Positions 1 to 64,000 of a stretch of 64,000 bases of DNA are shown here, piece after piece. The stretch covers positions 1,116,001 through 1,180,000 of the forward strand of contig MSDW01000001.1 of assembly GCA_001914405.1 (NCBI GenBank), written 5' to 3'. The notes under the pieces were generated by a model. That model was not told the DNA's origin, searched no databases, and was given only the letters and a program-made list of their open reading frames with translations. The position numbers were made by a program, and so were the translations under genes. This stretch comes from Candidatus Methanohalarchaeum thermophilum. GTDB taxonomy: Archaea; Halobacteriota; Methanonatronarchaeia; Methanonatronarchaeales; Methanonatronarchaeaceae. The stretch's first letter is position 1. Every line of letters starts with the position of its first letter.

Positions 1-284
1 TTTTCAGCTCCCTTATCACCAGGATCTTTATCCAGATCTAATGTAATAGGACTTGAACTTCCTCCACCATATGTATCTGATGCCTTAACGGCAAACCCAT
101 CCATAGCTGCTCTTTCAAAACTAGGAATAGGATTAGGAGAAGATAAATCAGAAGCTAATACCCTACTATCTGATTCTTCTAACCTAACCTCTTTTTTTTC
201 ATTAATTGATTTAATAGACTCTAAGAAATCTCTTTTTGCTTTTTTAAATTCTGTTAGTTTTTGAAAGCCATCTCTAATTTGCAT
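1..284 (-). CDS. moeA: MoeA, molybdopterin molybdenumtransferase (N-terminal part)
   Basis: The gene runs off the left edge, so only about 94 N-terminal residues are visible. MoeA inserts molybdate (or tungstate) into adenylylated molybdopterin in the cytoplasm. The family signature is clear: a helix-rich start, then RVLASDLSSPNPIPSFERAA at about residues 41-60, followed directly by MDGFAVKASDT, which matches the canonical vhSP.phPpFdrSAMDGYAv motif. The ATG is the only start before the motif. It belongs functionally with wtpABC, moaD, mobB-moaE and moaCB downstream. The identification is firm; completeness cannot be judged. Confidence 0.9.
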   Translation of the reverse strand, partial: MQIRDGFQKLTEFKKAKRDFLESIKSINEKKEVRLEESDSRVLASDLSSPNPIPSFERAAMDGFAVKASDTYGGGSSSPITLDLDKDPGDKGAE

Positions 285-337
285 CTAGAATAAACTATAT
301 GTTGTAATACAAAAAATAATCTTTCCAGGGACAAAAT

Positions 338-496
338 ATGAAGATAGAATTAAAAATAGATGAAGAAAAAATTCCCCTGAACCGATTTGTAAGCAGCGTA
401 CTAAAAAATATATTAATAGGAGTAATTAAAGAACTTCACGGCATTGAAGAAAATTGGAAAAACATAGAAATAAATATAAAAAAAGAAGAAAAATAA
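338..496 (+). CDS. small conserved-looking hypothetical protein (52 aa)
   Basis: A 52-residue protein begins MKIELKIDEEKIPLNRFVSS and ends in KKEEK. It is divergent from moeA with a 53-nt gap. It looks like a beta strand followed by an amphipathic helix (FVSSVLKNILIGVIKELHGI) and a Lys/Glu tail. I do not recognise the family. Support comes from a sensible amino-acid composition, a hydrophobic periodicity and a purine-rich leader (CCAGGGACAAAAT). No membrane segment or metal motif is visible. Confidence 0.5.
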   Translation: MKIELKIDEEKIPLNRFVSSVLKNILIGVIKELHGIEENWKNIEINIKKEEK

Positions 497-794
497 AAAT
501 AAAAAATAAAATAAAAAAACAGCTTGGTTCTTTAAAACCAATTCAGAGCAATTTCAATTGAAATTAGGGTATACCGATAAATCTAGGGGTAATCCAAGTC
601 AGTAAATAATAATTTACTGTTTGTAAGAGCAACAGAACCTATTTGGGTTAACTTGAAAGAGAAGCATCTTAACTTAATGAAAATTAGTGATTAAATGTAT
701 ATAACGTGAATCACAAACAGGTTTGTTTGGATAATTGAAAGAGATACTTTTTCTATAATTTTTTTATATAAACGGTTTTTCGGGGAGTTTTAAC
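497..794. other. non-coding gap, possibly degenerate IS605-like RNA
   Basis: No open frame with gene-like composition is seen. The stretch holds short inverted repeats (for example CAATTTCAATTGAAATT near 550) and a GGTAATCC/GGTTAACTT-rich segment vaguely like the middle of the 400-nt elements elsewhere in the window. The resemblance is too weak to annotate as a copy. Confidence 0.3.
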
Positions 795-899
795 TTTTTT
801 TGGTGAGAAATCCCTGTCCTTAATCTTTGATTTAGGTTAGGGATGAATCACCACAAGATGTGTATAAGTAGTTGAATAATGTTTATATGGGAGATATAT

Positions 900-1040
900 G
901 TGGAAGACCCGACAACCATACAGATAGAAAAAGAAACACGGAAGAAACTCAAGGAGCTAAGGATAACAAGGAGAGAAATATATGACGAAATATTAAATAG
1001 GTTGATGAAAAATGCAACTAACTCAAAAAATAAAGATTGA
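900..1040 (+). CDS. small ribbon-helix-helix-like protein upstream of tnpB (46 aa)
   Basis: A GTG start follows a GGGAG Shine-Dalgarno by six bases. The product, MEDPTTIQIEKETRKKLKEL then RITRREIYDEILNRLM, fits a ribbon-helix-helix fold: strand TTIQI, helix 1 ETRKKLKELR, helix 2 REIYDEILNRLM. It overlaps the tnpB start at 1012 in another frame by 29 nt. A TATA-like TTTATAT lies about 20 nt upstream. The frame is intact although tnpB downstream has many stops. A likely role is a DNA-binding autorepressor or antitoxin-like regulator of the element. The equivalent ORF before the second tnpB is at 55223-55342. Confidence 0.65.
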   Translation: MEDPTTIQIEKETRKKLKELRITRREIYDEILNRLMKNATNSKNKD

Positions 1041-2293
1041 GTTAACAGAAGAACAAGAAGAAGTTCTTACTTCTCTTTCTGAGATATGTAGGTTGCTCTA
1101 TGATTTTTCACTCAAAGAAAGAATAGAGAACTGGAAAGAAAACAAGGACAAATCAAAAGAAGAAAGAAACTACATTACATATACAGATCAATAAAATAAG
1201 TTACCCAGATTAAGAGAAGGATATCCAAAATATAACTGGGTGTATTTAAAAGTCTTACAAATGGCTTTAAAGAAATTGGGCGCTAATTACAAGTCTTTCT
1301 TCTCTCTATGGAAGAAAGGAGACAATAAAGCGAAGCCACTAAGATTTAAAGGCAGTAAATACTTCACGAATTTATGCTATAACTAATCCGGGTTCAAAAT
1401 AAAAAAAGGGGAAAATAAAGTTTTTTCACAATCATCCAGACAAGACAGAACTATTTTTTGATGTTCCAACCAAGTTTTATTTGGAAGATAAGGACATTAA
1501 ATAAATCGAAATTTTCAGAGATGAAGTTAAGGAAGAATACTATGTCTTAATATCTTATGGGGTGGATATTCCAAGATACAAAGATAACGGAGAGTATCAA
1601 GCTTTCGATTTAGGAGTTGACAAACACATGGGAGTTGATATGGGTGGGAAGTTTGTTGGGTTCAGGAACCCAAGACCGGGTAAGTTTTGGCAATTGAAAA
1701 TGGAAGAAGTTTAATCAAAATGAGACAGATGTAAAAAAGGAAGTAATGGATGGAGATGGTATAATAAGAAATTGCAACAGGTGAAAAGAAGACTTGCTAA
1801 TTAAGTGAAGGATTGGCGACATAGATTAGGTTAAAAGATAGTTGAGAACATTAAAGCGAATATTATAGTAGTTGGAGTTTTAGATACTGAAGATATGGCA
1901 TAGAGCAACAAGGATGTAGGGGGTTTGAACAGGAGTTTACAAAATACAGGCACCATAGGTGGATTTGTTAGGTTTCTAATCTACGAGGCAGAACTTGTAG
2001 GTAAGAAGGTAGTAGAAATCAACGAAGCAAGCACTACTAAAAGGTGCTGTGTCTGTGGGAAGAAACAGGATATGCCATTACATGAAAGAACTTATAAATG
2101 TGATTGTGGAAACGAAATTGACAGAGACAAAAACTCTGCTATCAATATAATGAATCGTTTCCTATCACAAGAACGCTCTGTGAACGAGCAATCTTCCTTT
2201 ATGGAAGGTTTTCTGCGACAAACAGGTTTGGAATACGCCAACCAGCAAATGTCCAAACACTCGCAGGAAACCCCTTCCTCACGAACAACGTGA
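1012..2293 (+). pseudogene. tnpB: TnpB (IS605 OrfB) RNA-guided nuclease, degraded
   Basis: The N-terminal part opens MQLTQKIKIELTEEQEEVLT; the first in-frame stop is at 1192-1194. The same frame continues to a second stop near 1384 (GYPKYNWVYLKVLQMALKK is still readable), and the C-terminal part is open from 1925. The C-terminal zinc ribbon survives (CVCGKKQDMPLHERTYKCDCG), followed by NEIDRDKNSAINI, which carries the last RuvC acidic residue. Several stops of mixed type (TAA, TAG, TGA) and frame changes show it is dead. Its 3' end overlaps the RNA-like right end of the element, as in known TnpB/omegaRNA loci. Confidence 0.85.
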
Positions 2294-2313
2294 GCTAGGT
2301 AGGGGTAGTTCAC

Positions 2314-2374
2314 CTTAGTGGTTAGAAAGCCATCTTCCTAATCAAAATAAGTGAATGTGATAGAGGTAGTTCAC
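2314..2374 (+). mobile_element. about 60-nt mini-element (solo IS605-type end)
   Basis: Directly abutting element 1 is a copy of the short repeat CTTAGTGGTTAGAAAGCC...GTAGTTCAC. The same short unit occurs near 5451, 9148, 16854, 21038, 47593 and 58326. It has a small central hairpin and ends in TTCAC like the full elements. Confidence 0.5.
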
Positions 2375-2390
2375 GTAGGGAACCAGATTT

Positions 2391-3443
2391 TTATCTTTCT
2401 ACTGTGTGAACGGAACTAGCTTTGAAGCTTGCGTAAACTTTACGGCCTTTTTCGAGATCTAGTTCGCTAAGAGATTTTCTGGTAACATAGGCGATTAACT
2501 TTATGGAGTTACTTAGTTCTAGTCTAACTAATGAACCTTGATCTAGTATGTCATCAATTACTAGTTCGAGCTGGTTTCTGGCGCTTTTTGAATTCTTGTC
2601 TTTTTCTGTTCCTATAAAAATTTCTTCTGGGCGTATCATGATTCTAACATTTTTTCCTTCTGCAGTTTCTGTTATTACTTCAATATCCTTTTTACCGATA
2701 TTTACCTTAGCTAAGTTATCATCTTTTTCAGTGATGGTTCCGTTGTATATATTTTCCACTCCAACGAATTCAGCTATTTGTTTATTGATTGGACCGTAAA
2801 AGATGTTTTCTGGTTCGCCGACCTGTACTATTTCTCCTTCCATCATTATGGCTATTCTATCGGCTAGAAACATAGCTTCAGCTTGGTTGTGGGTTACATA
2901 AATAGATGTTAAGTTCATCTGTTCGTGTATGTTCTTTATTTCTTTTCTCATTTTTTCCTGTATTCTCTCGTCTAGAGAGGAAAGTGGTTCATCAAATAAC
3001 ATGAGACCTGGTTCAGTTGCTAGAGCTCTGGCTAGAGTAACTCTCTGCTTTTCACCACCACTTAAAGTAAGCGGAGCTGCATCTAGAAGATGATCAATAC
3101 CTAAAAATGAAGCAAGATCTTTAGCTCTTTTTTTAGAGTTCTCTTGGTCTTTTATCCCGAATTCAATGTTTTGCCTGACGGATAAATGAGGGAATAATGC
3201 AAAATCTTGGTAAACAAATCCGATGTCCCTATTTTCTGGAGAATAGCTGGTTATATCTTCTTTGGCTTTTAATATTTTACCCGAATCTGGAATAGTGAAA
3301 CCTGCAATACTTTCTAATAATAAAGTTTTACCAGCTCCACTTGGTCCTAAGATAACTAAAAATTCTCCCTTCTCCACTTCTAGGTTAATATCCTTTAACC
3401 GGAATCTCCCCCAGTCATTGCTTAAGCTCTTAATCTTTAGCAT
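2391..3443 (-). CDS. wtpC: tungstate/molybdate ABC transporter ATP-binding protein
   Basis: This is the cytoplasmic ATPase of the WtpABC importer, 350 aa. Walker A is GPSGAGKT (about 33-40), the signature is LSGGEKQR, Walker B is LMLFDEP and the switch is VTHNQ. A C-terminal MOP/TOBE region follows from about residue 230 (RNQLELVIDDILDQGSLVRL), typical of ModC/WtpC. It overlaps wtpB by 14 nt and is the last gene of the wtpA-wtpB-wtpC operon. WtpC and ModC cannot be separated from sequence alone; the assignment to tungstate rests on the binding protein and the AOR gene at 34-36 kb. Confidence 0.9.
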   Translation of the reverse strand: MLKIKSLSNDWGRFRLKDINLEVEKGEFLVILGPSGAGKTLLLESIAGFTIPDSGKILKAKEDITSYSPENRDIGFVYQDFALFPHLSVRQNIEFGIKDQENSKKRAKDLASFLGIDHLLDAAPLTLSGGEKQRVTLARALATEPGLMLFDEPLSSLDERIQEKMRKEIKNIHEQMNLTSIYVTHNQAEAMFLADRIAIMMEGEIVQVGEPENIFYGPINKQIAEFVGVENIYNGTITEKDDNLAKVNIGKKDIEVITETAEGKNVRIMIRPEEIFIGTEKDKNSKSARNQLELVIDDILDQGSLVRLELSNSIKLIAYVTRKSLSELDLEKGRKVYASFKASSVHTVER

Positions 3444-4233
3444 ATAGAGACCACCCTCTGGACAAGTAGCGAAGGATTACGAATATCAATATAGATACTA
3501 AGATCAATACTACGGCAATAGGTCTTGAAGCTCCTAATCCAAATGACCTGAAGCGCTCAAATATCAAGACTGGAGCGATCATTGGATAATATGTTATTAA
3601 TATAACTGCCCCAAATTCACTTATTCCTCTTGCCCAAGACATTATACTGCCTGCCAAGACATCTCTGTACGCTAATGGAAGAGTTATCGTCCTAAAAGTC
3701 CCCCATTCACTTTCTCCTAGTGTTCTTGCTACATTTTCTAACTTAGGATCAATACTCTCAAAACCTTCTCTAACATGGTTTATGTAAAAAGGAATCGAAA
3801 CAAACAACATCGCAACTACTATACCTGGAAAAGCATCAACAAATCTAATTCCTATTTCTTCTAATGGACTGCCAATAAGGCCATTGTATCCGAAAACAGA
3901 TATCAAGGCTATTCCGGCTACAGTGTGTGGAATAATTACGGGAACATCGATTAAGCTTTCGATGAAGTTTTTTCCAGGAAAGTTTTTTCTAGCTAAAAAA
4001 TAAGCTAAAGGAGTTCCAAATAAGAAAGCTATGGCCGTAGAAACAAAAGATGCTGAAAAACTTATCCAGATACTCTTTAAAACTGATGAATCCCACATCG
4101 TCTTCCATAAGGCGCCAGCATCTATAACTAGTTGAGAGATAATAAGGTTACCTATTGTTATCAGTAGATAAAGAATCAAGATCACTGAAAAAATTGAAAA
4201 TAGGATCACCGTTTTATTTATCTCCGTCTTCAC
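3430..4233 (-). CDS. wtpB: tungstate/molybdate ABC transporter permease
   Basis: A 267-aa permease with about six membrane segments. The EAA loop that contacts the ATPase is visible as ENVARTLGESEWGTFRTITL. The length and motif are those of the ModB/WtpB/CysT family. Start ATG follows AGGTGAAG in the spacer. It is co-transcribed between wtpA and wtpC and overlaps wtpC. Confidence 0.9.
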   Translation of the reverse strand: MKTEINKTVILFSIFSVILILYLLITIGNLIISQLVIDAGALWKTMWDSSVLKSIWISFSASFVSTAIAFLFGTPLAYFLARKNFPGKNFIESLIDVPVIIPHTVAGIALISVFGYNGLIGSPLEEIGIRFVDAFPGIVVAMLFVSIPFYINHVREGFESIDPKLENVARTLGESEWGTFRTITLPLAYRDVLAGSIMSWARGISEFGAVILITYYPMIAPVLIFERFRSFGLGASRPIAVVLILVSILIFVILRYLSRGWSLYAKD

Positions 4234-4236
4234 CTT

Positions 4237-4291
4237 GCTTCACCTCTCTTTTTAGGATCCAGTTGCTTCACCTTTTTTTAGGATCCAGTTT
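4237..4291 (-). repeat. two-copy tandem repeat in the wtpA-wtpB spacer
   Basis: A unit of about 27 nt is present twice with small length change: GCTTCACCTCTCTTTTTAGG followed by ATCCAGTT, then GCTTCACCTTTTTTTAGGAT followed by CCAGTT. On the coding strand each copy supplies an AGGTGA-like Shine-Dalgarno, so the duplication doubles the ribosome-loading signal ahead of wtpB. The second copy abuts the wtpA stop codon. Confidence 0.8.
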
Positions 4292-5333
4292 ATGCCTCTG
4301 TTACTAAGTCACTTATTTCTTCAGGAACAGCTTCCATGTCATTTACTACCGCTGGGTTTATAGGTGGCTGTCCTGCATCACTCATAATCTGGTCTCCCTT
4401 GTCTGATAATATGAATTTAACTACATCAGCTGCAAGCTCTGGATTTTGTGAATTGTTTGGCATAGTTATTCCGTATACTATTGGTTTTCCGTAAACAGTG
4501 CTTCCTCCTGCTATTTTGACTCCTACTTTTCCGTATGTATCCGCGTAATCAACTGAACTCAGATCAATCTCAGTTGGTAATTCAATCATATTATGTTCAT
4601 GTTGAGTAGCAACACTTCCATAGATGAATAGGTAATCGATCTCCCCTCCTTCTAAGCCAGAAAGTAGATCAACTTCCTTGCTTCTGAGCATTATTTTATC
4701 AGTATCGACCTCAATGTCTGATGTTGGCGGCATTTCCAGTATGTATTCATCATCCTGTTCCGTCATTTCAAAGTTGGAGTTTTGGCCAATTAAGTTTTCG
4801 TAGATCTCATTATTACCGTAGTAGTTTTCGGCTAATTGGATAACCATCTGAGACCTGTAACCGGCTGGATCTGCATTGGGGTTAGAAAAACCAAACCTTA
4901 CGTCATCTCTTCCAAGAATCTCGTACCAATTTTCTGAATTAATTTCATCTGAATAACTGCTCTCGTCTGTATAAGCTATTGTGTATTTGTTTCTTGCGAA
5001 TCTAGCGTACCAGTCAGTGTATTCGTTCAACATCATGTTAGGGATCAATGTATAGTCGGCTACGCCAACGATGTCTATTTTTTTGTCTAATTCTGTTACT
5101 TGTCTTACTGCATCTACGCTTCCGTGGGCTTCTCTCTGGATCTCAATATCCTGATTTTGTTCTTCATAAGCTTCTTTTATGTTGTTGAATGGATAAGCTA
5201 AACTACCTGCGTGGCTTATCTTTACAATTGATTTACCATTACCACTTAAACAACCACTAAACCCAATTGTTGCAGCTATTCCTGTAGCAGCTGCTGTTTT
5301 TATAAAACTCCTCCTAGTTATTCGTTGTGTCAT
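4290..5333 (-). CDS. wtpA: tungstate/molybdate-binding lipoprotein, Tat-exported
   Basis: This is the extracytoplasmic solute-binding protein for tungstate/molybdate, 347 aa from the chosen start. The N-terminus has a twin-arginine motif (RITRRSFIKTA), a hydrophobic stretch and the lipobox GFSGC, with the anchoring Cys at about residue 28. The body fits the WtpA/ModA family: VKISHAGSLAYPFNNI near the mature start, the SNPNADPAGYRSQM oxyanion-site segment, and AADVVKFILSDKG near the end. An ATG nine bases further upstream lies only two bases from AGGAGG (5345-5350); the chosen ATG is 11 bases away. A TATA box sits just upstream. Confidence 0.92.
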   Translation of the reverse strand: MTQRITRRSFIKTAAATGIAATIGFSGCLSGNGKSIVKISHAGSLAYPFNNIKEAYEEQNQDIEIQREAHGSVDAVRQVTELDKKIDIVGVADYTLIPNMMLNEYTDWYARFARNKYTIAYTDESSYSDEINSENWYEILGRDDVRFGFSNPNADPAGYRSQMVIQLAENYYGNNEIYENLIGQNSNFEMTEQDDEYILEMPPTSDIEVDTDKIMLRSKEVDLLSGLEGGEIDYLFIYGSVATQHEHNMIELPTEIDLSSVDYADTYGKVGVKIAGGSTVYGKPIVYGITMPNNSQNPELAADVVKFILSDKGDQIMSDAGQPPINPAVVNDMEAVPEEISDLVTEA

Positions 5334-5372
5334 AAATAACATAACCTCCTGTAATAAAGATAAAGAAACTAA

Positions 5373-5382
5373 AATATATAAA
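5373..5382 (-). promoter_or_regulatory. wtpA: TATA box of the wtpABC operon
   Basis: On the coding strand the stretch reads TTTATATATT, about 40 nt before the wtpA ATG. Initiation some 25 nt downstream would leave a short leader containing AGGAGG. No clear ModE-type inverted operator was seen next to it. Confidence 0.5.
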
Positions 5383-5450
5383 GTAATTGGATAACCACTA
5401 ACCTAACTAAAACTTAATCAACTACACAACAAAAAACAGAATCAACCTAA

Positions 5451-5513
5451 GTAACTTCCTCCTCTACCTAAATCAAAGATTAGGAAGAGGTCTTCCTCAA
5501 CCACTAAGATAAA
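5451..5513 (-). mobile_element. about 60-nt mini-element (solo IS605-type end)
   Basis: In minus orientation it reads ATCTTAGTGGTTGAGGAAGA, a small hairpin around AATCTTTGATT, then GGTAGAGGAGGAAGTTAC. It is the same short repeat as at 9148 and 21038, inserted between the wtp promoter and the structured element that follows. Confidence 0.55.
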
Positions 5514-5528
5514 CCAAAAACAAACACT

Positions 5529-5956
5529 GTGAAGTGACCCCTACTTAAATCAGGGATTGGAGGGGGCTTTCCTGCGACCTTATCCTCTTCGAAGCAGAGG
5601 AGTTTGTTTTACCACCGAACTTGTCTCATGCATTCGGTTAACAGGGGACTTATGCTTTGAGGGAAGAATTGGATTAGGCAACTACGCCATATACTAACTT
5701 AACTTAACTCTTAGGGTGGTTTCTCTTATTCACTCTAGTAGCTCTACGCCAGCCACTAGACCTCCCTACTCCAAGAACCTTTCAGGCTTACCCAAGGATT
5801 TTGTCTTTATAGATGGGATTGCTTTTTGTTCAAGAGGCAGACAAACCAACCAACTGCCAATTTAGTTTTAATTAGTTTAAAAACTACTTAACTATTGTAG
5901 TTGATTCATCACCTACCTAAATCAAAAGATTTAGGAAGGTGTCTTCCCAATCAAAA
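5529..5956 (-). mobile_element. tnpB-less structured element, copy A1
   Basis: A roughly 428-nt non-coding element, transcript orientation minus. The left end (5890-5956) is GGGAAGACACCTTCCTAAAT with a hairpin and GATGAATCAACTAC. The right end (5529-5590) is GGAAAGCCCCCTCC, a hairpin, then AAGTAGGGGTCACTTCAC. Inside, the stem ACCGAA/TTCGGT lies between CCCCTGTT and the 3' GCAGGAAAG, which pairs with it. It is nearly identical to the copy at 37489. Related copies are at 7735, 22137, 51276 and 58390. Ends match those of tnpB elements, so it is best read as a non-autonomous IS605 derivative carrying an omegaRNA-like RNA. It ends 15 nt before the ModE-like gene. Confidence 0.75.
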
Positions 5957-5970
5957 GATAACTAATCAAA

Positions 5971-6663
5971 ATGACAGAAACCGAAAAAGAAAAACCTACC
6001 ATAAAACAAAAAAAAGCAGAATTTAAAAAAAGAGACCTAGAACTCCTAGAAGCTATAAACAAACATGGATCTATCAACAAAGCAGCCAAAAAACTGAACA
6101 GATCCTACTCCTATAGCCAAAAAAGAATAAGAAAACTAGAAAAAGAATTCGGAAAACTAATAGAAAGCAGTAAAGGAGGAAAGAAAGGAGGCGGCAGCCA
6201 CCTAACAGAAAAAGCACATCACCTCATAAAAAGATACAAAAAACTACAAGTAGAATACGGAATTGCTTCCAAGATAAACATAACTACATGGAAAGGAAAA
6301 GTCAAAAAAGTAAAAGATTACTTTTGTATAGTAAAAACCACTATAGGGGATGTAAGAGCAACCGTAAACGACGAATTGAAAAAAGGAGACAAAGTAAACA
6401 TACTCATAAGAGAAGACTCAGTAACACTCATAGCACACGAAGACAAACTAAAAAAAATAAAAACAAGCGCCAGAAACCAATTCAAAGGAAAAATAAAACA
6501 AATAAAAACCAACAAAGACAACGCAAAAATAGAAATAAAGATAAAAGACAAAATAATAAAATCAATAATAACCCAAAAAAGCCTCAAAAAAATGAAACTA
6601 AAAAAAGGAAAAAACATAATAGTCTCATTCAAAGCAACATCAGCAAGAACACTAAAAACCTAA
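5971..6663 (+). CDS. ModE-like molybdate/tungstate-responsive regulator with TOBE domains
   Basis: A 230-aa cytoplasmic DNA-binding protein. Residues about 20-95 form a LysR/ModE-type winged helix (RDLELLEAINKHGSINKAAK, then RSYSYSQKRIRKLEKEFGKL and the basic GGKKGGGSHLT wing). The C-terminal part has two MOP/TOBE repeats; the second begins TSARNQFKGKIKQI, a classic oxyanion-binding strand, and the last ends VSFKATSARTLK. It is divergent from wtpABC and probably controls it. The gene is extremely Lys-rich and A-rich at its 3' half. A mobile element ends 15 nt before the ATG, so its native promoter may have been displaced. Confidence 0.85.
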   Translation: MTETEKEKPTIKQKKAEFKKRDLELLEAINKHGSINKAAKKLNRSYSYSQKRIRKLEKEFGKLIESSKGGKKGGGSHLTEKAHHLIKRYKKLQVEYGIASKINITTWKGKVKKVKDYFCIVKTTIGDVRATVNDELKKGDKVNILIREDSVTLIAHEDKLKKIKTSARNQFKGKIKQIKTNKDNAKIEIKIKDKIIKSIITQKSLKKMKLKKGKNIIVSFKATSARTLKT

Positions 6664-6747
6664 AAAACCAAAATAACCAAATCAAACAAACCAAAAACCC
6701 ACCAAAAAAACCAAAAATAGACTCAGGTAATTCCAAAATTAAATTTT

Positions 6748-7163
6748 GTAAGAGTTTGAGAGAGCAGCATAGTCCCCTCCGTTTACGGAAGGGATACATC
6801 GGACTTTCTCATCTATAATACTTTATGGGCAAGAGGCTAATAGCATTGCTATAGTTTCACGGTAACATCTAAGTCCCCAAGCTTGATAGAAGTGTTAGGA
6901 GCGGTGAGGGACAGAATCCTCCACCGAACAATGGCAAGCATCTACTGTGAACGAAGAGTCCTCTGTGGCAGGGCAGGGCTCAGAAGCCACTACCGTTGAC
7001 CCAACCTCTGTGCCTTTTGGCAAAAAGCTGGCGAGGTAGGTAGGTAACCGTCAACAATGGCTATGAAGAGGACGTTCCTCTTCACGCCACTTCCACCGGT
7101 ACCCCGCAGATGACACCGGTGAATGGATGGAAGCCTCTCCCTCTAGGAAGAGGAGGATGTCAC
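6748..7163 (+). mobile_element. tnpB-deleted IS605 derivative, copy B1
   Basis: The left end (6755-6810) reads TTTGAGAGAGCAG, AGTCCCCT and GGGATACA, matching the left end of the tnpB element at 54124-55450. The middle keeps GGGCTCAGAAGCCACTACCG and AACCTCTGT, closely like the 3' coding end of that tnpB. The right end is GGATGGAAGCCTCTCCCTCT followed by AGGAAGAGGAGGATGTCAC, again the same hairpin. Both ends and a piece of tnpB are present but the gene is gone, so this is an internal-deletion derivative that could still make a guide-type RNA. Confidence 0.7.
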
Positions 7164-7249
7164 AATCGACCAACCAGAAAGACAAAAAATAATTCAATAA
7201 TAAATAAATAAATAGATATCCAATATCCAAATATAAGATAGATTTAGAT

Positions 7250-7525
7250 TCAACCACCTGAGACTGGTGGAAAAATCACCAAGCTATCTCTGCTATTTAC
7301 TTCAGTATCAAGTCCACTAAGCTGCTCTAACTTCTGATCGTTCAAAATCAGATTTACATACTCCCTAAGTTCACTTCCATCAAAAAACATTTCCTCCAAC
7401 TCTGGATACTTCTCTACCAATATCTCAATGACATCTCTAACATCATCAATATCCTTACTCTTTACCTCAATCTTATCTTTACCTACTACCTCTCTAAAAT
7501 TAGCGAAAAATCTAATCTCAACCAT
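7250..7525 (-). CDS. moaD: MoaD/ThiS-family sulfur carrier (molybdopterin synthase small subunit)
   Basis: A 91-aa ubiquitin-fold protein that donates sulfur to precursor Z together with MoaE. It starts MVEIRFFANFREVVGKDKIE, the typical first strand, and ends SLVIFPPVSGG; the terminal Gly-Gly is adenylylated and thiocarboxylated. The reading frame stays open 63 codons upstream, but that extension is a GT-rich spacer artefact; the start at 7525 aligns with the family. It stands alone between two mobile elements, with moaE 0.7 kb upstream. Confidence 0.9.
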   Translation of the reverse strand: MVEIRFFANFREVVGKDKIEVKSKDIDDVRDVIEILVEKYPELEEMFFDGSELREYVNLILNDQKLEQLSGLDTEVNSRDSLVIFPPVSGG

Positions 7526-7734
7526 CAGAAAAAAATACGCCCAAGTAATAAATAAAATTTTACCACACCTAAGAACAAACCATCTATATTCTACTTGATT
7601 AACAAAATTAAAAAATGTGTTTTTCTCAACAAATAAGATAAAACAAAAACAGAAAACTTGGCCTAAAAAACCAACAGAAAACAAAGAAAAAAATAATAGA
7701 TCTCTCTTATCCACGAAAAAGAACCAATCACTTT

Positions 7735-8139
7735 GTGAAGTGGGTCACTCTCTGAAGGTGGTGAGTTTCCTTGTGGGGTCTTATCCAAGTTGAGTCTGTG
7801 TTATCTACTGGGTTTGTCTTATACACTCAGTCATTAAGGGAACTTGTGCTTTGAGGAAGAACTGGATTGAGGAACAGTTTCCATATACTAACCCAATGAG
7901 GGTCCCTCTTATTTCCTTAGCGGCTGCTTCACATCAACCACTAGGAACCCCCTACTCCCAAGCTGTTTCGGGATTACCCAGAAATTTTTTTGGCCAATAG
8001 ACATATAAATGGCCTGCATTTGTTAGATGAGGCAGAACGCCTAACTCCCAAAGCTTAACTCGGTTCCAAAATCATTTAAATGTTGTTGAAGTCATTCATC
8101 CCATGCCCCTTGAAGAACACGAGTCTTTTGCCTCCAACT
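7735..8139 (-). mobile_element. tnpB-less structured element, copy A2 (diverged)
   Basis: Same layout as the 5529 copy, minus orientation. The left end has GACTCGTGTTCTTCAAGGGG and GGGATGAATGACTTC. The conserved core keeps CCCGAAACAGC, GGGTTCCTAGTGGTTGATG, GTTAGTATATGG and CCAGTTCTTCC. The 3' stem pair is TTCCCTT with AAGGAAA, and the inner stem is ACTG/CAGT, both different in sequence from the other copies but still complementary. The right end is GTGACCCACTTCAC. Confidence 0.7.
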
Positions 8140-8228
8140 CTATAACCTAATATATAGTAAAAGCCCTACAAAGTTTTTAAAATAACCTATATTAGTTTTT
8201 TTACCTTAAGAATTATTTATAGGTTTTT

Positions 8229-9053
8229 TTATTCTAGGTCATGGACCCAGTTTTCTCCTTCCACTAGAACTTCTTTCTTCCAAATAGGTACTTTACTCTT
8301 AACTAGATCTATAGCATCACTTAAACTTTTAAATAATTCTTCTCTGTGTTCAGAAGCTATTACAATGTAAACAATATCGTCCCCAACTTTTAATTTTCCT
8401 TTTTTGTGATGTATTCTAGCATCGACTATTCCATCTCTATTCTTTAGCTTGTTCTCTATCTGATTAATTTCATCCTCAGATTTTTCCTCAAATTTCTCAA
8501 AGAACAGGTATTCAACTTTTTTCTCCCCACGAAATCCTCTTACAATACCAGTAAAAGAACCAATAGCCCCAGCTTCTTTTATCTTATCACTGTCTTTAAT
8601 TTCTCTTATAATTTCTTGCAAACTAACCTTTCTCAAACTCTTTTCTTTAATTTTTGTTAAAACGGTTTCTTTTATCTCATCGAAATCAGGTTTTTTATCT
8701 AGTCTGTATATAATCTCACCATTACACTCCTCTTCCACATCACTACCTAAAACTATCTTTGGGTAACTTGATTTCTTGAATCCCTCTAGTATAACATAGT
8801 CTGTTTCTCCCTCTAACTCTTCTATAGATTCCTCAAGAGGAAAATCACTTTTTTTGATTTTAATAGACCTGTTTTTAGAAACTGCTACTACATTATTGGA
8901 TTCTCTTAGTAGCTTATCGGTGTCTTTTCCTTTCTTGTCAAATTCATGAACATGTTTTATCACCGAAACATTTCCCTCTAATGAATCCGAAATCTTCTTT
9001 ATCAAAGTAGTCTTACCAGAATTAGAGTATCCCACAACAGAAAAAATCTTCAT
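8229..9053 (-). CDS. moaE: MobB-MoaE fusion (molybdopterin synthase large subunit)
   Basis: A 274-aa fusion. Residues 1 to about 130 are a MobB-type P-loop GTPase (MKIFSVVGYSNSGKTTLIKK, then HVHEFDKKGKDTDK). Residues about 140-274 are MoaE: GAIGSFTGIVRGFRGEKKVE, ARIHHKKGKLKVGDDIVYIV, and the catalytic segment SKVPIWKKEVL with its paired lysines. MoaE transfers two sulfurs from MoaD thiocarboxylate to make molybdopterin. MobB-MoaE fusions are known in euryarchaea. It ends 90 nt before the A2 element. Confidence 0.92.
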   Translation of the reverse strand: MKIFSVVGYSNSGKTTLIKKISDSLEGNVSVIKHVHEFDKKGKDTDKLLRESNNVVAVSKNRSIKIKKSDFPLEESIEELEGETDYVILEGFKKSSYPKIVLGSDVEEECNGEIIYRLDKKPDFDEIKETVLTKIKEKSLRKVSLQEIIREIKDSDKIKEAGAIGSFTGIVRGFRGEKKVEYLFFEKFEEKSEDEINQIENKLKNRDGIVDARIHHKKGKLKVGDDIVYIVIASEHREELFKSLSDAIDLVKSKVPIWKKEVLVEGENWVHDLE

Positions 9054-9147
9054 TTTATATTACCTCAAGGAGACCCTTTTCCTAATGTCTTTATTTATAT
9101 ACTGGATAGTTGACTCATATTCTACCAATAGGTTATGTGAAATATGT

Positions 9148-9209
9148 ATCTTAGTGGTTGAGAAGACCACTCTCTCCAAGATCTCTAATCTAGGTAGGGA
9201 TCACTTCAC
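9148..9209 (+). mobile_element. about 60-nt mini-element overlapping the end of the DUF1786 gene
   Basis: The copy reads ATCTTAGTGGTTGAGAAGAC, a hairpin, then GGTAGGGATCACTTCAC. Its right end covers the last codons and the stop of the gene read on the other strand (SEVIPT then TAG), so the insertion supplies the C-terminus of that protein. Confidence 0.6.
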
Positions 9210-10209
9210 TTGCTCTACACAAACCAAAAGCACCGGTCATCATAACATCACCAAGAGGCCTAGCAGTTCTATATCCAATTTCTCTAGGAACTAAGTTCCT
9301 ATTAGGTCCAGTAACAACGATCTCAGACGGATCCAAAGAATCCTTTACATAAGCTCCGTGACCTCCATCTTCGAAGACCTCTTCATTAGTAAGTTCACCA
9401 TCTATCAATTTATTCAAGTACATTTTGATTTTGTCTCTAGATAACATACGAGTATGATGCTCAAACAAACCAACTATCTCTTCCCCGTCAACAGAGGCAG
9501 CCATAAAGTGACCGTTTCCAGAATCAACTATCACTCTTTTATCCTCTTCGATACAACCCAAAACTGAGGCCAACTTTGAGTCCATAACTAAGGGATCATA
9601 ACCATTCTCTTTTAGGAACTCAATCACGCTATCTATTCTACTAAATCTACCAGTTTTTTCTTCAAAAATTAAATCACTAAATCCTCTATTTGATTCAATA
9701 GCTTCTTTAAAATAATCGAACCTAAACTTCCGATCCGAAACACCCTTCGGCGAAACACCATGATCCTGAACAGCAACTCCAACTCTACTAGGAAAATCAA
9801 CTTCAATAGAACTAAGCAGTTCCTTAACATCAGGTAAACTATATAAATCACCTAAAGACAAACTTCTAATATCTCTACAATTTTTATCTTTAGAGACTTC
9901 ACTATCCTTACTCTCTTTTAAAATAATTCCTTTATCCTCTACCTTGTCCAAGTCATCTGAAATGGTTCTAGCCGATCTTTCGGTCATGTAAACAGAATTC
10001 CTCTCAGCATGATCTACAATAGATTTAGAGAGAGGCCCTCCTCCCATCGTATAACCATCTATAAATAGATCACCTTTAATAGCTTCAACCCTTTTTTTAA
10101 GTAATTTAATCGGAGAGGGAAGAACAAACTTGTTGAATCCACCATCGACCTCAGGCTTCAAGATATCCTGCGTACCTAAACCAATATCAAATGCTATCAT
10201 TTCTTTCAA
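9190..10209 (-). CDS. DUF1786 family protein (ASKHA-like ATPase fold)
   Basis: About 339 aa. The family hallmark is at the very start (IAFDIGLGTQDILKP, a phosphate-1-like loop), with a second motif MDSKLASVLGCIEEDKRVIV then DSGNGHFMAASVDGEE, a phosphate-2-like loop. DUF1786 proteins occur in archaea and are often mislabelled pyruvate formate-lyase activating; their role is unknown. Start: a TTG at 10209 is seven bases from GGAGAG, while an ATG at 10200 matches the usual family start. It overlaps the Tfx-like gene, so the two are co-transcribed. The last six residues come from a mini-element. Confidence 0.8.
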   Translation of the reverse strand: MKEMIAFDIGLGTQDILKPEVDGGFNKFVLPSPIKLLKKRVEAIKGDLFIDGYTMGGGPLSKSIVDHAERNSVYMTERSARTISDDLDKVEDKGIILKESKDSEVSKDKNCRDIRSLSLGDLYSLPDVKELLSSIEVDFPSRVGVAVQDHGVSPKGVSDRKFRFDYFKEAIESNRGFSDLIFEEKTGRFSRIDSVIEFLKENGYDPLVMDSKLASVLGCIEEDKRVIVDSGNGHFMAASVDGEEIVGLFEHHTRMLSRDKIKMYLNKLIDGELTNEEVFEDGGHGAYVKDSLDPSEIVVTGPNRNLVPREIGYRTARPLGDVMMTGAFGLCRASEVIPT

Positions 10210-10606
10210 TTATGATCTCTCCATCTTTAGTTACATATATCCTGAAAGACTTTTTAACCATCCGATGATCCAAAAAATCATTAGCTTTTTCCTCTATCTC
10301 TTCAATTAATTCAATAGTCGCTAAATCAACTTTTATATCCTCAATATTCGCCTTTTCATAAACCCTTTCTGGAACATCTAATATATCAGTATCCTCTTCT
10401 ACTCCAACTTCAACAGGAGCACTTATACTTTTCCACTCCTTCAAAGTCTCCTTAGACTTCAAAATATTCTTCCTAGCCCTCTTCTCAATTAAACTAACAT
10501 TAGACCTAGAAGTCCCTAAAATCTCACTAACTTCCTCCTGAGTCTTACCTTCATCCCTCAACTTCAAGACCTTCTTCTGTCTCCCAGTCAAAAAAGAATC
10601 AACCAT
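10187..10606 (-). CDS. Tfx-like HTH transcriptional regulator
   Basis: A 139-aa DNA-binding protein. Residues 1-45 form a LuxR/sigma-4-like helix-turn-helix (FLTGRQKKVLKLRDEGKTQE, then SEILGTSRSNVSLIEKRARK), and a C-terminal domain follows (IRVDL-like strand, FRIYVTKDGEIIIER). This architecture and length are those of Tfx, described in Methanothermobacter as binding DNA downstream of the molybdenum formylmethanofuran dehydrogenase promoter. The location among molybdopterin genes fits a metal-related role by inference. The upstream frame extension (18 codons) is spacer. Confidence 0.85.
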   Translation of the reverse strand: MVDSFLTGRQKKVLKLRDEGKTQEEVSEILGTSRSNVSLIEKRARKNILKSKETLKEWKSISAPVEVGVEEDTDILDVPERVYEKANIEDIKVDLATIELIEEIEEKANDFLDHRMVKKSFRIYVTKDGEIIIERNDSI

Positions 10607-10660
10607 AACCAAAAAATAATAGCAGCCCAATAATATAAATAACTTAACTCCTAATACCAA

Positions 10661-10685
10661 CCTAACCTAACCTAACCTAACCTAA
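10661..10685 (+). repeat. (CCTAA)5 tandem repeat
   Basis: Five perfect copies of CCTAA, 55 nt upstream of the Tfx-like ATG. The surroundings are A/C-rich spacer. It looks like slippage rather than a chromosome end. Confidence 0.85.
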
Positions 10686-11049
10686 TCCAATTCAGTTCGA
10701 TCCAATCAAACCTAAGCTCAAATCAAATAAACAAATCAACCAACTACCACCAAAAAAAAAGAAAAAACAAGCTCCCAATAAACTCCTAATAAACTAAACT
10801 AAGAAACCCATATATAAAAAAAGACATAAAATAAGCTTAACAGAAAAATATACTTACTTAAAAAATTAGCATACTCACTTAAAGAAATTAACCATTTTCG
10901 TTTATCAGTATGTATATCTTAGATAATTAAAAACTCTTTTCTCTTAAATTTTTATTTAAGTCTATTAGTCTGGTTTTTTTATAAAGTGGGGACTTTATAA
11001 AATAGAGAAATGGGTTGATCTCTGTGTCTTTGGATTTGTATCTGTGGTT

Positions 11050-11101
11050 GATCCCGTCTCTTGTGGCACAACCTCACACCTGTAGAGAGGGGATCCCCTC
11101 T
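11050..11101 (+). other. strong hairpin with an alternative pairing, upstream of the HNH gene
   Basis: A GC-rich island in an AT-rich spacer. GATCCCGTCTCT (11050-11061) can pair with AGAGAGGGGATC (11084-11095), with TTGTGGCACAA as an inner hairpin. The 3' arm also lies in a perfect 16-nt palindrome AGAGGGGATCCCCTCT (11086-11101). The two helices exclude each other. No T-run follows, so it is not a simple terminator. It sits about 80 nt before the HNH gene start. Confidence 0.5.
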
Positions 11102-11179
11102 TTGCTGTGATCTGTAAGTAATTATTTGCGAAAATTTTTTGTTTTGTTTTTAAATAAATTCAAAAGAAGAGGTTACAGA

Positions 11180-11677
11180 ATGGAGGAAGATGGGCAGAAA
11201 CTCCCTCCAGCAGGGATATTTGTAGTTTTGATTATTGTAGCTTTTGCTTTATTTACTATTCCTAACTCTAGCCCCCTACTTAGGTTTATAGGATTTTTAG
11301 CGTTAGTAGGAGCTTTAGGAGTTTCAGGGTACGCTTTTTTCCTAGCTAAGTCAGAAGGAACAAAAGACACAGTAAATTGGCTGACTACCATTAAAGAAAG
11401 CGACAAAGGATACTCAAGATCTAGAACTCCTAAAAAATTAAAGGAATGGATTAAGGAGAGAAGAGCAAACGGCAAATGCGAATACTGCGGCCAAAGCAAC
11501 TACACCCTTGAAGCTCACCATATTCTACCTAAGTCCGAAGACGGAGCAGACGACCCAAGAAACCTGATTGCTCTATGCCCTAACTGCCATAGCAGAGCCG
11601 ATAGAGGTGAAATACCTAAGAGTGAGTTAATGAAAATAGTAGAAAACAAAAAGGAGGAAAAACCAAAATGGGAGTAG
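11180..11677 (+). CDS. membrane-anchored HNH endonuclease domain protein
   Basis: About 165 aa from the ATG that follows AGAGGTTACAG. Two adjacent membrane helices occupy about residues 9-50 (PAGIFVVLIIVAFALFTIPN, then LLRFIGFLALVGALGVSGYA). After a basic linker comes an HNH nuclease: CEYCG, LEAHHILPKSEDGADDPRNL, ALCPNCHSRADRG, with the four zinc cysteines and the AHH catalytic pair intact. The nuclease would face the cytoplasm or outside depending on topology. It overlaps the next gene by 10 nt. HNH proteins of this form are common in archaea but a two-helix anchor is less usual. Confidence 0.85.
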   Translation: MEEDGQKLPPAGIFVVLIIVAFALFTIPNSSPLLRFIGFLALVGALGVSGYAFFLAKSEGTKDTVNWLTTIKESDKGYSRSRTPKKLKEWIKERRANGKCEYCGQSNYTLEAHHILPKSEDGADDPRNLIALCPNCHSRADRGEIPKSELMKIVENKKEEKPKWE

Positions 11678-11910
11678 TAAGAAGAATAAATGAATGGACA
11701 TTAGAAAAAATAGAAGAAGGAAAATACGCAATAAAAAAGAGAAAAGAAAAGAAAGCAGAAATAATAACAAACGACTACATACCACCTAACAACCCATTAA
11801 ACACACTCAACCCAATGATCGATAGAATAGAAGTAAACAATTTTAGTGAAGCCGAAAAAGAATTCAAAAAATACGCAAAAAACTACGACCAAAACCCACT
11901 AAAATTTTAA
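11668..11910 (+). CDS. small hypothetical protein coupled to the HNH gene
   Basis: 80 aa, basic N-terminal half (INEWTLEKIEEGKYAIKKRK) and an acidic helix near the end (NNFSEAEKEFKKYAKNYDQN). Its AAGGAGGAAAAACC Shine-Dalgarno lies inside the end of the HNH gene, so translation is coupled. No family recognised. It could be a partner or inhibitor of the nuclease, by position only. Confidence 0.6.
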   Translation: MGVVRRINEWTLEKIEEGKYAIKKRKEKKAEIITNDYIPPNNPLNTLNPMIDRIEVNNFSEAEKEFKKYAKNYDQNPLKF

Positions 11911-12051
11911 AAACCCCTAATCACCCAATATACAATTTCTTAAAACCTTCGACTTCTTTAAAATACCCTACAATAATTTAGCTAACCGTAGCCTATTTTT
12001 GCCTTTTTACCGTTATATAAGGTTATTTAGGCTGGATCTAAAGACCTACAG

Positions 12052-13386
12052 CTACGAATTTCCCGTTTGTTGTTCTGTGGTAAAATTCCATGTAGGGCCT
12101 TCTGCTATATCTACACCATCATCTATTTCGACATACCAACTATATTTATTATCTTTATCCAGTTTTTTCCAGGTAACTGTTGTTCTACTATTATTACTTA
12201 CTCCCGTTTTTTCGGCAATCAAGCTATCATCTTCGGCATTATAGAAACTTACATTCATTGAATCTCCATCCGGATCAGAAACATTCACGCTAAGTGGTAT
12301 ATCCTTATTATTTCCTGATATTTTTACAGTTGATTCATTCTCTGGATCCGGATCAATTGGTTCATTTGGTGTTTGATTTTCTTCTTCGTTGCTTGATACT
12401 GTTATTGTTTTTTTGGTTGTGTCTGTTGCTCCATCATCATCTGTGACCTTGAGAGTTACTGTATATGTTCCTTTTCCATCGTAACTATGTGATGGGTTTT
12501 TAGCGGTTGAAGTTGCTCCATCTCCAAAGTCCCAGCTCCAACTAGCTATTGAACCATCTGGGTCATTTGATTGGTCAGTGAAATCAATTGTTTTATCAGT
12601 GGATGGATTTTTTGGTGAGTAATCGTAGTCAGCTGAAGGATTTGAATTTGTTTCTTTCGTTGTTGTTGTGAAGGTCCATGTGTTTGATTTATTGGTTTTT
12701 TGTCCGTCATCTGCTACTGCATACCAACTATATGTTTTTCCTTGTTGTAGGTTTAGATTGGATGTTATGGCTTTTGAACCTGTGTCCACATTATTAACTG
12801 ATTCAATTAATGTATTGTTACTCCAGTAGAAGCTAGTGTTTATTTTATCGTTGTTTGGGTCGGTTACCTTTACAGCTAAGTCTGTATTAGTCGAAACATC
12901 TGTTTCTTTGTGGCTTGGGATTGGGTTTGTTGTTTTTGGTGGTTGGTTTTGGTGGTATTTGAATTTGTTGTTGGTGGCTTTGAGTATTGTGTTTGAGCTG
13001 TCTTCGACGATTATTATTTGTCCTGTTTCTGTGGAGTTGGTTACTTTGACTTTTAGTGTTTCTCCTGGATCCAGGTCTTGGTTATTTCCTGATACTGTTA
13101 ATGTAGCGTTCTCGTTCAATTTTGAGTTTTGACAGTACAATATGAGGTTACTAGAAACATCAGCAATCGAATCCCCAGTCACATGCTCGACATAAAATAT
13201 GTTATCCCTGTCATCAACACCTCTAATTGATAATTCAACTAATGGCGAGCTATTAGGTTCTTGAATCACTTCAAATACAAAACCAGCAACTATCGTTGCC
13301 ATAATAACAGTAATAGCAACTAACAAAACAACACCAATAACAGGCGACACACCATCCCTATCCCCAAAAAAATCACTAAACCCCAA
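12052..13386 (-). CDS. type IV pilin-like protein with PKD and fibronectin-like repeats
   Basis: About 444 aa. The head is an archaeal type IV pilin signal: GDRDGVSPVIGVVLLVAITV, cleaved after the Gly by a prepilin peptidase. A first beta domain follows, then a cadherin/Ig-like repeat (PSHKETDVSTNTDLAVKVTD), a clear PKD domain (DFTDQSNDPDGSIASWSWDF then GDGATSTAKNPSHSYDGKGT), and a second cadherin-like repeat to the end. It is probably a surface adhesin anchored in a pilus. The start is uncertain: a TTG at 13386 gives a 12-residue leader like its paralogues; the open frame upstream is GT-rich spacer. The coding strand switches from G/T-rich to A/C-rich near 13135. Confidence 0.8.
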   Translation of the reverse strand: MGFSDFFGDRDGVSPVIGVVLLVAITVIMATIVAGFVFEVIQEPNSSPLVELSIRGVDDRDNIFYVEHVTGDSIADVSSNLILYCQNSKLNENATLTVSGNNQDLDPGETLKVKVTNSTETGQIIIVEDSSNTILKATNNKFKYHQNQPPKTTNPIPSHKETDVSTNTDLAVKVTDPNNDKINTSFYWSNNTLIESVNNVDTGSKAITSNLNLQQGKTYSWYAVADDGQKTNKSNTWTFTTTTKETNSNPSADYDYSPKNPSTDKTIDFTDQSNDPDGSIASWSWDFGDGATSTAKNPSHSYDGKGTYTVTLKVTDDDGATDTTKKTITVSSNEEENQTPNEPIDPDPENESTVKISGNNKDIPLSVNVSDPDGDSMNVSFYNAEDDSLIAEKTGVSNNSRTTVTWKKLDKDNKYSWYVEIDDGVDIAEGPTWNFTTEQQTGNS

Positions 13387-13924
13387 ACCAAACCACCCCA
13401 CAAAAACAAACCAATAAACAAAATAGGAATACCCCCAAAGAAACAAAAACCCATCCCACAAAAAACCCACAAAACAACCGCAAAACAAAAAAATCAGCCA
13501 ACAAATCCCAAAAAAATACAGATAAACCAACCACAAAACACCAAAAACAAGACAAAACAAAAAACCATAAAACCCTTAACCAATACAATAGCACCAACCA
13601 ACCAAAGTTAACCAAAAGTTAACAGAAACCAATTTAATTTAATTTAATACTTAACTCTACAATAAATTAGACCCAAATACAATTAAAATAGAAAACAAAA
13701 ACCATTTTTACATAGAAAACCACCCCACCCAACAGATCAAATTAAAAGACGCAAATAACCTATGCCACATAAATCAACTAAGAAGAATCGAATCAGAACC
13801 AAAACCAGAAACACCAGCAGAATGAAGCAATTGAAATTACCAGAATAACTCCAACCCCCTCAAAAAATGTGGAAAAAATTGAATTAAAGACACTATTATT
13901 TATTACTAATTTGCCAGACAAACA
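13387..13924. other. spacer, A/C-rich on the plus strand
   Basis: The first 230 nt are almost only A and C on the plus strand and give Phe/Trp-rich nonsense on the minus strand. The rest is AT-rich, with a short AATTT tandem near 13632. No gene is supported. Confidence 0.6.
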
Positions 13925-14161
13925 TTAACGGTTATTTGAATAAAAGTCTTCTTCTCTAAGTCTTCCAGCAACCTTAGGTGCAAAATGTTTTTTAATCCAA
14001 GGAAAACCCTTTCTTAACTTTAGAAAGCAAAATCTTTGATATTCTTCTTCAAATATCTTCCCAAAGACTCTATTATCTTCTCCTGAATCTGGTATTTCTT
14101 CATCCGATAAAACTAATTTAACAATTTCAGTAGAACTAAATTCTCTAATTTCATCATCCAT
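13925..14161 (-). CDS. hypothetical protein (78 aa)
   Basis: An acidic N-terminal half (EIVKLVLSDEEIPDSGEDNR) and a basic, aromatic C-terminal half (FCFLKLRKGFPWIKKHFAPK). The composition looks like a folded soluble protein and codon use is balanced, unlike spacer frames. No family is recognised. No Shine-Dalgarno is visible, and a TATATT motif lies about 25 nt upstream, so the message may be leaderless. Confidence 0.5.
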   Translation of the reverse strand: MDDEIREFSSTEIVKLVLSDEEIPDSGEDNRVFGKIFEEEYQRFCFLKLRKGFPWIKKHFAPKVAGRLREEDFYSNNR

Positions 14162-14261
14162 TGTATTTCAGTATATTCAACTAAATCAAATATACTTTTC
14201 CAAAAATCAAGACAGTTAATCTTTTACGAAAACCTCCAATTATTCCTGAAAATATCATTAA

Positions 14262-14474
14262 CCCTGCAGCAAGTCGTTTTCTTTTTATAGTGGTTCTACT
14301 GATTTGGCTTACAATGAACATGATTTGATTTCTCAGAAAACCTTTGAAAGAATAAAAACCATAAATAAGTTAAGGAGGTTTGGAAATCACCATAAAACAG
14401 GAAAAACCCTAAAGGAGGACGCTATTTTTGTATTAAACACAATAGACCAGACCTTAAAAGAACTTTTCTTATGA
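14262..14474 (+). pseudogene. remnant of a DUF4145/HEPN-like gene
   Basis: A 70-codon open frame without a start codon. It reads SGSTDLAYNEHDLISQKTFE, then NKLRRFGNHHKTGKTLKEDA and NTIDQTLKELFL before the stop. The FGNHHKTG...KEDA...L pattern resembles the C-terminal helix pair of DUF4145/HEPN proteins (GN.aaHG...eeA). The N-terminal part is missing and a stop precedes it in frame. The family match is by eye and weak. Confidence 0.35.
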
Positions 14475-14621
14475 AGTGTTCTAAACTAATTTTTTCCTAA
14501 ATTATACAAAGTTTGTTTTTATACCTTTGATTTGTGTTAAAAATGAAGTACAATGAACTTGCTAAAAGGGTTTCTGAAAAAGAAGAAGACATTGGCTTAA
14601 TTGATTGTTGAAGCAATAAGG

Positions 14622-14798
14622 TTAATTTTGTTGAAAAATTCCTCTGACTATTTGAATTGCTCCACCTATTATAAACAATGTTCCTAGTAAAACAGATATA
14701 GCTGTAAATTCTGGCATGATTTCAGGTAAAGCTATGAAAAACATAATTGCTGAAACTAATATAACCACAATTCCTTCTCCTATTTTACCTAAAAGCAT
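14622..14798 (-). CDS. small two-helix membrane protein (58 aa)
   Basis: The frame reads MLLGKIGEGIVVILVSAIMF and FIALPEIMPEFTAISVLLGT, then LFIIGGAIQIVRGIFQQN and a stop. Two membrane helices flank a short acidic loop. The length and layout resemble small archaeal membrane proteins of unknown role. Codon use is typical of the window, and a mostly AT leader precedes it. Confidence 0.6.
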   Translation of the reverse strand: MLLGKIGEGIVVILVSAIMFFIALPEIMPEFTAISVLLGTLFIIGGAIQIVRGIFQQN

Positions 14799-15026
14799 TT
14801 GGTAATTAATTTGTTAATTCTTTTAGTTTTTTTTGATTTGGTTAGAGGTCTTTGTAGGAATCTATTAGGGAATCTGTTTATAAAAATGCTTCTAAAACTA
14901 ATAAACTTTAGATATATATCCTTTGATCGAAATAACCAATTAAACACAATATAATCCTAGGAACAGCGTTCCGGAGTTAACCTTATTAAACACCTTTTCC
15001 ATAATAATGAATTGAGGAATATAGTT

Positions 15027-15983
15027 ATGAAGAAGACAATATTGGCAGCAGCAGCCCTCTCAACAATACTAGTTCTAGCACTAGGAGCAGGAGTTGCAAC
15101 AGCAAAACCAAGTCATGCAGGTCAACCAGCCGAAGCCAGCGATAGCAGTGTCGTCCATGTTACGGAAGGAGAAAGCATACAAGAAGCAATCGATGATGCT
15201 CGAGATGGAGCAACAATCTTCGTGCACGAAGGAACTTACGAAGAACTACTCACAATCGATGGCAAAGACATTAAGTTAGTAGCTGTTGGTGATGTAGTTA
15301 TTAAAAATCCATCTCCAGACCAAACTATCTTAAACAGAAGAGATACTGTGATGGTTTCAAACTCTGAATGCACAATTAAGGGCTTCACAATAGATGTAAA
15401 CAATGGATTTGGTGGTATTTACGCCTTCGGCGGCCCCTCTTATGGAACTGGGGAAGTTGAATTAACAGTAAGAGACTGTAAAGTAATGAATTACGATAGA
15501 AATGGTATAACAGCTAATGGAGAACTAGCTACAGGTCACTTTTTAAATAACAATATGTTTATCGGAGAGATGGACTCCAACTGGGCAAACAATGGTATAC
15601 AAATAGGTTGGGGAGCTACTGGAATTATCAAAGGCAACACTATTAAGACCAATTACTGGATAGGAGAAGAATGGACTGCCACCGGTATATTGATCTTTGA
15701 TGCTAAAAATGTCAAAGTAATCGGTAACACAGTAAAAGACTGTGAAACCGGAATCGGTGTATTAGGCGTAAACAACAAGGTAGTCAACAATGAACTAATA
15801 TCAGAACTTGAAAAAGAAACATCCGGCATAGTGGTATGGGACACTGAGCCCTATCTTGATTGGGGATTAACTTACAAAGAATGCAAGAACAACAAGGTAA
15901 TTCATAATACCTTTGACGGCTATGACACCAAAATAGTAGATTTAGGCGAAGATAGCAAAGTCCACGCAAATGTCCTCAAATAA
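15027..15983 (+). CDS. secreted right-handed beta-helix protein (pectate-lyase/NosD-like fold)
   Basis: 318 aa. A Sec signal peptide (MKKTILAAAALSTILVLALG then AGVATA) is followed by a strand HVTEGESIQEAIDDARDGAT, the usual opening of NosD/pectin-lyase-fold proteins, and then by repeated coils (IKGNTIKT, VIGNTVKDC, KVVNNELIS, KVIHNTFDGY). It probably acts outside the cell as a carbohydrate-binding or lyase-like protein or a surface component; no catalytic residues can be assigned. The ATG follows TGAGG by about nine bases; a TTG at 15012 is too close to it. Unlike its neighbours the gene is not G/T-rich at its 5' end. Confidence 0.8.
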   Translation: MKKTILAAAALSTILVLALGAGVATAKPSHAGQPAEASDSSVVHVTEGESIQEAIDDARDGATIFVHEGTYEELLTIDGKDIKLVAVGDVVIKNPSPDQTILNRRDTVMVSNSECTIKGFTIDVNNGFGGIYAFGGPSYGTGEVELTVRDCKVMNYDRNGITANGELATGHFLNNNMFIGEMDSNWANNGIQIGWGATGIIKGNTIKTNYWIGEEWTATGILIFDAKNVKVIGNTVKDCETGIGVLGVNNKVVNNELISELEKETSGIVVWDTEPYLDWGLTYKECKNNKVIHNTFDGYDTKIVDLGEDSKVHANVLK

Positions 15984-15990
15984 ATAAAAC

Positions 15991-16020
15991 TTTTTTTTTC
16001 CTCTTTCTTTTTTTATTTCT
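15991..16020 (+). terminator. T-rich archaeal terminator
   Basis: Runs of nine, three and seven T separated by short C-containing breaks begin eight bases after the beta-helix gene stop. Archaeal RNA polymerase terminates at such T-tracts without a hairpin. Confidence 0.65.
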
Positions 16021-16516
16021 CTTCTTCAGAGCCAAACTATTTATAATCGAGGCAAAAGACCTATGGCCTGATTCTAAAGATTACCGAAGAACAGAGAGAA
16101 GGAAAATACAGAAAATTAGAAAAATAAATTTCCATATAGAAGAAAAGGTAAGATAAAAAAAGTTTTAATTGCACTATAGAAGTATTGGAACTTGTTATAT
16201 TATTTAAAATTTACCCCAAGACCTTCGCTCACGACACATAGCTACAAGGTATTCTTACCTACATAACATAGCTACGTGTGATGGGTATTCGTTTGTCTTT
16301 TTACTAAAAAAAATGAATAAAAAATAAAGAAAGCGAGTGTATGTGTATAGGTGTGGGTGTTTGGTTAGATCATTTCAAGGTGCTTTTTGTTTGGGGTTTA
16401 TAAGTGAAAGGGTGTGTATAGCTGTATCATTTCTCGTTTGAGCTGAAATGTATACATTTAAGTACAAATTTGGTAGGAATTTGGTAGGAATGTGTATTAT
16501 GTCATTATTGGTAGGC
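16021..16516. other. spacer with no supported gene
   Basis: AT-rich. It contains an imperfect direct repeat ACACATAGCTAC near 16237 and AACATAGCTAC near 16267, and a repeated TTTGGTAGGAA near 16469 and 16480. Frames have spacer-like composition. Confidence 0.5.
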
Positions 16517-16726
16517 TTACTCGAGTTTTGCTCTGATTTCTTCGTGCAGTAACTCGGTTTCAAATGCCTCCTGATCCAGTTTGTCTATCCTTTCTTCAAG
16601 TTCATTTTTTACCAGTGACACTACTTCGTCAATAATTTTCTTCAGGAATTGGATCAGCGGCGAAAACAGAAAGAGGTAGCCGAAGTCTGTGGAGTAACCA
16701 ATGCTACCATTAGGAATATAAGGCAA
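16517..16726 (-). CDS. possible small coiled-coil protein overlapping a TFB remnant
   Basis: The C-terminal 40 residues read IIDEVVSLVKNELEERIDKL then DQEAFETELLHEEIRAKLE, a regular amphipathic helix. The N-terminal 25 residues are the antisense of the TFB fragment on the other strand and are unlikely to be native. This may be a truncated gene whose 5' end was replaced. Confidence 0.35.
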   Translation of the reverse strand: MPYIPNGSIGYSTDFGYLFLFSPLIQFLKKIIDEVVSLVKNELEERIDKLDQEAFETELLHEEIRAKLE

Positions 16727-16741
16727 AAACTGAATAACTAA
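16646..16741 (+). pseudogene. C-terminal fragment of transcription factor B (TFB)
   Basis: The open stretch LDQRRKQKEVAEVCGVTNAT then IRNIRQKLNN and a stop matches the last helix-turn-helix of archaeal TFIIB homologues (RRTQKEVAEVAGVTEVTIRN). Only about 31 codons remain and nothing TFB-like lies upstream, so it is a fragment left by deletion or rearrangement. Confidence 0.7.
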
Positions 16742-16853
16742 GTTAATAATTTAATAATGTCAGTTGTTAATAAATGCTGATTTAAATGGTGGTAAAATAA
16801 TCTTGTTTTAATTTCTTTGTCTCTAGTTTAGTAAGGAATACTTCATCTTTTGT

Positions 16854-16901
16854 GTTTGAGAAGACCCCTTACTAGATCTTTGATTAGGCAGGGTTTGTTG
16901 A
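16854..16901 (+). mobile_element. mini-element fragment (IS605-type end)
   Basis: TGTTTGAGAAGACCCCTTAC and TAGATCTTTGATTAGGCAGG resemble the left-end hairpin of the structured elements and the 60-nt units. It lies about 170 nt upstream of moaC. Confidence 0.4.
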
Positions 16902-17064
16902 CAAAGAGAAATAACTTGGAGATTTCAAGTTAGATTCTTGGAAGAAATCTTCTTTTTAGAACCTCTGGTAAATAAAGTATGGGTAGTTGACTGTGTTCTG
17001 ATATGGTTAATATTAAGTAATTACTTTAGGGTGGGTGTGAAATAGGTTATTTGGGTGGTTTTGT

Positions 17065-17541
17065 TTGAATGATTTTAGTCATTTAGATGAAGAAGGAAAG
17101 GTTGAGATGGTTGACATAAGTGACAAAAAGGATTCTATTAGGGAGTCTACTGCAACTGGGTCTATAGAACTGAAGAATGAAACTGTTAAGTCAATAAAAG
17201 AAGATAAAATAAGTAAGGGAAATGTTTTAGCTACATCACGGGTAGCAGCTATAGAATCAGTTAAAAATACTTCAAGTGACATCCCCTTGTGTCATAATAT
17301 TAAAATAACAGGTGTAGATATAGACTACGAAATTGAAGATGAGGCCATCAAGGCTAAAGTTACCGTAAAAACTACTGATAAAACAGGAGTCGAGATGGAA
17401 GCATTAAATGGAGTATCCACAGCACTATTAACTATATGGGACATGGTTAAATCAAAGGAAAAAGATAAAAACGGGCAGTATCCCTCAACTGAGATAAATT
17501 CAATAAAAGTGGATAAAAAAATAAAGAGAGAAATAAAATGA
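17065..17541 (+). CDS. moaC: MoaC, cyclic pyranopterin monophosphate synthase
   Basis: 158 aa. MoaC converts the MoaA product into cyclic pyranopterin monophosphate, the second half-step of molybdopterin synthesis. Motifs: EMVDISDKKDSIRESTATGS near the start, IPLCHNIKITGVDID with the catalytic His, and EMEALNGVSTALLTIWDMVK with the conserved Asp and Lys. It starts at TTG after a GGTGG Shine-Dalgarno. Its last four bases overlap the moaB start (ATGA). Confidence 0.92.
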   Translation: MNDFSHLDEEGKVEMVDISDKKDSIRESTATGSIELKNETVKSIKEDKISKGNVLATSRVAAIESVKNTSSDIPLCHNIKITGVDIDYEIEDEAIKAKVTVKTTDKTGVEMEALNGVSTALLTIWDMVKSKEKDKNGQYPSTEINSIKVDKKIKREIK

Positions 17542-18011
17542 CTCATAAACATCAAAAAGAAACAGAATGTAAGATAAAAATAATTACAGTAAGTGACACA
17601 AGAAATATAGAAAAGGACAAATCAGGAGATAAAATACAGGAAATCTTGAACGATAAAAAACATACGATAGATAGAACCATAATAAAAGACAACAAAACCC
17701 AGATAATTAACAAAATATCACAAAAATACGACTTAATAATATACTGCGGTGGAACAGGAATATCAAAAAGAGATGTAACCGTTGAGGCCATCAAACCACT
17801 TCTCGATAAAGAAATAACAGGATTCGCTCAATACTTTAGATCAAAAAGCTTTGAAGAAGTAGGATCCAGAGCTATACTAACCAGGGCAATTGGAGGAGTA
17901 ATAAATAACACCTTAGTATTTGCACTTCCAGGATCAGTAAATGCAGCAAAAACCGGAGCAAAAATAATAAAAAAAGAACTAAACCACCTCATGTACCACA
18001 TAAAACAATAG
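17538..18011 (+). CDS. moaB: MoaB/MogA-family molybdopterin adenylyltransferase
   Basis: 157 aa. The enzyme activates molybdopterin by adenylylation before MoeA inserts the metal. It shows KIITVSDTRNIEKDKSGDKI at the start, the binding-loop segment DLIIYCGGTGISKRDVTVEA, GSRAILTRAIGGVINNTLVF, and ALPGSVNAAKTG, all typical of MoaB. It is translationally coupled to moaC. The 3' half and the trailer are strongly A/C-rich on the coding strand. Confidence 0.92.
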   Translation: MTHKHQKETECKIKIITVSDTRNIEKDKSGDKIQEILNDKKHTIDRTIIKDNKTQIINKISQKYDLIIYCGGTGISKRDVTVEAIKPLLDKEITGFAQYFRSKSFEEVGSRAILTRAIGGVINNTLVFALPGSVNAAKTGAKIIKKELNHLMYHIKQ

Positions 18012-18207
18012 AAACCAACAAACCATCAAATTAATTCTAAAATAAAATCTTAGATAAAAAATCATAACTCAGACAACAAACTCAAAATTTATAACAGAAA
18101 ATAAAAAAATAGAAAACAGAAAAAACACACTAAAGATAAAAATAACTAATAACCACCATCCTTCGTCCAACCAAAAAAAAAATAAATAAAATAATTAATG
18201 TAGCTCT

Positions 18208-18711
18208 TTAAGCTTTTTTCTCTTGAACACTTATTACACCACCTGAAACACTATCAATCACTCTAACCTCAATTTTATGGCCTTCAGTAATACCTCCATC
18301 ACCATTATTAATAGTTTTCGAATCTGCAAAATCATTTAGCGGCAAAACACCGTATTTTATTCTTTCTCCTGCAGAAAATACGCCATCTTTATTGAGATCT
18401 TGTAATTGATTGAAGGTCCAAGTATCTCCATCTTCTAAGTCAGTGATTATGACTTTGGTATTACTAGTGTTTAGATCGTCTCCACCTTGATGTAACAAGG
18501 TAACAGTTCCATTGTGTTCGTTTTTGTTTTCTGGAACTATATTAGAGATAGTTATTGATGCTGTTGGTGTTGCTTGTGGTGTTTGGATGACGCCGAATAC
18601 GAAGCCTGCTACGATAGCGGCCATAATAACTGTAATAGCTACCATTAAGATAACGCCAATAACCGGTGAAACTCCAGTTCTATTACACAAAAAATTAGGT
18701 TGCTTTTTCAT
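18208..18711 (-). CDS. type IV pilin-like protein (167 aa)
   Basis: It starts MKKQPNFLCNRTGVSPVIGV, a 13-residue leader cleaved after Gly, then one hydrophobic helix ILMVAITVIMAAIVAGFVFG and a beta-rich body. The segment TVTLLHQGGDDLNTSNTKVI is shared with the paralogues at 25960, 29771 and 31507. These are archaeal PilA/DUF1628-class pilins assembled at the membrane. No pilus ATPase or membrane platform gene lies in the window. A Cys in the leader is unusual but would be removed on maturation. Confidence 0.88.
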   Translation of the reverse strand: MKKQPNFLCNRTGVSPVIGVILMVAITVIMAAIVAGFVFGVIQTPQATPTASITISNIVPENKNEHNGTVTLLHQGGDDLNTSNTKVIITDLEDGDTWTFNQLQDLNKDGVFSAGERIKYGVLPLNDFADSKTINNGDGGITEGHKIEVRVIDSVSGGVISVQEKKA

Positions 18712-18799
18712 ATTTTATTTGAACCTCTTTTTTTTTACAAAATCTGAATTCATAAGTTATTAATGGAAGATAATAATTACCTTAAGTTGCAGGGGCTAG

Positions 18800-19315
18800 T
18801 CGAAGTAATCTTTTATTTTAGAGTGATGGATTAGGTCTTTGATATCCTCCTAAATGCCTAAGGGCATTGGGCTTCCATCCATTTGCACTCTTCTGGTCTG
18901 GGGTTGAGGTACATATAGATGGAAGTGACGTGGAAAGGTCACCGACCGTTCATGGCCATCTTTTGTGGGTTCTCGCTCTGATTGCTGACTTGTCAGCTGA
19001 AAAAGCTTTCAGAGGTCGGTTTGTAGCTATGGAGTTCCTCGTTCCCAGCTATAAAGTTTTTTGGTAGAGGCGTGTCCAGCTGAGGGCTGGAGGAGTCTGC
19101 CACAGGAGCTCCCTGTTCACGCCATAACGGGGGATTCAGTCCTCAAGAGCCCTATCACCCCTGAATCCGGCTTCAGAAGACCTTAAATTGAACAGAGGTT
19201 CTGTTTCAGGCATTTCGTAAACCTGCAGAGCTGAATAGAATTGGGAAAAAACTTAAAAGTTACAATGGCATTCATCTTATGTACTAAGGAACACGGTTTT
19301 TCTGTCTCAAACTTT
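18800..19315 (-). mobile_element. tnpB-deleted IS605 derivative, copy B2
   Basis: In minus orientation the left end (near 19315-19260) has AAACCGTGTTCCTTAG and AGATGAATGCCATTGTAAC, like the left end of the copy at 7735. The right end holds GATGGCCATGAACGG, AAATGGATGGAAGCC, a hairpin CCCTTAGG..., and GGAGGATATC, like those of the 6748 and 59544 copies. The region is much more GC-rich than its flanks and has no coding frame. Borders are approximate. Confidence 0.6.
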
Positions 19316-19682
19316 ATAAGTTTTGCTTTGTTAAGGTTGTTTAAGCAAAATACAAAAATTAATTTTCTACTAAAAATTGGTTTTCAGGGCAGGGTTTTTG
19401 TAGGTTAAAAATTTAACTTATTTAAAAAAAGCATCTAATATAATATACATGGTGGGAGGGTCAAAGAAAGGCCAAAGTAAGGGTGCTTGAGGCTTAGTTC
19501 AAATTAGTTTTTTCTGGATGAAGACAAGATAGTAAAGTAAATTTTATATTTATGCTGATTAATTAAATAAGAACCTGTTATTATTCAGAGATCTGTACTA
19601 TATTTGATCTTGTAGAGTGGACTAGGTTTCGTTGGTTTTTGTTTTTTTGTATTTGATGTAGTTATATAAGGAGTTGATTTAT

Positions 19683-19979
19683 ATGGAATTTTGTCCAGAA
19701 TGTGGAAACATAATGTCCCCGAAGGATGGAGTTTATTTCTGTAGTGAATGTGAAAAAGAAGTCAATATTGAAGAAGAGATTAAGAATAGATCTGAAGCCA
19801 AAGGTAGTGATGTAGTATTTGTAGACAATAAAAACGCTGGAAAAAATACTGTAAAAAAGCCATGTCCTGAATGTGATAATGATGAAGCGGTCAAAAAGGA
19901 AAGAACAGCAGGAATAGCTGGAGACGCAAAACAAGTACAATACTTCGAGTGCACAGAATGTGGTGCAACATGGCAATAA
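19683..19979 (+). CDS. transcription factor S (TFS) paralogue without the catalytic acidic pair
   Basis: 98 aa with two zinc ribbons, as in archaeal TFS/TFIIS: CPECGNIM...CSEC near the N-terminus, and CPECDNDEAVKKERTAGIAG then CTECGATWQ at the C-terminus. Canonical TFS carries an Asp-Glu pair at the tip of the second ribbon (RSADEP) that drives RNA cleavage by stalled polymerase. Here the tip reads TAGIAGDAKQVQY, so the DE pair is lost. It may compete with or inhibit cleavage, as TFS4 does in Sulfolobus. The ATG is nine bases after AAGGAG; a TTG at 19674 abuts it. Confidence 0.85.
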   Translation: MEFCPECGNIMSPKDGVYFCSECEKEVNIEEEIKNRSEAKGSDVVFVDNKNAGKNTVKKPCPECDNDEAVKKERTAGIAGDAKQVQYFECTECGATWQ

Positions 19980-20319
19980 TCTCAAAAAGAGGAGACATCA
20001 AATCCTAATAGTAACTCTATGAGGTTATTTTCCTCAATCTAAATTAATTAATTCTGCAGCAAAGGTAATTCACCTTGAGTAGAATGGGCTTCTATAAAAA
20101 ATACAGAAACCTTATCTAATTATTTTTCTTTATATTTTAATAAACTACATATATAGCTTCTAGTTGTACTAGAATTTTCCAATAAAGGTGAACGACAAAT
20201 CTTAAAAAATCTAGGGTTTAAAATAGTTCATTTAGTAATAGCTATTCTTTTACTTTAGCTTCTAGTTTTAATTTATTAATTTTTTTTTTGATTTTGATTT
20301 TGATTTTGGCTCTAGTTGG
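19980..20319. other. spacer between converging genes
   Basis: It holds AATTCACCTTGAGTAG near 20070, a possible fragment of an IS605-type end, and a T-rich run at 20280-20290 that may terminate the TFS transcript. Nothing else is supported. Confidence 0.4.
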
Positions 20320-20664
20320 TTATTTTAGGTCGTCCCAGAGTTCTGCTAGATGGTCTTTTTCTTCTTTTTTGTTTTCTTCTAATTCTATTTCTATATCGTC
20401 GTTGTTGAGGTTTATTTTGATCTGGCTGACTTTGCTTCTGTATAATTTGACATCTCCTCCTTTTTCGGATAATGTTCTACCAACTTCTTCTACTAATCCA
20501 ATCTCTTTTAGTTCATCAAATCTTCTATAACAAGTTGCAATAGGTATGTCAAGAGATTCTGTTACTTTTCCTACAGTTTTACGATCTTGAATCTCACTCA
20601 AGATCTCAATGTTATATTTATTTCCGATCTTTCTAACTAGACCAATATCGTCTGAAGAATCCAT
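20320..20664 (-). CDS. winged-helix transcriptional regulator
   Basis: 114 aa. The first 75 residues form a winged helix of the type common in euryarchaea: GNKYNIEILSEIQDRKTVGK, then VTESLDIPIATCYRRFDELK as the recognition helix, then GLVEEVGRTLSEKGGDVKLY as the wing. The C-terminus is a short strand and an acidic helix. It is probably a single-gene unit; targets unknown. Confidence 0.8.
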   Translation of the reverse strand: MDSSDDIGLVRKIGNKYNIEILSEIQDRKTVGKVTESLDIPIATCYRRFDELKEIGLVEEVGRTLSEKGGDVKLYRSKVSQIKINLNNDDIEIELEENKKEEKDHLAELWDDLK

Positions 20665-21037
20665 CTACAGAACCCTGGCAATAAAATACAAAGCATTGAA
20701 TAAAAAATATTCCCACCTCCATTCATAAACTCCTTTATATTGACTTTAAAATCAAAGATAAGTGAAAACCAATCGAACAAAAACACTACTCTGAAATAAA
20801 CTAAAATACTTCTTATATAAATTATATCTTTTAAAAAGATCCCTCTTATAAAAAGATAGCAATAGAGCTGGGTTTTTATCTACATTTATACACTATTTCG
20901 GCCTTAAACCTTTTATATCACATATAACAGAAATTGGAGGGAAAGTAATAGAAGGGAAAGGATAGAGCCAATGAACTTAATTTAATAAATAATAAAATTT
21001 TGGAGGACTAAATGAGAAAGAATAGGACAGGATTTTT

Positions 21038-21096
21038 ATCTTAGTGGTTGAGAAGACGTCTCTCCAAAATCTCTAATTAGAGAGGGGTATTTGACG
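21038..21096 (+). mobile_element. about 60-nt mini-element (solo IS605-type end)
   Basis: ATCTTAGTGGTTGAGAAGAC is identical to the first 20 nt of the copy at 9148, followed by TCTCTCCAAAATCTCTAATT and AGAGAGGGGTATTTGAC. It sits in the spacer between the winged-helix gene and a G/T-rich block. Confidence 0.6.
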
Positions 21097-21319
21097 AAAC
21101 TGTGGTTATTTATTTGTTTGAAACTGAATTTGATGATTTTTTAGTTGGGTATTGGTTTTTTTTGTGTTTTTTTGGTTTTTTTTGTTTGGTAGGGTTTGTT
21201 TTTGTTTTTGAGGTTTGTTTGTATTTGTTGTTTGTGGCTTGTTGTGGTTTAGGGCTTTATGGCTGTTTGTCTTGTTTTTTGAGTTTTTTTGGGGTTTTTG
21301 GTTTGGTTTTTTTTGGTTT

Positions 21320-22027
21320 TTAGAGGTAGCTGGTAGTTGGGGATTCTATTAAGACTTCTATGAGGGTTTTATCTGGGAATTTGGTGACTTCTTGTATTTT
21401 TGTGTTTTCTTTTTCTGCTAGTTTTCTATTTACCTTGTTTAGGTCTTCTAGGTCTGTGAATGCTAGTAGTAACGTTTCTTTTGCTCCAAATATTGTTGAT
21501 TCTTTTAATCTATCTTCTGATCCTTTTATTTTCTCTAGTGCTTCTTTTACTTTTGTTTTTTCTATATCTAGTTCTTTTTGAGCTGTTTCTTGGTCTCTTA
21601 TTATTCCTCGGAGTATGTTGAGGTGGCCTTTTTCTTCTGAGATTAAGTTTTCTATTTTCCTGTAATATTGTTTAGGGTCTTCTTCAAGCCAGTGTTCTTC
21701 AATTATGTCTTCTTCTATTTTATGCAATTCTGTATAGGTGTCCCTAGCTAATGTTTCTGTGTTAACAAGTTTTTCGTAAATAGTTCTGTCCTTCATTTGG
21801 TCGGCTTCCGGGAATTCTTTTTTTATGTCTATTCCTAGCATGTTACTTAGTTCTATTAATCGCTCTCGATGCTGAAATGATTCCTCAGAGATCTGTATTA
21901 GTTTTTCTTTAAATTTTTCTGTATTTAAACTAGCTTCCCAGGTTTTAGAGTTTTCTAAATAAGATTCAATTCCATAAGCCTCATTTAAAAGTTCTTTAAG
22001 TCTTTTAAACCCTAATTTTTCACCCAT
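21320..22027 (-). CDS. ferritin-like/rubrerythrin-like all-helical protein
   Basis: 235 aa, entirely helical by pattern. E-x2/3-H pairs of the diiron ferritin type are visible (EESFQHRERL, SEEKGHLNIL, plus EEHWLEEDP), so it may bind a diiron centre. I could not confirm a complete ligand set. The GGTGG Shine-Dalgarno is five bases from the ATG at 22027. Its 3' end runs into an almost pure G/T block on the plus strand (21102-21320). A general four-helix bundle without metal is the alternative. Confidence 0.55.
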   Translation of the reverse strand: MGEKLGFKRLKELLNEAYGIESYLENSKTWEASLNTEKFKEKLIQISEESFQHRERLIELSNMLGIDIKKEFPEADQMKDRTIYEKLVNTETLARDTYTELHKIEEDIIEEHWLEEDPKQYYRKIENLISEEKGHLNILRGIIRDQETAQKELDIEKTKVKEALEKIKGSEDRLKESTIFGAKETLLLAFTDLEDLNKVNRKLAEKENTKIQEVTKFPDKTLIEVLIESPTTSYL

Positions 22028-22136
22028 CATTACCACCTAACCAAATACCAATGCTCTAGTTATTGGCCTACTCAACCCTATTAACTATAACTTGGGTCAG
22101 GTTTAATTTTTAAAAATCTATATAATTCTTGGTTCT

Positions 22137-22605
22137 GTGAAGCGACCCCTGCCTAACTTTTCATCTGTTTGGTGAGGAAGAGAGGCTTCCCTGTGAGGCC
22201 TTATCCCAAGAGAGGGAGTTTGTTTTCCACGGTGCCTTGTCTCATCCACACCGTCAACAGGGAACCTATTGCTCTGAGGAAGAATTGGATTAGGCAACTA
22301 CGCCATATACTAACCCTAGATGGTTCCTCTTATTCCTCAGCGGTTGCTCCACACCAACCACTATCTCCCTACTCCCAAGCTGTTTCGGGCTTACCTATCC
22401 ATCCCAATACTTACCTATACACCTCTCGATGTAGAGTCTGAGGCTTTAGCCATTGCCTCAAGGACAATGGGATTGCTTTTTGTTTGAAGGCAGACAAATC
22501 AACCAACTGCCATTAACATAATATTAGTTTTTTTATTTTAAAAAACATCGGATTCATCTCCTACCTATAAAAAAAAGAAAGGAAGAGGGTCTTCCCCGAT
22601 GAATA
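22137..22605 (-). mobile_element. tnpB-less structured element, copy A3
   Basis: About 469 nt, minus orientation. Left end GGGGAAGACCC, hairpin, GATGAATCCGATG; right end AAGCCTCTCTTCCTCACC, hairpin, GGCAGGGGTCGCTTCAC. The core keeps CTTAGTATATGGCGTAG-like sequence, CCAATTCTTCCTCAGAGC and TTCCCTGTTGACGGTG. The inner stem is ACGGTG/CACCGT and the outer pair TTCCCTGT/ACAGGGAA is a perfect eight base pairs here. Confidence 0.75.
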
Positions 22606-22632
22606 GATAAATTTAACCTAATCATACTTCTA

Positions 22633-23367
22633 TTATTTTCTTTTTATTTTTTTCTCAAAGATTTTTTCAGTTTCAGATTCTTCAACCACGACTTTATGTA
22701 CTACAATCTTTTTTCCTATATCTATTACATTAAAACTTGGTTTTTCTCTACCTTTTACCCTTCTAGTAGCTAAAGCTCCTGCATGTAAGATAGTTATACC
22801 TTCCAGATCCCAGAGCCAATGTATGTGTCTATGGCCTGACAAAACCAAATCGACATCAGCATCCACAAGTAATTTTAATACATCTCCTGAATCTACGGTA
22901 ACAGATCTCTCTCTACCGGTTTTAGGCAAAGGAACCAGGTGATGATGCAATGCAAAAACGCTAAATTCAGCATCCTTTAAGTAATTATGTATGCGTCTAT
23001 AGTTCTCTCTACCAATATGTCCATCATCTAGATCAGGTTGGCTTGAATCCGCACCAAATAACCTAATGCCGCCCTTTTCTAAAGTCTTCCATCTCTCGCC
23101 AAAGAATTCAGTAAAAACCTCAAAACCCACATTTCTGGCATCATGATTACCAGGAATTATTAATTTACTGTGGGTGCTTAAATTAGAGAAAAATTCCTTA
23201 GCTCTTTTAAATTCATCAATTAATCCCTCAACCGTTAAATCACCAGTACACACAATCAAATCAAGTTCAAGGTTATTTAATTTCCTCAAAGCTTTTCTAG
23301 CCAACTCCTCACTAAAAAAAGGACTCTCAAAATGCGGATCCGAAATATGAGCTATCCTCAGATCCAA
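22633..23367 (-). CDS. calcineurin-like metallophosphoesterase
   Basis: About 244 aa. All metal-binding blocks are present in order: ISDPHF, VCTGDLT, IPGNHDA, ALHHHLVPLP and LSGHRHIHW. This is the CpdA/Icc-like branch of two-metal phosphoesterases, cytoplasmic, with substrate undetermined. The preferred start is the TTG at 23367, five bases from GGGAG; a TTG four codons upstream overlaps that site. The C-terminus is Lys-rich. Confidence 0.88.
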   Translation of the reverse strand: MDLRIAHISDPHFESPFFSEELARKALRKLNNLELDLIVCTGDLTVEGLIDEFKRAKEFFSNLSTHSKLIIPGNHDARNVGFEVFTEFFGERWKTLEKGGIRLFGADSSQPDLDDGHIGRENYRRIHNYLKDAEFSVFALHHHLVPLPKTGRERSVTVDSGDVLKLLVDADVDLVLSGHRHIHWLWDLEGITILHAGALATRRVKGREKPSFNVIDIGKKIVVHKVVVEESETEKIFEKKIKRK

Positions 23368-23782
23368 TCCATCTCCCAACTTATTTCACCCAAATAAAAA
23401 TAACAAACGACAATCAATAAAATTAACCAAATAAAAATTTCACGAACTACCAAACTACAAAATTTCAAAAATAAAACCTCAAAAAGGAACTAAAACTACC
23501 TAATTCAACTTCCACAGATAACAAAAACGAAAATAAATAAAAAACCTCATAGAGACCAAAAAAACCTAATAAATTCACTAAATGTAAAACAAAAAATTAG
23601 GCCTTAAATAAACCAAAACCAGATCTGAATTAAATAATATAAAACTCTATTAAAAAAAAGAAATCACCAAATACAACTTCCATAACATAAAGATAAAATA
23701 AGCACCGATTTTAAATAAAATAATGACTGAGGTTTTTTGTTTTTTTAGGTATTAATGTTTCCTTTTCTTAGTTGATGGTGTT
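23368..23782. other. spacer, A-rich on the plus strand
   Basis: The stretch has A-rich and A/C-rich plus-strand sequence with no coding frame. Its left part is the upstream region of the phosphoesterase; the right part follows the methyltransferase gene. Confidence 0.5.
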
Positions 23783-24844
23783 CTAGTACTGTCCGTATTC
23801 TCTTGCGGCTTTGACCATGGCATATAGGTTTGATGCCGGTGCTCTTGGTGGGAATTCGCATCCTGCTCCAAGCATATATCCATTGGATGAATCTCTTCCT
23901 GTCTCAATATTCTGTTTACATAGCTCCGTTACTTCGTCAAAGCTCCCGGTCTGCAATGTAGGTGGATCCACATTTCCGCATACGATATTTCTTTTTCCAA
24001 ATCTTTCTTTTATGTCTCCTATGGTTATTTCGGGGCCAAAGTGGATTATTCCAGGATCCCCTAATGGTATATCCTCAATATGTCCAGCTTCTATGTTCTT
24101 TAAGTGATCTGAACAATAGTGTGTATACCACATCGGTACTCCTAAATCAAGTACCTTTTCGTGGACCTTTTTTGCCCTGGGCTTGACAATATCGCCAAAA
24201 ACTTCAGCTCTAATAAGAATGTTAGCGTCTGTTGGAGTAGCGTCCATTGGAATCCATTCGGTTCCAAAATTATCTGCAAAATACTCAGCTAACTTAATAG
24301 CAAACTCAGCTGTTTTATCCAAAGCTATCTCACACAAATCGGGATCTGTTCTAGTCCACTTCATAAACTTCTCTAATTCAACTAACTGCGGAGCAGTATG
24401 TGAAACCCAACCTCCCTGTATCCAAACAATTGGAAAAAGATCCTCCTCTATTGCCGAACCCACCAATTCTACGAACCTAGGCATATCCTCCTCCGGATCA
24501 GGGACCTCTAGCTCTTCAAGTTCCTCCGCATTACTAGCAGCAGGTACAGTAGGGCTTGGAGCACTCATAGCCTCTCGATACGGCTCCTCAATCTCCGTTC
24601 CCCAAGCCTCTCCATAATAACCAGGATCCAATAGACAAACAGGTTGATCATAGCCAAAAAGCTCTTTCTCAATCTTCTGACACTTGAGCTGCACATCAGG
24701 TTTCGAATAATACTCCCCAAGAGTCTCATAACCCATAGTAGTTGCAGCATGACCAATAGCCCAAGGAAAAACCGGAACCCTGTCAACAGGATCACCATCC
24801 ACTAAACTCCTCCATCTTTCCATCGATGTCATCTTGTCTTTCAT
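23783..24844 (-). CDS. MtaA/MtbA-like methylcobamide methyltransferase (UroD family)
   Basis: 353 aa, uroporphyrinogen-decarboxylase fold. The opening SMERWRSLVDGDPVDRVPVF and the zinc ligands point to the MtaA/MtbA methyltransferase group: H and C in YTHYCSDHLKN, and C in LGAGCEFPPRAPASNLYAMV. Such enzymes move methyl groups from a corrinoid protein to coenzyme M or another thiol. The corrinoid gene lies four bases upstream, and the start ATG follows GGAGG located in its last codons. No substrate-specific methyltransferase (MtaB, MtmB, MtbB, MttB) is in the window. A non-CoM acceptor is possible. Confidence 0.82.
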   Translation of the reverse strand: MKDKMTSMERWRSLVDGDPVDRVPVFPWAIGHAATTMGYETLGEYYSKPDVQLKCQKIEKELFGYDQPVCLLDPGYYGEAWGTEIEEPYREAMSAPSPTVPAASNAEELEELEVPDPEEDMPRFVELVGSAIEEDLFPIVWIQGGWVSHTAPQLVELEKFMKWTRTDPDLCEIALDKTAEFAIKLAEYFADNFGTEWIPMDATPTDANILIRAEVFGDIVKPRAKKVHEKVLDLGVPMWYTHYCSDHLKNIEAGHIEDIPLGDPGIIHFGPEITIGDIKERFGKRNIVCGNVDPPTLQTGSFDEVTELCKQNIETGRDSSNGYMLGAGCEFPPRAPASNLYAMVKAAREYGQY

Positions 24845-24848
24845 TTGT

Positions 24849-25508
24849 TTATGCCTCCTTTTTCTTTTGTTTTAGTAGTTTTTCGGCTGTTTTTTTGGCT
24901 TGTGGTGCGTTTGGTGCGTAACCATCGGCTCCTATCTTTTCCGCATAATCTTCTGAGATTGGAGCTCCACCAACCATCACCTTTACTTTTTCTCTTAGTC
25001 CGGCTTTCTGTAAGTTTTCTATTATCTTAGGCATACCAGTCATCGAAGTAGTCATTAGCGCTGATAGTCCGAGTATGTCAGGTTTTTCTTTTTCAATGGT
25101 TTCTTGGAATTGTTCGGGTCTTACATCTCTTCCTAGGTCTATGACGTCGAAGCCGGCAGCATCAAAAATTGATTTTAGGACGTTTTTTCCTATGTCGTGT
25201 ATGTCTCCTTCTACTACTCCTAGCAAAACCTTTCCTGATACTCCTGTATCTTCAACGTCGATGTGTGGTTTTAGTACATCCATTGCTTCGTAGAGAGCTT
25301 CAGCCGACAATAAAATATCCGGCACATAAGCCTCTCCCTCATCGTATCTGTCACTCATGATATTCATACCCTCAGCACACCCCTCCATCAACGCCTTATA
25401 CGGATCAAGCCCCTCATCCAAAGCCTGCTCAGCCAAACCACGACACCGATCCTTATCACCAGCAACCACCGCATCCGTCAACTCACCAAACAAATCCTCT
25501 TCTTCCAT
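24849..25508 (-). CDS. corrinoid (B12-binding) methyl-carrier protein
   Basis: 219 aa. The N-terminal helical cap (residues 1-90, LTDAVVAGDKDRCRGLAEQA) is followed by a B12-binding domain with the base-off signature EGDIHDIGKN (Asp-x-His-x2-Gly), LGLSALMTTSM and VKVMVGGAPIS. It carries methyl groups between a substrate-activating enzyme and the adjacent MtaA/MtbA-like protein. Start: ATG after CAGGTGTAAAA. The 5' half is one of the most G/T-rich coding stretches in the window, the 3' end A/C-rich. Confidence 0.9.
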   Translation of the reverse strand: MEEEDLFGELTDAVVAGDKDRCRGLAEQALDEGLDPYKALMEGCAEGMNIMSDRYDEGEAYVPDILLSAEALYEAMDVLKPHIDVEDTGVSGKVLLGVVEGDIHDIGKNVLKSIFDAAGFDVIDLGRDVRPEQFQETIEKEKPDILGLSALMTTSMTGMPKIIENLQKAGLREKVKVMVGGAPISEDYAEKIGADGYAPNAPQAKKTAEKLLKQKKKEA

Positions 25509-25840
25509 TTTTACACCTGAATTAGCATATATAAAACAAAGCTTATAAAGTTGTGCACCTAACAAACCTACTCTAATGCCGATATAAAAAAACCAAAAAC
25601 CAAAAAAACCTCAAACCAAAAACATTCAAAACAAAATGGAAGCCAAAATCAAAAAAACAAAAAAACCCAAAAAACAAACATGTAATAAATAAGAAACCCA
25701 TAAAACAAACTAAAACGGAAGGATAATTCCAATTAATATAACCAATCGAAAATCAACTACCTTATTTTCCTTAAAAATAACCTAAACTAGGAGAAAACTG
25801 ATTTACCTACTAGGAAAAAAGCGAATCTATCTATAATATA

Positions 25841-25892
25841 TTTTCTATAAAAGATATAAATTTAATTTTTCTATAAAAGATATAAATTTAAT
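25841..25892 (+). repeat. perfect 26-bp tandem repeat, two copies
   Basis: TTTTCTATAAAAGATATAAA followed by TTTAAT occurs at 25841-25866 and again at 25867-25892 without a mismatch. Each unit contains a TATA-like stretch. It lies about 335 nt upstream of the corrinoid gene and 70 nt downstream of the pilin gene end, so it could be a duplicated promoter/operator or simple duplication. Confidence 0.85.
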
Positions 25893-25959
25893 AATTCTAC
25901 AATGATTCTCTAATTAGTCCTTTAAATAAAATTAAATAAAATAAGATGGAGTCCTTGGT

Positions 25960-26450
25960 TTATTGAGCTTCTGCTGTTGATGCGCTTATCGCTCCACCAG
26001 ATTTAGTGTGGATAACTCTTACCTCAAAATGATGTCCCTCAACAAAAGGATAAGCAAAGTTTCCGTCTGTAGCGCTTCCGCTCTCTTCAATTGTAATTCT
26101 CTCTCCAGCACTCCACATACCACCAACTTTGGTATCACTCAGATTGATTACCGTGCTCTTTCCAGAATTATCTAGATCAGTTATCACTATTTCAATTTCA
26201 CTAGCATTTAAACTGTTTCCACTTTGATGCAAAAGAACCATTTTACTAGAACTATTTTCAAGAGAATCAATAGAAACCGAAGCAGTTGGAGTTGCTTGAG
26301 GAGATTGTATAACGCCAAACACGAACCCTGCTACGATAGCGGCCATAATAACCGTGATAGCAACCATTAAGATAACGCCAATAACTGGAGAAACGGCAGA
26401 ATCCTTTTTTTTGTTATTTTTTTCTCAAAAACCTTACCAATATCAATCAT
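25960..26450 (-). pseudogene. type IV pilin-like gene with a frameshift in the leader
   Basis: The body and membrane helix (SPVIGVILMVAITVIMAAIV, AGFVFGVIQSPQATPTASVS) are intact and paralogous to the pilins at 18208, 29771 and 31507. The only plausible start, ATG at 26450 (MIDIGKVFEKKITKK), is in a different frame: an A8 run (26403-26410 region) would need nine A to join the leader to KDSAVSPVIG. In the pilin frame a TGA precedes the leader and no start codon lies between. This is a frameshift mutation, an assembly error, or a slippage-dependent gene. Confidence 0.7.
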
Positions 26451-26659
26451 CTATTTACTCCTTTTTTTAATTGTACTCCCAGAGAGGCTGAAAACCACCA
26501 AACATAATGAAATAAAAAACCTCTCATATACCACTGTTAGTATAATAGTATAAATCGTCACTTATTTAACTTACTGAAAGAAGAAAAGAAAAAACAAGAT
26601 AAAATTATAATAAAATATTATAGTTTTTTAAAAATTATTTCTAAAAAGAAAAAAATAAC

Positions 26660-27000
26660 CTCAAAAATAGGTAACAAAAATACAGGTAAAGATAAAGCTA
26701 CAAATCAGATTGCGACCACAATGTTATACCACAAACTAACAGAGATGATCAAAAATAAGGCAGAGGAAAGATGAGTACAAGTATTAAAGGTAAAAGAAAC
26801 AAATACATCTAAGACTTTTCATAAAGGCGATAGCTTTAATACAGTATATACAAAACCCAATGCAGATTTGATTGCCACAGTAGTGGATTAAGTGACCATA
26901 ATACTGATTTGAATGGCATTAGAATCATTTTATATAGGGTTTCTTTGTCTAATTTGGTGAAGAATGGAGCCTCCGTAAACAGAGTTATAACCCAGGCATA
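26660..27000 (+). pseudogene. tnpB: degenerate TnpB C-terminal remnant
   Basis: In pieces one can read NTGKDKATNQIATTMLYHKL then TEMIKNKAEE, and after frame changes CHSSGLSDHNTDLNGIRII, which echoes the TnpB zinc-ribbon end (C..CG...N.D.NGA.NI). Stops and frameshifts are frequent. It is much older than the two other tnpB pseudogenes; borders are approximate. Confidence 0.5.
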
Positions 27001-27176
27001 ATAACCAAGACACATACAGAAAAAAACAATACAGAGATCACAGAAATAAGTCCTTGGAAGCCCTCCTACTCTAACAGGCGAAAAACGAGTAAGTCAGGGA
27101 GTAGTTTATCTCTAGGTAATTCAGAATGGTTTTTCTTATATAGTATTCCTTTTCTTGGTTGAACTTGTATAGGTGA

Positions 27177-28385
27177 TTATTTTTTTGTTATTTGTTCTCC
27201 TATTGCTGGTTCTGGGATGTCTTTGGATCTTTTTCTGTAAAACTCGGTTAAGTTCATTTTGTCTGTTTTTGTTTTTATTTTTTCGATTTCTGAGATCTTT
27301 ATGTAATATATGTTGGATTCTTGGTCAAGTAGGTAATATTTGTGTGTGAGGTCATCTATTGTTTCCTTTTTCAGTATTATACAATTATTTAATTTTCTTT
27401 GTATCCATGTATCCTTTGTTTGTTTTTTGATTTTTTCTTTATGTGTTTTTATATTGGGTCTGTAATTTTCCTTTAAAGCCAATTCAATCAGTTCTTTGGA
27501 ATCAAGAGATTTTATGTCCTTCTTTTTTTTCTTGTGAGGAGGATCAGAAAAGTATAAATCGTCAATTTGATTTATGAAGTAATTATAGCCATTGTGTTGC
27601 ATGATCTTCTTGTCGTTTTTCTCTATTATCCGACGAAGATCATTGAGTTTGTCATTTGAATTCACTAGATAATAGTGGTTTAATTTTTCTTCAGGAGGCA
27701 ATTCCTTAATCACATAAAAACTGTCTTCAACTAATAGAACCCGACTCATAAAGTTTTTCCTAACCTTCTTATTTAAAGGAACAGCTCTCTCAAACCTAAA
27801 CTTTATCTCTTTCTTACTTATCTTAGTCTTTTTAAATCCATTTAATGTCCTATTCGAACACATAAACTCTATTTCGGTATCTCCATCAACTTTAATAGAC
27901 CCATCAGAAATAACCTGATACCTATTATCTTTATCAACTATAACCTCGTTTCCGGATCTCAGCTTTTCACCGAGAAATCTCTCCAATATTTTATCTCCTG
28001 AAAAGGAAAACATATCAGGTTCTTCATAAATAACAGACAACCTAATTTTCTTAGAACCAGGCCCAAGCAACCCAAAACCAATTCCCCCTATAGAAGCAAC
28101 TCCCAGTGAAACAAATGTCAAATCCATAAAAAACAAAAATTCAAAAATACCTCCAACCACTCCAAAAAACAAAAAACCAATACCAAACAACCTAAAATCT
28201 AATAAATCTGGTTTCAAATACCCAATCATACCACCAAAGACCAAACCAAAAACCAAAACAAAAAAACCAAAATAAAAAAACCTAACCAACCCAAAAATAC
28301 CATAAACCGCAGCCCAAACCAAAATCAAAGAAAAAACCACCAAAAACATACTAACCAATCCATCAAATATATCTTCCCTTTTCAT
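27177..28385 (-). CDS. membrane protein with N-terminal helices and a large soluble C-terminal part
   Basis: About 402 aa from the ATG that follows GGGTGTTTT. The first 140 residues contain four to five membrane helices (LVSMFLVVFSLILVWAAVYG, LFGIGFLFFGVVGGIFEFLF, and so on). The remaining 260 residues are soluble, with beta-rich NRYQVISDGSIKVDGDTEIE and a Lys-rich tail. No family is recognised. The open frame continues 46 codons upstream but only through G/T-rich spacer. It could be a sensor or envelope protein. Confidence 0.7.
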   Translation of the reverse strand: MKREDIFDGLVSMFLVVFSLILVWAAVYGIFGLVRFFYFGFFVLVFGLVFGGMIGYLKPDLLDFRLFGIGFLFFGVVGGIFEFLFFMDLTFVSLGVASIGGIGFGLLGPGSKKIRLSVIYEEPDMFSFSGDKILERFLGEKLRSGNEVIVDKDNRYQVISDGSIKVDGDTEIEFMCSNRTLNGFKKTKISKKEIKFRFERAVPLNKKVRKNFMSRVLLVEDSFYVIKELPPEEKLNHYYLVNSNDKLNDLRRIIEKNDKKIMQHNGYNYFINQIDDLYFSDPPHKKKKKDIKSLDSKELIELALKENYRPNIKTHKEKIKKQTKDTWIQRKLNNCIILKKETIDDLTHKYYLLDQESNIYYIKISEIEKIKTKTDKMNLTEFYRKRSKDIPEPAIGEQITKK

Positions 28386-28889
28386 AAAACACCCATTCCC
28401 AACACAAACATATATAACAACATATAAAATAAAAACACTTTTACCTTTAGCCCAAAAATAACCAAAAACAAAAGCCAAATAAAAAACAATTAATTCAAAG
28501 CAAAAAAAAAATAACCAAATCAACCTAATCCCAAATTCTTTTCCCTACTCACTTACTTCTTTACAGAACCTAATTAAAAATCATCCATTCCCACAACCCC
28601 TTACCCAGTAACCCCTGATATTTTTCTACTAAACGAATATATTTCAAATAAAAAGCCACGAAAATTCTCATATAACTATCTCCAGAAAAAAAACTATTTA
28701 AGAACACTTCATAACTAAATAAATTCTACTACTACTCGGCCTCATATCAGCAAATTCATTAATTTAAAAACACCACTAAAGAACCAATCTGAAAAAGTAA
28801 CCTCTATAAATTATCTCCAAACAACTTAAAAAAGACTAAAATAGAAAAATAGAATAAAAAAAATTCCTTTTTATCCAAGATTAAATCCT
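28386..28889. other. spacer with no supported gene
   Basis: A/C-rich on the plus strand near the membrane-protein start, then AT-rich. I see no gene and no clear repeat. Confidence 0.5.
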
Positions 28890-29560
28890 CAGTTATTTAC
28901 CTGTTTAGTTTTCAAAGATCTTTCTTAATCAATTTTTCACCTAAAATAACTCCTGTCGAATCAATTTTAGCGTAACTATCTGTACCTTCCTAATCAGTTA
29001 AATTCTTATCTATAAAAGCATGCTCAATCATAACCTCAACCTCATCTTTTACATCTCATTCTAGAAAACATTCAAAATATTTTCCCCTATTACTAAATTA
29101 AAACTTTATCAACGCCAAAAAGATATAATCTTAGTTTTTCCATCTAATGGCGTCAATCAACTCAGAACATAAAAAACTCCTCACACAAGTCTACTACATC
29201 AAAAATAGTAGAATCCAACAAAATTTTAACCTAATTTCTAATACATTATTTATATCACTTTGAATGACAGCCGAAACAACTTTAACATCCTCTTCCACCT
29301 TATCAACAGAAACATAGGCCCTTAAAACATTAACAGCTGCTTTCATATCTCTAGTAGATCCAAGAAAATCCAGAACAAAAGACTCACTACTATTACACTA
29401 ATTATTAAAAACACTTATACTTATCCCATCCTACATCCCTCTATTACAGCTCCTATTAGCATATATATAAATGAATCAATAGAATCTTCATTTCTTCTTA
29501 CAACAGGTTCACAATCACTTTTAACAACCGCAACTTCAAATTCTAAAAACATTAGTACCC
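28890..29560 (-). pseudogene. decayed gene of unrecognised family
   Basis: Coding-like islands appear in one orientation, broken by stops and frame changes: MFLEFEVAVVKSDCEPVVRR and IDSFIYMLIGAVIEGCR near the 5' end, SFVLDFLGSTRDMKAAVNVL and VEEDVKVVSAVIQSDINNVL in the middle, then DEVEVMIEHAFIDKNLTD and KIDSTGVILGEKLIKKDL near the 3' end. Composition and order suggest one former gene of about 200 codons. I cannot name the family. Confidence 0.5.
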
Positions 29561-29770
29561 AAACAGCTAACTACAAGAAATTCTCTAATAACGAAAATAA
29601 AAAAACTGAAACAAAAAATTATCACCTAATACAACAAAAAACCAATAAAAATAAAAAAAATTAGACAAAAAAATTGGAAAAACCTAACAAACTCCATTTA
29701 AGTAAAACAAAAGATTAAAGTTCTATACATCAATTAATAATTCTAAAAAATTAAAAAAAAGTAATTTTTT

Positions 29771-30241
29771 TTAATCTGCTGTTGCTGTTGGAGCGCTAAT
29801 TGTTCCGCCTGATGGAGTATGGACAATCCTAACCTCATAATCACTTCCTTTAATGTAATCTACATTATTGTCATTATTACAATAGAAGGTGATCCGTTCT
29901 CCAGTGGACCATGTTCCAGTATCACTACCTGTTGTTTGAATACTTGTGTTTGTGGCTGTATTTGTAGTGTTGCCCTTTTCTGTTATAACTACTTTAATAT
30001 CGGAAACATTTAAGCTATCACCACTTTGATGTAAAACCGTTACAGAAACATTACTACTACTGTTAGAAATGTCATCTATTGTCATTGATGCTACTGGTGT
30101 TGCTTGTGGTGTTTGGATGACGCCGAATACGAAGCCTGCTACGATTGCGGCCATAATAACTGTGATGGCTACCATTAGGATTACGCCTATAACTGGTGAG
30201 ACTCCTTCTTTTTCCTTTAAGATTTTTAATTTTTCTTTCAT
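29771..30241 (-). CDS. type IV pilin-like protein (156 aa)
   Basis: Leader MKEKLKILKEKEG, cleaved before VSPVIGVILMVAITVIMAAI, then a beta-rich body with VTVLHQSGDSLNVSDIKVVI and a GSDYEVRIVHTPSGGTISAP ending shared by the group. Nucleotides encoding the leader end and helix are essentially identical over more than 110 nt to those of the gene at 31507, including silent positions, while the bodies differ. Start follows AGGAGG. Confidence 0.9.
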   Translation of the reverse strand: MKEKLKILKEKEGVSPVIGVILMVAITVIMAAIVAGFVFGVIQTPQATPVASMTIDDISNSSSNVSVTVLHQSGDSLNVSDIKVVITEKGNTTNTATNTSIQTTGSDTGTWSTGERITFYCNNDNNVDYIKGSDYEVRIVHTPSGGTISAPTATAD

Positions 30242-30730
30242 TTTGTTCCTCCTTATACTATTTTTTCTCTTTTGGGTTTGGGGCTAATTGGTTTGGTTTT
30301 TCTCTGTAGTTTATCAATCGTTTTTCTCTTTGATCTTTTTCATAGTTGATAAACGCCCCTAACATTTAATAGCCAATTTATTATATGTAGCTATTTTTTT
30401 TAAAGGTAACGATAGAAATATTTATAATTAATAAAGTTAAACCATTGAGAAGCAATAAAAATTAAAAATTTATACAAATTCAAAAAAAGAAAACATAATA
30501 AAAATAAATAATACAAATAAATACATTAAGACTTTTCTAGTTTTTAATAACTTAAAACTGAAGTTGTTTGATCAAATCATTTCAAGTCCAGATCGGATCT
30601 TTCGATTTATGGTTAAATGTATCATATAACTTAAAAAACTATTTTTTTATAAATTAAGTAGAATGAAACTCCTTAAAAAGTAATTAAGTTGTAAAATTTG
30701 GTTATTTTTATTTTTGATTCCTGTGGTTTT
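30242..30730. other. AT-rich spacer
   Basis: Very AT-rich with TATA-like stretches upstream of the pilin gene. No gene, repeat or RNA is supported. Confidence 0.5.
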
Positions 30731-31300
30731 TTAAGTTTGACTTCCTTTTTTTAATATCCTATTGTTTATTATATTTCTCAATAAGTAAACTACTATTCTA
30801 TCTATTCCATGGGTAAAAGCAGTTCCTCCTATCACATACAAGAATATACTAACTAGGTAATTAATTCTAAAGCTAAATCTAAAAACACCTTCAGTTAATA
30901 ATAAAAACATAGAATGAAAAAAATAGTTTAAAGACACAGCAAACATATTTAAATTTGATTTAATTAAAATTAGCCCAATAAAAACTAAAAGGATGTAAAA
31001 AATTAATTTTAAAGTAGATATTGAATTATTTTTCACAAATCCTTTTATATTAGTTCCTTCAATATCATGAGGATTAGATTTAATTTGGTTCCTAGCTATA
31101 GAGATAATAGTAAATAGGAAAACAAACCAGAGAAAAAGAGCCCCACCTAATCTAATAAAAGAAGAACTTAAAAAATAAACATCTTCAACCATAACCTCAG
31201 TCAAAACACCAACAATAACCCAAGTAAAAATAAAAAACTCTAAAAAATCCTTGATTAAATTAAATCCTGGATAATAAAAATTGAGTCTATCATCCTTCAT
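30731..31300 (-). CDS. integral membrane protein, unknown function (189 aa)
   Basis: Starts MKDDRLNFYYPGFNLIKDFL, with GGAG nine bases before the ATG. About four membrane helices: FLEFFIFTWVIVGVLTEVMV, GGALFLWFVFLFTIISIARN, LIFYILLVFIGLILIKSNLN, and YLVSIFLYVIGGTAFTHGID. It lies between two pilin genes on the same strand, so it might work with them, but no pilus-assembly motif is seen. Confidence 0.65.
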   Translation of the reverse strand: MKDDRLNFYYPGFNLIKDFLEFFIFTWVIVGVLTEVMVEDVYFLSSSFIRLGGALFLWFVFLFTIISIARNQIKSNPHDIEGTNIKGFVKNNSISTLKLIFYILLVFIGLILIKSNLNMFAVSLNYFFHSMFLLLTEGVFRFSFRINYLVSIFLYVIGGTAFTHGIDRIVVYLLRNIINNRILKKGSQT

Positions 31301-31506
31301 TAAATCTAACTCCAATCTATAATTTGAGCCTTTAATATATAAAATAACCAATAAACAAATTAAAGAAAACCTATCTGATTATATTACCTAAAACAAGCTA
31401 CAAAAAGACTTTAAATAAAGAATAAGAAAATAACAAGATATAATAATAGTCATTTCTTGAAGATAAAGAAAAAGTTATAATGAAAAAAAGAAAAAAGATT
31501 AGGTTT

Positions 31507-31986
31507 TTATGCTGTTCCCGTAGGAGCACTAATTGTCCCACCAGAAGAAGTATCAATTATTCTAACCTCGTAGTCTTTACCAGCAGTTATATTTAAATTT
31601 TCCAATACTAGTCTTTCTCCTGTATCCCAACTACCATCACCACCAAGATCACCAGCTGTTTCACCATCATTAACGAGTGTATCTAAATTTTTACTTAACA
31701 TTTGATCGCCATCAGTAGAGTTGTATACAACAATTTCTGTGTCATTTAAAACTAATGCATCTCCACTTTGATGAAGCAAAGTAATTTCTCCATCATTACC
31801 ATTACCGGTTGTAAAGTCGTCGATTGTTATTGATGCTGTTGGTGTTGCTTGTGGTGTTTGGATGACGCCGAATACGAAGCCTGCTACGATTGCGGCCATA
31901 ATAACTGTGATGGCTACCATTAGGATTACGCCTATAACTGGTGAGACTCCTTCTTTTTCCTTCAAAATTTTTGGTTGTTTCTTCAT
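31507..31986 (-). CDS. type IV pilin-like protein (159 aa)
   Basis: Leader MKKQPKILKEKEG, then VSPVIGVILMVAITVIMAAI and a body with ITLLHQSGDALVLNDTEIVV and KDYEVRIIDTSSGGTISAPT. AAAGGAGGT precedes the ATG. The 5' 120 nt are almost identical to the gene at 29771. Probably a pilus or adhesion subunit. Confidence 0.9.
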   Translation of the reverse strand: MKKQPKILKEKEGVSPVIGVILMVAITVIMAAIVAGFVFGVIQTPQATPTASITIDDFTTGNGNDGEITLLHQSGDALVLNDTEIVVYNSTDGDQMLSKNLDTLVNDGETAGDLGGDGSWDTGERLVLENLNITAGKDYEVRIIDTSSGGTISAPTGTA

Positions 31987-32634
31987 TTTTTTACCTCCTT
32001 TAAATTTTTTTGTTTGTCCTTTTTTGGGCTTTTTCAGGTTTTTAATGTAAAGATGTTTACTAGATCTATGATATAAGGAACTGTTTTATATCGTTTTTTT
32101 AACTTTTAGGTGTATTGAATTGTTTTCTTTTTGAATTGAAAAAGTCCAATGAACTAACGGCTTAATCATTACTATGAATCCTTAGGTATTAAGGTTTACG
32201 GTTTAAAAAATATTAAAAATGAAAGTTTGAACTTGAAATATATAAAAAAAGAAAAAACAAAAATATAAGAATGAAATAACTTTCTGACATGATTTTATAA
32301 AACTAAAATAAAAAAAAACAAATAGTTATTTCAAATTTGTTTCTAGCATATAATTAGTATACAATTTCTTAAAAAAAGTTTCCTATGTATTTAATTTTAG
32401 TTGATTTGATATTTATTTCAGGTTTTAATTTTTAATTTCGCTTAAAAATTTTCTAGGATTAAATTTTTTGTTTCCGTTTAGGAAGAGAATATATATGATG
32501 TATAGCGTATATGTTATAGGTTTTTTGTGGTTTTAGTAAGTTAGGGGATCTTTGTAGTTTATAAAAAATTGATTTTCTAGGTTTTTTGTGTGGTATCTGT
32601 TTTTTGCTGGGGGTTTTAGTTTGTGTGGAAAGGG
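31987..32634. other. AT-rich spacer ending in a G/T block
   Basis: The left half is the upstream region of the pilin gene. From about 32560 the plus strand becomes almost only G and T, continuous with the end of the ycaO gene. No gene is supported. Confidence 0.5.
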
Positions 32635-34044
32635 TTAGGTTTGGGGATTTAGGTTTTTTTGGTTTGTTGGTTTTTTGAGCTTTTTGGATTTTTTGTTTTT
32701 GTTTTTGTTATTGTTTATTTTTGTTTTGTGGTTTTTTTGGTTTTTTTCTTGGTTGTTAGGTTTAGTTGTTGTTTTGTTGTTTAGTTGTTGTTTTGTTGGT
32801 TTGTTTTGTTTCTTTTTTTGTTTTTTGTATAGTTTTAGGATTTTTTTTGGGTTGTTGGTGGTTCTCATTTTGCTTTTTGGTATGGTTACGATTACTGTTG
32901 GTATGTCTAGTTTTTCATGTGTTGTTTCTGTTATTATTACTTTGAATCCTTTTGTTTTTAGGGTTTTTATGGTTTTTTGGATTTCTTTTTTGATGTTTTT
33001 ATTTGAGTATGTTGGTAGTTCTTTGAATTTTTTCTTTTTTTGGTTTTTTGTTAGGTATTTGGCTTCTTTTAGTGTTTTGTAGCATGGGAAAACTGCTGCG
33101 TGGGATTGTTTTTCTTTTCTTCTTATTGAGTTGCTTCTTACTTCTATTATTTCTATTAGTGCTCTTATTAGTGCTATTTGTTTGTTGGGATGGGTTCCTG
33201 CTGTTGCTATGTTTTTGATTGCTTTTGAGTTTGTTTTAGTGTCGTGTGCGAGTATTCCTATGGTTGGGATGTTTAGATTTTGGGAGAAGTCTTTGATAAA
33301 TAATTTTATATCTTCTTTTTTTATTTTGGATATTATTGTCTTGGCTATAGGGTTTTTAATTGAATTAGGTTCTATTGTTGGTGATTTTTTTTGGTTTTTT
33401 ATGATTTTTGTTGATTGGTGTCTTTCGATTACTTCGCATATTCCTTGTAGAATTGCTTCTTCCTTAGAGTTTCCTGATGCGAATCCATTTGTTAATTGGA
33501 ACATGTGGAAGAGTCTAAGTGGAAATAAGATCTTTTTGTTTTCTGTTAGCGAATAGGATTCAGTCCATTCTAAGGGGACTTCTTTAAATTCTTTGAGAAT
33601 CTTGTTGTTTTTTCTGTGTTCTTCTGGTAGTGATAATTCAAGGTCTTCGAATATTCTCTTTGGTTTTTCTTGTTTATGTATTTCGTGGTGTGTTTTTATT
33701 TTGTAGTTATTTTTGTTTTGTAGGAAGCTGTAACAGCTGAATCTTTCTATTAGTTCCATTAGAGCACTAGCTTTGCTTTCTGAAGTATTAATTCCTTTTC
33801 CGCAGGATTCAGTTAGAGGAGGTTGGTAGTATCTTTTTGCTTCCTTAGTTAGTTTTCCGACGTACACTGGTATTTTTACCCTGTTATAGTGGTCTATTCT
33901 TTCCAAATTATCTAGTACTCTTGGTTTAAGTTTATTTAAAGCTCTTTTAGCATTTTCAATTGTTTCTTCGGGGGAAATAAGCTTATTTCTTCCTTCTGTA
34001 TACCCCTTAATTCCATCCTTTAATTTTAAATTCATATTACACAT
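32635..34044 (-). CDS. ycaO: YcaO-domain protein with a low-complexity tail
   Basis: 469 aa. YcaO enzymes use ATP to activate backbone amides; in methanogens a YcaO makes the thioglycine in methyl-coenzyme M reductase. ATP-site motifs are visible: ESCGKGINTSESKASALMEL IERFS and SGNSKEEAILQGICEVIERH. The last 65 residues are almost only Lys, Asn, Gln, Thr and Pro (KKQKKKQNKPTKQQLNN and on), encoded by an A/C-only stretch that continues past the stop; this tail may be a run-on of spacer sequence. No tfuA gene is adjacent. A second ATG lies three codons in. Confidence 0.85.
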   Translation of the reverse strand: MCNMNLKLKDGIKGYTEGRNKLISPEETIENAKRALNKLKPRVLDNLERIDHYNRVKIPVYVGKLTKEAKRYYQPPLTESCGKGINTSESKASALMELIERFSCYSFLQNKNNYKIKTHHEIHKQEKPKRIFEDLELSLPEEHRKNNKILKEFKEVPLEWTESYSLTENKKILFPLRLFHMFQLTNGFASGNSKEEAILQGICEVIERHQSTKIIKNQKKSPTIEPNSIKNPIAKTIISKIKKEDIKLFIKDFSQNLNIPTIGILAHDTKTNSKAIKNIATAGTHPNKQIALIRALIEIIEVRSNSIRRKEKQSHAAVFPCYKTLKEAKYLTKNQKKKKFKELPTYSNKNIKKEIQKTIKTLKTKGFKVIITETTHEKLDIPTVIVTIPKSKMRTTNNPKKILKLYKKQKKKQNKPTKQQLNNKTTTKPNNQEKNQKNHKTKINNNKNKNKKSKKLKKPTNQKNLNPQT

Positions 34045-34192
34045 TTTTTTAAATTTATTTTTGGCAATTTTTCTATCGTTTCACCTTTGATTTGTATGTA
34101 TACTCTATTTTATTTGGATCTAGGTTTTTCTCTGGTTTGGAATTAATTAAAATAAAAGAATAGGTGGAGTGATTTGTTTTTATTTGGGGTTT

Positions 34193-36199
34193 TTAAGGTA
34201 GTTTGTTTGCTGCTTCTAGTCCGTCTGCTACATCGTTGAGTCCGAGTTCTTCTAGTTTGGTTTTTGTTGGCCATCCAGTTTCTTTGTCCCATCCTCTTTT
34301 TTCGTAGTATCTGTCCATGGCGGTTCGGAATTTACTGGGGTTTATTGTGTCTGGGCAGTTGTCGTCTGGCCACATATCTGGTTGTTGGAAGTAGTCGATT
34401 ACGCATTCGTCGTTTTCTCGGGTTCTTCCTTGTAATACATGGATGGAGCGTCTTAGGTTTACTACTCTTTCGGCTGCTGTTTGTAGTTTTTCGTAGCTCC
34501 AGTCTGTTCCAACTATTGCATTGAATAATCTTACCTCTGCTTCGTAGTCTCCTGCTTTTGATTCGGTTTCCGTTGACCATGTCATTGGGTATACCCAATC
34601 GCATACTGGAATGCTGCATTTCATCATTCCCGTATGTTCGTGCCATATCGCAGGAATTTCCTTGTCCCTATATAGGTTTTCGGGTTTCTTCCATCCAGTA
34701 GCTGCGTATTTAGTTCCATAGACTTCTTTTCCCATTGAGAATAGGTCTTCGTAATCTATTGGGCCTCCACCCCATTGTTTAACGGCTCTGTGAAGAGATT
34801 GTCCGAAGCCGTGTGTGCCAACTGAACATGGGTCTCTAGCTGCAAAAGCCCAGATTAATCCATTTACTACCCAGAGAGGAGCACAAATAAAATGTAAGTA
34901 TCTACCGTCCCAGTGCGGTGGGTATCCATGTTTTCCATGTGTTTTTTTGGCTATCTCCTGTATCCCCAGTTCTTCTGCAACTCTTCTTGCTCCTTCGGCA
35001 AACAGGTCACCGTCTTCTCCCTCTCTATAAGCTACTTTTTTTAGAAATTCGACTGCAAACCCTGGATCCATACCAGCGTTGCTTTCCGTGTCTGGGCCGA
35101 CAGCTGGTCCATCTTCATTTAGGTCTAACTCATGTCCCATCAGTTCAGTGATTTCTCCTTCCTTGTAGGCGTTCTGGATGAACCAAGCGATTCCGGCAAA
35201 TGCCTCCCATTGATCTATGCCTATCATGTCTGTGAGTTTGTTTATCTCAAAGCTCACTTCCTGCCACTTACCAGACCATTTGTTGTTTGTCATAAAGGGT
35301 GAACAGCTACCTACGCAGTGCATGACACCGGAGATTGAATCACTACCTGTGTAATGTTGGGGAACATCTTCGAAATAGGTTTGAGGAGATGCACAGTCAC
35401 AGCACGAGGTACATCCTCCCTGTGTTCGTTTAGTGTAACGCCCGTTCCATCCCTCATTGATCAATGGCTTTTGAGGATCTAGAGGCCAACCTATACAGGT
35501 TCCGTTTTCCATTTCTTCGGTAATCTTTTTTGCTTCTTCTATTAACTTATCTGGTTTTGCCACACCTATTTCAGTGGTTCCAGGTTTAAATACATAGGCT
35601 TTCAGGTTCTTGGATCCCATTAGAGCTCCCATTCCTCCGTGACCGGCTGCGTTCTCGGTATGTGACTCTATAACTGACCATCTCACTAGATTTTCACCTG
35701 CGGGGCCGATAGTCATTACACCTGCGTCATCTCCATGTTTATCTAGTAACATATCCTGTGCCTTTAATGTGGTTAAACCCCACATATTGCTTGCATCTTT
35801 AATCTCTACTTCATCTTCACTTAAAACAAGATAAACAGGTTCATCTGCTTTTCCAGTTACCATTACAGCATCATAGCCTATGGATTTCATTTTCCAAGCG
35901 AGGTCTCCTCCAATCCCTGAGTGAGCAACCCAGGGCTCCGGATATCCCTTTGGTGAAAGCCCCACAAATTCTCCTCTTCCAGAGGAAGGAGCTGGAGTAC
36001 CTGCTGCTGGGCCAGTACAGAAAACTAATGGATTTTCAGGATCATACTCAGTGGTTTCTTCGTTAATATTATCCCATACTAGTTTTAAGCCAACTCCAAA
36101 TCCACCAATTAACTCAGGAACATAGTCCTCAGTATTTAATTCTTCAGTGGTACCATTACCAAGATCTATCTTTAATATTTTTCCAACATATCCATCCAT
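34193..36199 (-). CDS. aldehyde ferredoxin oxidoreductase-family tungsten enzyme
   Basis: 668 aa, the usual AOR length. It starts MDGYVGKILKIDLGNGTTEE, has the pterin-binding ENAAGHGGMGALMGSKNLKA, and ends in the helical AOR domains 2/3. The [4Fe-4S] motif is unusual: GGCTSCCDCASP gives C-x2-C-C-x-C rather than C-x2-C-x3-C; a late Cys pair (MMKCSIPVCDW) could provide the last ligand. The overlapping upstream gene encodes an exported Fe-S protein, as in the YdhV-YdhY pairing. It probably oxidises an aldehyde or a related substrate with a tungstopterin supplied by the moa/moe/wtp genes. The start is chosen six bases from GGTG. Confidence 0.88.
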   Translation of the reverse strand: MDGYVGKILKIDLGNGTTEELNTEDYVPELIGGFGVGLKLVWDNINEETTEYDPENPLVFCTGPAAGTPAPSSGRGEFVGLSPKGYPEPWVAHSGIGGDLAWKMKSIGYDAVMVTGKADEPVYLVLSEDEVEIKDASNMWGLTTLKAQDMLLDKHGDDAGVMTIGPAGENLVRWSVIESHTENAAGHGGMGALMGSKNLKAYVFKPGTTEIGVAKPDKLIEEAKKITEEMENGTCIGWPLDPQKPLINEGWNGRYTKRTQGGCTSCCDCASPQTYFEDVPQHYTGSDSISGVMHCVGSCSPFMTNNKWSGKWQEVSFEINKLTDMIGIDQWEAFAGIAWFIQNAYKEGEITELMGHELDLNEDGPAVGPDTESNAGMDPGFAVEFLKKVAYREGEDGDLFAEGARRVAEELGIQEIAKKTHGKHGYPPHWDGRYLHFICAPLWVVNGLIWAFAARDPCSVGTHGFGQSLHRAVKQWGGGPIDYEDLFSMGKEVYGTKYAATGWKKPENLYRDKEIPAIWHEHTGMMKCSIPVCDWVYPMTWSTETESKAGDYEAEVRLFNAIVGTDWSYEKLQTAAERVVNLRRSIHVLQGRTRENDECVIDYFQQPDMWPDDNCPDTINPSKFRTAMDRYYEKRGWDKETGWPTKTKLEELGLNDVADGLEAANKLP

Positions 36200-36204
36200 T
36201 TCTA

Positions 36205-36921
36205 TCACCTTTCCTCCTTAGGCACATAAACAAGAGCCTTTCCACCGCCTGTTTCTGAACAAGTTTCTACACAAGCTGGTTCTTCTCCCTCTTTTATCCT
36301 ATCACTACAGAGATCACACTTTACCGCAACTTCTCTATTCGGGTCAAAACTAATTCTGGGCGGATCAAAAGGACAGGCCTCAATACATTCTTTACAACCA
36401 GTACACTTCTCTTCATCGATACACCTAGCTCCAGTTTCCTCATCAATATACATAGCTCCCTCTATCGGACAAGCATAATAACACTCTGGATAATCACACT
36501 GGTTACACAATAATGGTTCTCTCTCGTATCCATCTAAGTAATCTTCTTTCCATTTAATACAGGAGAGATGGAAAGCAACCTTTCCTTGTTTTTCAGTGCA
36601 GCAAGCAGTTACACATCTCTCTCCTCCGAAACATTGCTCTGGATTCCATTTGATAACTCCAGATTTAGGGATCTCCATTTCCTTCGCGTAATCAGGATGA
36701 GAACCTTCTATGTGGTCCTTCAGAGCAGATTCTGAATCAAATTCCTTGTCACAATAGGGACAAGCGTATTTAACTGTTCCTCCCTGAGTACATCCGGAAA
36801 CCCCAACAGCTGCAACAGCACCACCAACAGCAACAGCCTTTAACAACTTTCTCCGAGTAAACTTAGAGCCAGTTTCCTTAAATCCCTCATTATCCATATT
36901 AGAAACATTTTCTTTATCCAT
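36205..36921 (-). CDS. Tat-exported polyferredoxin with a C2H2 zinc-finger segment
   Basis: 238 aa. Twin-arginine signal with lipobox (SKFTRRKLLKAVAVGG, VGVSGC; Cys about 44). Residues about 54-75 form an exact classical C2H2 finger: CPYCDKEFDSESALKDHIEG then SH. Then a HybA/DmsB-like array: CFGGERCVTACC (one Cys of the first cluster is Gly), CNQCDYPECYYACP, CTGCKECIEACP and CDLCSDRIKEGEEPACVETC. It is an electron-transfer subunit outside the membrane, next to the AOR gene, which it overlaps by a few bases. The start at 36921 skips a spurious 27-codon extension; a TATATATGA box lies about 25 nt upstream. Confidence 0.88.
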   Translation of the reverse strand: MDKENVSNMDNEGFKETGSKFTRRKLLKAVAVGGAVAAVGVSGCTQGGTVKYACPYCDKEFDSESALKDHIEGSHPDYAKEMEIPKSGVIKWNPEQCFGGERCVTACCTEKQGKVAFHLSCIKWKEDYLDGYEREPLLCNQCDYPECYYACPIEGAMYIDEETGARCIDEEKCTGCKECIEACPFDPPRISFDPNREVAVKCDLCSDRIKEGEEPACVETCSETGGGKALVYVPKEER

Positions 36922-37488
36922 TTTTACCAAAAAATCATATATAACCATATTTGATCTTTTATTTATCAAACTATACACTAAAACACTCAAACAACGATTC
37001 ACTAAATAAAAATTAATAAAAAATCCTTTAAATAATCTCGTGTAAATTAAATCACTTGCATATCCAACCTAATGTAATGAAAAACTCTTACAAACGCCAT
37101 TCTGAAACCCTAGAACCAAATACAAAAACAAAATATACCCATAAAAAAACCAAATAAAAACCCAAAAACCCCTAAAAACCAATTAAAACCATTAAAAAAT
37201 AAAAAACAGCCAAAAAACAAATCAAAAAAACTTTAAATTGAAACAGGAAACAAAAAAATTCATAGAGATCCCATTACCCAAAAACTGGAAAAACAAAATA
37301 ATTACCTCAAACCCAAAAACAAAACCCAAGCCCAAAAACCCATTAAAAATAACCTAAAACAGAATAAAATTACATTAATTTCATTCCTACAAAAAAATTA
37401 TACCTAACCCCTACATTTTACGATAATCCAATTTTTAGTTTCAAAAAAAAATACCCAAAAACAACTCAAACATATCTTCATCTTATCA
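36922..37488. other. A/C-rich spacer upstream of the Fe-S gene
   Basis: From 37080 the plus strand is almost only A and C (AAAAACC-type runs), that is, G/T-rich on the coding strand of the gene it precedes. No coding frame or repeat. Confidence 0.5.
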
Positions 37489-37896
37489 GTTGGATGAAGA
37501 CACCCCCCTAAATCTTTTGATTTAGGTAGGTGATGAATCAACTACAATAGTTAAGTAGTTTTTAAACTAATTAAAACTAAATTGGCAGTTGGTTGGTTTG
37601 TCTGCCTCTTGAACAAAAAGCAATCCCATCTATAAAAAACTCCGGGTAAGCCTGAAACGGCCTGGAGTAGGGAGATCTAGTGGCTGGCGTGGAGCTACCA
37701 ACGAGGAATAAGAGGAACCATTGAGAGTTAGTATATGGCGTAGTTGCCTAATCCAATTCTTCCCTCAAAGCAATAGTTCCCTGTTAACCGAATGCATGGG
37801 ACAAGTTCGGTGATAAAACAAAATCCTCTGCTTCTAAGAGGATAAGGTCACAGGAAAGCCCCCTCCAATCCCTGATTTAGGTAGAAGTCACTTCAC
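37489..37896 (+). mobile_element. tnpB-less structured element, copy A4
   Basis: About 408 nt, plus orientation, nearly identical to the inverted copy at 5529. Left end GATGAAGACACCCCCCTAAA with hairpin and GATGAATCAACTACAATAG; right end ACAGGAAAGCCCCCTCC, hairpin, GGTAGAAGTCACTTCAC. Core: GGTAAGCCTGAAACGG, GTTAGTATATGGCGTAGTTG, CCAATTCTTCCCTC, and inner stem ACCGAA/TTCGGT. A second stem ATCCTCT/AGAGGAT differs from TCCC/GGGA in other copies. Confidence 0.78.
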
Positions 37897-37987
37897 TTGT
37901 CAGTTATATTCTTGATTATCTATATAAATTGAAATAGATGAGTAAAATTTTGTTTTTATTTTGTCTTGGTTTTTTTGTGTTTGTTTT

Positions 37988-38683
37988 TTAGTTTGTTTTT
38001 GGTTTTTTGTGTCTGGTTGTGTGGATGTTTAGGTATTTTATTGTGTATATGAATGGTGTGTCTAGGGTTGCTACTATTAGTTTTATTATGTATTGTCCGG
38101 TTATTAGTGGGATTATTGGTTGTTGTCCGTAGAATGCGATTGTTATGAATATTATTGTGTCGATTCCTTGTGAGGACATTGTTGAGGCTAGGTTTCTTAG
38201 CCATAGGTGTTTTCCGTTTGTGTGTTTTTTTATCCTGTGGAATAGGTTTACGTCCCAGTTTTGTGAGACTATGTATGCTGTTAGGCTTGCTAGGACTATT
38301 CTCCATGTCATTCCTAGTGTTGTTTTGAAGGCTTCTTGTGCTTTCCAGAAGGGGGCTGATGGCCATTGGATAGCTATTTGTATGGATAGTACTAGTAGGA
38401 TTGATCCTAGGAACCCGGACCATACTGCTTCTTTGGCTGTTTTTTTTCCGTGGAATTCGGCTAGTATGTCTGTTAGTAGGTAGGAGGTTGAGTAGACTAG
38501 GAATCCTGCTGGTACTGTGAACGTCCAGAAGCTTAGTAGTTTGTTTGCTAGGATTTGTGCGGTTACTACTAATGCTGCGAATGTTCCTATTATTATTCCT
38601 TTTCCGTATTTTTCTCCTAGATAAGCTATAGCTGTTGCAGCACCTAAGGTAACTAATATCCATATGAAAATTATCCAGTTCAT
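37988..38683 (-). CDS. yhhQ: queuosine/archaeosine precursor transporter (YhhQ/VUT family)
   Basis: 231 aa with six to seven membrane helices. Family motifs: TAIAYLGEKYGKGIIIGTFA, VYSTSYLLTDILAEFHGKKT (the conserved D-E/FG region), and SSQGIDTIIFITIAFYGQQP. Members import 7-deazaguanine precursors. The queC gene lies 34 nt upstream in the same operon, so the cell seems able both to make and to salvage preQ0 for archaeosine in tRNA. The C-terminal tail is basic (RHKKPKTN). Confidence 0.88.
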   Translation of the reverse strand: MNWIIFIWILVTLGAATAIAYLGEKYGKGIIIGTFAALVVTAQILANKLLSFWTFTVPAGFLVYSTSYLLTDILAEFHGKKTAKEAVWSGFLGSILLVLSIQIAIQWPSAPFWKAQEAFKTTLGMTWRIVLASLTAYIVSQNWDVNLFHRIKKHTNGKHLWLRNLASTMSSQGIDTIIFITIAFYGQQPIIPLITGQYIIKLIVATLDTPFIYTIKYLNIHTTRHKKPKTN

Positions 38684-38717
38684 AGTTTAATTTTCTCTTA
38701 TTTGTTTTTTTGTGTAT

Positions 38718-39365
38718 TTATTTGGTTATTTCTTTTATTGCTTGTTTTCTTTTTTTGCAGGCTGGGCATTCTCCGCAGGGCTTGTTGTCTATTGGATTGT
38801 AACATGATATTGTGTTTTTTAGTGGGATTTCTAGGTTTTTTGCTGTTTTTAGTATTTGTTTTTTTGTTTTGTCGATTAGTGGGGCTTTTATCTTGAATTG
38901 GTTTTTTTGTGTTGATTGGTTGATGGCTTTTTGTGCGTTTTTTAGGAATTTTGGTCTGCAGTCTGGGTAATGTTCTTTATCGTTTTTCTGAGCTCCAATG
39001 TATAAGTTAATCTCTTCGTCTCTGGTTTTTTGGTCCATTATTGCTGCTGCTGTAGTCAGGAAATATAGGTTTCTCATGTGAACATATCCAACGGATTGGC
39101 CGTGTTTGTCGGTGGTTTTATTTGAGTCATAGTTTTTATCTAGCATTGTTCCGGATTTGAAGTTATTGAATATATCTTCTAAGCTTACTACCTCTAGATG
39201 TACATCGTATTGTTCAGCTAATTTCATTGAATTCCTTTTTTCAATTTCTTCTGTCTGTTGTCCGTAGGAGAAGTGAATCGCATTTACATCTTTTATTTGA
39301 TCTTTGGCTTTTTTTAGGGTTACTGCAGAGTCTATACCACCTGATAGTAGTACTGTTCCTTTCAT
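38718..39365 (-). CDS. queC: QueC, 7-cyano-7-deazaguanine (preQ0) synthase
   Basis: 215 aa. The PP-loop is MKGTVLLSGGIDSAVTL; the substrate region is HFSYGQQTEEIEKRNSMKLA and GYVHMRNLYFLTTAAAIMD. The C-terminal zinc site is CYNPIDNKPCGECPACKKR with four cysteines. It turns 7-carboxy-7-deazaguanine into preQ0 with ammonia and ATP, the step before archaeosine insertion into tRNA. Its ATG directly follows the stop of the RHH gene. Confidence 0.93.
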   Translation of the reverse strand: MKGTVLLSGGIDSAVTLKKAKDQIKDVNAIHFSYGQQTEEIEKRNSMKLAEQYDVHLEVVSLEDIFNNFKSGTMLDKNYDSNKTTDKHGQSVGYVHMRNLYFLTTAAAIMDQKTRDEEINLYIGAQKNDKEHYPDCRPKFLKNAQKAINQSTQKNQFKIKAPLIDKTKKQILKTAKNLEIPLKNTISCYNPIDNKPCGECPACKKRKQAIKEITK

Positions 39366-39560
39366 TTATTCTTCCTCTTGGTTCTCTGTTAGATTTATTT
39401 TTCTGCCGTGTCTTTCATCGATTTCATCTAATAAATCAAGTAATTTTCTAATACCAGTTCTTATAGCATCTGATCGGTTAACGAATTTTTTTTCACTTCC
39501 AACATGGTCGTCTAAGTCATCTAATAGTTCTCGGGGTATTTCGATTGAAACCTTGGGCAT
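39366..39560 (-). CDS. ribbon-helix-helix (CopG-type) regulator
   Basis: 64 aa from the ATG after GGTGAGGTAT. Classic RHH: strand MPKVSIEIPRE, helix 1 LLDDLDDHVGSEKKF, helix 2 VNRSDAIRTGIRKLLDLLDE. A short acidic tail follows. First gene of an operon with queC and yhhQ, which it may regulate. Confidence 0.85.
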   Translation of the reverse strand: MPKVSIEIPRELLDDLDDHVGSEKKFVNRSDAIRTGIRKLLDLLDEIDERHGRKINLTENQEEE

Positions 39561-40222
39561 ATACCTCACCAAAAAATAAAACCAAGATATGCTACAGATA
39601 TTATCTAGATAAGTTTAAAGGAAGAAACAAATAAAACTTACGCCAAAACAAAAACCAACAAAAACCAAGACCAAAAAAATAAAACATCCTCCTTCAACAA
39701 GAACAGGAAAACAAAAAACAAAAAACCAACTAATTAAAATACAAAAACCCAAAAATGTCCAACTAAGCGTATAGAAACCTCTTAATAAATAATTATGATT
39801 AAAAGTTCCTTCTTTTCTGTAGAAAGGTAGAAATTAGTGTATTTTAGTATGGTAAATGAAAAGTTGTTTAAGGGATTTTTTTACAGGGATAAAAGGGTAA
39901 TATATGGGATCTATTAGTTTATTCTGTTATTTTTTCAGTTTTAGTTTTTTATTGAAAGTTATCTTATTTTGAATATTTTGTTTAATCATTTAATTTATTA
40001 GTTTCCTTTTTTAGTGTAATTGGGGTTTTTTGTTTGTTTGTGGTTTTTTTGTTTTGTGTTATCTATATTTATTTTTTTTGATGTGGTTTTTGGTTTTTTT
40101 GAATTGTTTTAAACTTTTTTAAACAAAATTAAACTTTTTTAAATTATATTAAACGAAATAAACAATAAATGGTTTTATATTACCTTAAAAATAAACTAAA
40201 AACAAGTTAAGGAGGTTTGAGT
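39561..40222. other. spacer between divergent genes, composition switch
   Basis: The left 200 nt are A/C-rich on the plus strand (G/T-rich for the minus gene). From about 39790 to 40110 the plus strand becomes T/G-rich ahead of the plus-strand gene. An AAACTTTTTTAAA-type repeat follows near 40110-40160. No gene is supported. Confidence 0.55.
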
Positions 40223-40744
40223 GTGAAAAAAATATGGATATTGGTTGTTTTGCTTACAATTGGGGCATTATTTGCAGTAGCACCACTAGTAAGCTCTACA
40301 ACATCCAATAAGGAAACAATAGATATAACATTAGAAATAGACAAAGAAGAAAAACAAATAACAGTCAAAAAGAACCTAATAGACCAATTAAAACAAGAAA
40401 TAATTCAAAAGACAGAGCTTTCCCTAGATCAAATAAATGAAAACCTCAAAATCGAAATAAAAGACGGAAAAGAAAACAAAGAAGATGAAGATAGGGATAA
40501 AGATGAAGAAGAAAGAGAAATTGAAATAGAAGTAGAAAAAGAAGGTGAAAGAATCATAGCAGAGATAGAGGTAAACGACTCAGAAGAAACTATACAAATA
40601 ACAAATACTGATAAAAAAGCTATTATAGAGAAAATTAACCATAAGACACAACTAACCTTGGAGGAAGTAAGTGATAACATTGAGTTTGAGTTAGAAGACA
40701 GATCGATTGGTGGAGAGGAAATGGAGGATGATTTAGATGAATAA
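40223..40744 (+). CDS. secreted acidic protein, unknown function
   Basis: 173 aa from the GTG seven bases after GGAGG. A signal peptide (MKKIWILVVLLTIGALFAVA) precedes a Glu/Lys-rich domain with two similar halves: DQLKQEIIQKTELSLDQINE NLKIEI and IEKINHKTQLTLEEVSDNIE FEL. The repeat suggests a duplicated small domain. It overlaps the next gene by eight bases and is co-transcribed. No family recognised. Confidence 0.7.
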   Translation: MKKIWILVVLLTIGALFAVAPLVSSTTSNKETIDITLEIDKEEKQITVKKNLIDQLKQEIIQKTELSLDQINENLKIEIKDGKENKEDEDRDKDEEEREIEIEVEKEGERIIAEIEVNDSEETIQITNTDKKAIIEKINHKTQLTLEEVSDNIEFELEDRSIGGEEMEDDLDE

Positions 40745-41276
40745 AAAATATTTGTACTCGATTTTAGTGGTTTCATTATTATTGGTGGCTGCTATAGGTT
40801 TTTCCGGTTGCTTGGAACAACAGGAAGCGGGAAACGGTAATTTTGAGTTATATATTAGTGATAGGAAAGCTGATATTGATGACTTTGATTCATTAGATGT
40901 TACTTTTGACCAAGCTAGGATATTCAACGCTAATGATTCTTTTGCAGTCTATGACTTAAATGAAACAGAAGTTGACTTAACAAAACTAAAGGGAGCTAAT
41001 GCTACTGAAATCTTAAATACGACTCTAGATCCGGGTAATTACACGAAGATAGAACTCTATGTCACAGGAACTGAAGGTATCGTAAATGGAACAGAAGTTG
41101 GAGTAAAGGTTCCAAGTGAAAAACTACAGATACAATCAAACTTCACAATCGAAAGAGATGAGACAACGAGATTTGTCTTTGATATAACAGTAGTAGAAAA
41201 AGGAGCAACTGGAGAATACAACCTAATCCCAGTAATAAGCGAAAGCGGAGTAAATAAACAAGTAAACGCGAAATAA
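40737..41276 (+). CDS. DUF4382-type lipoprotein
   Basis: 179 aa. A lipoprotein signal (MNKKYLYSILVVSLLLVAAI, GFSGC) is followed by a beta-sandwich typical of DUF4382: FELYISDRKADIDDFDSLDV, LKGANATEILNTTLDPGNYT and KIELYVTG. Such proteins are surface-exposed and of unknown role. Co-transcribed with the preceding secreted protein. Confidence 0.8.
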   Translation: MNKKYLYSILVVSLLLVAAIGFSGCLEQQEAGNGNFELYISDRKADIDDFDSLDVTFDQARIFNANDSFAVYDLNETEVDLTKLKGANATEILNTTLDPGNYTKIELYVTGTEGIVNGTEVGVKVPSEKLQIQSNFTIERDETTRFVFDITVVEKGATGEYNLIPVISESGVNKQVNAK

Positions 41277-42311
41277 ATTAGAAGAAAACTCGAGACCAAA
41301 AGCAGATAAAGGAAAATAAATCCAATAATTGGTTGAAAAGAAGAGCTTATAGATCTCTTATAGATAAAGAAACGACAAAAAATAGATTAAGAGGAAATTT
41401 TATTGGAAACATTAAGAAGTAACAAAAAACTTATCTCCCTCTTTTATTTTTTTAACTTTCAGGTTTTTTACTTGAGTATTTGGCATTTTCTCTGACTTAA
41501 GAGGTTAAAACCTTTGATCACTTTTTCAATGGTTACTATTTATTCCACTCTTGTTAGCAACCAATGCTCTTAGGGGCTGGGGCAATTGTAGTGGCTTTGG
41601 TAATTATCATGTTGCCTTTAGCACCAGAAGAGGGTTTTCAAACCTTTTTAAGGACTCATATATCTTTTTTTAGCGCACTGTTCCTTTTATTATCAGTTTC
41701 ACATTTGTATCTACTCCTTTTTAAACTTTTTTTATGTCTATCTCTAGAGAATATAACCTTCTAGGGGCTGATACAAATCTATGTGTATGTTTTGTTATTT
41801 AGTTTTCTGAGGTGATTAGGAGGTGGAAACCTTTAAAGTAAACAAGGACATTCTTGAATTTTATTTTTATAAAAAGATAAATTTCTGGCTTTGGAAAAAA
41901 TGCTTTATTTTAGTTAGATGAATATTTTAGTTGATAAGAGATGGAGAATGATTGTTTGTTTTAAATATAGTGGAGATTTAGGATTAGAATTGGTTAGGTA
42001 TTGATTTGGGTTTTTTAAAAATATATGATGTGAGTGGATAATTTGAGGTAAAATTGTCTTCGTTTTTATTTAAAAAGGAAATAAAATTATTTAAAAGGCA
42101 AATAAAAGATTTTGAATTTACGTAGAATCTCTAGATATATTAAAAAGAAATAGAGAATGAAGAGGGAGAGTTATAGAGTATATTGTTAAGTTTGGTTTTC
42201 GTTTTTTTATTGCCGAATGGGTTGGCTATACCTTTTTTGTTTTCTTTTGTTGCTATAGGTTTATTTAATTTCGTTAGTTATTTAAAACTAAAAAATATAG
42301 GTTGTATTGAT
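41277..42311. other. long spacer, no firm gene
   Basis: About 1 kb. It contains a T-run near 41445 that may terminate the DUF4382 transcript, one weak small frame at 41564, and G/T-rich sequence before the kinase. No repeat or RNA is recognised. Confidence 0.5.
41564..41764 (+). CDS. possible small membrane protein (66 aa)
   Basis: The frame reads MLLGAGAIVVALVIIMLPLA, an acidic loop PEEGFQTFLRTH and a second hydrophobic stretch. It resembles the two-helix protein at 14622 in layout. T-rich spacer produces such frames easily, so support is weak. Confidence 0.3.
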   Translation: MLLGAGAIVVALVIIMLPLAPEEGFQTFLRTHISFFSALFLLLSVSHLYLLLFKLFLCLSLENITF

Positions 42312-44429
42312 GTGATTGATACTCTTTTGGTTGATGATGATTTGGGTTTTTTGGATTTAGCTGAGGATTATTTGGAAAGAGAGGACGGTTCTTTTGTTGT
42401 TAGGACGCAGTCTTCTTCTGAGAGGGCGTTGGAGCAGATTGAGTCAAATAGTTTTGATTGTATAGTTTCTGACTATTATTTGCCAGAGTTAAGTGGCTTA
42501 GAATTACTTAAAAGTGTAAGAAAAGATCTGAATGAAGATATTCCTTTTATTATGTTTACTGGTAAGGGCGGGGAAGAGGTTGCAATGGAGGCGCTAAACA
42601 ATGGAGCAGATCGTTATATTACGAAAGAGGATGATCTTAGGGAACAGTTTGAGTTATTGAGTGATTTGATACAACAGACTGTTAATCGCTATAGGGTTAA
42701 GAAGAGATTTAAATTAGCTTTTGAAGAGATGAATGAAGGGTTGGCGCTTCATGAAATAGTCTATGATGAAACCGGTGATCCAGTAGATTATGAGATATTA
42801 GATGTTAACCCTAGATTCTATGAGATAACTTCAATTAAAAGAGAAGATGCTGTTGGCAAAAAAGCAACCCAAGTATATAGAACAGATGAGGCACCTTATT
42901 TAGATAAATATTTAAAGGTAGCTGAAACAGGAGAACCAATTCAATTTGAGACATATTACTCTCCATTGGACAAATACTTCAAGATCTCAGTTTTTTCTAT
43001 AAGAAAAGGAGAATTTGGAACAATTTTTGAAGATATAACAGAAAAAAAGAAATATGAAAAGGAACTAGAGAGGACTAAAAAAGAATATAAAGAATTAATT
43101 AATGGAATGAATGATACTACTTGGGTAATTAGTACTGATGGAGATTTTTTAGAAGTTAATGAGGCTGCCAGAGAAAAATTAGGGTATTCCAAAGAAAAAT
43201 TACTTTCTTTAGGGCTTAATGCAATAGACGCTTATCTAGATACCGAAAAAATTAATGAACTAATAGAAAACCTACAAGAAGACGAAGCACAAGTTTTTGA
43301 AACAGTTCATGAAGCCAAAGATGGAACAAAGATCCCGGTTGAAATAAACTCAAGTTTGATTACCTATAGAGGAGAAGAAGCAATACTATCAATAGCAAGA
43401 GACATTTCCAAGAGGAAGCAAGCGGAAAAAAGAAGAAAAATATATGCTTCTTCACTAGATCAGGCTAGTTTGGAGGTCTACTGGGTAAAACCAAGTGGTA
43501 AATTTGCATATGCTAACCAAAAAGTTAGAAATAAACTAGGTTATACCAATAAAGAACTAAGAGACATGCACGTACGGGATATTGATCCTAACTATGGAAA
43601 AAAAGACAGAAAGGAAGTATGGAATAAACTAAAAGAAAAAGAAACAATAACCTTTGAATCAGAGCACCAGAAAAAAGATGGACAAATCTATCCAGTAGAA
43701 ATAACCAGTTATTATGTCCAAATTGGAGAACAAGAATACGAGTTCTCATTTGCTAAAGATATAACTGAGATGAAGAAAGCTAGAGAAAGAGAAGATTTAT
43801 TACATTCTCTTTTGAGGCATGATGTACAGAATAAGAACCAATTAATAATAGGGTACTTAGAACTTCTGGAAGAAGACCTTAATGAATCTAATGAATATCT
43901 AAAGAAGGCAAAACAAGCTTGTGAAACTAGTAAATATATTATAGAGAAAGTAAGGTATTTAAGAGAGGCTAAAAAAGAAGAAACAGAAGAAATTAATTTG
44001 GAACCTGTTTTAAAAGAAATTTTAGAAAAAAATAGGCCCAAAACCCAAGAAAACAGTTTTAAATTAATTAAAAACTTCAATATAGAAAACTGCGAGATAA
44101 AAGCTGGAAGATTACTAAAAGAATTGTTCAATAACCTGATCGAGAACGCAATCAAACACTCTAATGGAACCAAAATAAGAATAAATGCTAAAGAAAAAGA
44201 AGAAGAAGATAACTACTGTCTAATAACCATAGAGGATGACGGAGGGGGTATTCCTAGTGAAATAAAACAAGAGGTCTTTGAGAGAGGTTATAAGTTTGGT
44301 GATTCTGGGGAAACTGGTTTAGGCCTGTACATAGTAAAAGAGATAGCTGAAAGCTATGATGGCAAAGTCGAAGCCAAGGACTCTGAGCTAGGAGGAGCAA
44401 GATTCGATGTAACACTACAAAAACTATGA
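42312..44429 (+). CDS. hybrid sensor histidine kinase (REC-PAS-PAS-PAS-kinase)
   Basis: About 705 aa from a GTG; the open frame upstream is T/G-rich spacer. Order: receiver domain (residues 1-120, LLVDDDLGFL, phosphoacceptor in VSDYYLPELSGLELL, MFTGKG, Lys in YITKED), three PAS domains (about 150-255, 265-375, 385-500), H-box LLRHDVQNKNQL near 505, and an ATPase domain (NNLIENAIKHSNG, DDGGGIPSE, GETGLGLYIVKEI). No membrane helix, so it is a cytoplasmic sensor. No separate response regulator lies nearby. An N-terminal receiver with several PAS domains is frequent in methanogens and haloarchaea. Confidence 0.88.
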   Translation: MIDTLLVDDDLGFLDLAEDYLEREDGSFVVRTQSSSERALEQIESNSFDCIVSDYYLPELSGLELLKSVRKDLNEDIPFIMFTGKGGEEVAMEALNNGADRYITKEDDLREQFELLSDLIQQTVNRYRVKKRFKLAFEEMNEGLALHEIVYDETGDPVDYEILDVNPRFYEITSIKREDAVGKKATQVYRTDEAPYLDKYLKVAETGEPIQFETYYSPLDKYFKISVFSIRKGEFGTIFEDITEKKKYEKELERTKKEYKELINGMNDTTWVISTDGDFLEVNEAAREKLGYSKEKLLSLGLNAIDAYLDTEKINELIENLQEDEAQVFETVHEAKDGTKIPVEINSSLITYRGEEAILSIARDISKRKQAEKRRKIYASSLDQASLEVYWVKPSGKFAYANQKVRNKLGYTNKELRDMHVRDIDPNYGKKDRKEVWNKLKEKETITFESEHQKKDGQIYPVEITSYYVQIGEQEYEFSFAKDITEMKKAREREDLLHSLLRHDVQNKNQLIIGYLELLEEDLNESNEYLKKAKQACETSKYIIEKVRYLREAKKEETEEINLEPVLKEILEKNRPKTQENSFKLIKNFNIENCEIKAGRLLKELFNNLIENAIKHSNGTKIRINAKEKEEEDNYCLITIEDDGGGIPSEIKQEVFERGYKFGDSGETGLGLYIVKEIAESYDGKVEAKDSELGGARFDVTLQKL

Positions 44430-44554
44430 GATAATTTTCTATAGATATTCTTTGAGAAAAAAGTATTGTTATCTAAGTTTTCTTTAAGCAATTTTTTAGA
44501 TAAGTAACTAGTTTTTGGCCCTAAATTTGGTTGTAAATAATCTTTGGGTTATAT

Positions 44555-47464
44555 TTATTTCATTTTCTTTAGGTTTGCGATTTCTTTGATTAAGCCTCTA
44601 TATATGTTGTTTAGGAATTGGTCTTGGTTTTTTATATTTAGGGTTTCTATGATAGTTTTGTCTATTTCTTTGCGGGGTTTAAAGGTTTTTCCTTGATATT
44701 TTCTGAAATCTGTGAATGCTTTTTCTATTTCTTTGATTTCATTTTTTTGTAGGTTTTCTTTTTTACAGTTCATGGCTAGTTGTTTCCAGAGTGCGGGGAA
44801 TTTTTTTCTTTTTGTTTTGTTGAAGAGTTCTTCAAGTTTTTTGGTTTCTTTTTCTGTTATTTCTAGGAAATTTAGTGTTTTGAAGTTTTTGAGGGAGTAT
44901 TTATCTAGGGCTATCCATGCTCCTTCTGTTTCTCTTCTTTTTAGTATTATCTGTAGGATACCTAAGCAGCTATTTATAAATAGGGATGATATTTTTGATC
45001 TTTGTTTTGTTAGGTTTTTTATGGCGGATATTCCGGCTCTTGACCAGGTTCTGGGTTTTTTTGTGTAATAGGAAACTATATTGGTTTTGTTGCTGCTGAC
45101 TCTAAACCTAGTTGCTATACAGAGGTAGGATCTTCTATCTTTGAGATATTTCTGCCATTCGTCAAGGTTAATTTCTTTTTTGTCTGTTAGAGAGATAAAG
45201 TAATTAAAATCATTGAATTTTTCTTTTATAACGTATTCTTTTAAATTGGATTGATCTATTTTATTTCTAGCTGTTATACGCCTAAAACAAGGGTATAGGT
45301 ATTTTTTTTTGATCTTAAATTCATCTTTGGAGTATCTGTTTCTGGCTTTAATATAATCATCGGCTTCTTTCTTTAATACCCAATGATCTCTTCTTAGGTT
45401 ATCGCTTGGATGGTTTATACATAAGCTCTTGAAGTTACCGTTTCCTTTTGGGGGTTCGTTGCTGTGAGCTATTTGTACAGGAAAAGAACCGATTTCTTTG
45501 AGTTTTTCGTTATCTTTTATAGATTCCCAGAGATCTGTGATCTTGGGGTCTTTGAAAGCAAAGTCTTTGTACATATTGTTGTGATCAAGATTATCTTGGT
45601 CTCTCTTAATGATATTGAAGTTTTTTAGCTTGCGGAAATCTCCTGGATCCAGTTCTCTTCTTTTATCTTTAATTTCTGTGTGAGATACTTCTTTTAGATT
45701 CTTTATGGATATAAAAGCTGGATATCCTTTTTCTTTACTTTTTTTAGCAATGATCATTACTTCTCGAAAGCTTGTATCCTCCGAAAAATTAGGGTCTTTC
45801 TCTCTTATTATTGTATACTTTATTTTGTAGTTTTTTAGAAACCATTCTCGTAGGTTTCTTGCAAAGTATCCTCTCAGAAAGGTTACGGGTAAAACCGCTG
45901 CTATAGTTCCTTCATCCTTTAAGAATTTATCTGCTAAAAGAATAAACCAATAACAAAACTTCATTCTTTTATCTATTACACAGGAATAACTTGAAAGTCT
46001 ATTAGATAATTTATCTTTGTATTTTTTACTAAAGTTGGCTATTGACTGTTGCTTAGTAAAGGGAGGATTCATAACCACTAAGTCAACGGATTCTAGTTTT
46101 ATCTCTTGACCTGGCTCAGCGTCTAAGCCAATATCTCCTTTCCCAACTCCTTCAACTTCTTCACTTAAACCAATAAATGTACCCTGCTCCTCAGATCTAG
46201 ATCTTTTGGAGAGAGAAGGGATAGTGTCTCCGGGAGATAACTTAGTAGAGTCCTCAACTCCAATTTTGGGTATATCACTTTGTTTTAATGGCTCTTGAAG
46301 AGTTAAATGTATAGTAGATAAGTGAGCAGCAAAAGGCATTATGTCAATACCAGTGATATCTTCTTCCAAAAACTTCGTATGGTCTTTTTCATTAAAACTC
46401 GTCTCTTTTTTCAATAAATTCTTTTTTCTTTTATATGAAGAAACTAAGAAGGTTCCACTACCACAAGCTGGATCCATTATCGTGGTATCAGCGTCATTGA
46501 TAGCTAAATTAGTTAATAGGTCAGCTGGCCTATTCATCGTATAATAAGCAGCTACTTTTTTCCTAACGGATAAAGGAATAAGATTATGGAAGACTTTTCC
46601 AAGGACATCATGATCAATATATTCAGGACTAATTCCATGTATAACCTTGATAACCTCTTTAATTAATTGAATAGATTCTTTAGAAAAATCAGTTGCGACC
46701 TCTGGAGCAAAAACAGGAGAATAATCAATATCTTCCTGAACTACTCTAAAATACTTCTGTAATCCACCTGGCTCGTCTAATCCATCCGGATTTAATCTAG
46801 GTAAACCACTTATTTCTTCTGAAAGTATGCGATAAAAAGAGATCTGATTAACTAATAGGTAAGCAGCAGCATCTCTAACATCCCTCTTTAATTCATCTTC
46901 TTGCTCACTACCTATGATATTTCGAAATAAATCAGGAAACCGGCCTACATCTTCCAATTCTTCCGTTAATTTGCTAACAGTTACCTGAAGAATATCCACA
47001 ACCCTATCCGGATCAGGTTCCGGACCCCTCTCCAGATAAATATTCTCCTTTAACCAACCAGGTAATTCATCCAAGGAGACTTTATCCATATCCGTGGCCC
47101 GATCCTGTCTCAAAAAAGCAACCCTGAACTCAAAATCCCCCAAAACATCTAACTGGCCTCTACCACCTCCATGTTGATCAAACTCATCTTTTAATTCTTC
47201 TTTTAGTTCATCTGGGTAAACGATCAAAAAAGAACCAGTGATCTCAGAGCTATTTATTAAATTATAAGCCTGTGACCATCCTCTGCCCTTATTTTTCTCC
47301 CACTCTGCCTTACCCATAAAAACTCCTGTTTCCTCTATAACTATATCTGGGTTTCTCTTTTCATCAGCGCCCAATTTTTTTGATAACTGAGATCCAACAT
47401 CCAACCCATTTTTCCCTAAAAACTTGTTAACTCTATCAGTAATCGCGTCCTCAATTGCAGCCAT
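44555..47464 (-). CDS. Eco57I-like N6-adenine DNA methylase, possible restriction-modification fusion
   Basis: 969 aa. The central methylase has motif I DPACGSGTFLVSSYKRK (about residue 340) and motif IV VMNPPFTKQQ. The N-terminal 120 residues include RNPDIVIEETGVFMGKAEWE, which could be a PD-(D/E)xK-type nuclease core (PD...GKAEW). The C-terminal 400 residues resemble target-recognition regions of type IIG enzymes. It may both cut and methylate DNA, or act alone as a defence methylase. No partner gene is adjacent. The 5' end is G/T-rich and the 3' end A/C-rich on the coding strand. Confidence 0.8.
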   Translation of the reverse strand: MAAIEDAITDRVNKFLGKNGLDVGSQLSKKLGADEKRNPDIVIEETGVFMGKAEWEKNKGRGWSQAYNLINSSEITGSFLIVYPDELKEELKDEFDQHGGGRGQLDVLGDFEFRVAFLRQDRATDMDKVSLDELPGWLKENIYLERGPEPDPDRVVDILQVTVSKLTEELEDVGRFPDLFRNIIGSEQEDELKRDVRDAAAYLLVNQISFYRILSEEISGLPRLNPDGLDEPGGLQKYFRVVQEDIDYSPVFAPEVATDFSKESIQLIKEVIKVIHGISPEYIDHDVLGKVFHNLIPLSVRKKVAAYYTMNRPADLLTNLAINDADTTIMDPACGSGTFLVSSYKRKKNLLKKETSFNEKDHTKFLEEDITGIDIMPFAAHLSTIHLTLQEPLKQSDIPKIGVEDSTKLSPGDTIPSLSKRSRSEEQGTFIGLSEEVEGVGKGDIGLDAEPGQEIKLESVDLVVMNPPFTKQQSIANFSKKYKDKLSNRLSSYSCVIDKRMKFCYWFILLADKFLKDEGTIAAVLPVTFLRGYFARNLREWFLKNYKIKYTIIREKDPNFSEDTSFREVMIIAKKSKEKGYPAFISIKNLKEVSHTEIKDKRRELDPGDFRKLKNFNIIKRDQDNLDHNNMYKDFAFKDPKITDLWESIKDNEKLKEIGSFPVQIAHSNEPPKGNGNFKSLCINHPSDNLRRDHWVLKKEADDYIKARNRYSKDEFKIKKKYLYPCFRRITARNKIDQSNLKEYVIKEKFNDFNYFISLTDKKEINLDEWQKYLKDRRSYLCIATRFRVSSNKTNIVSYYTKKPRTWSRAGISAIKNLTKQRSKISSLFINSCLGILQIILKRRETEGAWIALDKYSLKNFKTLNFLEITEKETKKLEELFNKTKRKKFPALWKQLAMNCKKENLQKNEIKEIEKAFTDFRKYQGKTFKPRKEIDKTIIETLNIKNQDQFLNNIYRGLIKEIANLKKMK

Positions 47465-47592
47465 AATTATTATAACCTATTTAACAAAAATCAATAAAAA
47501 ACTTTTTCAACTCCAAAATTAAAGCTAAACCATCTATGAAGATTTAAAATAACTTTAACAAATTAACTAACGCTTTTCTAGATTATTAAGAG

Positions 47593-47648
47593 GTGAACTA
47601 CCCCTATCTAATCAAAAGATTTAGGAAGGTGTCTTCTTAGTCAAATAG
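47593..47648 (-). mobile_element. about 56-nt mini-element (solo IS605-type end)
   Basis: In minus orientation: TTTGACTAAGAAGACACCTT, hairpin AAATCTTTTGATT, then AGATAGGGGTAGTTCAC. Almost identical to the copy at 58326. Confidence 0.6.
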
Positions 47649-47885
47649 AAAAAAATAATTAAACTTTTTAAAAAATTCAACATGATATGATTGAATTTTT
47701 TTCTAAAAAAATCTTTTTTTTTTACTTATATATCCTTTAAGAATTTTGATTTAAGTTAGATTGGATAGTATAGATCTATTAGATAGTATCTATACGAAAA
47801 GGGATTTAGTAGGGGTTTTTGAGTTAGGAGGAAGTTTGAAATTTAGGATTGGGATTTGGAAGAGTAGTGTTAATATTTTTGGTGG

Positions 47886-47919
47886 ATTTTATTTTATTTT
47901 ATTTTATTTTATTTTATTT
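47886..47919 (+). repeat. (ATTTT)n microsatellite
   Basis: Six perfect ATTTT units plus a partial one in the spacer upstream of the four-gene cluster. It may vary in length between strains. Confidence 0.85.
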
Positions 47920-48188
47920 GGAAATATTTAGGTTAGTTTTGCGTGAGGTTTAATTTGATGTGTTTTATGTGTTTTTTCTAGAAGTTTGTAAATTGGTTTT
48001 GTTTTTTTTTCTTGGGTTATTTTTTTGTTTTTAGATGCAATTACAAGAGATAAAAATATTTTTGCTGGTTTAAAGTTATTAAATTGCTTTTTTTTGTTAT
48101 AAATAGTTAAGTTTATATAATATTAGAAACTAGTATTCTATAGGTAGTTTTGATGTGTTTTAGGTTTATATTAATGGATGTGAAATAA

Positions 48189-48719
48189 ATGAATGTTGGA
48201 AAAGAGTTGTTGGATGTTCCTCTGCCTGATATGGTGGCAAAATTGGGTATTGGGGTAGCTGAAGCTCAACATGCACTAGATGAAAATTCTATAGAAATAG
48301 CAAAGATATTAGCAGATACTGAAATAGAAATCGTTCCAGCGATAACCAGAACTATAAAAGAGGATACTGTAGAGTACTCAGCTGCTGAACCTATTGAAAC
48401 CTCTTTACTTCAAGTAGGACTAAATCCGGCCTTTTATCAATTCAGTGAGGCTACTATAGAAGTAGAGATGGATATTAAAACAACTAGTGAAAAAGAGACA
48501 GAAGTATCAGTTGGAACGAAAGGAAAAGTTGGATTTGGCCTATGGAGTTCTAGTATTTCCGTAGATGTTAAACACAACCGAAAATTTGGAAAAGAAGTTC
48601 ACGGCACGAGCAAACTAAAAACGAAAATGGTGCCTGTTCCGCCGCCCCCTTACCTCCTACCAGAAGTAGAAACAATAGATCTAAGAACCCCAAGTACCGA
48701 AGAGGAAGGCGAAGAATAA
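48189..48719 (+). CDS. first gene of an unrecognised four-gene family cluster (176 aa)
   Basis: Residues 19-34 form the shared helix LGIGVAEAQHALDENS. A beta-rich part follows (YQFSEATIEVEMDIKTTSEK, VSVGTKGKVGFGLWSSSISV) and the domain ends KLKTKMVPVPPPPYLLPEVE before an acidic tail. The pattern helix (A.AQ..LD), then F.E..(V/I)E.(E/L), then K.K...VPVPP recurs in the gene at 49455 and in part at 48901 and 49852. No signal peptide or membrane helix. I do not recognise it; DUF2589-like proteins are a possible distant relative. Confidence 0.65.
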   Translation: MNVGKELLDVPLPDMVAKLGIGVAEAQHALDENSIEIAKILADTEIEIVPAITRTIKEDTVEYSAAEPIETSLLQVGLNPAFYQFSEATIEVEMDIKTTSEKETEVSVGTKGKVGFGLWSSSISVDVKHNRKFGKEVHGTSKLKTKMVPVPPPPYLLPEVETIDLRTPSTEEEGEE

Positions 48720-48900
48720 TAGAAAACACAAGTAATAATGACCTAAATTATACTCCCTGTCTTAATAATTTAGGCCAACTTAAGATTATTCAATAGCCAT
48801 AAATCCATCTATTCAATTGATTTAATTCGAATCAAGGAAAATATAGGGATTTAACTTAACTAATTGATTTCAGATCAATAGAGGAAGAACATAAGTAAAA

Positions 48901-49425
48901 ATGTCTAAGAAAAATTTAAATTTAAGTAAACGAAAAAATAACATAGGATATCCGATTAAAAAAGAAATAGTGACTTTCAGGTATTTAATTGAGCTAATTG
49001 GAAATAGCATACTCCAAGCACAGGCTAAACTAGATCTAAATACATTTAAAAAAGATAGATCAAGTAGAAACATTTTTTCTGAAAACGAAAAAACATCAGA
49101 ACAAAAAAATATTTCTTATAGGTACATGTTCAAAGAATCAGATTTAGAGCTAAAATTCGATTTAATTACATCAAACAAATTAGAAAATAACCATAAATCT
49201 AAAAACGACTTCGAAAATTTCAATAAATCTAGTGAAAGCCAATATGAAACATCAAATCTATTTGTTGATCCCTTACAGACAAAATATCGGAGAAAACACC
49301 TAGGAAGAAAAGCCAGCAATGCAAAGATAGAAACAAAACTGAGCTTAAGTCCGCCATCAAGTGTTTCTAGTGAATCTAGTAAGGAAAACTCGGTAAATGA
49401 ACAAGTAAAGAAACCTGGGAAATAA
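48901..49425 (+). CDS. second gene of the cluster (174 aa)
   Basis: The helix motif is at residues about 29-45 (LIELIGNSILQAQAKLD). It is followed by YRYMFKESDLELKFDLITSN, matching the FSDVDVDLNVAF strand of the 49455 protein, and by ASNAKIETKLSLSPPSS near the end where the others have VPVPP. The middle is low-complexity (Asn/Ser/Lys/Glu). A 180-nt spacer separates it from the first gene. AGGAAG precedes the ATG. Confidence 0.6.
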   Translation: MSKKNLNLSKRKNNIGYPIKKEIVTFRYLIELIGNSILQAQAKLDLNTFKKDRSSRNIFSENEKTSEQKNISYRYMFKESDLELKFDLITSNKLENNHKSKNDFENFNKSSESQYETSNLFVDPLQTKYRRKHLGRKASNAKIETKLSLSPPSSVSSESSKENSVNEQVKKPGK

Positions 49426-49454
49426 AAGGATTTTATGGATATTTTGGGAGATAT

Positions 49455-49859
49455 GTGGTTTATATGGTTAATAAGGAAATGATTAGTAGACCTCTAAAGG
49501 AAATTATTAGAGAAATAGCGATAGCTGTGGCTGAAGGCCAAGAAAGCTTAGATAGAAGATCAATTGAAACACAAAAAGAAATTGACAGGGCTATTAGAGA
49601 AGGAGAGATCGATCATGACTTAGATGCTGCTTGGTTACGTTTTTCGGATGTTGACGTGGATCTAAATGTAGCTTTTTCTTTAGAAGGAAAGAAAGAAATA
49701 GACAGAAAAGGGAAAGGCAGAAGTCTTTATAGGCTAAGAATTGGCGCAGCCCCTATTAATCCATCTATAACAGAGACCACGGAGTATGACCTAGAGGCAT
49801 CGAGTAAAGTAAAATTTAATATTGTTCCAGTCCCACCGGAGAGGATTGTAAATGAATAA
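49455..49859 (+). CDS. third gene of the cluster (134 aa)
   Basis: The most compact member. Helix EIIREIAIAVAEGQESLDRR (about 16-35), then WLRFSDVDVDLNVAFSLEGK, then SKVKFNIVPVPPERIVNE at the end. It looks like a minimal version of the domain. It overlaps the next gene by eight bases. Start is either GTG 49455 (four bases from GGGAG) or ATG 49464. Confidence 0.7.
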   Translation: MVYMVNKEMISRPLKEIIREIAIAVAEGQESLDRRSIETQKEIDRAIREGEIDHDLDAAWLRFSDVDVDLNVAFSLEGKKEIDRKGKGRSLYRLRIGAAPINPSITETTEYDLEASSKVKFNIVPVPPERIVNE

Positions 49860-50598
49860 AAGAAACAAGAGAAAAAAAGATATTTCAAATTTTAAAAAAC
49901 TAAATATCGATAAATTAAATGAAAAAGAAAAAAGAGAAATAGAAAAGGTTATTCAACAGAAAGAAAACATTATAAACCAAAAAGAGGATATAATCAAAGA
50001 TTTAAATACAGATATAATCGAATTAGAATCTAAAAGAAATCTTCTGGAAAGCAGAATCGAAAAACTAGAATCTGAAAAAAATAACCTTAAAAATAGGTTA
50101 TCTGAAATTGATAAAACTGAAACTAAAATAAACCCCTCAGATCTACTTAAAGAAGTGAGTTCAGCACTAACTAATGCTCAAGAAGAACTTAAAGATAAAA
50201 ATTTAATAATTGATGATTACGAAGTCGAATTAAAAACTAACCTCATATATACCGATGAAGGAGTTAAAATGTATTTACCGACTCTAACTGAAGAATTTGC
50301 ATCAAAAAATCTTAGTAATATAAAATTTAAAGTTGGAAAAACCCAAGAAGATGACAAAATAGAATATTTAGAAATACCCGATTTCAGATCTATGAAAAAG
50401 GAAGAAGCTAAAGAAAAAATAAAAACAAATCGATTTAAAACAGGAGATATCGATTACATCCAAAAAGGCAGACCAGGCATCGTCCAAAACCAATACCCAG
50501 AACCATTTACATTAGCTCCACCTCAAACCGAAATCGATCTAACCATATCCAAAGAATCTACCAAAGACAAAGAGAACAAGAATAAAGACCATGAATGA
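49852..50598 (+). CDS. fourth gene of the cluster: coiled coil, family helix and PASTA-like domain (248 aa)
   Basis: Residues about 15-90 are a coiled coil (KVIQQKENIINQKEDIIKDL and on). Next comes the family segment SDLLKEVSSALTNAQEELKD with YEVELKTNLIYTDEGVKMYL. The last 75 residues match a PASTA domain: IPDFRSMKKEEAKEKIKTNR, then GIVQNQYPEPFTLAPPQTEI and DLTISK. PASTA domains bind cell-wall precursors in bacterial kinases and are rare in archaea. No signal peptide, so an intracellular scaffold role is more likely. Translationally coupled to the third gene. Confidence 0.7.
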   Translation: MNKRNKRKKDISNFKKLNIDKLNEKEKREIEKVIQQKENIINQKEDIIKDLNTDIIELESKRNLLESRIEKLESEKNNLKNRLSEIDKTETKINPSDLLKEVSSALTNAQEELKDKNLIIDDYEVELKTNLIYTDEGVKMYLPTLTEEFASKNLSNIKFKVGKTQEDDKIEYLEIPDFRSMKKEEAKEKIKTNRFKTGDIDYIQKGRPGIVQNQYPEPFTLAPPQTEIDLTISKESTKDKENKNKDHE

Positions 50599-50957
50599 AA
50601 AAATATATAAAGAAGAAATAGATTAAAAAAAGTTATCACCCTAGAAAAAGCAGATAAGAATCGAATAAAAATAAATTTCTCATCATTAGCTTTTGATAAG
50701 GAACACATATCTCCAATACAAAAAACACAAAAAATTATTTAAACTCATCTAATAGACCTAATATAGATTAAATAATCTAAAAAACTTATATTTATAAAAA
50801 GATAAACAATAAACTTAGAAAACTCTCCTAAATGAATTGAATACAAGATTCTAATACAGGAGATAATATAAAAATTTAATTTAAGCTAGTATCAGTCATA
50901 AAATACCAATAATAAATAAATTAGATTAGTAGATAGTGAAAAGACTAAAGAAGCTAA
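50599..50957. other. spacer with a gene-like fragment
   Basis: In the same frame as the preceding gene, after two stops, the sequence reads RLKKVITLEKADKNRIKINF and SSLAFDKEHISPIQKTQKII before a stop at about 50739, without a start codon. It may be the remains of another cluster member. The rest is AT-rich. Confidence 0.35.
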
Positions 50958-51242
50958 ATGGATATTAAAAATCAGTTTGACGCTGAAGTAGAGATTAAAA
51001 AAAGTAGAGAAAAAGCTTATTACTTAGTTAAGAAAAAAAGATCTGTTAAATATCCAGATTTTATAAATTCTCTGTTTAGTTATATAACAAAAGATGAACT
51101 TATTATCAAACATCCTGTAGGAATAGCAATTCTTGTAATATCTCACGAGAAAGCAGATCTACTAAGAAAACAAAGTAATATAGAGAAAATCGGCCCCATC
51201 CATATAAACACAGAAATCTTATCTCAATGGATTATAAAATAG
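50958..51242 (+). CDS. hypothetical protein (94 aa)
   Basis: Starts MDIKNQFDAEVEIKKSREKA and reads YLVKKKRSVKYPDFINSLFS, then HPVGIAILVISHEKADLLRK. An alpha/beta soluble protein, basic in the middle. Same strand as the four-gene cluster, 360 nt downstream; membership in it is unproven. Family unknown. Confidence 0.55.
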   Translation: MDIKNQFDAEVEIKKSREKAYYLVKKKRSVKYPDFINSLFSYITKDELIIKHPVGIAILVISHEKADLLRKQSNIEKIGPIHINTEILSQWIIK

Positions 51243-51275
51243 AAATTAACAACTTCTTCAAAGAGTAAAGTAAAT

Positions 51276-51764
51276 GTGAAGTGACCCCTACCTAAAAAAG
51301 AGGGCTTCCCTGTAAACCGTATCCCAGGACAGGGGTTTTGTTTTACCATCAGGTTTCTCTTACTCACCTGGTCAACAGGGAACTTGCGCTTCGAGAGAAG
51401 GTTAGGCTTAAATAGTTTGGCGACATAGCTCAAAAAGTGGTTAGCTCCTGCATCCACTCTGTTGACATGTCTAGCAAGTGTTCCACCAACATATGTCACC
51501 CAAGTCCTTAAGCACTCTTATTCTCACCAGTTGCTCCACGCAACCACTAGACCCTGCATAGTATTTCAGGCTTACCCTAATGAGGTTTTTTGACCAAATT
51601 GAACAATCTAAATAGCCCTGTTTGTTTGTTCAAGGCAGAAAACCTAACCACCAAAGCTTAACTAGTGTTAGAGTCATTTAAAGAGTCATTTAACATTTAT
51701 GGTGTAAGGAAGTCCGTGTATCCCCCGCCCTAAAGAGCAGAGTCTATGCTGCTTCCTTACAAAC
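51276..51764 (-). mobile_element. tnpB-less structured element, copy A5, with the left end of the tnpB-2 type
   Basis: Minus orientation. The left end (51700-51764) reads TTTGTAAGGAAGCAGCATAG, a hairpin, GGGGGATACACGGACTTCC, which matches the left end of the tnpB element at 54124-55450. The right half matches the A family: AGTTCCCTGTTGACCAGG, TGGGATACGG and ACAGGGAAGCCC, with inner stem CAGGT/ACCTG. A hybrid of the two element types. Confidence 0.7.
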
Positions 51765-52139
<375 letters not shown>

Positions 52140-52347
52140 AGTACTAGAGAAGCTTAGAGGAGTTATTATTTTGTGAAGTTAATAAAAATTTTGGTTTACA
52201 TCTGGTTTTTTCTATCTTTTTTATTTAGTTTTTATAAGTTTGTGGATGGATTGATTTTCCGTTTTTTATTTTTATTTTGATTCTTGTTTTGTTTTGGGGG
52301 TTGTTTTATTTGGGTTTGCTATTATTTGTAATTGGGGGGATGTTTGT

Positions 52348-53187
52348 ATGGTTGATGCTATTCCTTTTCTTGAGGGTGTTTTTGGTGATTATGCTGTTGC
52401 TATGACTCAGGTTATCTATTTTATTGTTTCTTTTTTGGTGATTTATCTTGTTGGTAAGGTTGTTATTAATCAGGTTATTGAAAGATTGCTTAAGTCTAAG
52501 GGATTAGATGAGCATACTAGGAAACCTATTGAGAAAATTTTAGGTTGGGCTGTTATTTTTGGTGCTTTTGCGTTGGCTTTTGGTTTTGCAGGTTATGGTA
52601 ACTTTTTGTTGGCTTTGACTACTGTAGCTGCTGCAGCTACCTTAGCTATTGGTTTTGCTATGCAGGATATTATTAAAAACTTTTTTAGTGGGATCTTTAT
52701 CTATGTGGAGAAACCGTTTAAGATCGGTGACTGGATTCAATGGGATGGCAATTCTGGAGTGGTTGAAGATATCAGCTTGAGAGTAAGCAGGGTTAGAAGC
52801 TTTGATAACGAATTAATGACCGTCCCAAATTCATTACTAACTGATGATGTTGTTACTAATCCTGTTGCTAAGGATAAACTTAGACTTAAATTTATTTTCG
52901 GAATAGGATATGAGGATGATATCAAAAAAGCTACCAAAATCATCAATGAAGAAGCAAATAAGCATCCAGAGATCTTAGATAACCCGGAGCCTAGTGTTAG
53001 GTTAACTGAATTAGCCGATTCATATGTTGGCCTACAATCCAGGTTTTGGATCGCCCATCCTGACAGAAGTGACTTCATTAAAGTTAAATCAGAATATGTA
53101 GAGAACGTGAAACAAAGATTTGACGAAGAAGACATAGAGATACCATACCCACAAGTAGATCTCTCAGGAAAAATACAAACCCAATAA
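52348..53187 (+). CDS. mscS: small-conductance mechanosensitive channel (MscS)
   Basis: 279 aa. Three membrane helices: VIYFIVSFLVIYLVGKVVIN, ILGWAVIFGAFALAFGFAGY, and the pore helix TVAAAATLAIGFAMQDIIKN with its Gly/Ala packing. The beta domain follows: FFSGIFIYVEKPFKIGDWIQ and GVVEDISLRVSRVRSFDNEL, VPNSLL. It releases osmolytes on hypo-osmotic shock. The ATG follows a GGGGGAT site by seven bases; the open frame upstream is spacer. A textbook case of the 5' G/T to 3' A/C composition drift. Confidence 0.93.
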   Translation: MVDAIPFLEGVFGDYAVAMTQVIYFIVSFLVIYLVGKVVINQVIERLLKSKGLDEHTRKPIEKILGWAVIFGAFALAFGFAGYGNFLLALTTVAAAATLAIGFAMQDIIKNFFSGIFIYVEKPFKIGDWIQWDGNSGVVEDISLRVSRVRSFDNELMTVPNSLLTDDVVTNPVAKDKLRLKFIFGIGYEDDIKKATKIINEEANKHPEILDNPEPSVRLTELADSYVGLQSRFWIAHPDRSDFIKVKSEYVENVKQRFDEEDIEIPYPQVDLSGKIQTQ

Positions 53188-53301
53188 AAAAACAAACCCA
53201 TCGAACCAAGTTAAAACCTTATTTTTTATTTTTTTTAATTTAAATCTGTTTTTTCCGGTTTTAGTTCTATTTTTTGTTTATTTGTTTATTTATTTGTTTG
53301 T

Positions 53302-53970
53302 TTATTTGTTTGTTTTTTTAGTATTTTTATGTCTTTTTTGTTGTTTTTTTTGGTCTTTTCCTTTTCCTATTGAGGTTAGTTCGTATTTTCCTGCTATAGA
53401 TAAGACGATTGCGTCTATTATATCGTCTTTTTTTCCTTGGGTTTTTCGGATTGCTTTTTGAATTTCTTTTTCTTTTAGAATTGTATTTTTTGTTATTGTC
53501 TGTATTCTTTTTTTGAGGCCTTTTTTGGTGTGTTTTGAGGGTTTGATTACTTTGTTTCCACCTAGTTGTTTGAATATGATCTCTGGATGAGATTCATGTA
53601 GCTTAATTAACTTGTTTTGGCTGAGAAACTGGTCTACTTCTCTTATTTTTGGAACTATGTTCCAAGTCTGTTTTGATATTCGTTTCCCTGTTTTTTCTTC
53701 TTGGATCCTACATGCTTGTTCATAGTCTTCAGCGTAGACTGCTTTTCTGATCGGAGTATTAAATATGCTGTAGTGTCTATAAGGAGATAGTATTTTCCTC
53801 GCTTTTTTGTCTGATTCCCTAATCTCTTGCTCTGGAAGACCTATAGGCATATCAATTAATGCTCTCTTAATATCCAACTCAGATACCTGATCAATAAACT
53901 TAATGTTGAGCACCTGATCCCGGTAATTTGCCACTATCCAACCCTTCCGGGTACCATCTATACCAAACAT
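53302..53970 (-). CDS. DUF429 protein (predicted RNase H-fold nuclease)
   Basis: 222 aa. MFGIDGTRKGWIVANY carries the first acidic residue, RALIDMPIGLPE the second, LHESHPEIIFKQL the conserved E-x-HPE, and KKDDIIDAIVLSIAGKY the last. All four motifs place it in DUF429, a predicted nuclease family with no settled role. The C-terminal tail is basic (KGKDQKKQQKRHKNTKKTNK), encoded by the A/C-rich gene end. Confidence 0.85.
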   Translation of the reverse strand: MFGIDGTRKGWIVANYRDQVLNIKFIDQVSELDIKRALIDMPIGLPEQEIRESDKKARKILSPYRHYSIFNTPIRKAVYAEDYEQACRIQEEKTGKRISKQTWNIVPKIREVDQFLSQNKLIKLHESHPEIIFKQLGGNKVIKPSKHTKKGLKKRIQTITKNTILKEKEIQKAIRKTQGKKDDIIDAIVLSIAGKYELTSIGKGKDQKKQQKRHKNTKKTNK

Positions 53971-54053
53971 CTTAACCTATCCAAGCCCTCAAAATAGAAA
54001 AAGATATTAATATAAGAAAAAAGATTGGCCTCTTCAATACCATTTCTATCAAT

Positions 54054-54120
54054 GTGAAGTGACCCTCACAGCAAGCTGTGGGGTTTTCTGCCTCAGCCTT
54101 CTATAAAAACAAAGGTAAAC
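54054..54120 (-). mobile_element. isolated right end of an A-type element
   Basis: Minus orientation: CCCCACAGCTTGCTGTGAGG then GTCACTTCAC, a hairpin followed by the A-family terminus, abutting the right end of tnpB element 2. It looks like a remnant into or next to which element 2 inserted. Confidence 0.5.
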
Positions 54121-54166
54121 AATGTGACTTCCTCCTCTTCCTGAAGGAAGAGGCTTCCGACTGTTT

Positions 54167-55236
54167 TCATAGGTTACCACCTACTTTTGGAACTTGGTGT
54201 ACAGAGGTTCCTTCATCGGTAGTGGCTTTGAGCCCAGTCACAAGGCTCCCAGTACCAGGAGAGGTCTCTAACAACTTTCCAGTGCCTCGAGTGGCTATGT
54301 TATGAGCACCATTCTTATCGCTATCAGTTTCCAAACCACAGTTACTGCACTTGAATCTTCCTCTATGTCTACTGCCTATTTCTCCGCATCTTGAGCATCT
54401 TTGGCTTGTGTATGCTTCATCTACTTCCATTACTGCTATTTCTTCCCATTTTGCTTTGTATTTAATGTAGTTTCTTAGTTTCCAGTGTGGGAAGTTGTGT
54501 AGTTTTCTATTCATTTTCCGTCCTTTGTCTTGGTTCTGTATTCCTTCTAAATTACCTATCACTATCGCTAGGTTGTTTTTTTGGCTTTGTCTACTATCTT
54601 TCTACTAATCTGATGATATATATCTTCAATCTTGTTGCTATCTTTATTGTCCCATTTTCTTCTGACGTATTCGTTGCTACAGTTTCTTCTGAGGTGGAAG
54701 TATTTTGCTTGTATGTCTTCTATGTGGGTGCCGTGGCATTGGGTTTGTCGGTCGGGCAGTGAGACGCTCACCGCAAGTTTACACAAACCCAAGTCAACGC
54801 CAACAACACCTTCATAGTCTTTGATTGGTTTTACTTCCTTGGAAACTGATAAATGTAACTCAAAACCATAAGATTTCTTTACAACCTTACTATCCTTGAT
54901 TTCGTATTCTTCTTTTATTTCTTCATGTGGCTTGATTGGAACTGTTATTTTCCCTTAGGTACTTGCTACTGGTATTCTTGCCCAGTAGTCAAATTTATTT
55001 GTATTTTCAGCTTTCTCAATAGAGAATGTATCGTTCCTCAAGTGAAGAGGATATTCTCTGTCTTCCTTTATCTTATCTATATATTTATTCATCGCTTGTT
55101 TGGAAGCAGAGTAAAGCTCCGTATCTTTTCAACGAATGTAGTCCTGAGCGTTAGAGTACTCTTCTCTAAGCTTCTCTAACTTACCCTTATTCGCTTGGGT
55201 TATTCTACACACTATTGTTTTCTCAGCTTCTATCAT
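54167..55236 (-). pseudogene. tnpB: TnpB, recently inactivated
   Basis: Reading begins MIEAEKTIVCRITQANKGKL. In-frame stops follow DYIR and PVAST, and a frameshift lies after VDKAKK (near 54570). The RuvC motif VVGVDLGLCKLAVSV, the Glu motif VIGNLEGIQ and the zinc ribbon [20 protein letters not shown] with [12 protein letters not shown] are all intact, so only three lesions separate it from a working nuclease. About 355 codons, shorter than many TnpB. An ATG start overlaps the RHH ORF by 14 nt. Confidence 0.88.
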
Positions 55237-55342
55237 CAATCAACTCATCCAGTTTGTCTTGGATGAATCGAGATAGATTCAGGTGGTTCTTCTGAATCCA
55301 TTCTTCTTGTTTTTCTTTTATTGTTATTGTCTTCTTCTTCAT
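55223..55342 (-). CDS. small ribbon-helix-helix-like protein upstream of tnpB (39 aa)
   Basis: MKKKTITIKEKQEEWIQKNH then LNLSRFIQDKLDELIDDRS. Strand TITI, helix KQEEWIQKN and helix LSRFIQDKLDEL match the RHH core used by CopG/VapB-type DNA-binding proteins. It overlaps the tnpB start and is intact although tnpB is broken. Same arrangement as at 900-1040, with little direct sequence identity. Likely an element-encoded regulator. Confidence 0.65.
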   Translation of the reverse strand: MKKKTITIKEKQEEWIQKNHLNLSRFIQDKLDELIDDRS

Positions 55343-55636
55343 ACTTACTATACATATTATACTTATTTTCCTTTATATATCTTTTCCTTTGAGAGAGACC
55401 GTGTATCCCTTCCCTAAAAAAGGGGACTTACTGCTCTCTCAAACTCACACCTTAGTTAAAGAAATCTATCAATCTAATCTAATTTAATTTAATTAAATTT
55501 TAGATTTGAGGTGTATTTGATTATATTATTCTTGTTTTTTTGGCTCTTGTTTTTTGGAAGAATTAGAGTTTGAATGAAGTTGAAGTTGAGGGTGTAGTTT
55601 AGGTTTTGGTGGGGGTGGATAAGGGAGGGTTTTGAG

Positions 55637-55737
<101 letters not shown>

Positions 55738-55863
55738 TATATTTAGATCAAATTAATTGTTGGATCTTGTGGGTTTGTAGTGTGGATAAGATATGATGTA
55801 ATGTGTTGTTTTTTATTATTTTGGGTTATTAAATAATTTTTCCAATGTTGTTTGGTTGTTGTT

Positions 55864-56082
55864 TTAGAGGTTTTCTTCACCTACTTTTTCTCGGATTTTT
55901 TCTTCTATGAATTCTTCGGCTGTTAAGCAGATTTCGCATTCTTTTTTTAGGGAACAGTCTCTGCAGTATTTTTCGTAGGTTTCTTGTATTATATCTTCTC
56001 TGTTAGATATGAATTCTAGTTTTAAATCGTTTAGTTTTTCGTTGATGGAATTTTTAATTTTTTCTTTGATTTCTGATTCCAT
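55864..56082 (-). CDS. small protein with a four-cysteine motif (72 aa)
   Basis: Mostly helical and acidic, with YCRDCSLKKECEICLTAEEF near residue 40: C-x2-C-x5-C-x2-C, a likely zinc or Fe-S site. The N-terminal half is an amphipathic helix (IKNSINEKLNDLKLEFISNR). Family unknown. Confidence 0.6.
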   Translation of the reverse strand: MESEIKEKIKNSINEKLNDLKLEFISNREDIIQETYEKYCRDCSLKKECEICLTAEEFIEEKIREKVGEENL

Positions 56083-56259
56083 TGGACTTATTTTTTATTT
56101 GGTTTGTTTTTTGTTTACTTCAACTATACCTATCATCATTTTTCATTTGTTTTTTTCCACTTTGTTGAGTTGGGTTTGGTTTTGTCATGGTTGGTTTTTT
56201 CTTGTTTTTAGTTAATTTGTTTTTTTCTATTTCGTTGTTTTGTTTCGGGTTTTGTTGGT

Positions 56260-56541
56260 TTAGAAGTGGTCTACTTCTTCGAATTTTCTTATTTGTCTGT
56301 GTTCTCTGTTTGTTCTTGAGATTAGTTCTTGTTTGTATTCTTCTTCGCCTTTTTCTGTTATGTAGTAGTAGGTGTTTTCTGTTTTTTCTTTTCTTTCTAC
56401 TATTTTTCTTTTTAATAGGTTGTTGAGGTTGTTGTTCATTATTTGGTAGGAGTATCCTGTGGTGTTCATTATTTCTGAGTATCGGTGTGGTCTTTTTTTC
56501 AACAGTTCTAGAATCCTTAACTGTTCTTTATTTAGTCTCAC
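56260..56541 (-). CDS. winged-helix transcriptional regulator (93 aa)
   Basis: Starts at GTG: MRLNKEQLRILELLKKRPHR, recognition helix YSYQIMNNNLNNLLKRKIVE, wing RKEKTENTYYYITEKGEEEY. The MarR/PadR-like wing with YYYITEKG is clear. Single domain; targets unknown. Confidence 0.8.
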   Translation of the reverse strand: MRLNKEQLRILELLKKRPHRYSEIMNTTGYSYQIMNNNLNNLLKRKIVERKEKTENTYYYITEKGEEEYKQELISRTNREHRQIRKFEEVDHF

Positions 56542-56603
56542 ATAAGAAAAATATGTAATGACGGGTTATGTTTTTTTCGTTTTTATGTTTTTTGGTTTTT
56601 TGT

Positions 56604-57317
56604 TTAATTTTGTTTTTCTAGTATCCAGTAGTTTACTGTTGAGAGTTTTTTGCCTAGTTGGTTTTTTGATATTTTTTCATCTAGGTTTTTGATTGGTTTG
56701 ATGGTGAAGTCGGGTGCGTATCGGTAAAATCCGAAGGGCATTGTGAAGCTGTCGATTTTGTTTTTTACTTTTAGATCTAAATTTTTTGCGATTTTTTGGA
56801 TGTCTTTTTTCTTGTATAGGGTGCTTCCCATTGGAAGCATTTTGTTGTATAGTACTCTTAGACTTAAGAGACTGAATGTGTCGAATATTATTCTTTTCTG
56901 GGTAACTCTTTTCATTTCCTTTAGGAATAGTTGGGGTTCGTTTACGAGGTGCATGAATCTGATTGCCATCACCATTTCGAATTCTTCATCGCGGAAGGGA
57001 AGGTTTTCTGCATCCATTTTTATGAAATCTAGTTCTTCAATGAGGTCTTTTCTTTTTGCCTTGTTTTTTGCTATTTCTAGCATTGGAAGTGATATGTCTC
57101 CTGCTGTTACATTTCCTCCTTCTTCTGCAGCCATTATGGAAAACCTACCTGTTCCTGTAGCGACATCTAAAATCTTTTTGTTTTTTATGTTGCCTAGAGC
57201 TTTTTTTACTGATTTTTTTTCTCTATAGTTTATGTACTTTCCTCCAAGCCCCTTAAATCTCTTTGGTTCGTATTCTTCTGCTATGTCCTCTTTCCTGTAC
57301 CATTTCTTTCCCTTCAT
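56604..57317 (-). CDS. class I SAM-dependent methyltransferase
   Basis: 237 aa. Motif I ILDVATGTGRFSIMAAEEGG, motif II TAGDISLPMLEIAKNKAK, motif III MDAENLPFRDEEFEMVMAIR. This is the UbiE/Methyltransf_11 class; the small-molecule substrate is unknown. The C-terminal part has a basic, membrane-lipid-enzyme-like FGFYRYAPDF. It is the last of a run of minus-strand genes from 58308. Confidence 0.85.
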   Translation of the reverse strand: MKGKKWYRKEDIAEEYEPKRFKGLGGKYINYREKKSVKKALGNIKNKKILDVATGTGRFSIMAAEEGGNVTAGDISLPMLEIAKNKAKRKDLIEELDFIKMDAENLPFRDEEFEMVMAIRFMHLVNEPQLFLKEMKRVTQKRIIFDTFSLLSLRVLYNKMLPMGSTLYKKKDIQKIAKNLDLKVKNKIDSFTMPFGFYRYAPDFTIKPIKNLDEKISKNQLGKKLSTVNYWILEKQN

Positions 57318-57344
57318 GTTTTTATTTCCAGAAAGACTTATCTC

Positions 57345-57683
57345 TTAAAGAAGTTTCGATAGCTTCTGTAAACTCGAAGATTCAAGATCTCTAATTATTG
57401 TTATACCTTTTACTTTTATGCTTATTTTGTATCCTTTATTGGTTACCATATCTAATACTTTGTCTATTCCCGTGGTATCTTCACTTGATTCACTAGCTTC
57501 TTCTTCGCTTGGCTCTGATTTTTCCTCTTTGTCTTTTCCTATTATTTTTATTATACCTAAGATCTTTTTCAGGCCCTTTATTTTCCTAATATTTAATATA
57601 ACTTTTTTTTCTTTAACTGTTACATCTATTACTGTTTTCTTATCTAATTTTAGCCCTAAGTTACCATTTAGTTCGAGTTTCAT
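57345..57683 (-). CDS. hypothetical beta-rich protein (112 aa)
   Basis: It opens MKLELNGNLGLKLDKKTVID and VTVKEKKVILNIRKIKGLKK, then an acidic linker (EEKSEPSEEEASESSEDTTG) and a second basic beta segment. The VKVNGK.L.I-type strands echo the small protein upstream, with which it overlaps by four bases. No family recognised. Confidence 0.55.
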   Translation of the reverse strand: MKLELNGNLGLKLDKKTVIDVTVKEKKVILNIRKIKGLKKILGIIKIIGKDKEEKSEPSEEEASESSEDTTGIDKVLDMVTNKGYKISIKVKGITIIRDLESSSLQKLSKLL

Positions 57684-57826
57684 TCTTCCACTTCTACGCT
57701 AACATCGAGATTACCTTCAATCTTCAGTGTTTTTCCATTTACCTTTAGTTCAACATCCTTTACAGTTACACCAAGTTCCTCGGTTTCAGATAACTCATCC
57801 AATATTTGTTCTATTTTATCCATCAT
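57680..57826 (-). CDS. small acidic beta protein (48 aa)
   Basis: Reads MMDKIEQILDELSETEELGV then TVKDVELKVNGKTLKIEGNL and DVSVEVEE. It ends in ATGA, coupling it to the next gene. A helix followed by three strands; perhaps a fragment-like domain related to that next protein. It lies 20 nt downstream of rimI. No Shine-Dalgarno is visible. Confidence 0.55.
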   Translation of the reverse strand: MMDKIEQILDELSETEELGVTVKDVELKVNGKTLKIEGNLDVSVEVEE

Positions 57827-57846
57827 TGTGTTAATTAAATTAAACT

Positions 57847-58308
57847 TTACTGCTTATCTAATTTTTTGACCATATATAAAGCGCTATCCTTATCTGGATA
57901 GTAGTTTTCAATCTTATCCCAGGTTTGGAAACCAAATTTACTATAAAGAGAAATAGCCCTGTTATTTCCTTCACGCACAGTCAAAGTAACTACCTCTATA
58001 TCCTCTTTATTAAATTCCTCAAGAGCTTTTCTCAACAAAATACTCCCAAATCCCTCTGATTGATGCCTAGGAACCACAGCCAAAGAAGCTAACTTACACA
58101 ACCTATCAAAAACCCTATACCCTAATATATACCCAACTAAATCACCACAAAGATCCAAAACATAAAAAAAATCACTAACCTCACTGAATTCCAAAAAAGT
58201 AAAAGGAGAATAAGCAGTTTTATCAAAAGCCTTCGATTCAATCCTCAAGACATCAAACAAATCATCTTCACTAAACCTTCTAACCTCAAAACCATTTCCA
58301 CATTTCAA
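57847..58308 (-). CDS. rimI: RimI-type GNAT acetyltransferase
   Basis: 153 aa. FEVRRFSEDDLFDVLRIESK at the start, acetyl-CoA loop LAVVPRHQSEGFGSILLRKA, then LTVREGNNRAISLYSKFGFQ and NYYPDKDSALYMVKKL at the end, all as in archaeal RimI, which acetylates protein N-termini. The loop has Q-S-E-G-F-G where Q-R-x-G-x-G is usual, so one basic residue is missing. Confidence 0.88.
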   Translation of the reverse strand: MKCGNGFEVRRFSEDDLFDVLRIESKAFDKTAYSPFTFLEFSEVSDFFYVLDLCGDLVGYILGYRVFDRLCKLASLAVVPRHQSEGFGSILLRKALEEFNKEDIEVVTLTVREGNNRAISLYSKFGFQTWDKIENYYPDKDSALYMVKKLDKQ

Positions 58309-58325
58309 AACAAAACCCTACATTA

Positions 58326-58382
58326 GTGAACTACCCCTACCTAATCAAAAGATTTAGGAAGGTGTCTTCTCAGTCAAATAGA
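58326..58382 (-). mobile_element. about 57-nt mini-element (solo IS605-type end)
   Basis: In minus orientation: TTTGACTGAGAAGACACCTT, hairpin AAATCTTTTGATT, then AGGTAGGGGTAGTTCAC. Directly next to copy A6. Confidence 0.6.
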
Positions 58383-58389
58383 TAACCAA

Positions 58390-58846
58390 GTGAAGTGACC
58401 CCTACCTTACCTCACATTTGTTCGGTGAGGAAGGGGCTTCCCTGTGAGGCCTTATCCCAAGAAAGGGAGTTTGTTTTCCACGGTACTTGTCTCATACACA
58501 CCGTCAACAGGGAACTTGCGCTCTGAGTGAAGAATTGGATTAGGGCACAAAGCCCCTATATTAGCTACACAATGGCTCCCTTATTCACTCTGGTTGCTCC
58601 ACACAACCACTAGACCCTACTCCAAGACCTGTTTCGGGCTTACCTATTTTTTTTCAACTCGTTACTTGACTCGTTTCCAAGTCAGTCCACGGACACGCCC
58701 CGTGTAGGCAACGGGATTGCTTTTTGATGAGGCAGACTCCCAACCAACTGCCAGTTACTCTTAATTAGTCTCAAAAACACTTAAACCCTTCCTAGTTGAT
58801 TCATCCCCTACCAAAATCAAAGATTTTGGAAAGGGTCTTCTCAACA
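58390..58846 (-). mobile_element. tnpB-less structured element, copy A6
   Basis: About 457 nt, minus orientation, the best-preserved hairpin ends. Left: GTTGAGAAGACCCTTTCCAA, hairpin AAATCTTTGATTTT, GGGGATGAATCAAC. Right: ACAGGGAAGCCCCTTCCTCA, a stem with TGTGAGG, then GGTAGGGGTCACTTCAC. Inner stem ACGGT/ACCGT inside the TTCCCTGT/ACAGGGAA pair. The right end is almost that of tnpB element 1 (795-2313). Confidence 0.78.
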
Positions 58847-59009
58847 TTTAAGATAAAATCTATCCAACAAAGATCAAATACCAAAACAATCTAATCAATA
58901 TACACTAAAAAAATAACTCTATACTTAATTTAATTTTCCTAAAATAAATAAAAAAATATAATAAAATAATAGATTCAATACCCCAAAAAATAGAGAAGGG
59001 GTAGTTCCA

Positions 59010-59423
59010 ATGAAGTCAGAACTAGATCTAGTAGCCGAATATATAGTAAAAGAATATAATGACGCAAATAAAATCGTTGAGATAGGTATAGGCAACGAAA
59101 AAAGAGTATATACCACATTATCAAAATTACTGGATTCTAAGTTACTAGCAGTAGACTTGTACAAAAATTATGAATTTGTAAAAAAAGACGATGTTTTCGA
59201 CCCAGACCTCGATTTATACCAAGGAACTAACCTAATCTACGCAATAAGACCTCCAATCGAAATACAAAAACCAATCTCAGAAATATGTAAAAAAGTTCAA
59301 TCCCATCTATTAATAAAACCAATACAAAACGAGATCCAAGACCTAAGTCAATTTTTCCAACAATTCCACCTAAAAAACATAAAGAAAACAGCAGTCTACC
59401 TCGGTAAAAACCCAAAAACCTAA
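59010..59423 (+). CDS. UPF0146 family protein
   Basis: 137 aa. IVEIGIGNEKRVYTTLSKLL, DDVFDPDLDLYQGTNLIYAI, RPPIEIQKPISEICKKV and HLLIKPIQNE match UPF0146, an archaeal Rossmann-like family that resembles SAM methyltransferases but is uncharacterised. The trailer is A/C-only, running on from the A/C-rich gene end. Confidence 0.88.
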   Translation: MKSELDLVAEYIVKEYNDANKIVEIGIGNEKRVYTTLSKLLDSKLLAVDLYKNYEFVKKDDVFDPDLDLYQGTNLIYAIRPPIEIQKPISEICKKVQSHLLIKPIQNEIQDLSQFFQQFHLKNIKKTAVYLGKNPKT

Positions 59424-59543
59424 AAACAAACCAATACAACAAAAACCCAAAAAACCAAAAAATAACCAATAAAAAAACCTCTTCCAAAAAACTAAAAACA
59501 ACAAAACTAAAAACAAAGAAAAATACTCACTTTTTTAACTTTA

Positions 59544-59954
59544 GTGACGAGAAATCACCTTCCTTTTTTTTTTGATAGGATGGAGGATGAATCATTACAA
59601 GATATTTGTACTTGGAGGGGCCTAATAGAGGGGTTTTTGTTGAGAGGTTCCTAGCATATAAAACAAGTTTGAGTGGGCAAGCACTCGAGCACAAGGCTCC
59701 ACCGTAATAAATACGTTGTGGGGTTGGGAACGGGGCTCTGTGGCCGAGCCCAAAACCAAGGCACATAGTAGTGATGGACATGGCCATAAGTACTGGAAAC
59801 CAGTATTTAAGTCCTTGTGGGCCTGCAATATCTTGGCAGACCGTGTCTGCCTCTGTTAGACCATTCGGTAACAGGACACCAAATCCTGGATACTGGTCCT
59901 GTGAATGGATGAAAGCACCATCCTAATCCTTGATTAGATAGGTAAGGAGGTCAC
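59544..59954 (+). mobile_element. tnpB-deleted IS605 derivative, copy B3
   Basis: The left end GTGACGAGAAATCACCTTCC and GATGAATCATTACAAGAT match tnpB element 1. The right end GTGAATGGATGAAAGCACCA, hairpin TCCTTGATTAGA, GGTAAGGAGGTCAC matches copy B1. The interior has several strong stems (TGGATACTGGTCC with CCAGTATT, CAAGGC-type) and no coding frame. It may be another guide-RNA type. Confidence 0.65.
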
Positions 59955-60446
59955 AAATTTATATATTTTAAAAAATAGTTAAGAAAAGTTTTTCCACAAA
60001 AAGACTTCGAATAAACTGAAAAATAATCCTTGTCCTATAACCACAGATAGGCTTTAACCTAGCTTTAAAAAAACCAGTAACGAAAATTAATCCATGAAAC
60101 AAAAAAATACCTAAAAAATAGAAACAAATACATGTATAGGGAATTCTAATAGATATAGGTCATAGTTTATTGGTTATTGGTTGTAGGTGCAGGGTTTATA
60201 TTTTGTTGTGTTTGGTTCTGAGTGGATTGATTGTGTTAGTTTTGTTGTTTTTTGTTTTATATGAGGTTGGGTTGGTTGGATTAATTGGGGGTATGGGTTA
60301 AAGTTTTTGGTTTTTGTTTTGGTTTTTGTTTTTGTTTCAGTGAGGTGTTTGTGGTTTTTTGTTTTTTGTTTGGTTGTTTAGGTCTGTTATGTAAGTAGTT
60401 TTCTTATTGGAGGAGTTATTATTTATTTAATTGAGTGGTGTTTTTT
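59955..60446. other. spacer, G/T-rich ahead of the NIF3 gene
   Basis: From about 60170 to 60440 the plus strand is almost only G and T. GGAGGAG near 60410 is too far from the start codon to serve it. No coding frame. Confidence 0.55.
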
Positions 60447-61403
60447 GTGGTTAAGTTAAAGAAGCTGCATGAGTTTGCTATTGAGGAAGGTAAGAAAGAG
60501 GATCCTAGGGGATCTGATCAGATTAGTAAGTTGTTAGATAAGAGGGAAGACGAGTATGAGGATCTTGAAGGAGTTAAAAAAGAGAAATATGATGAAGATA
60601 AGTTAAATAATCCTTTTGATGACTCTAAGTTGATTTTTGGTGCGGATAGAGAAGTTGAAAAACTAGCTGTTGGGATAGATATTGAAACTCAGGATCTTTT
60701 ACTCTTAGATCGTTTGAGAGAAAAGGGTGAGGATATTGATGGAGCTATAGCCCATCACCCAGTAGGTAGAGCTCTTGCGAACCTACATGAAGTATTAAAG
60801 TTACAGGTAGATACTTTAGTTAATGTGGATGTACCAGTTTCCCAAGCAGAGAGTTTTGTTAAAAAGAGATCAAAGGATGTAATGAATGGAACACATGGTG
60901 GAAATCATCCTAGAGCTCCTAAAACAGCTGAATTATTAAATATACCATTGATGTCATTGCATACAGCCGCAGATAACCATGCCCATCAATTTATCAAAGA
61001 TTACCTGGAAGAAAAAGATCCATACAAGATCTCAGACCTAATGGATGTTCTTCTCGAAATACCGGAGTATAAGTGGGCTCTAGAATATGACATGGGTCCA
61101 ACCATATTCAATGGAGACGAAGACAACCGAGTAGGTAAATTGGCTTATGATTACACAGGTGGAACAGAGCTAGGTAAAGAAAGATTAGAGAAAATGGCCC
61201 AATCAGGAGTTAATACTATCGTAGCAATGCACATGTCCAAAGACCAGATCGAAGAAGCCCAAGAACAAAACATAAATGTAGTGGCATCAGGACACATGTC
61301 CTCAGACTCAATAGGACTAAACATACTCTTAGACAAAGCTAAAAAAGAATTCGGTATAGATATAGTAGAGTTCTCTGGATTCAAAAGAGTATCAAGACTA
61401 TAA
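60447..61403 (+). CDS. NIF3-family protein (DUF34)
   Basis: About 318 aa. Metal ligands: DGAIAHHPVGRALANLHEVL, SLHTAADNHAHQFIKDYLEE, and NVVASGHMSSDSIGLNILLD. NIF3/DUF34 proteins bind two metals and have been linked to GTP cyclohydrolase-like and metal-insertion roles, not settled. The start is a GTG at 60447, six bases from GGTG; two earlier GTG codons exist. Confidence 0.85.
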   Translation: MVKLKKLHEFAIEEGKKEDPRGSDQISKLLDKREDEYEDLEGVKKEKYDEDKLNNPFDDSKLIFGADREVEKLAVGIDIETQDLLLLDRLREKGEDIDGAIAHHPVGRALANLHEVLKLQVDTLVNVDVPVSQAESFVKKRSKDVMNGTHGGNHPRAPKTAELLNIPLMSLHTAADNHAHQFIKDYLEEKDPYKISDLMDVLLEIPEYKWALEYDMGPTIFNGDEDNRVGKLAYDYTGGTELGKERLEKMAQSGVNTIVAMHMSKDQIEEAQEQNINVVASGHMSSDSIGLNILLDKAKKEFGIDIVEFSGFKRVSRL

Positions 61404-61584
61404 AAAAGCAAACAACATAGCACCTGTAACTAAAAGGTTTTATAACTTAACTTAAAACCCATATTCTTATCTTATTTTCCTTTATTTAATCATATACCTA
61501 GTAGTTTAAGCACCTAACTAACTAAGCCTAAGAAATCAACAAAGTCTAAAGGTGATCTGGGGTATGGTAATTAGATATTGTGGT

Positions 61585-62109
61585 TTAATTGTTTTTTAGG
61601 GTTTTTACTTTTCCTCCTAGAACTTCTTCGATATGGTTTAATGCAAAATTGTGTGATTCTTTATCTAAAGCTGCAACACATTCTTTTGGGACTATTACAT
61701 CGTAGTTTCGCATTCTTGCACCTGCTGCCGTATGTAATATACATATATCTGTCAATATCCCGGTTAAGATTAGTTCATCTACATTCTTTTCCCTTAAAGT
61801 TAGATCTAAGTCAGTTCTAAAAAACCCTGAAAATCGTCTTTTTTCAATTAAAGTATCTTCTTCTTTTGGTTCTAGTTCATCAATTATTTCAGCTCCCTCT
61901 GTTCCTTTAATAGCATGAGAAGGATAATCTTCAAATTCACTGTCATCTGGTCTGTGTCTATCTGCAACATAAATTATCTCGTCTCCATTTTCCCTCTTGT
62001 CATCAACTAAATCCTTTATGTCATCTATGATATCTCTGGATTTGGGTACTTCAAGAGGAGAACCTTCCTCTACAAAATCTTTCAACATATCTATAACTAG
62101 GACAGCCAT
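61585..62109 (-). CDS. isochorismatase-family cysteine hydrolase (nicotinamidase-like)
   Basis: About 174 aa. The catalytic triad is visible: Asp in VLVIDMLKDFVEEGSPL, Lys in TLIEKRRFSGFFRTDLD, Cys in LTGILTDICILHTAAGARMR. Ligands DRHRPDDSEF and HAIKGTEGAEI support a nicotinamidase/pyrazinamidase-like activity in NAD salvage, though other amidases share these motifs. Possible starts lie at 62118 (GTG), 62112 and 62109 (ATG). Confidence 0.85.
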   Translation of the reverse strand: MAVLVIDMLKDFVEEGSPLEVPKSRDIIDDIKDLVDDKRENGDEIIYVADRHRPDDSEFEDYPSHAIKGTEGAEIIDELEPKEEDTLIEKRRFSGFFRTDLDLTLREKNVDELILTGILTDICILHTAAGARMRNYDVIVPKECVAALDKESHNFALNHIEEVLGGKVKTLKNN

Positions 62110-62118
62110 CATCTTCAC

Positions 62119-63316
62119 ATTTGTAAAAAAAGCTCTAAAAGCTATTAAATCTATTTAAAAAACCATTAAATACTAAAATTATCCAAAATTAATCCAAAAA
62201 ATTAAAGATCCTAAAAAACTAAAAGACAATGTTAAAATATTATTTAATTACTTTTATTACTATCTTTTCATTAATTATCAGCCAATATTATTTTCTTATC
62301 CTAAGAAAAGTTAATATTATTTTTTTGAGTTTTTAGGTTAGTCCCTATTAGGTTAAACCCTTTAAACTTAGTCAAAGTTAAAATCATAAGCATTTCAAAT
62401 TGATATTAAGCCGACTGAAAAGAATGAAATAAATTCAATCGCATTTTTGGGTTAATTCAAAGCCGAAAAGTGAAAAATTGAAAATATAAGGATTTTAGAA
62501 GAATTGATAATGTTAGTGCATAGCCCATATTTTTTACTGAATAAGAAATTTAATGAAAACCAGAGAGAAAAAACGACAACAAAACATAAACTACTGTTAA
62601 ATTTGGTAGTGAAAAACTTAGGATCTCTGTAAACAGAATTAAATTTGATGAAATCTCCTTAAAATGTATAATAAACTAGCAATTGGTTTAGCAAATTAAA
62701 GCATACAGCTCTACTAAAAATTGGGTTAAATCAGAGAAGACCACAACAGGACTAGATATAACCTTTTCTATATCTATGGGTTGGGAAAGCTAATTCGGCG
62801 CAAGAAAAAGTCGTAATCAAGGCTTTTGGCCTATATTAAAGCAAATGCTACAATTGAACTTGAATCAATAATTTTAATGGCTAAGGTTAACAAAAAATTT
62901 TTTTGGTCTATGATATCATTAATCGAAGGCGTAGCAGAATTAAGTATACTAAGTTTTCATCAAGATGAACTACTTCTAGCGGTAGAAGAATAATTAACAG
63001 ATATATTTTATAGAAAAATCGGTTCTAGATCTACTTAAAATATAAAAACCATAAAAAAGCCAGTAGAAAGCCTATATTTTTTCTTAACCTGATCTAATCT
63101 TGCTTGAGTAACAGTTTAGGTTAAAATAAGTGGGATATACTCTATTGTATTAAAATGTTTGATTTTTTATTATATTAAAATGGTTGGTTTTTATTGTTTT
63201 TTTTTTTGGATGAATGATATGTTTTTAACTTTGTTGATTTAGTTTTTAGTTTTTTTATTCTTAAAAGAAGAAAAAATATAAATGTTTTGGATAGATTATA
63301 GTTAAGTTGATCAGTA
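62119..63316. other. 1.2-kb spacer with degenerate coding traces
   Basis: AT-rich. A 38-codon plus-strand frame at 62879-62995 (MAKVNKKFFWSMISLIEGVA then ELSILSFHQDELLLAVEE) vaguely follows the N-terminus of a sliding clamp, but it is short, isolated and preceded by many stops. No full gene or repeat. Confidence 0.35.
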
Positions 63317-64000
63317 ATGACAGAATTAAGGAATATTAAGGAGTATTTACGAAGAAGAACTGAAACTGATTATTTAATGCCTATCTGGTTACCTTTTCTC
63401 CCCTTCATATTGATTATAGTAGGATTATTCGGTTTTTTAGGAACAACTTTAATGGGTCAAGAATCAGTGCTACTCGGTGGCTGGCTCATGATGATGCTCC
63501 TAATACTCTCCGGAGCAATCATTAATCTATATGTTTTATATAAATGGCTAAAAAGAAGAAACGGCCATTTTAATAGACGACTAATGCTACACGACTCATT
63601 CCTAGACTACCTAAAAGAACTCTCACACAAAAAGGACATAGATATAACTGAGACAGTCTCAGACGCTAAAAGAGAAATAAGAGAAGCCCAAAGAGAAGAA
63701 ACCGAAAAAAACGCAGTACTATACCTAGCACTATACCTTGTCTTCCCACCAGTACTATTTTACATGTACCACTTCCTAAATAAAGATTTCCTAAAACACG
63801 CAAGAAGAGAAGAAACAATCATAGAGAAATTCAACGTAGCTCTTAACAAACTAGAAATAGACGAGCAAATCGAAAACTTCCAAAGAGACTACAACTACCC
63901 AGACAGAAACACAATAATCTACCTAGTACTAACACTAGTAACAGCAGGCCTATTTGGACTATACTGGATATATACACTAACAATGGACCCAAACAATCAC
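63317..64000 (+). CDS. membrane protein with DUF4234-like C-terminus (cut by the right edge)
   Basis: At least 228 aa. MTELRNIKEYLRRRTETDYL, two helices (LPFLPFILIIVGLFGFLGTT, LLGGWLMMMLLILSGAIINL), a charged region with ITETVSDAKREIREAQREET, a third helix, then IIYLVLTLVTAGLFGLYWIY near the edge. The ending T.GLFGLYWIY...DPNNH resembles DUF4234 membrane proteins. Codon use is balanced at the start and A/C-rich later. Confidence 0.7.
   Translation, partial: MTELRNIKEYLRRRTETDYLMPIWLPFLPFILIIVGLFGFLGTTLMGQESVLLGGWLMMMLLILSGAIINLYVLYKWLKRRNGHFNRRLMLHDSFLDYLKELSHKKDIDITETVSDAKREIREAQREETEKNAVLYLALYLVFPPVLFYMYHFLNKDFLKHARREETIIEKFNVALNKLEIDEQIENFQRDYNYPDRNTIIYLVLTLVTAGLFGLYWIYTLTMDPNNH

What the first reader, a model, noticed from the sequence alone, without database searches (positions are those of the whole stretch)
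48189..50598. Four-gene cluster sharing a helix motif, ending with coiled coil and PASTA-like domain
Four consecutive genes carry the same N-terminal-type helix: LGIGVAEAQHALDENS, SILQAQAKLD, AIAVAEGQESLDRRS and SALTNAQEELKD. Each is followed by a strand like FSDVDVDLNVAF (YRYMFKESDLELKF, FSEATIEVEMDI), and two end in VPVPP. The fourth adds a coiled coil and a C-terminal PASTA-like domain (IPDF..., GIVQNQYPEPF, DLTIS). None has a signal peptide. Paralogues in a row with one scaffold-like member suggests a multi-component assembly. The cluster follows a defence-type methylase. I recognise no described system with this layout.
Basis: partly seen in the sequence, partly recalled or inferred. Interest (0 to 1): 0.75.

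Follow-up and report, generated by a model that had tools for sequence, protein, structure and literature searches.

The report
Undescribed five-gene paralogue assembly cassette
A small set of neighbouring genes, shared patchily by archaea and a few bacteria and described nowhere that we could find, appears to encode related building blocks of one protein assembly inside the cell whose job is still unknown.

Summary
Genes A (48189-48719), B (48901-49425) and C (49464-49859) are true paralogues. D (49852-50598) is a coiled coil, a short module linked to the others only through a bacterial relative, and a PASTA domain. A fifth gene, E (50958-51242), was missed. The set recurs: 13 archaeal loci carry A-B-C-D(-E), 14 carry A-C-D-E, six bacterial loci carry E-A-B-C3, out of 46 loci chosen only for having A. 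E is recognised in 37 of 46; its predicted fold matches subtilisin propeptides (I9). A keeps about 61% identity between haloarchaea and bacteria. A is a remote relative of DUF2589, a Pfam family without known function, whose loci also hold several paralogues. No Pfam, NCBIfam, PHROGs or PADLOC family covers A, B, C or E. The neighbouring methylase is on the other strand and absent from the other 45 loci, so the defence link fails. Best reading: a cytoplasmic hetero-oligomer with A as core subunit, B and C as variants, D as scaffold and E as I9-fold assembly partner. A carries a conserved amphipathic beta-hairpin that could line a barrel or enter a membrane. Assembly and function are inferred, not shown.

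The parts
48189..48719 (+). Gene A, 176 aa: long N-terminal helix, small strands, long beta-hairpin (strands 82-102 and 131-150), C-terminal VPVPPPP; most conserved gene of the set
48901..49425 (+). Gene B, 174 aa: very diverged paralogue of A, at the B position of the cassette
   Evidence: E 5.4e-8 with the B profile; long branch
49464..49859 (+). Gene C, 131 aa from the ATG at 49464 (ORF from GTG 49455): shortened paralogue, ends in VPVPPE
   Evidence: hhalign A/B versus C 99.4%
49852..50598 (+). Gene D, 248 aa: coiled coil (about residues 20-110), helix-strand module (about 94-160), PASTA domain (174-234)
   Evidence: PASTA E 9.7e-9; module linked through bacterial C3; D profile E 3.8e-55
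50958..51242 (+). Gene E, 94 aa, not in the finding: beta-alpha-beta-beta-alpha-beta domain resembling subtilisin propeptides (I9 fold)

Best explanation
The five genes A-B-C-D-E encode one cytoplasmic hetero-oligomeric assembly. A is the core, probably polymer- or ring-forming, subunit. B and C are shortened variants of the same fold that would form other layers or caps. D ties the assembly together or projects from it through its coiled coil and PASTA domain. E is a small subtilisin-propeptide-like (I9-fold) protein that would act as assembly chaperone or capping subunit. Shown here: conserved linkage, paralogy of A, B and C, selection on the genes, the domains of D, the predicted fold of E, and remote kinship of A with DUF2589. 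Inferred: physical assembly, the role of each part, and the cytoplasmic location. The cellular task is not known.
For: The set recurs across 46 loci chosen only for holding A: A-B-C-D(-E) in 13 (nine read cleanly; four more where ORF starts, a split D or a contig end disturb the printed order), A-C-D-E in 14, D-A-C-D-E in 2, E-A-C-D in 1, A-C-D in 2, E-A-B-C3 in 6, E-A-B in 1, A-B-D in 1, Halomonas A-A-A-A-D-C in 4, other orders in 2. E is recognised in 37 of 46. A, B and C are homologous. All genes tested are under purifying selection among five Halorubrum loci: dN/dS A 0.05-0.22 (10 pairs), B 0.30-0.54 (6), C 0.20-0.39 (10), E 0.17-0.43 (10) (D not tested). A keeps 61.4% identity between 9 haloarchaeal-type and 7 bacterial loci (63 pairs) while B keeps 40.0% and E 35.1% over only about 55 aligned residues: the pattern of one tightly constrained core subunit with freer partners. 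The hairpin of A accepts a large insert: a 576-aa Halomonas A-type protein has an OmpA-like domain (PF00691, E 3.5e-9) within about 416 residues between the two hairpin strands, as if the hairpin projected outward. D varies from one PASTA domain (window) through 2 and 3 to 12 in a second 1324-aa copy, as a spacer would. The DUF2589 loci also hold two DUF2589 genes and a third module gene.
Against: No physical interaction was tested and no complex predicted. A's model is middling (mean pLDDT 70.9, pTM 0.51, residues 100-133 below 50) and matches no solved structure (best Foldseek E 0.65, best VIA Z 3.6). E is not recognised in 9 of 46 loci (L009 cut by the contig end, L017, L114, L115, four Halomonas, Desulfonema), and C3 and D-like proteins replace C and D in bacteria, so not every part is needed everywhere. 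The window's B is so diverged that it may be decaying. I9-like folds lie near ACT, MORF and ribosomal S6 folds in the same list, so E's kinship with I9 is by fold, not proven.
Confidence: 0.6

Rival explanations
1. Membrane-active form: A's long amphipathic hairpin with a glycine/aromatic tip inserts from the cytoplasmic side into the membrane and several copies make a beta-barrel pore or anchor; B, C, D and E regulate it.
For: The stretch between the hairpin strands is strongly alternating in all 13 haloarchaeal-type (window included) and all 8 bacterial A proteins (best 20-mer moment 0.44-0.64, 0 of 500 shuffles each), carries G-F-G-L-W or similar, is conserved, and is not folded confidently in the monomer model. 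DUF2589 members show a like tip (GWGWG; 13 of 21 at 0.40 or more). The weak best Foldseek rows are beta-pore hairpins.
Against: The threshold is lax: 610 of 2000 background stretches reach it; only 11 of 21 in the third A group and 8 of 21 B do. Foldseek E values are 0.65 or worse and VIA Z at most 2.8 for pore rows. Charged residues E91 and D95 of strand 1 are nearly invariant over A and B. An ordinary soluble beta-sheet alternates too.
Confidence: 0.2
2. Defence or conflict cassette next to a restriction-type methylase.
For: Patchy distribution, likely transfer between archaea and bacteria (tree), methylase neighbour in the window.
Against: The methylase is absent from the other 45 loci; no meaningful PADLOC match; present in 16 of 27 genomes of one genus, beside housekeeping genes in the members read; no effector-type domain.
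Confidence: 0.08
3. E is a cytoplasmic inhibitor or chaperone of a subtilisin-like protease and the rest are its partners or substrates.
For: E's fold: eight of the nine best VIA rows are subtilisin-type pro-enzymes, propeptides or I9 inhibitors at Z 7.9-8.3; the best, sub-significant, sequence row is the Tk-subtilisin propeptide, E 1.0. The genome has one S8 protease.
Against: No protease gene was noticed in any cassette. S8 proteases are in 26 of 27 genomes of a genus of which only 16 have the cassette, so presence does not track. E's C-terminal tail, which in I9 inhibitors enters the active site (recalled), is variable.
Confidence: 0.1
4. Phage- or injection-related structure (tail or tube parts).
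For: A significant fold match to one predicted viral protein (A0A516MP19, E 4.5e-5, TM 0.48); a fibre-like repeat protein follows the Desulfonema set.
Against: No relative of A in the IMG/VR scan (0 of 51 pattern stretches) or in 50,697 phage records (C likewise); no PHROG; no sheath, baseplate or capsid gene noticed beside it in the loci read.
Confidence: 0.04

Closest known systems
DUF2589 (Pfam PF11655), e.g. the AF0414-AF0417 region of Archaeoglobus fulgidus
   Same: Same order of parts as A: N-terminal helix, then a strand, a glycine/aromatic hairpin tip and a second strand; profile-profile 95.0% over 156 columns, shuffled control at most 0.7%. DUF2589 loci also hold paralogues in a row: two DUF2589 genes and a third gene weakly like C (68.9%, shuffles at most 0.3%).
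   Different: PF11655 does not hit A, B, C, D or E of the window or its genome. DUF2589 sets seen lack the PASTA/coiled-coil gene and a recognised E. Function unknown; one paper in the library names DUF2589 and says the AF0414-AF0417 region is up-regulated on lactate (passage seen, PMC3949148).
PASTA domain proteins (PF03793)
   Same: D carries a bona fide PASTA domain; relatives carry up to 12.
   Different: Known PASTA proteins are mostly membrane Ser/Thr kinases and penicillin-binding proteins facing the cell wall (recalled); D has no kinase, no transmembrane or signal segment by eye, and sits in an archaeon.
Subtilisin propeptides / I9 inhibitors
   Same: E's predicted fold.
   Different: No protease domain fused or noticed adjacent; Pfam gives no hit for E or two of its relatives.

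Membership tests
DUF2589 (PF11655) | Match to the curated model over its cut-off (23 bits) | tested here: not met
   No PF11655 row for window proteins and 0 of 1 for the whole genome; nearest is a Desulfonema C relative at E 0.018, below cut-off. The model rings in 11 of 147 genomes of the phylum, so the search works.
DUF2589 superfamily (wider sense) | Full-length profile-profile similarity | tested here: met
   A/B versus DUF2589 alignment 95.0%, E 3.8e-8, 156 columns; column-shuffled control at most 0.7%. C alone does not reach it (1.4%) and B alone only 31.3%.
PASTA domain (PF03793) | Match over the curated cut-off | tested here: met
   D, 35.5 bits against 23.2.
Peptidase inhibitor I9 / subtilisin propeptide | Beta-alpha-beta-beta-alpha-beta fold like subtilisin propeptides | tested here: met
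   Model pLDDT 82.9; VIA rows 1-7 are subtilisin-type pro-enzymes, propeptides or I9 inhibitors, Z 8.0-8.3, 64-73 residues at 2.3-3.1 A. Middling Z; other ferredoxin-like folds follow closely and Foldseek has no row under E 0.001, so fold only.
Peptidase inhibitor I9 / subtilisin propeptide | Sequence match to the I9 family, or attachment to an S8 protease | tested here: not met
   No Pfam row for E or two relatives; PDB profile search best E 1.0; E stands alone.
Known defence systems (PADLOC) | Signature protein match | tested here: not met
   A, B, C and E: no row; D only coiled-coil type rows at E 0.016-0.025.
Phage structural proteins (PHROGs) | Match to a family | tested here: not met
   No row under E 0.028 for A-E, none for ten relatives.
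Beta-pore-forming proteins | Significant structural match | tested here: inconclusive
   Foldseek best E 0.65, VIA Z at most 2.8 for such rows; model weak in the decisive stretch.

The most novel reading that the evidence does not exclude
A and DUF2589 define a new superfamily of cytoplasmic proteins that oligomerise through, and insert or line a barrel with, a long amphipathic hairpin; archaea and bacteria share multi-paralogue machines built from it (a cytosolic ring, tube or membrane pore), with an I9-fold partner controlling assembly in the branch found here.
Probability: 0.25. Interest if true: 0.85.

Novelty: categorically new. Interest (0 to 1): 0.62.

Why it matters
A multi-gene set kept together from haloarchaea and methanogen-type archaea to Chlorobium, Chloroflexi and a Sphaerotilus plasmid, with one subunit conserved at about 61% between the domains of life, is a candidate undiscovered cellular structure. 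Its link to DUF2589 would give that family its first mechanistic hypothesis, and the five-gene set is small enough to express and image directly.

Tried and rejected
Defence reading: no PADLOC support, methylase not conserved. Phage reading: no relatives in viral contigs or phage records. tRNA-borne island: a tRNA-Asp lies at 52066-52140 but no exact repeat of 12 bases or more of it is elsewhere in the window. Foreign base composition: the cassette (GC 0.27-0.32) is little different from its surroundings (0.27-0.40). Protease partnership: S8 genes do not track the cassette. Profile search of the PDB with A, DUF2589 and C alignments: no match better than E 0.35. In a first tree the window's A had been cut by a script error to a third of its columns; the tree was rebuilt and only that one is used for A. 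In one search the printed orders of L006, L011 and L013 are disturbed by overlong or doubled ORF calls; the A group called meth also holds L027 and L030. Bacterial surveys found no further carriers beyond the query genomes (1 of 398 and 1 of 251), so bacterial carriers are rare and known mainly (26 loci from 76 stretches). Of the loci held, the 46 are those with room around A; short loci (L015, L020, L023, L024 and the 3.5-kb search loci) were left out of that count.

Full report
Observation. Profiles of relatives without the window's rows, run on all 344 window ORFs of 50 aa or more, ring A, B and C and nothing else for the three paralogue families (worst value 1.1e-4), D alone for the D profile (3.8e-55), and a fifth ORF, E, 50958-51242, for the E profile (2.4e-13). 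Pfam names only the PASTA domain of D (E 9.7e-9); NCBIfam, PHROGs and PADLOC add nothing beyond coiled-coil and chance rows for A-E.

The set elsewhere. A has relatives of 54-70% identity in haloarchaea (Halorubrum, Natronomonas, Halococcaceae), Chlorobium, Chloroflexi, Actinomycetes, Pontiellaceae, Gammaproteobacteria and Sulfurimonadaceae assemblies, and more distant ones in Halomonas and Desulfonema (26 loci from 76 pattern stretches; alignment), and one on a Sphaerotilus plasmid as part of a run of five hypothetical genes. Wide samples of the phyla of Halomonas and of a Chloroflexi carrier show only the query genome itself (1 of 398 and 1 of 251). IMG/VR gave 51 pattern stretches and no relative; phage records none.

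Order. Over 46 loci chosen only because they hold A, the genes read A-B-C-D(-E) in 13, A-C-D-E in 14, D-A-C-D-E in 2, E-A-C-D in 1, A-C-D in 2, E-A-B-C3 in 6, E-A-B in 1, A-B-D in 1, A-A-A-A-D-C in the 4 Halomonas, and C-D-E-A-A-B and C-A-A-A in Halobaculum and Desulfonema (four of the 13 were assigned after allowing for overlong ORF starts, a split D or a contig end). E is recognised in 37 of 46. Bacterial sets add a coiled-coil protein with a D-like end in 7 loci. Gene neighbours outside the set are not shared: of four window neighbours the histidine kinase has a relative in 3 of the other 45 loci and the mechanosensitive channel in 2, the methylase and the DUF429-like gene in none.

Constraint and history. 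dN/dS among Halorubrum loci is below 1 for A, B, C and E, lowest for A. Haloarchaeal-type and bacterial A agree at 61.4% against 40.0% for B (63 pairs each). In the A tree (40 rows) the window's A falls with the haloarchaeal ones (89/85), and this group is closer to the bacterial A proteins than to the third group of A proteins from the phylum, from which both are separated by a branch with 100/98 support. Transfer between archaea and bacteria is the simplest reading; its direction is not resolved.

Parts. The A model (34-row alignment) has a helix 12-43 and two long strands 82-102 and 131-150; 100-133 is not folded confidently (mean pLDDT 70.9). No solved structure matches; one predicted viral protein without a name does (E 4.5e-5). 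The stretch between the strands is conserved and alternates strongly in all 21 haloarchaeal-type and bacterial A proteins, less often in the third A group (11 of 21), B (8 of 21) and DUF2589 (13 of 21); background 610 of 2000. In a Halomonas A-type protein about 416 residues, OmpA-like domain included, are inserted there. D is coiled coil, module and PASTA; relatives carry 1 to 12 PASTA domains and in Natronomonas a helix-hairpin-helix end (E 6.7e-11). E is a beta-alpha-beta-beta-alpha-beta domain (pLDDT 82.9) whose nearest structures by VIA are subtilisin propeptides and I9 inhibitors, Z about 8; Foldseek gave no row under E 0.001.

Kinship with DUF2589. PF11655 does not hit the window or its genome, but the A/B alignment and a DUF2589 alignment match over 156 columns at 95.0%, against at most 0.7% for shuffled columns. 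DUF2589 loci hold two DUF2589 genes and, in one family of the phylum, a third module gene that resembles C at 68.9%. So two parallel kinds of multi-paralogue sets exist. The library holds one paper naming DUF2589; its passage says that AF0414-AF0417, DUF2589-related, are up-regulated on lactate (passage seen only). PF11655 gives 0 papers; the AF gene numbers lead to the same paper only, the rest of 22 listed being unrelated by title; PASTA domain with Halorubrum or haloarchaea gives 0, with Methanosarcina 3, of which I saw the listing, and passages of one that concern kinases. No description of this set was found in these searches.

Reading. The facts fit a cytoplasmic assembly of variant subunits around a constrained core (A), with a scaffold (D) and a small I9-fold partner (E). 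That it assembles, and what it does, is inference. The membrane-inserting version is the most interesting alternative and is not excluded. The defence reading loses its main support because the methylase is particular to this window. I call it categorically new because the only named relative, DUF2589, is itself without a described system; if DUF2589 is later given a function, this becomes a variant of it.

Verdict. Real, conserved, wider than reported, and undescribed as far as the searches reach; mechanism open.

Noticed in passing
window 52066-52140 (-): tRNA-Asp gene 0.8 kb downstream of gene E; no repeat of it elsewhere in the window.
   Followed up: partly
window 54167-54562 (-): 131-aa ORF ending in a TnpB-like zinc ribbon (named from recall), perhaps a transposon remnant.
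   Followed up: no
window 18208-18711, 25960-26367, 29771-30241, 31507-31986 (all -): Four ORFs with nearly the same pilin-like hydrophobic segment (MVAITVIMAAIVAGFVFGVIQ).
   Followed up: no
L027:7977-8547: In Halobaculum litoreum gene A is split over two frames: a frameshift or sequencing error.
   Followed up: no
L004:10521-12380 and L016:10830-12671: Two bacterial cassettes of different phyla both lie next to a dihydroxy-acid dehydratase gene (annotated; by eye).
   Followed up: no
L029:4137-5881 and L085 (reverse complement) 4292-6033: In Halomonas and Desulfonema the set is preceded by a protein of repeated units without a Pfam match and a TPR-type protein.
   Followed up: partly
L105:7550-11524 and L119:81-4661: A second, giant D protein (1324 and 1526 aa; 12 PASTA stretches in the first) lies upstream of A in two genomes.
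   Followed up: partly
L087:10814-11416: A muramidase (PF11860, E 1.9e-66) lies a few genes after a DUF2589 pair on a deltaproteobacterial plasmid.
   Followed up: no
window 48901-49425: Gene B is far more diverged than A or C (end branch 5.06) and may be losing its function in this genome.
   Followed up: partly

Follow-up and report, generated by a model that had tools for sequence, protein, structure and literature searches.

TnpB, the presumed ancestor of Cas12, works with an RNA that is read from its own transposon. Many guide-RNA loci without a nuclease gene are known, namely the stand-alone IscB omegaRNA loci (Ktedonobacter) and the ORF-less HEARO RNAs, and these are presumed to act in trans. 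The RNA that we describe below differs from these IscB-type loci in that it is of the TnpB type, has defined IS605 element ends and carries an added domain. For ISDra2 TnpB, the position of the RNA (reRNA), the derivation of the guide from the flank, and the TAM have been described (PMC8612924). In the literature that could be searched, we found no paper on tnpB-less omegaRNAs.

Our subject is an element that begins at position 58390 of the window, i.e., the whole 64,000-nt stretch that was analyzed, which is C1:1116001-1180000 of the 2.14 Mb genome of a salt-lake archaeon. Like the omegaRNA/reRNA of TnpB (ISDra2; archaeal sotRNA), its RNA has a homologous scaffold at the tnpB 3' end, where it overlaps the last codons, and this scaffold ends at the right end with the flank directly after it (PMC8612924, PMC12558985). 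Unlike those RNAs, it belongs to an element without tnpB in cis, so it is not an omegaRNA in the strict sense; it has gained a domain of ~80 nt, and it matches no Rfam family (for the sotRNA families RF02656 and RF02657, there was no match at E <= 5). As a DNA element it resembles the PATEs of Haloquadratum and Halanaerobium: it is transposase-free, with palindromes near its ends, no target duplication, a short target motif, high copy number and IS605-like ends (PMC3119063, PMC7290912). It differs from PATEs in that its interior is a conserved, structured, omegaRNA-derived RNA; the accessible parts of these accounts describe no RNA for PATEs. A Halanaerobium PATE-like element that contains the last 58 nt of tnpB plus the right end may be a one-copy analogue (PMC7290912). 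What is new here is a PATE with an omegaRNA aboard, which it has remodelled.

The original prediction placed six copies of this element in the window, and all are present: in those at 5529, 7735, 22137, 51276 and 58390 the RNA is on the minus strand, and in the one at 37482-37896 it is on the plus strand. The proposed start of the 58390 copy was correct; its end had been put at 58846, and the element reaches 6 nt further, to 58852. A core said to be common to every copy, CCAATTCTTCC, occurs without mismatch in three copies (5529, 22137 and 37482) and with one mismatch in two (7735 and 58390), and is missing at 51276. With 58390-58846 as a BLAST query, >40 long genomic copies were retrieved (72-97% identity, E down to 1e-217), and a covariance model (R1) for the 156 nt at the 3' end of the element finds at least 140 genomic places at E <= 1e-3; this count is a lower bound, since only 150 of 955 first-look candidates were scored. 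Full-length copies at such identity, together with this number of R1 places, mean that the 58390 element is not a chance feature; the family accounts for a good part of the repeats in the genome. An alignment of 45 copies has sharp borders, TTTAT then C... at one end and ...GGGGTCACTTCAC at the other, outside of which the flanks are unrelated among copies. Among 44 tabulated copies, TTATC is found in nearly all, preceded by a T in 38, and the TTCAC terminus is as had been described, in 41. R1 is present in 2 of the 394 genomes of the phylum that were searched, both from the same family, under strict filters that may have missed weak matches; just one genome besides the present one was found to have the RNA. 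A DNA pattern derived from the RNA matched, among named genomes, only contigs of archaeon SCG-AAA382B04; a protein scan for TnpB relatives in named genomes found none, and there was no match in the viral contigs searched.

Features of the 58390 element and positions of the other copies (window coordinates)
Feature	Position	Strand	Basis
tnpB-less IS200/IS605-type non-autonomous element, 463 nt, RNA sense minus	58390-58852	-	exact ends common to copies
TTTAT target motif immediately 5' of left end, TAM-like by analogy	58853-58857	-	tabulated copies
Left-end hairpin CCAAAATC-TTT-GATTTTGG	58811-58829	.	sequence; similar left ends on tnpB elements L010, L011, L014, L016
5' domain: hairpin GGCAG...CTGCC, then AAAAGCAAT	58645-58755	-	alignments
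omegaRNA core (model R2), homologous to tnpB 3' ends; relic frame GKPET.GVGSSGCVEQPE-stop	58520-58644	-	
Extra structured domain, absent from tnpB 3' ends	58438-58514	-	
Outer stem of extra domain, ACAGGGAA/TTCCCTGT	58438-58445/58507-58514	-	
Inner stem of extra domain	58480-58484/58500-58504	-	
Right-end hairpin, CCTCAC/GTGAGG with CCCCT/AGGGG foot	58399-58437	.	helices 6 and 7 of R1
Right terminus TTCAC	58390-58394	-	41/44 copies
Would-be guide site TTGGTTATCTATTTGACTGA, if the RNA acts as an omegaRNA	58370-58389	-	position only, inferred
Copy	5529-5957	-	R1 at 5529-5680, R2 at 5654-5792
Diverged copy, 5' end approximate	7735-8181	-	R1 at 7735-7873, R2 at 7848-7978
Copy	22137-22606	-	R1 at 22137-22296, R2 at 22271-22395
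Copy, opposite strand	37482-37896	+	R1 at 37745-37896, R2 at 37645-37771
Diverged copy, internal insertion, 5' end approximate	51276-51770	-	R1 at 51276-51414

Elsewhere in the window are four diverged direct repeats of 237 nt (18519-18755, 26241-26477, 30049-30285 and 31794-32030; 61-85% identical) that overlap minus-strand ORFs of 135-167 aa and probably represent a local paralogous gene family. A 99-nt Rfam tRNA match (52 bits) at 55638-55736 on the minus strand, not reported by ARAGORN, is possibly an intron-bearing tRNA.

That the element is mobile, as had been proposed, is borne out by its precise ends and by an empty site that can be restored: the copy at L049 (C1:414.2-414.7 kb) lies within a tnpA gene, which is decayed in other ways as well, and when the flanks GGGGTTTAT and AAATGCTC are joined directly after TTTAT, ...SLKTNMVGFINALKGATSRA... 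is restored in frame with zero duplicated bases, comparable to FINALKTGTSKA of the intact tnpA at L022. The element therefore inserts 3' of TTTAT without target duplication, a habit of IS200/IS605 elements. There is no ORF >=120 aa within 58390-58852, hence no transposase is encoded, and imperfect palindromes lie subterminally at both ends, in the form of hairpins similar to the ones on this genome's tnpB elements. This is a non-autonomous, PATE-like element of the IS200/IS605 type. Its TTTATC left border is also found on the tnpB elements L010, L014 and L016; its right end, which was predicted to match that of tnpB elements, is not identical to it, being TCACTTCAC in tnpB-less and TAGTTCAC in tnpB elements. 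The genome contains 24 Y1 transposase matches, some intact, none of which is linked to TTTATC ends. A search for intact tnpB and tnpA genes with matching ends had been suggested: intact genes exist, i.e., tnpB at L011 and, with the most similar left end of any intact tnpA, L022, but their borders are CTTATC and TTTAAC, respectively, not TTTATC.

The window also contains a decayed tnpB element (~800-2313, plus strand; OrfB domain with stops at 1571-1903, right end TAGTTCAC). Its left border is like TTTAAC and not TTTATC, so that its target preference differs; the tnpA element L022 shares this preference. Two 60-nt ends-only elements (47593-47652 and 58326-58385) consist of a left end and the right end TAGTTCAC around a single palindrome; they are minimal PATEs. 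The second sits 4 nt from the 58390 element, and the would-be guide site of the latter runs into it.

The origin of the RNA was traced with a second model, R2, for which only tnpB-less copies were used as input and which covers the core upstream of R1. R2 matches 14 tnpB 3' ends, in every case on the sense strand and 286-310 nt beyond the OrfB domain; within 900 nt, one match lay on the opposite strand, and no same-strand match lay upstream. This fixed position and strand indicate that the RNA descends from a TnpB omegaRNA. (A 15th match, 469 nt past OrfB, is a separate decayed copy of the element.) At L011, which encodes an intact TnpB, the core extends over the final ~45 codons (MGKPETSGVGSSGVVDTPRRIRK...); in tnpB-less copies a relic of this frame, GKPETxGVGxSGCVEQPE, can still be read, with a stop after about 20 codons. 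By sequence comparison, then, the RNA core and the 3' end (the omegaRNA position) of one TnpB subfamily are homologous, and the characterization of the RNA in the original prediction as omegaRNA-like is upheld. The further description of it as a guide RNA is supported as to ancestry alone: guide function is without any sequence evidence. The plus strand folds about as well as the minus strand; the RNA is assigned to the minus strand by its homology with the 3' ends of tnpB and by where the right end lies.

The two classes of element part company beyond the core. In tnpB elements the right-end hairpin and TAGTTCAC follow directly, whereas in tnpB-less elements a structured domain of ~80 nt intervenes before that hairpin, and the end is TCACTTCAC. 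This domain was found at no tnpB end in this genome (R1 against 61 OrfB matches). One candidate for a tnpB parent with the full RNA, at C1:1500589, was discarded, because it is a decayed element copy in its own right that lies behind an unrelated tnpB; the locus (L097, C1:1497000-1503500) holds a tnpA-tnpB pair with the decayed copy directly behind the tnpB end, such that a tnpB tail and a foreign omegaRNA are fused. The loss of the nuclease, another part of the prediction, is thus sustained, in that not one of the at least 140 R1 matches belongs to the 3' end of a tnpB itself; it follows that the stems noted earlier arose or diversified after that loss. At the other end of the RNA, the motif AAAAGCAAT of the 5' domain is present in 39 of 86 element loci and was seen only inside element copies. 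An RNA with two domains not seen at tnpB ends, one 5' and one 3', and with an R1 region shared by no tnpB, might have acquired a new job, as a regulator, a decoy or sponge for TnpB, or the scaffold of another protein, and no longer guide cleavage. We give this little credence, since the omegaRNA core still sits in the usual place, ahead of the right end and the flank, and the element has kept moving, which is typical of a selfish rather than a domesticated RNA.

The RNA fold is conserved with compensatory changes across the family, the extra domain included. The inner-stem pairs reported earlier (ACGGTG/CACCGT, ACCGAA/TTCGGT, CAGGT/ACCTG and ACTG/CAGT) are all found in the alignments; the outer pair, TTCCCTGT/ACAGGGAA, is exact in three copies (22137, 51276 and 58390) and imperfect in the others. 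RNAalifold gave 34 pairs, nine of them with both-sided changes. Across 96 distinct copies, both-sided changes occur in 16/23 pairs (217 cells vs 64 in shuffles), paired cells amount to 92.5% vs 83.8% in shuffles, and the covariation score is 0.345 vs 0.184 shuffled (0/500 shuffles; slid controls, 0.045-0.092). Because the model had been used to fit this alignment (A4), and because the shuffles leave relatedness in place, the stems were also tested without alignment: each 5' strand was paired with its own 3' side or with the 3' sides of other copies (1000 shuffles). For H6, the own partner yields 5.61 of 6 pairs and swapped partners 4.68 +/- 0.21 (maximum 5.22 in 1000); the own-partner values for H4 (6.27 vs 6.01 swapped) and H3 (4.58 vs 4.22) exceed all 1000 shuffles. 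Covariation scoring and this test together confirm the compensatory change that had been inferred. H1 gave no signal in the alignment-free pairing test, probably because its regex windows were too loose, and single-sequence folding is not unusual (z about -1.1). Could these stems instead be single-stranded DNA structures that serve TnpA in transposition? The terminal hairpins, helices 6 and 7 of R1, are of a kind found in IS200/IS605 elements, but a distance of 45-240 nt separates the internal stems H3 to H6 from the termini, the R1 domain is missing from tnpB elements whose ends are similar, and H4 also changes pairwise between tnpB 3' ends (AAGGAGAA/TTCTCCTG) and tnpB-less copies (AGAGTGAA/TTCACTCA); as an account of the stems, DNA structure is hardly credible.

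The genome contains a second tnpB-less family of ~320 nt and about 40 copies (TTTATC...AAGTCAC; for example L013:745-1075, C2:303242-303572), which is unrelated to the first and is also omegaRNA-bearing. Its core (R3) is similar to tnpB 3' ends from a different subfamily (L018, E 7e-5; weak matches at E 0.002-0.1 are mostly on tnpB 3' ends) and is followed by an extra stem-bounded domain of its own. Two parallel tnpB-less families argue against accident, and they bear on the plain-PATE alternative: that only the DNA ends of these elements matter, the omegaRNA being the passive relic of an internally deleted tnpB element, with stems inherited and not selected. There is precedent in the PATE literature, i.e., ends-only PATEs in Haloquadratum (PMC3119063) and the one PATE-like element that retains a tnpB tail and right end (PMC7290912), and the window has its own 60-nt ends-only elements. 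Nevertheless, a passive relic would not be expected to keep stems distant from the ends paired via both-sided changes, nor to carry an R1 domain that occurs at no tnpB end here and so diversified in the tnpB-less state; moreover, the second family retains an omegaRNA core plus an extra structured domain as well. We consider the relic explanation unlikely, although it is the one to be taken most seriously among the alternatives.

The reading that we favor, and regard as probable with some reservation, is that of a PATE with a remodelled TnpB guide-RNA scaffold in place of the nuclease gene, mobilised and guiding in trans; the trans activities are inferred, without expression or binding data. 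The evidence suggests that the element lives off the transposase and nuclease of its relatives. A Y1 transposase (TnpA) made elsewhere would move the single-stranded element, and a TnpB would bind the element's transcript in trans; one candidate is the intact 445-aa protein of L011 (domains OrfB_IS605 and Cas12f1-like_TNB), the single intact member recognised in the matching subfamily, most others having stops. The sequence 3' of TTCAC would then become the guide; once the element has been excised, the nuclease would cut the donor site left empty (TTTAT and its flank), and the element would be restored when the break is repaired from a sister chromosome. Selection on such RNA-dependent retention would explain why an element without genes has kept its RNA fold. 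The extra domain might, speculatively, improve competition for TnpB or stabilise the RNA. Binding by a resident TnpB is not assured, given that tnpB omegaRNAs have neither this domain nor the TCACTTCAC end. Two other tnpB matches in the genome (L098, C1:645434; L099, C1:851818) have equal scores and equal open frames of about 415 aa; that at L098 has a halophile-like look, with GC above its surroundings, and is perhaps a recent arrival. More tentatively, with not quite even odds, the two families may be RNA-only parasites of the TnpB system: their sole product would be a guide RNA, a foreign TnpA would move them and a foreign TnpB re-home them, in two lineages of their own, with an added domain that helps them to capture the nuclease.

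If ~140 nuclease-less elements do keep and remodel an omegaRNA, they would be a case in which guide RNAs act in trans and evolve independently of the nuclease gene, which is an expected step from transposon guides towards separate CRISPR arrays. As naturally occurring scaffold variants that carry a new domain, they would also help in asking what TnpB tolerates or prefers.
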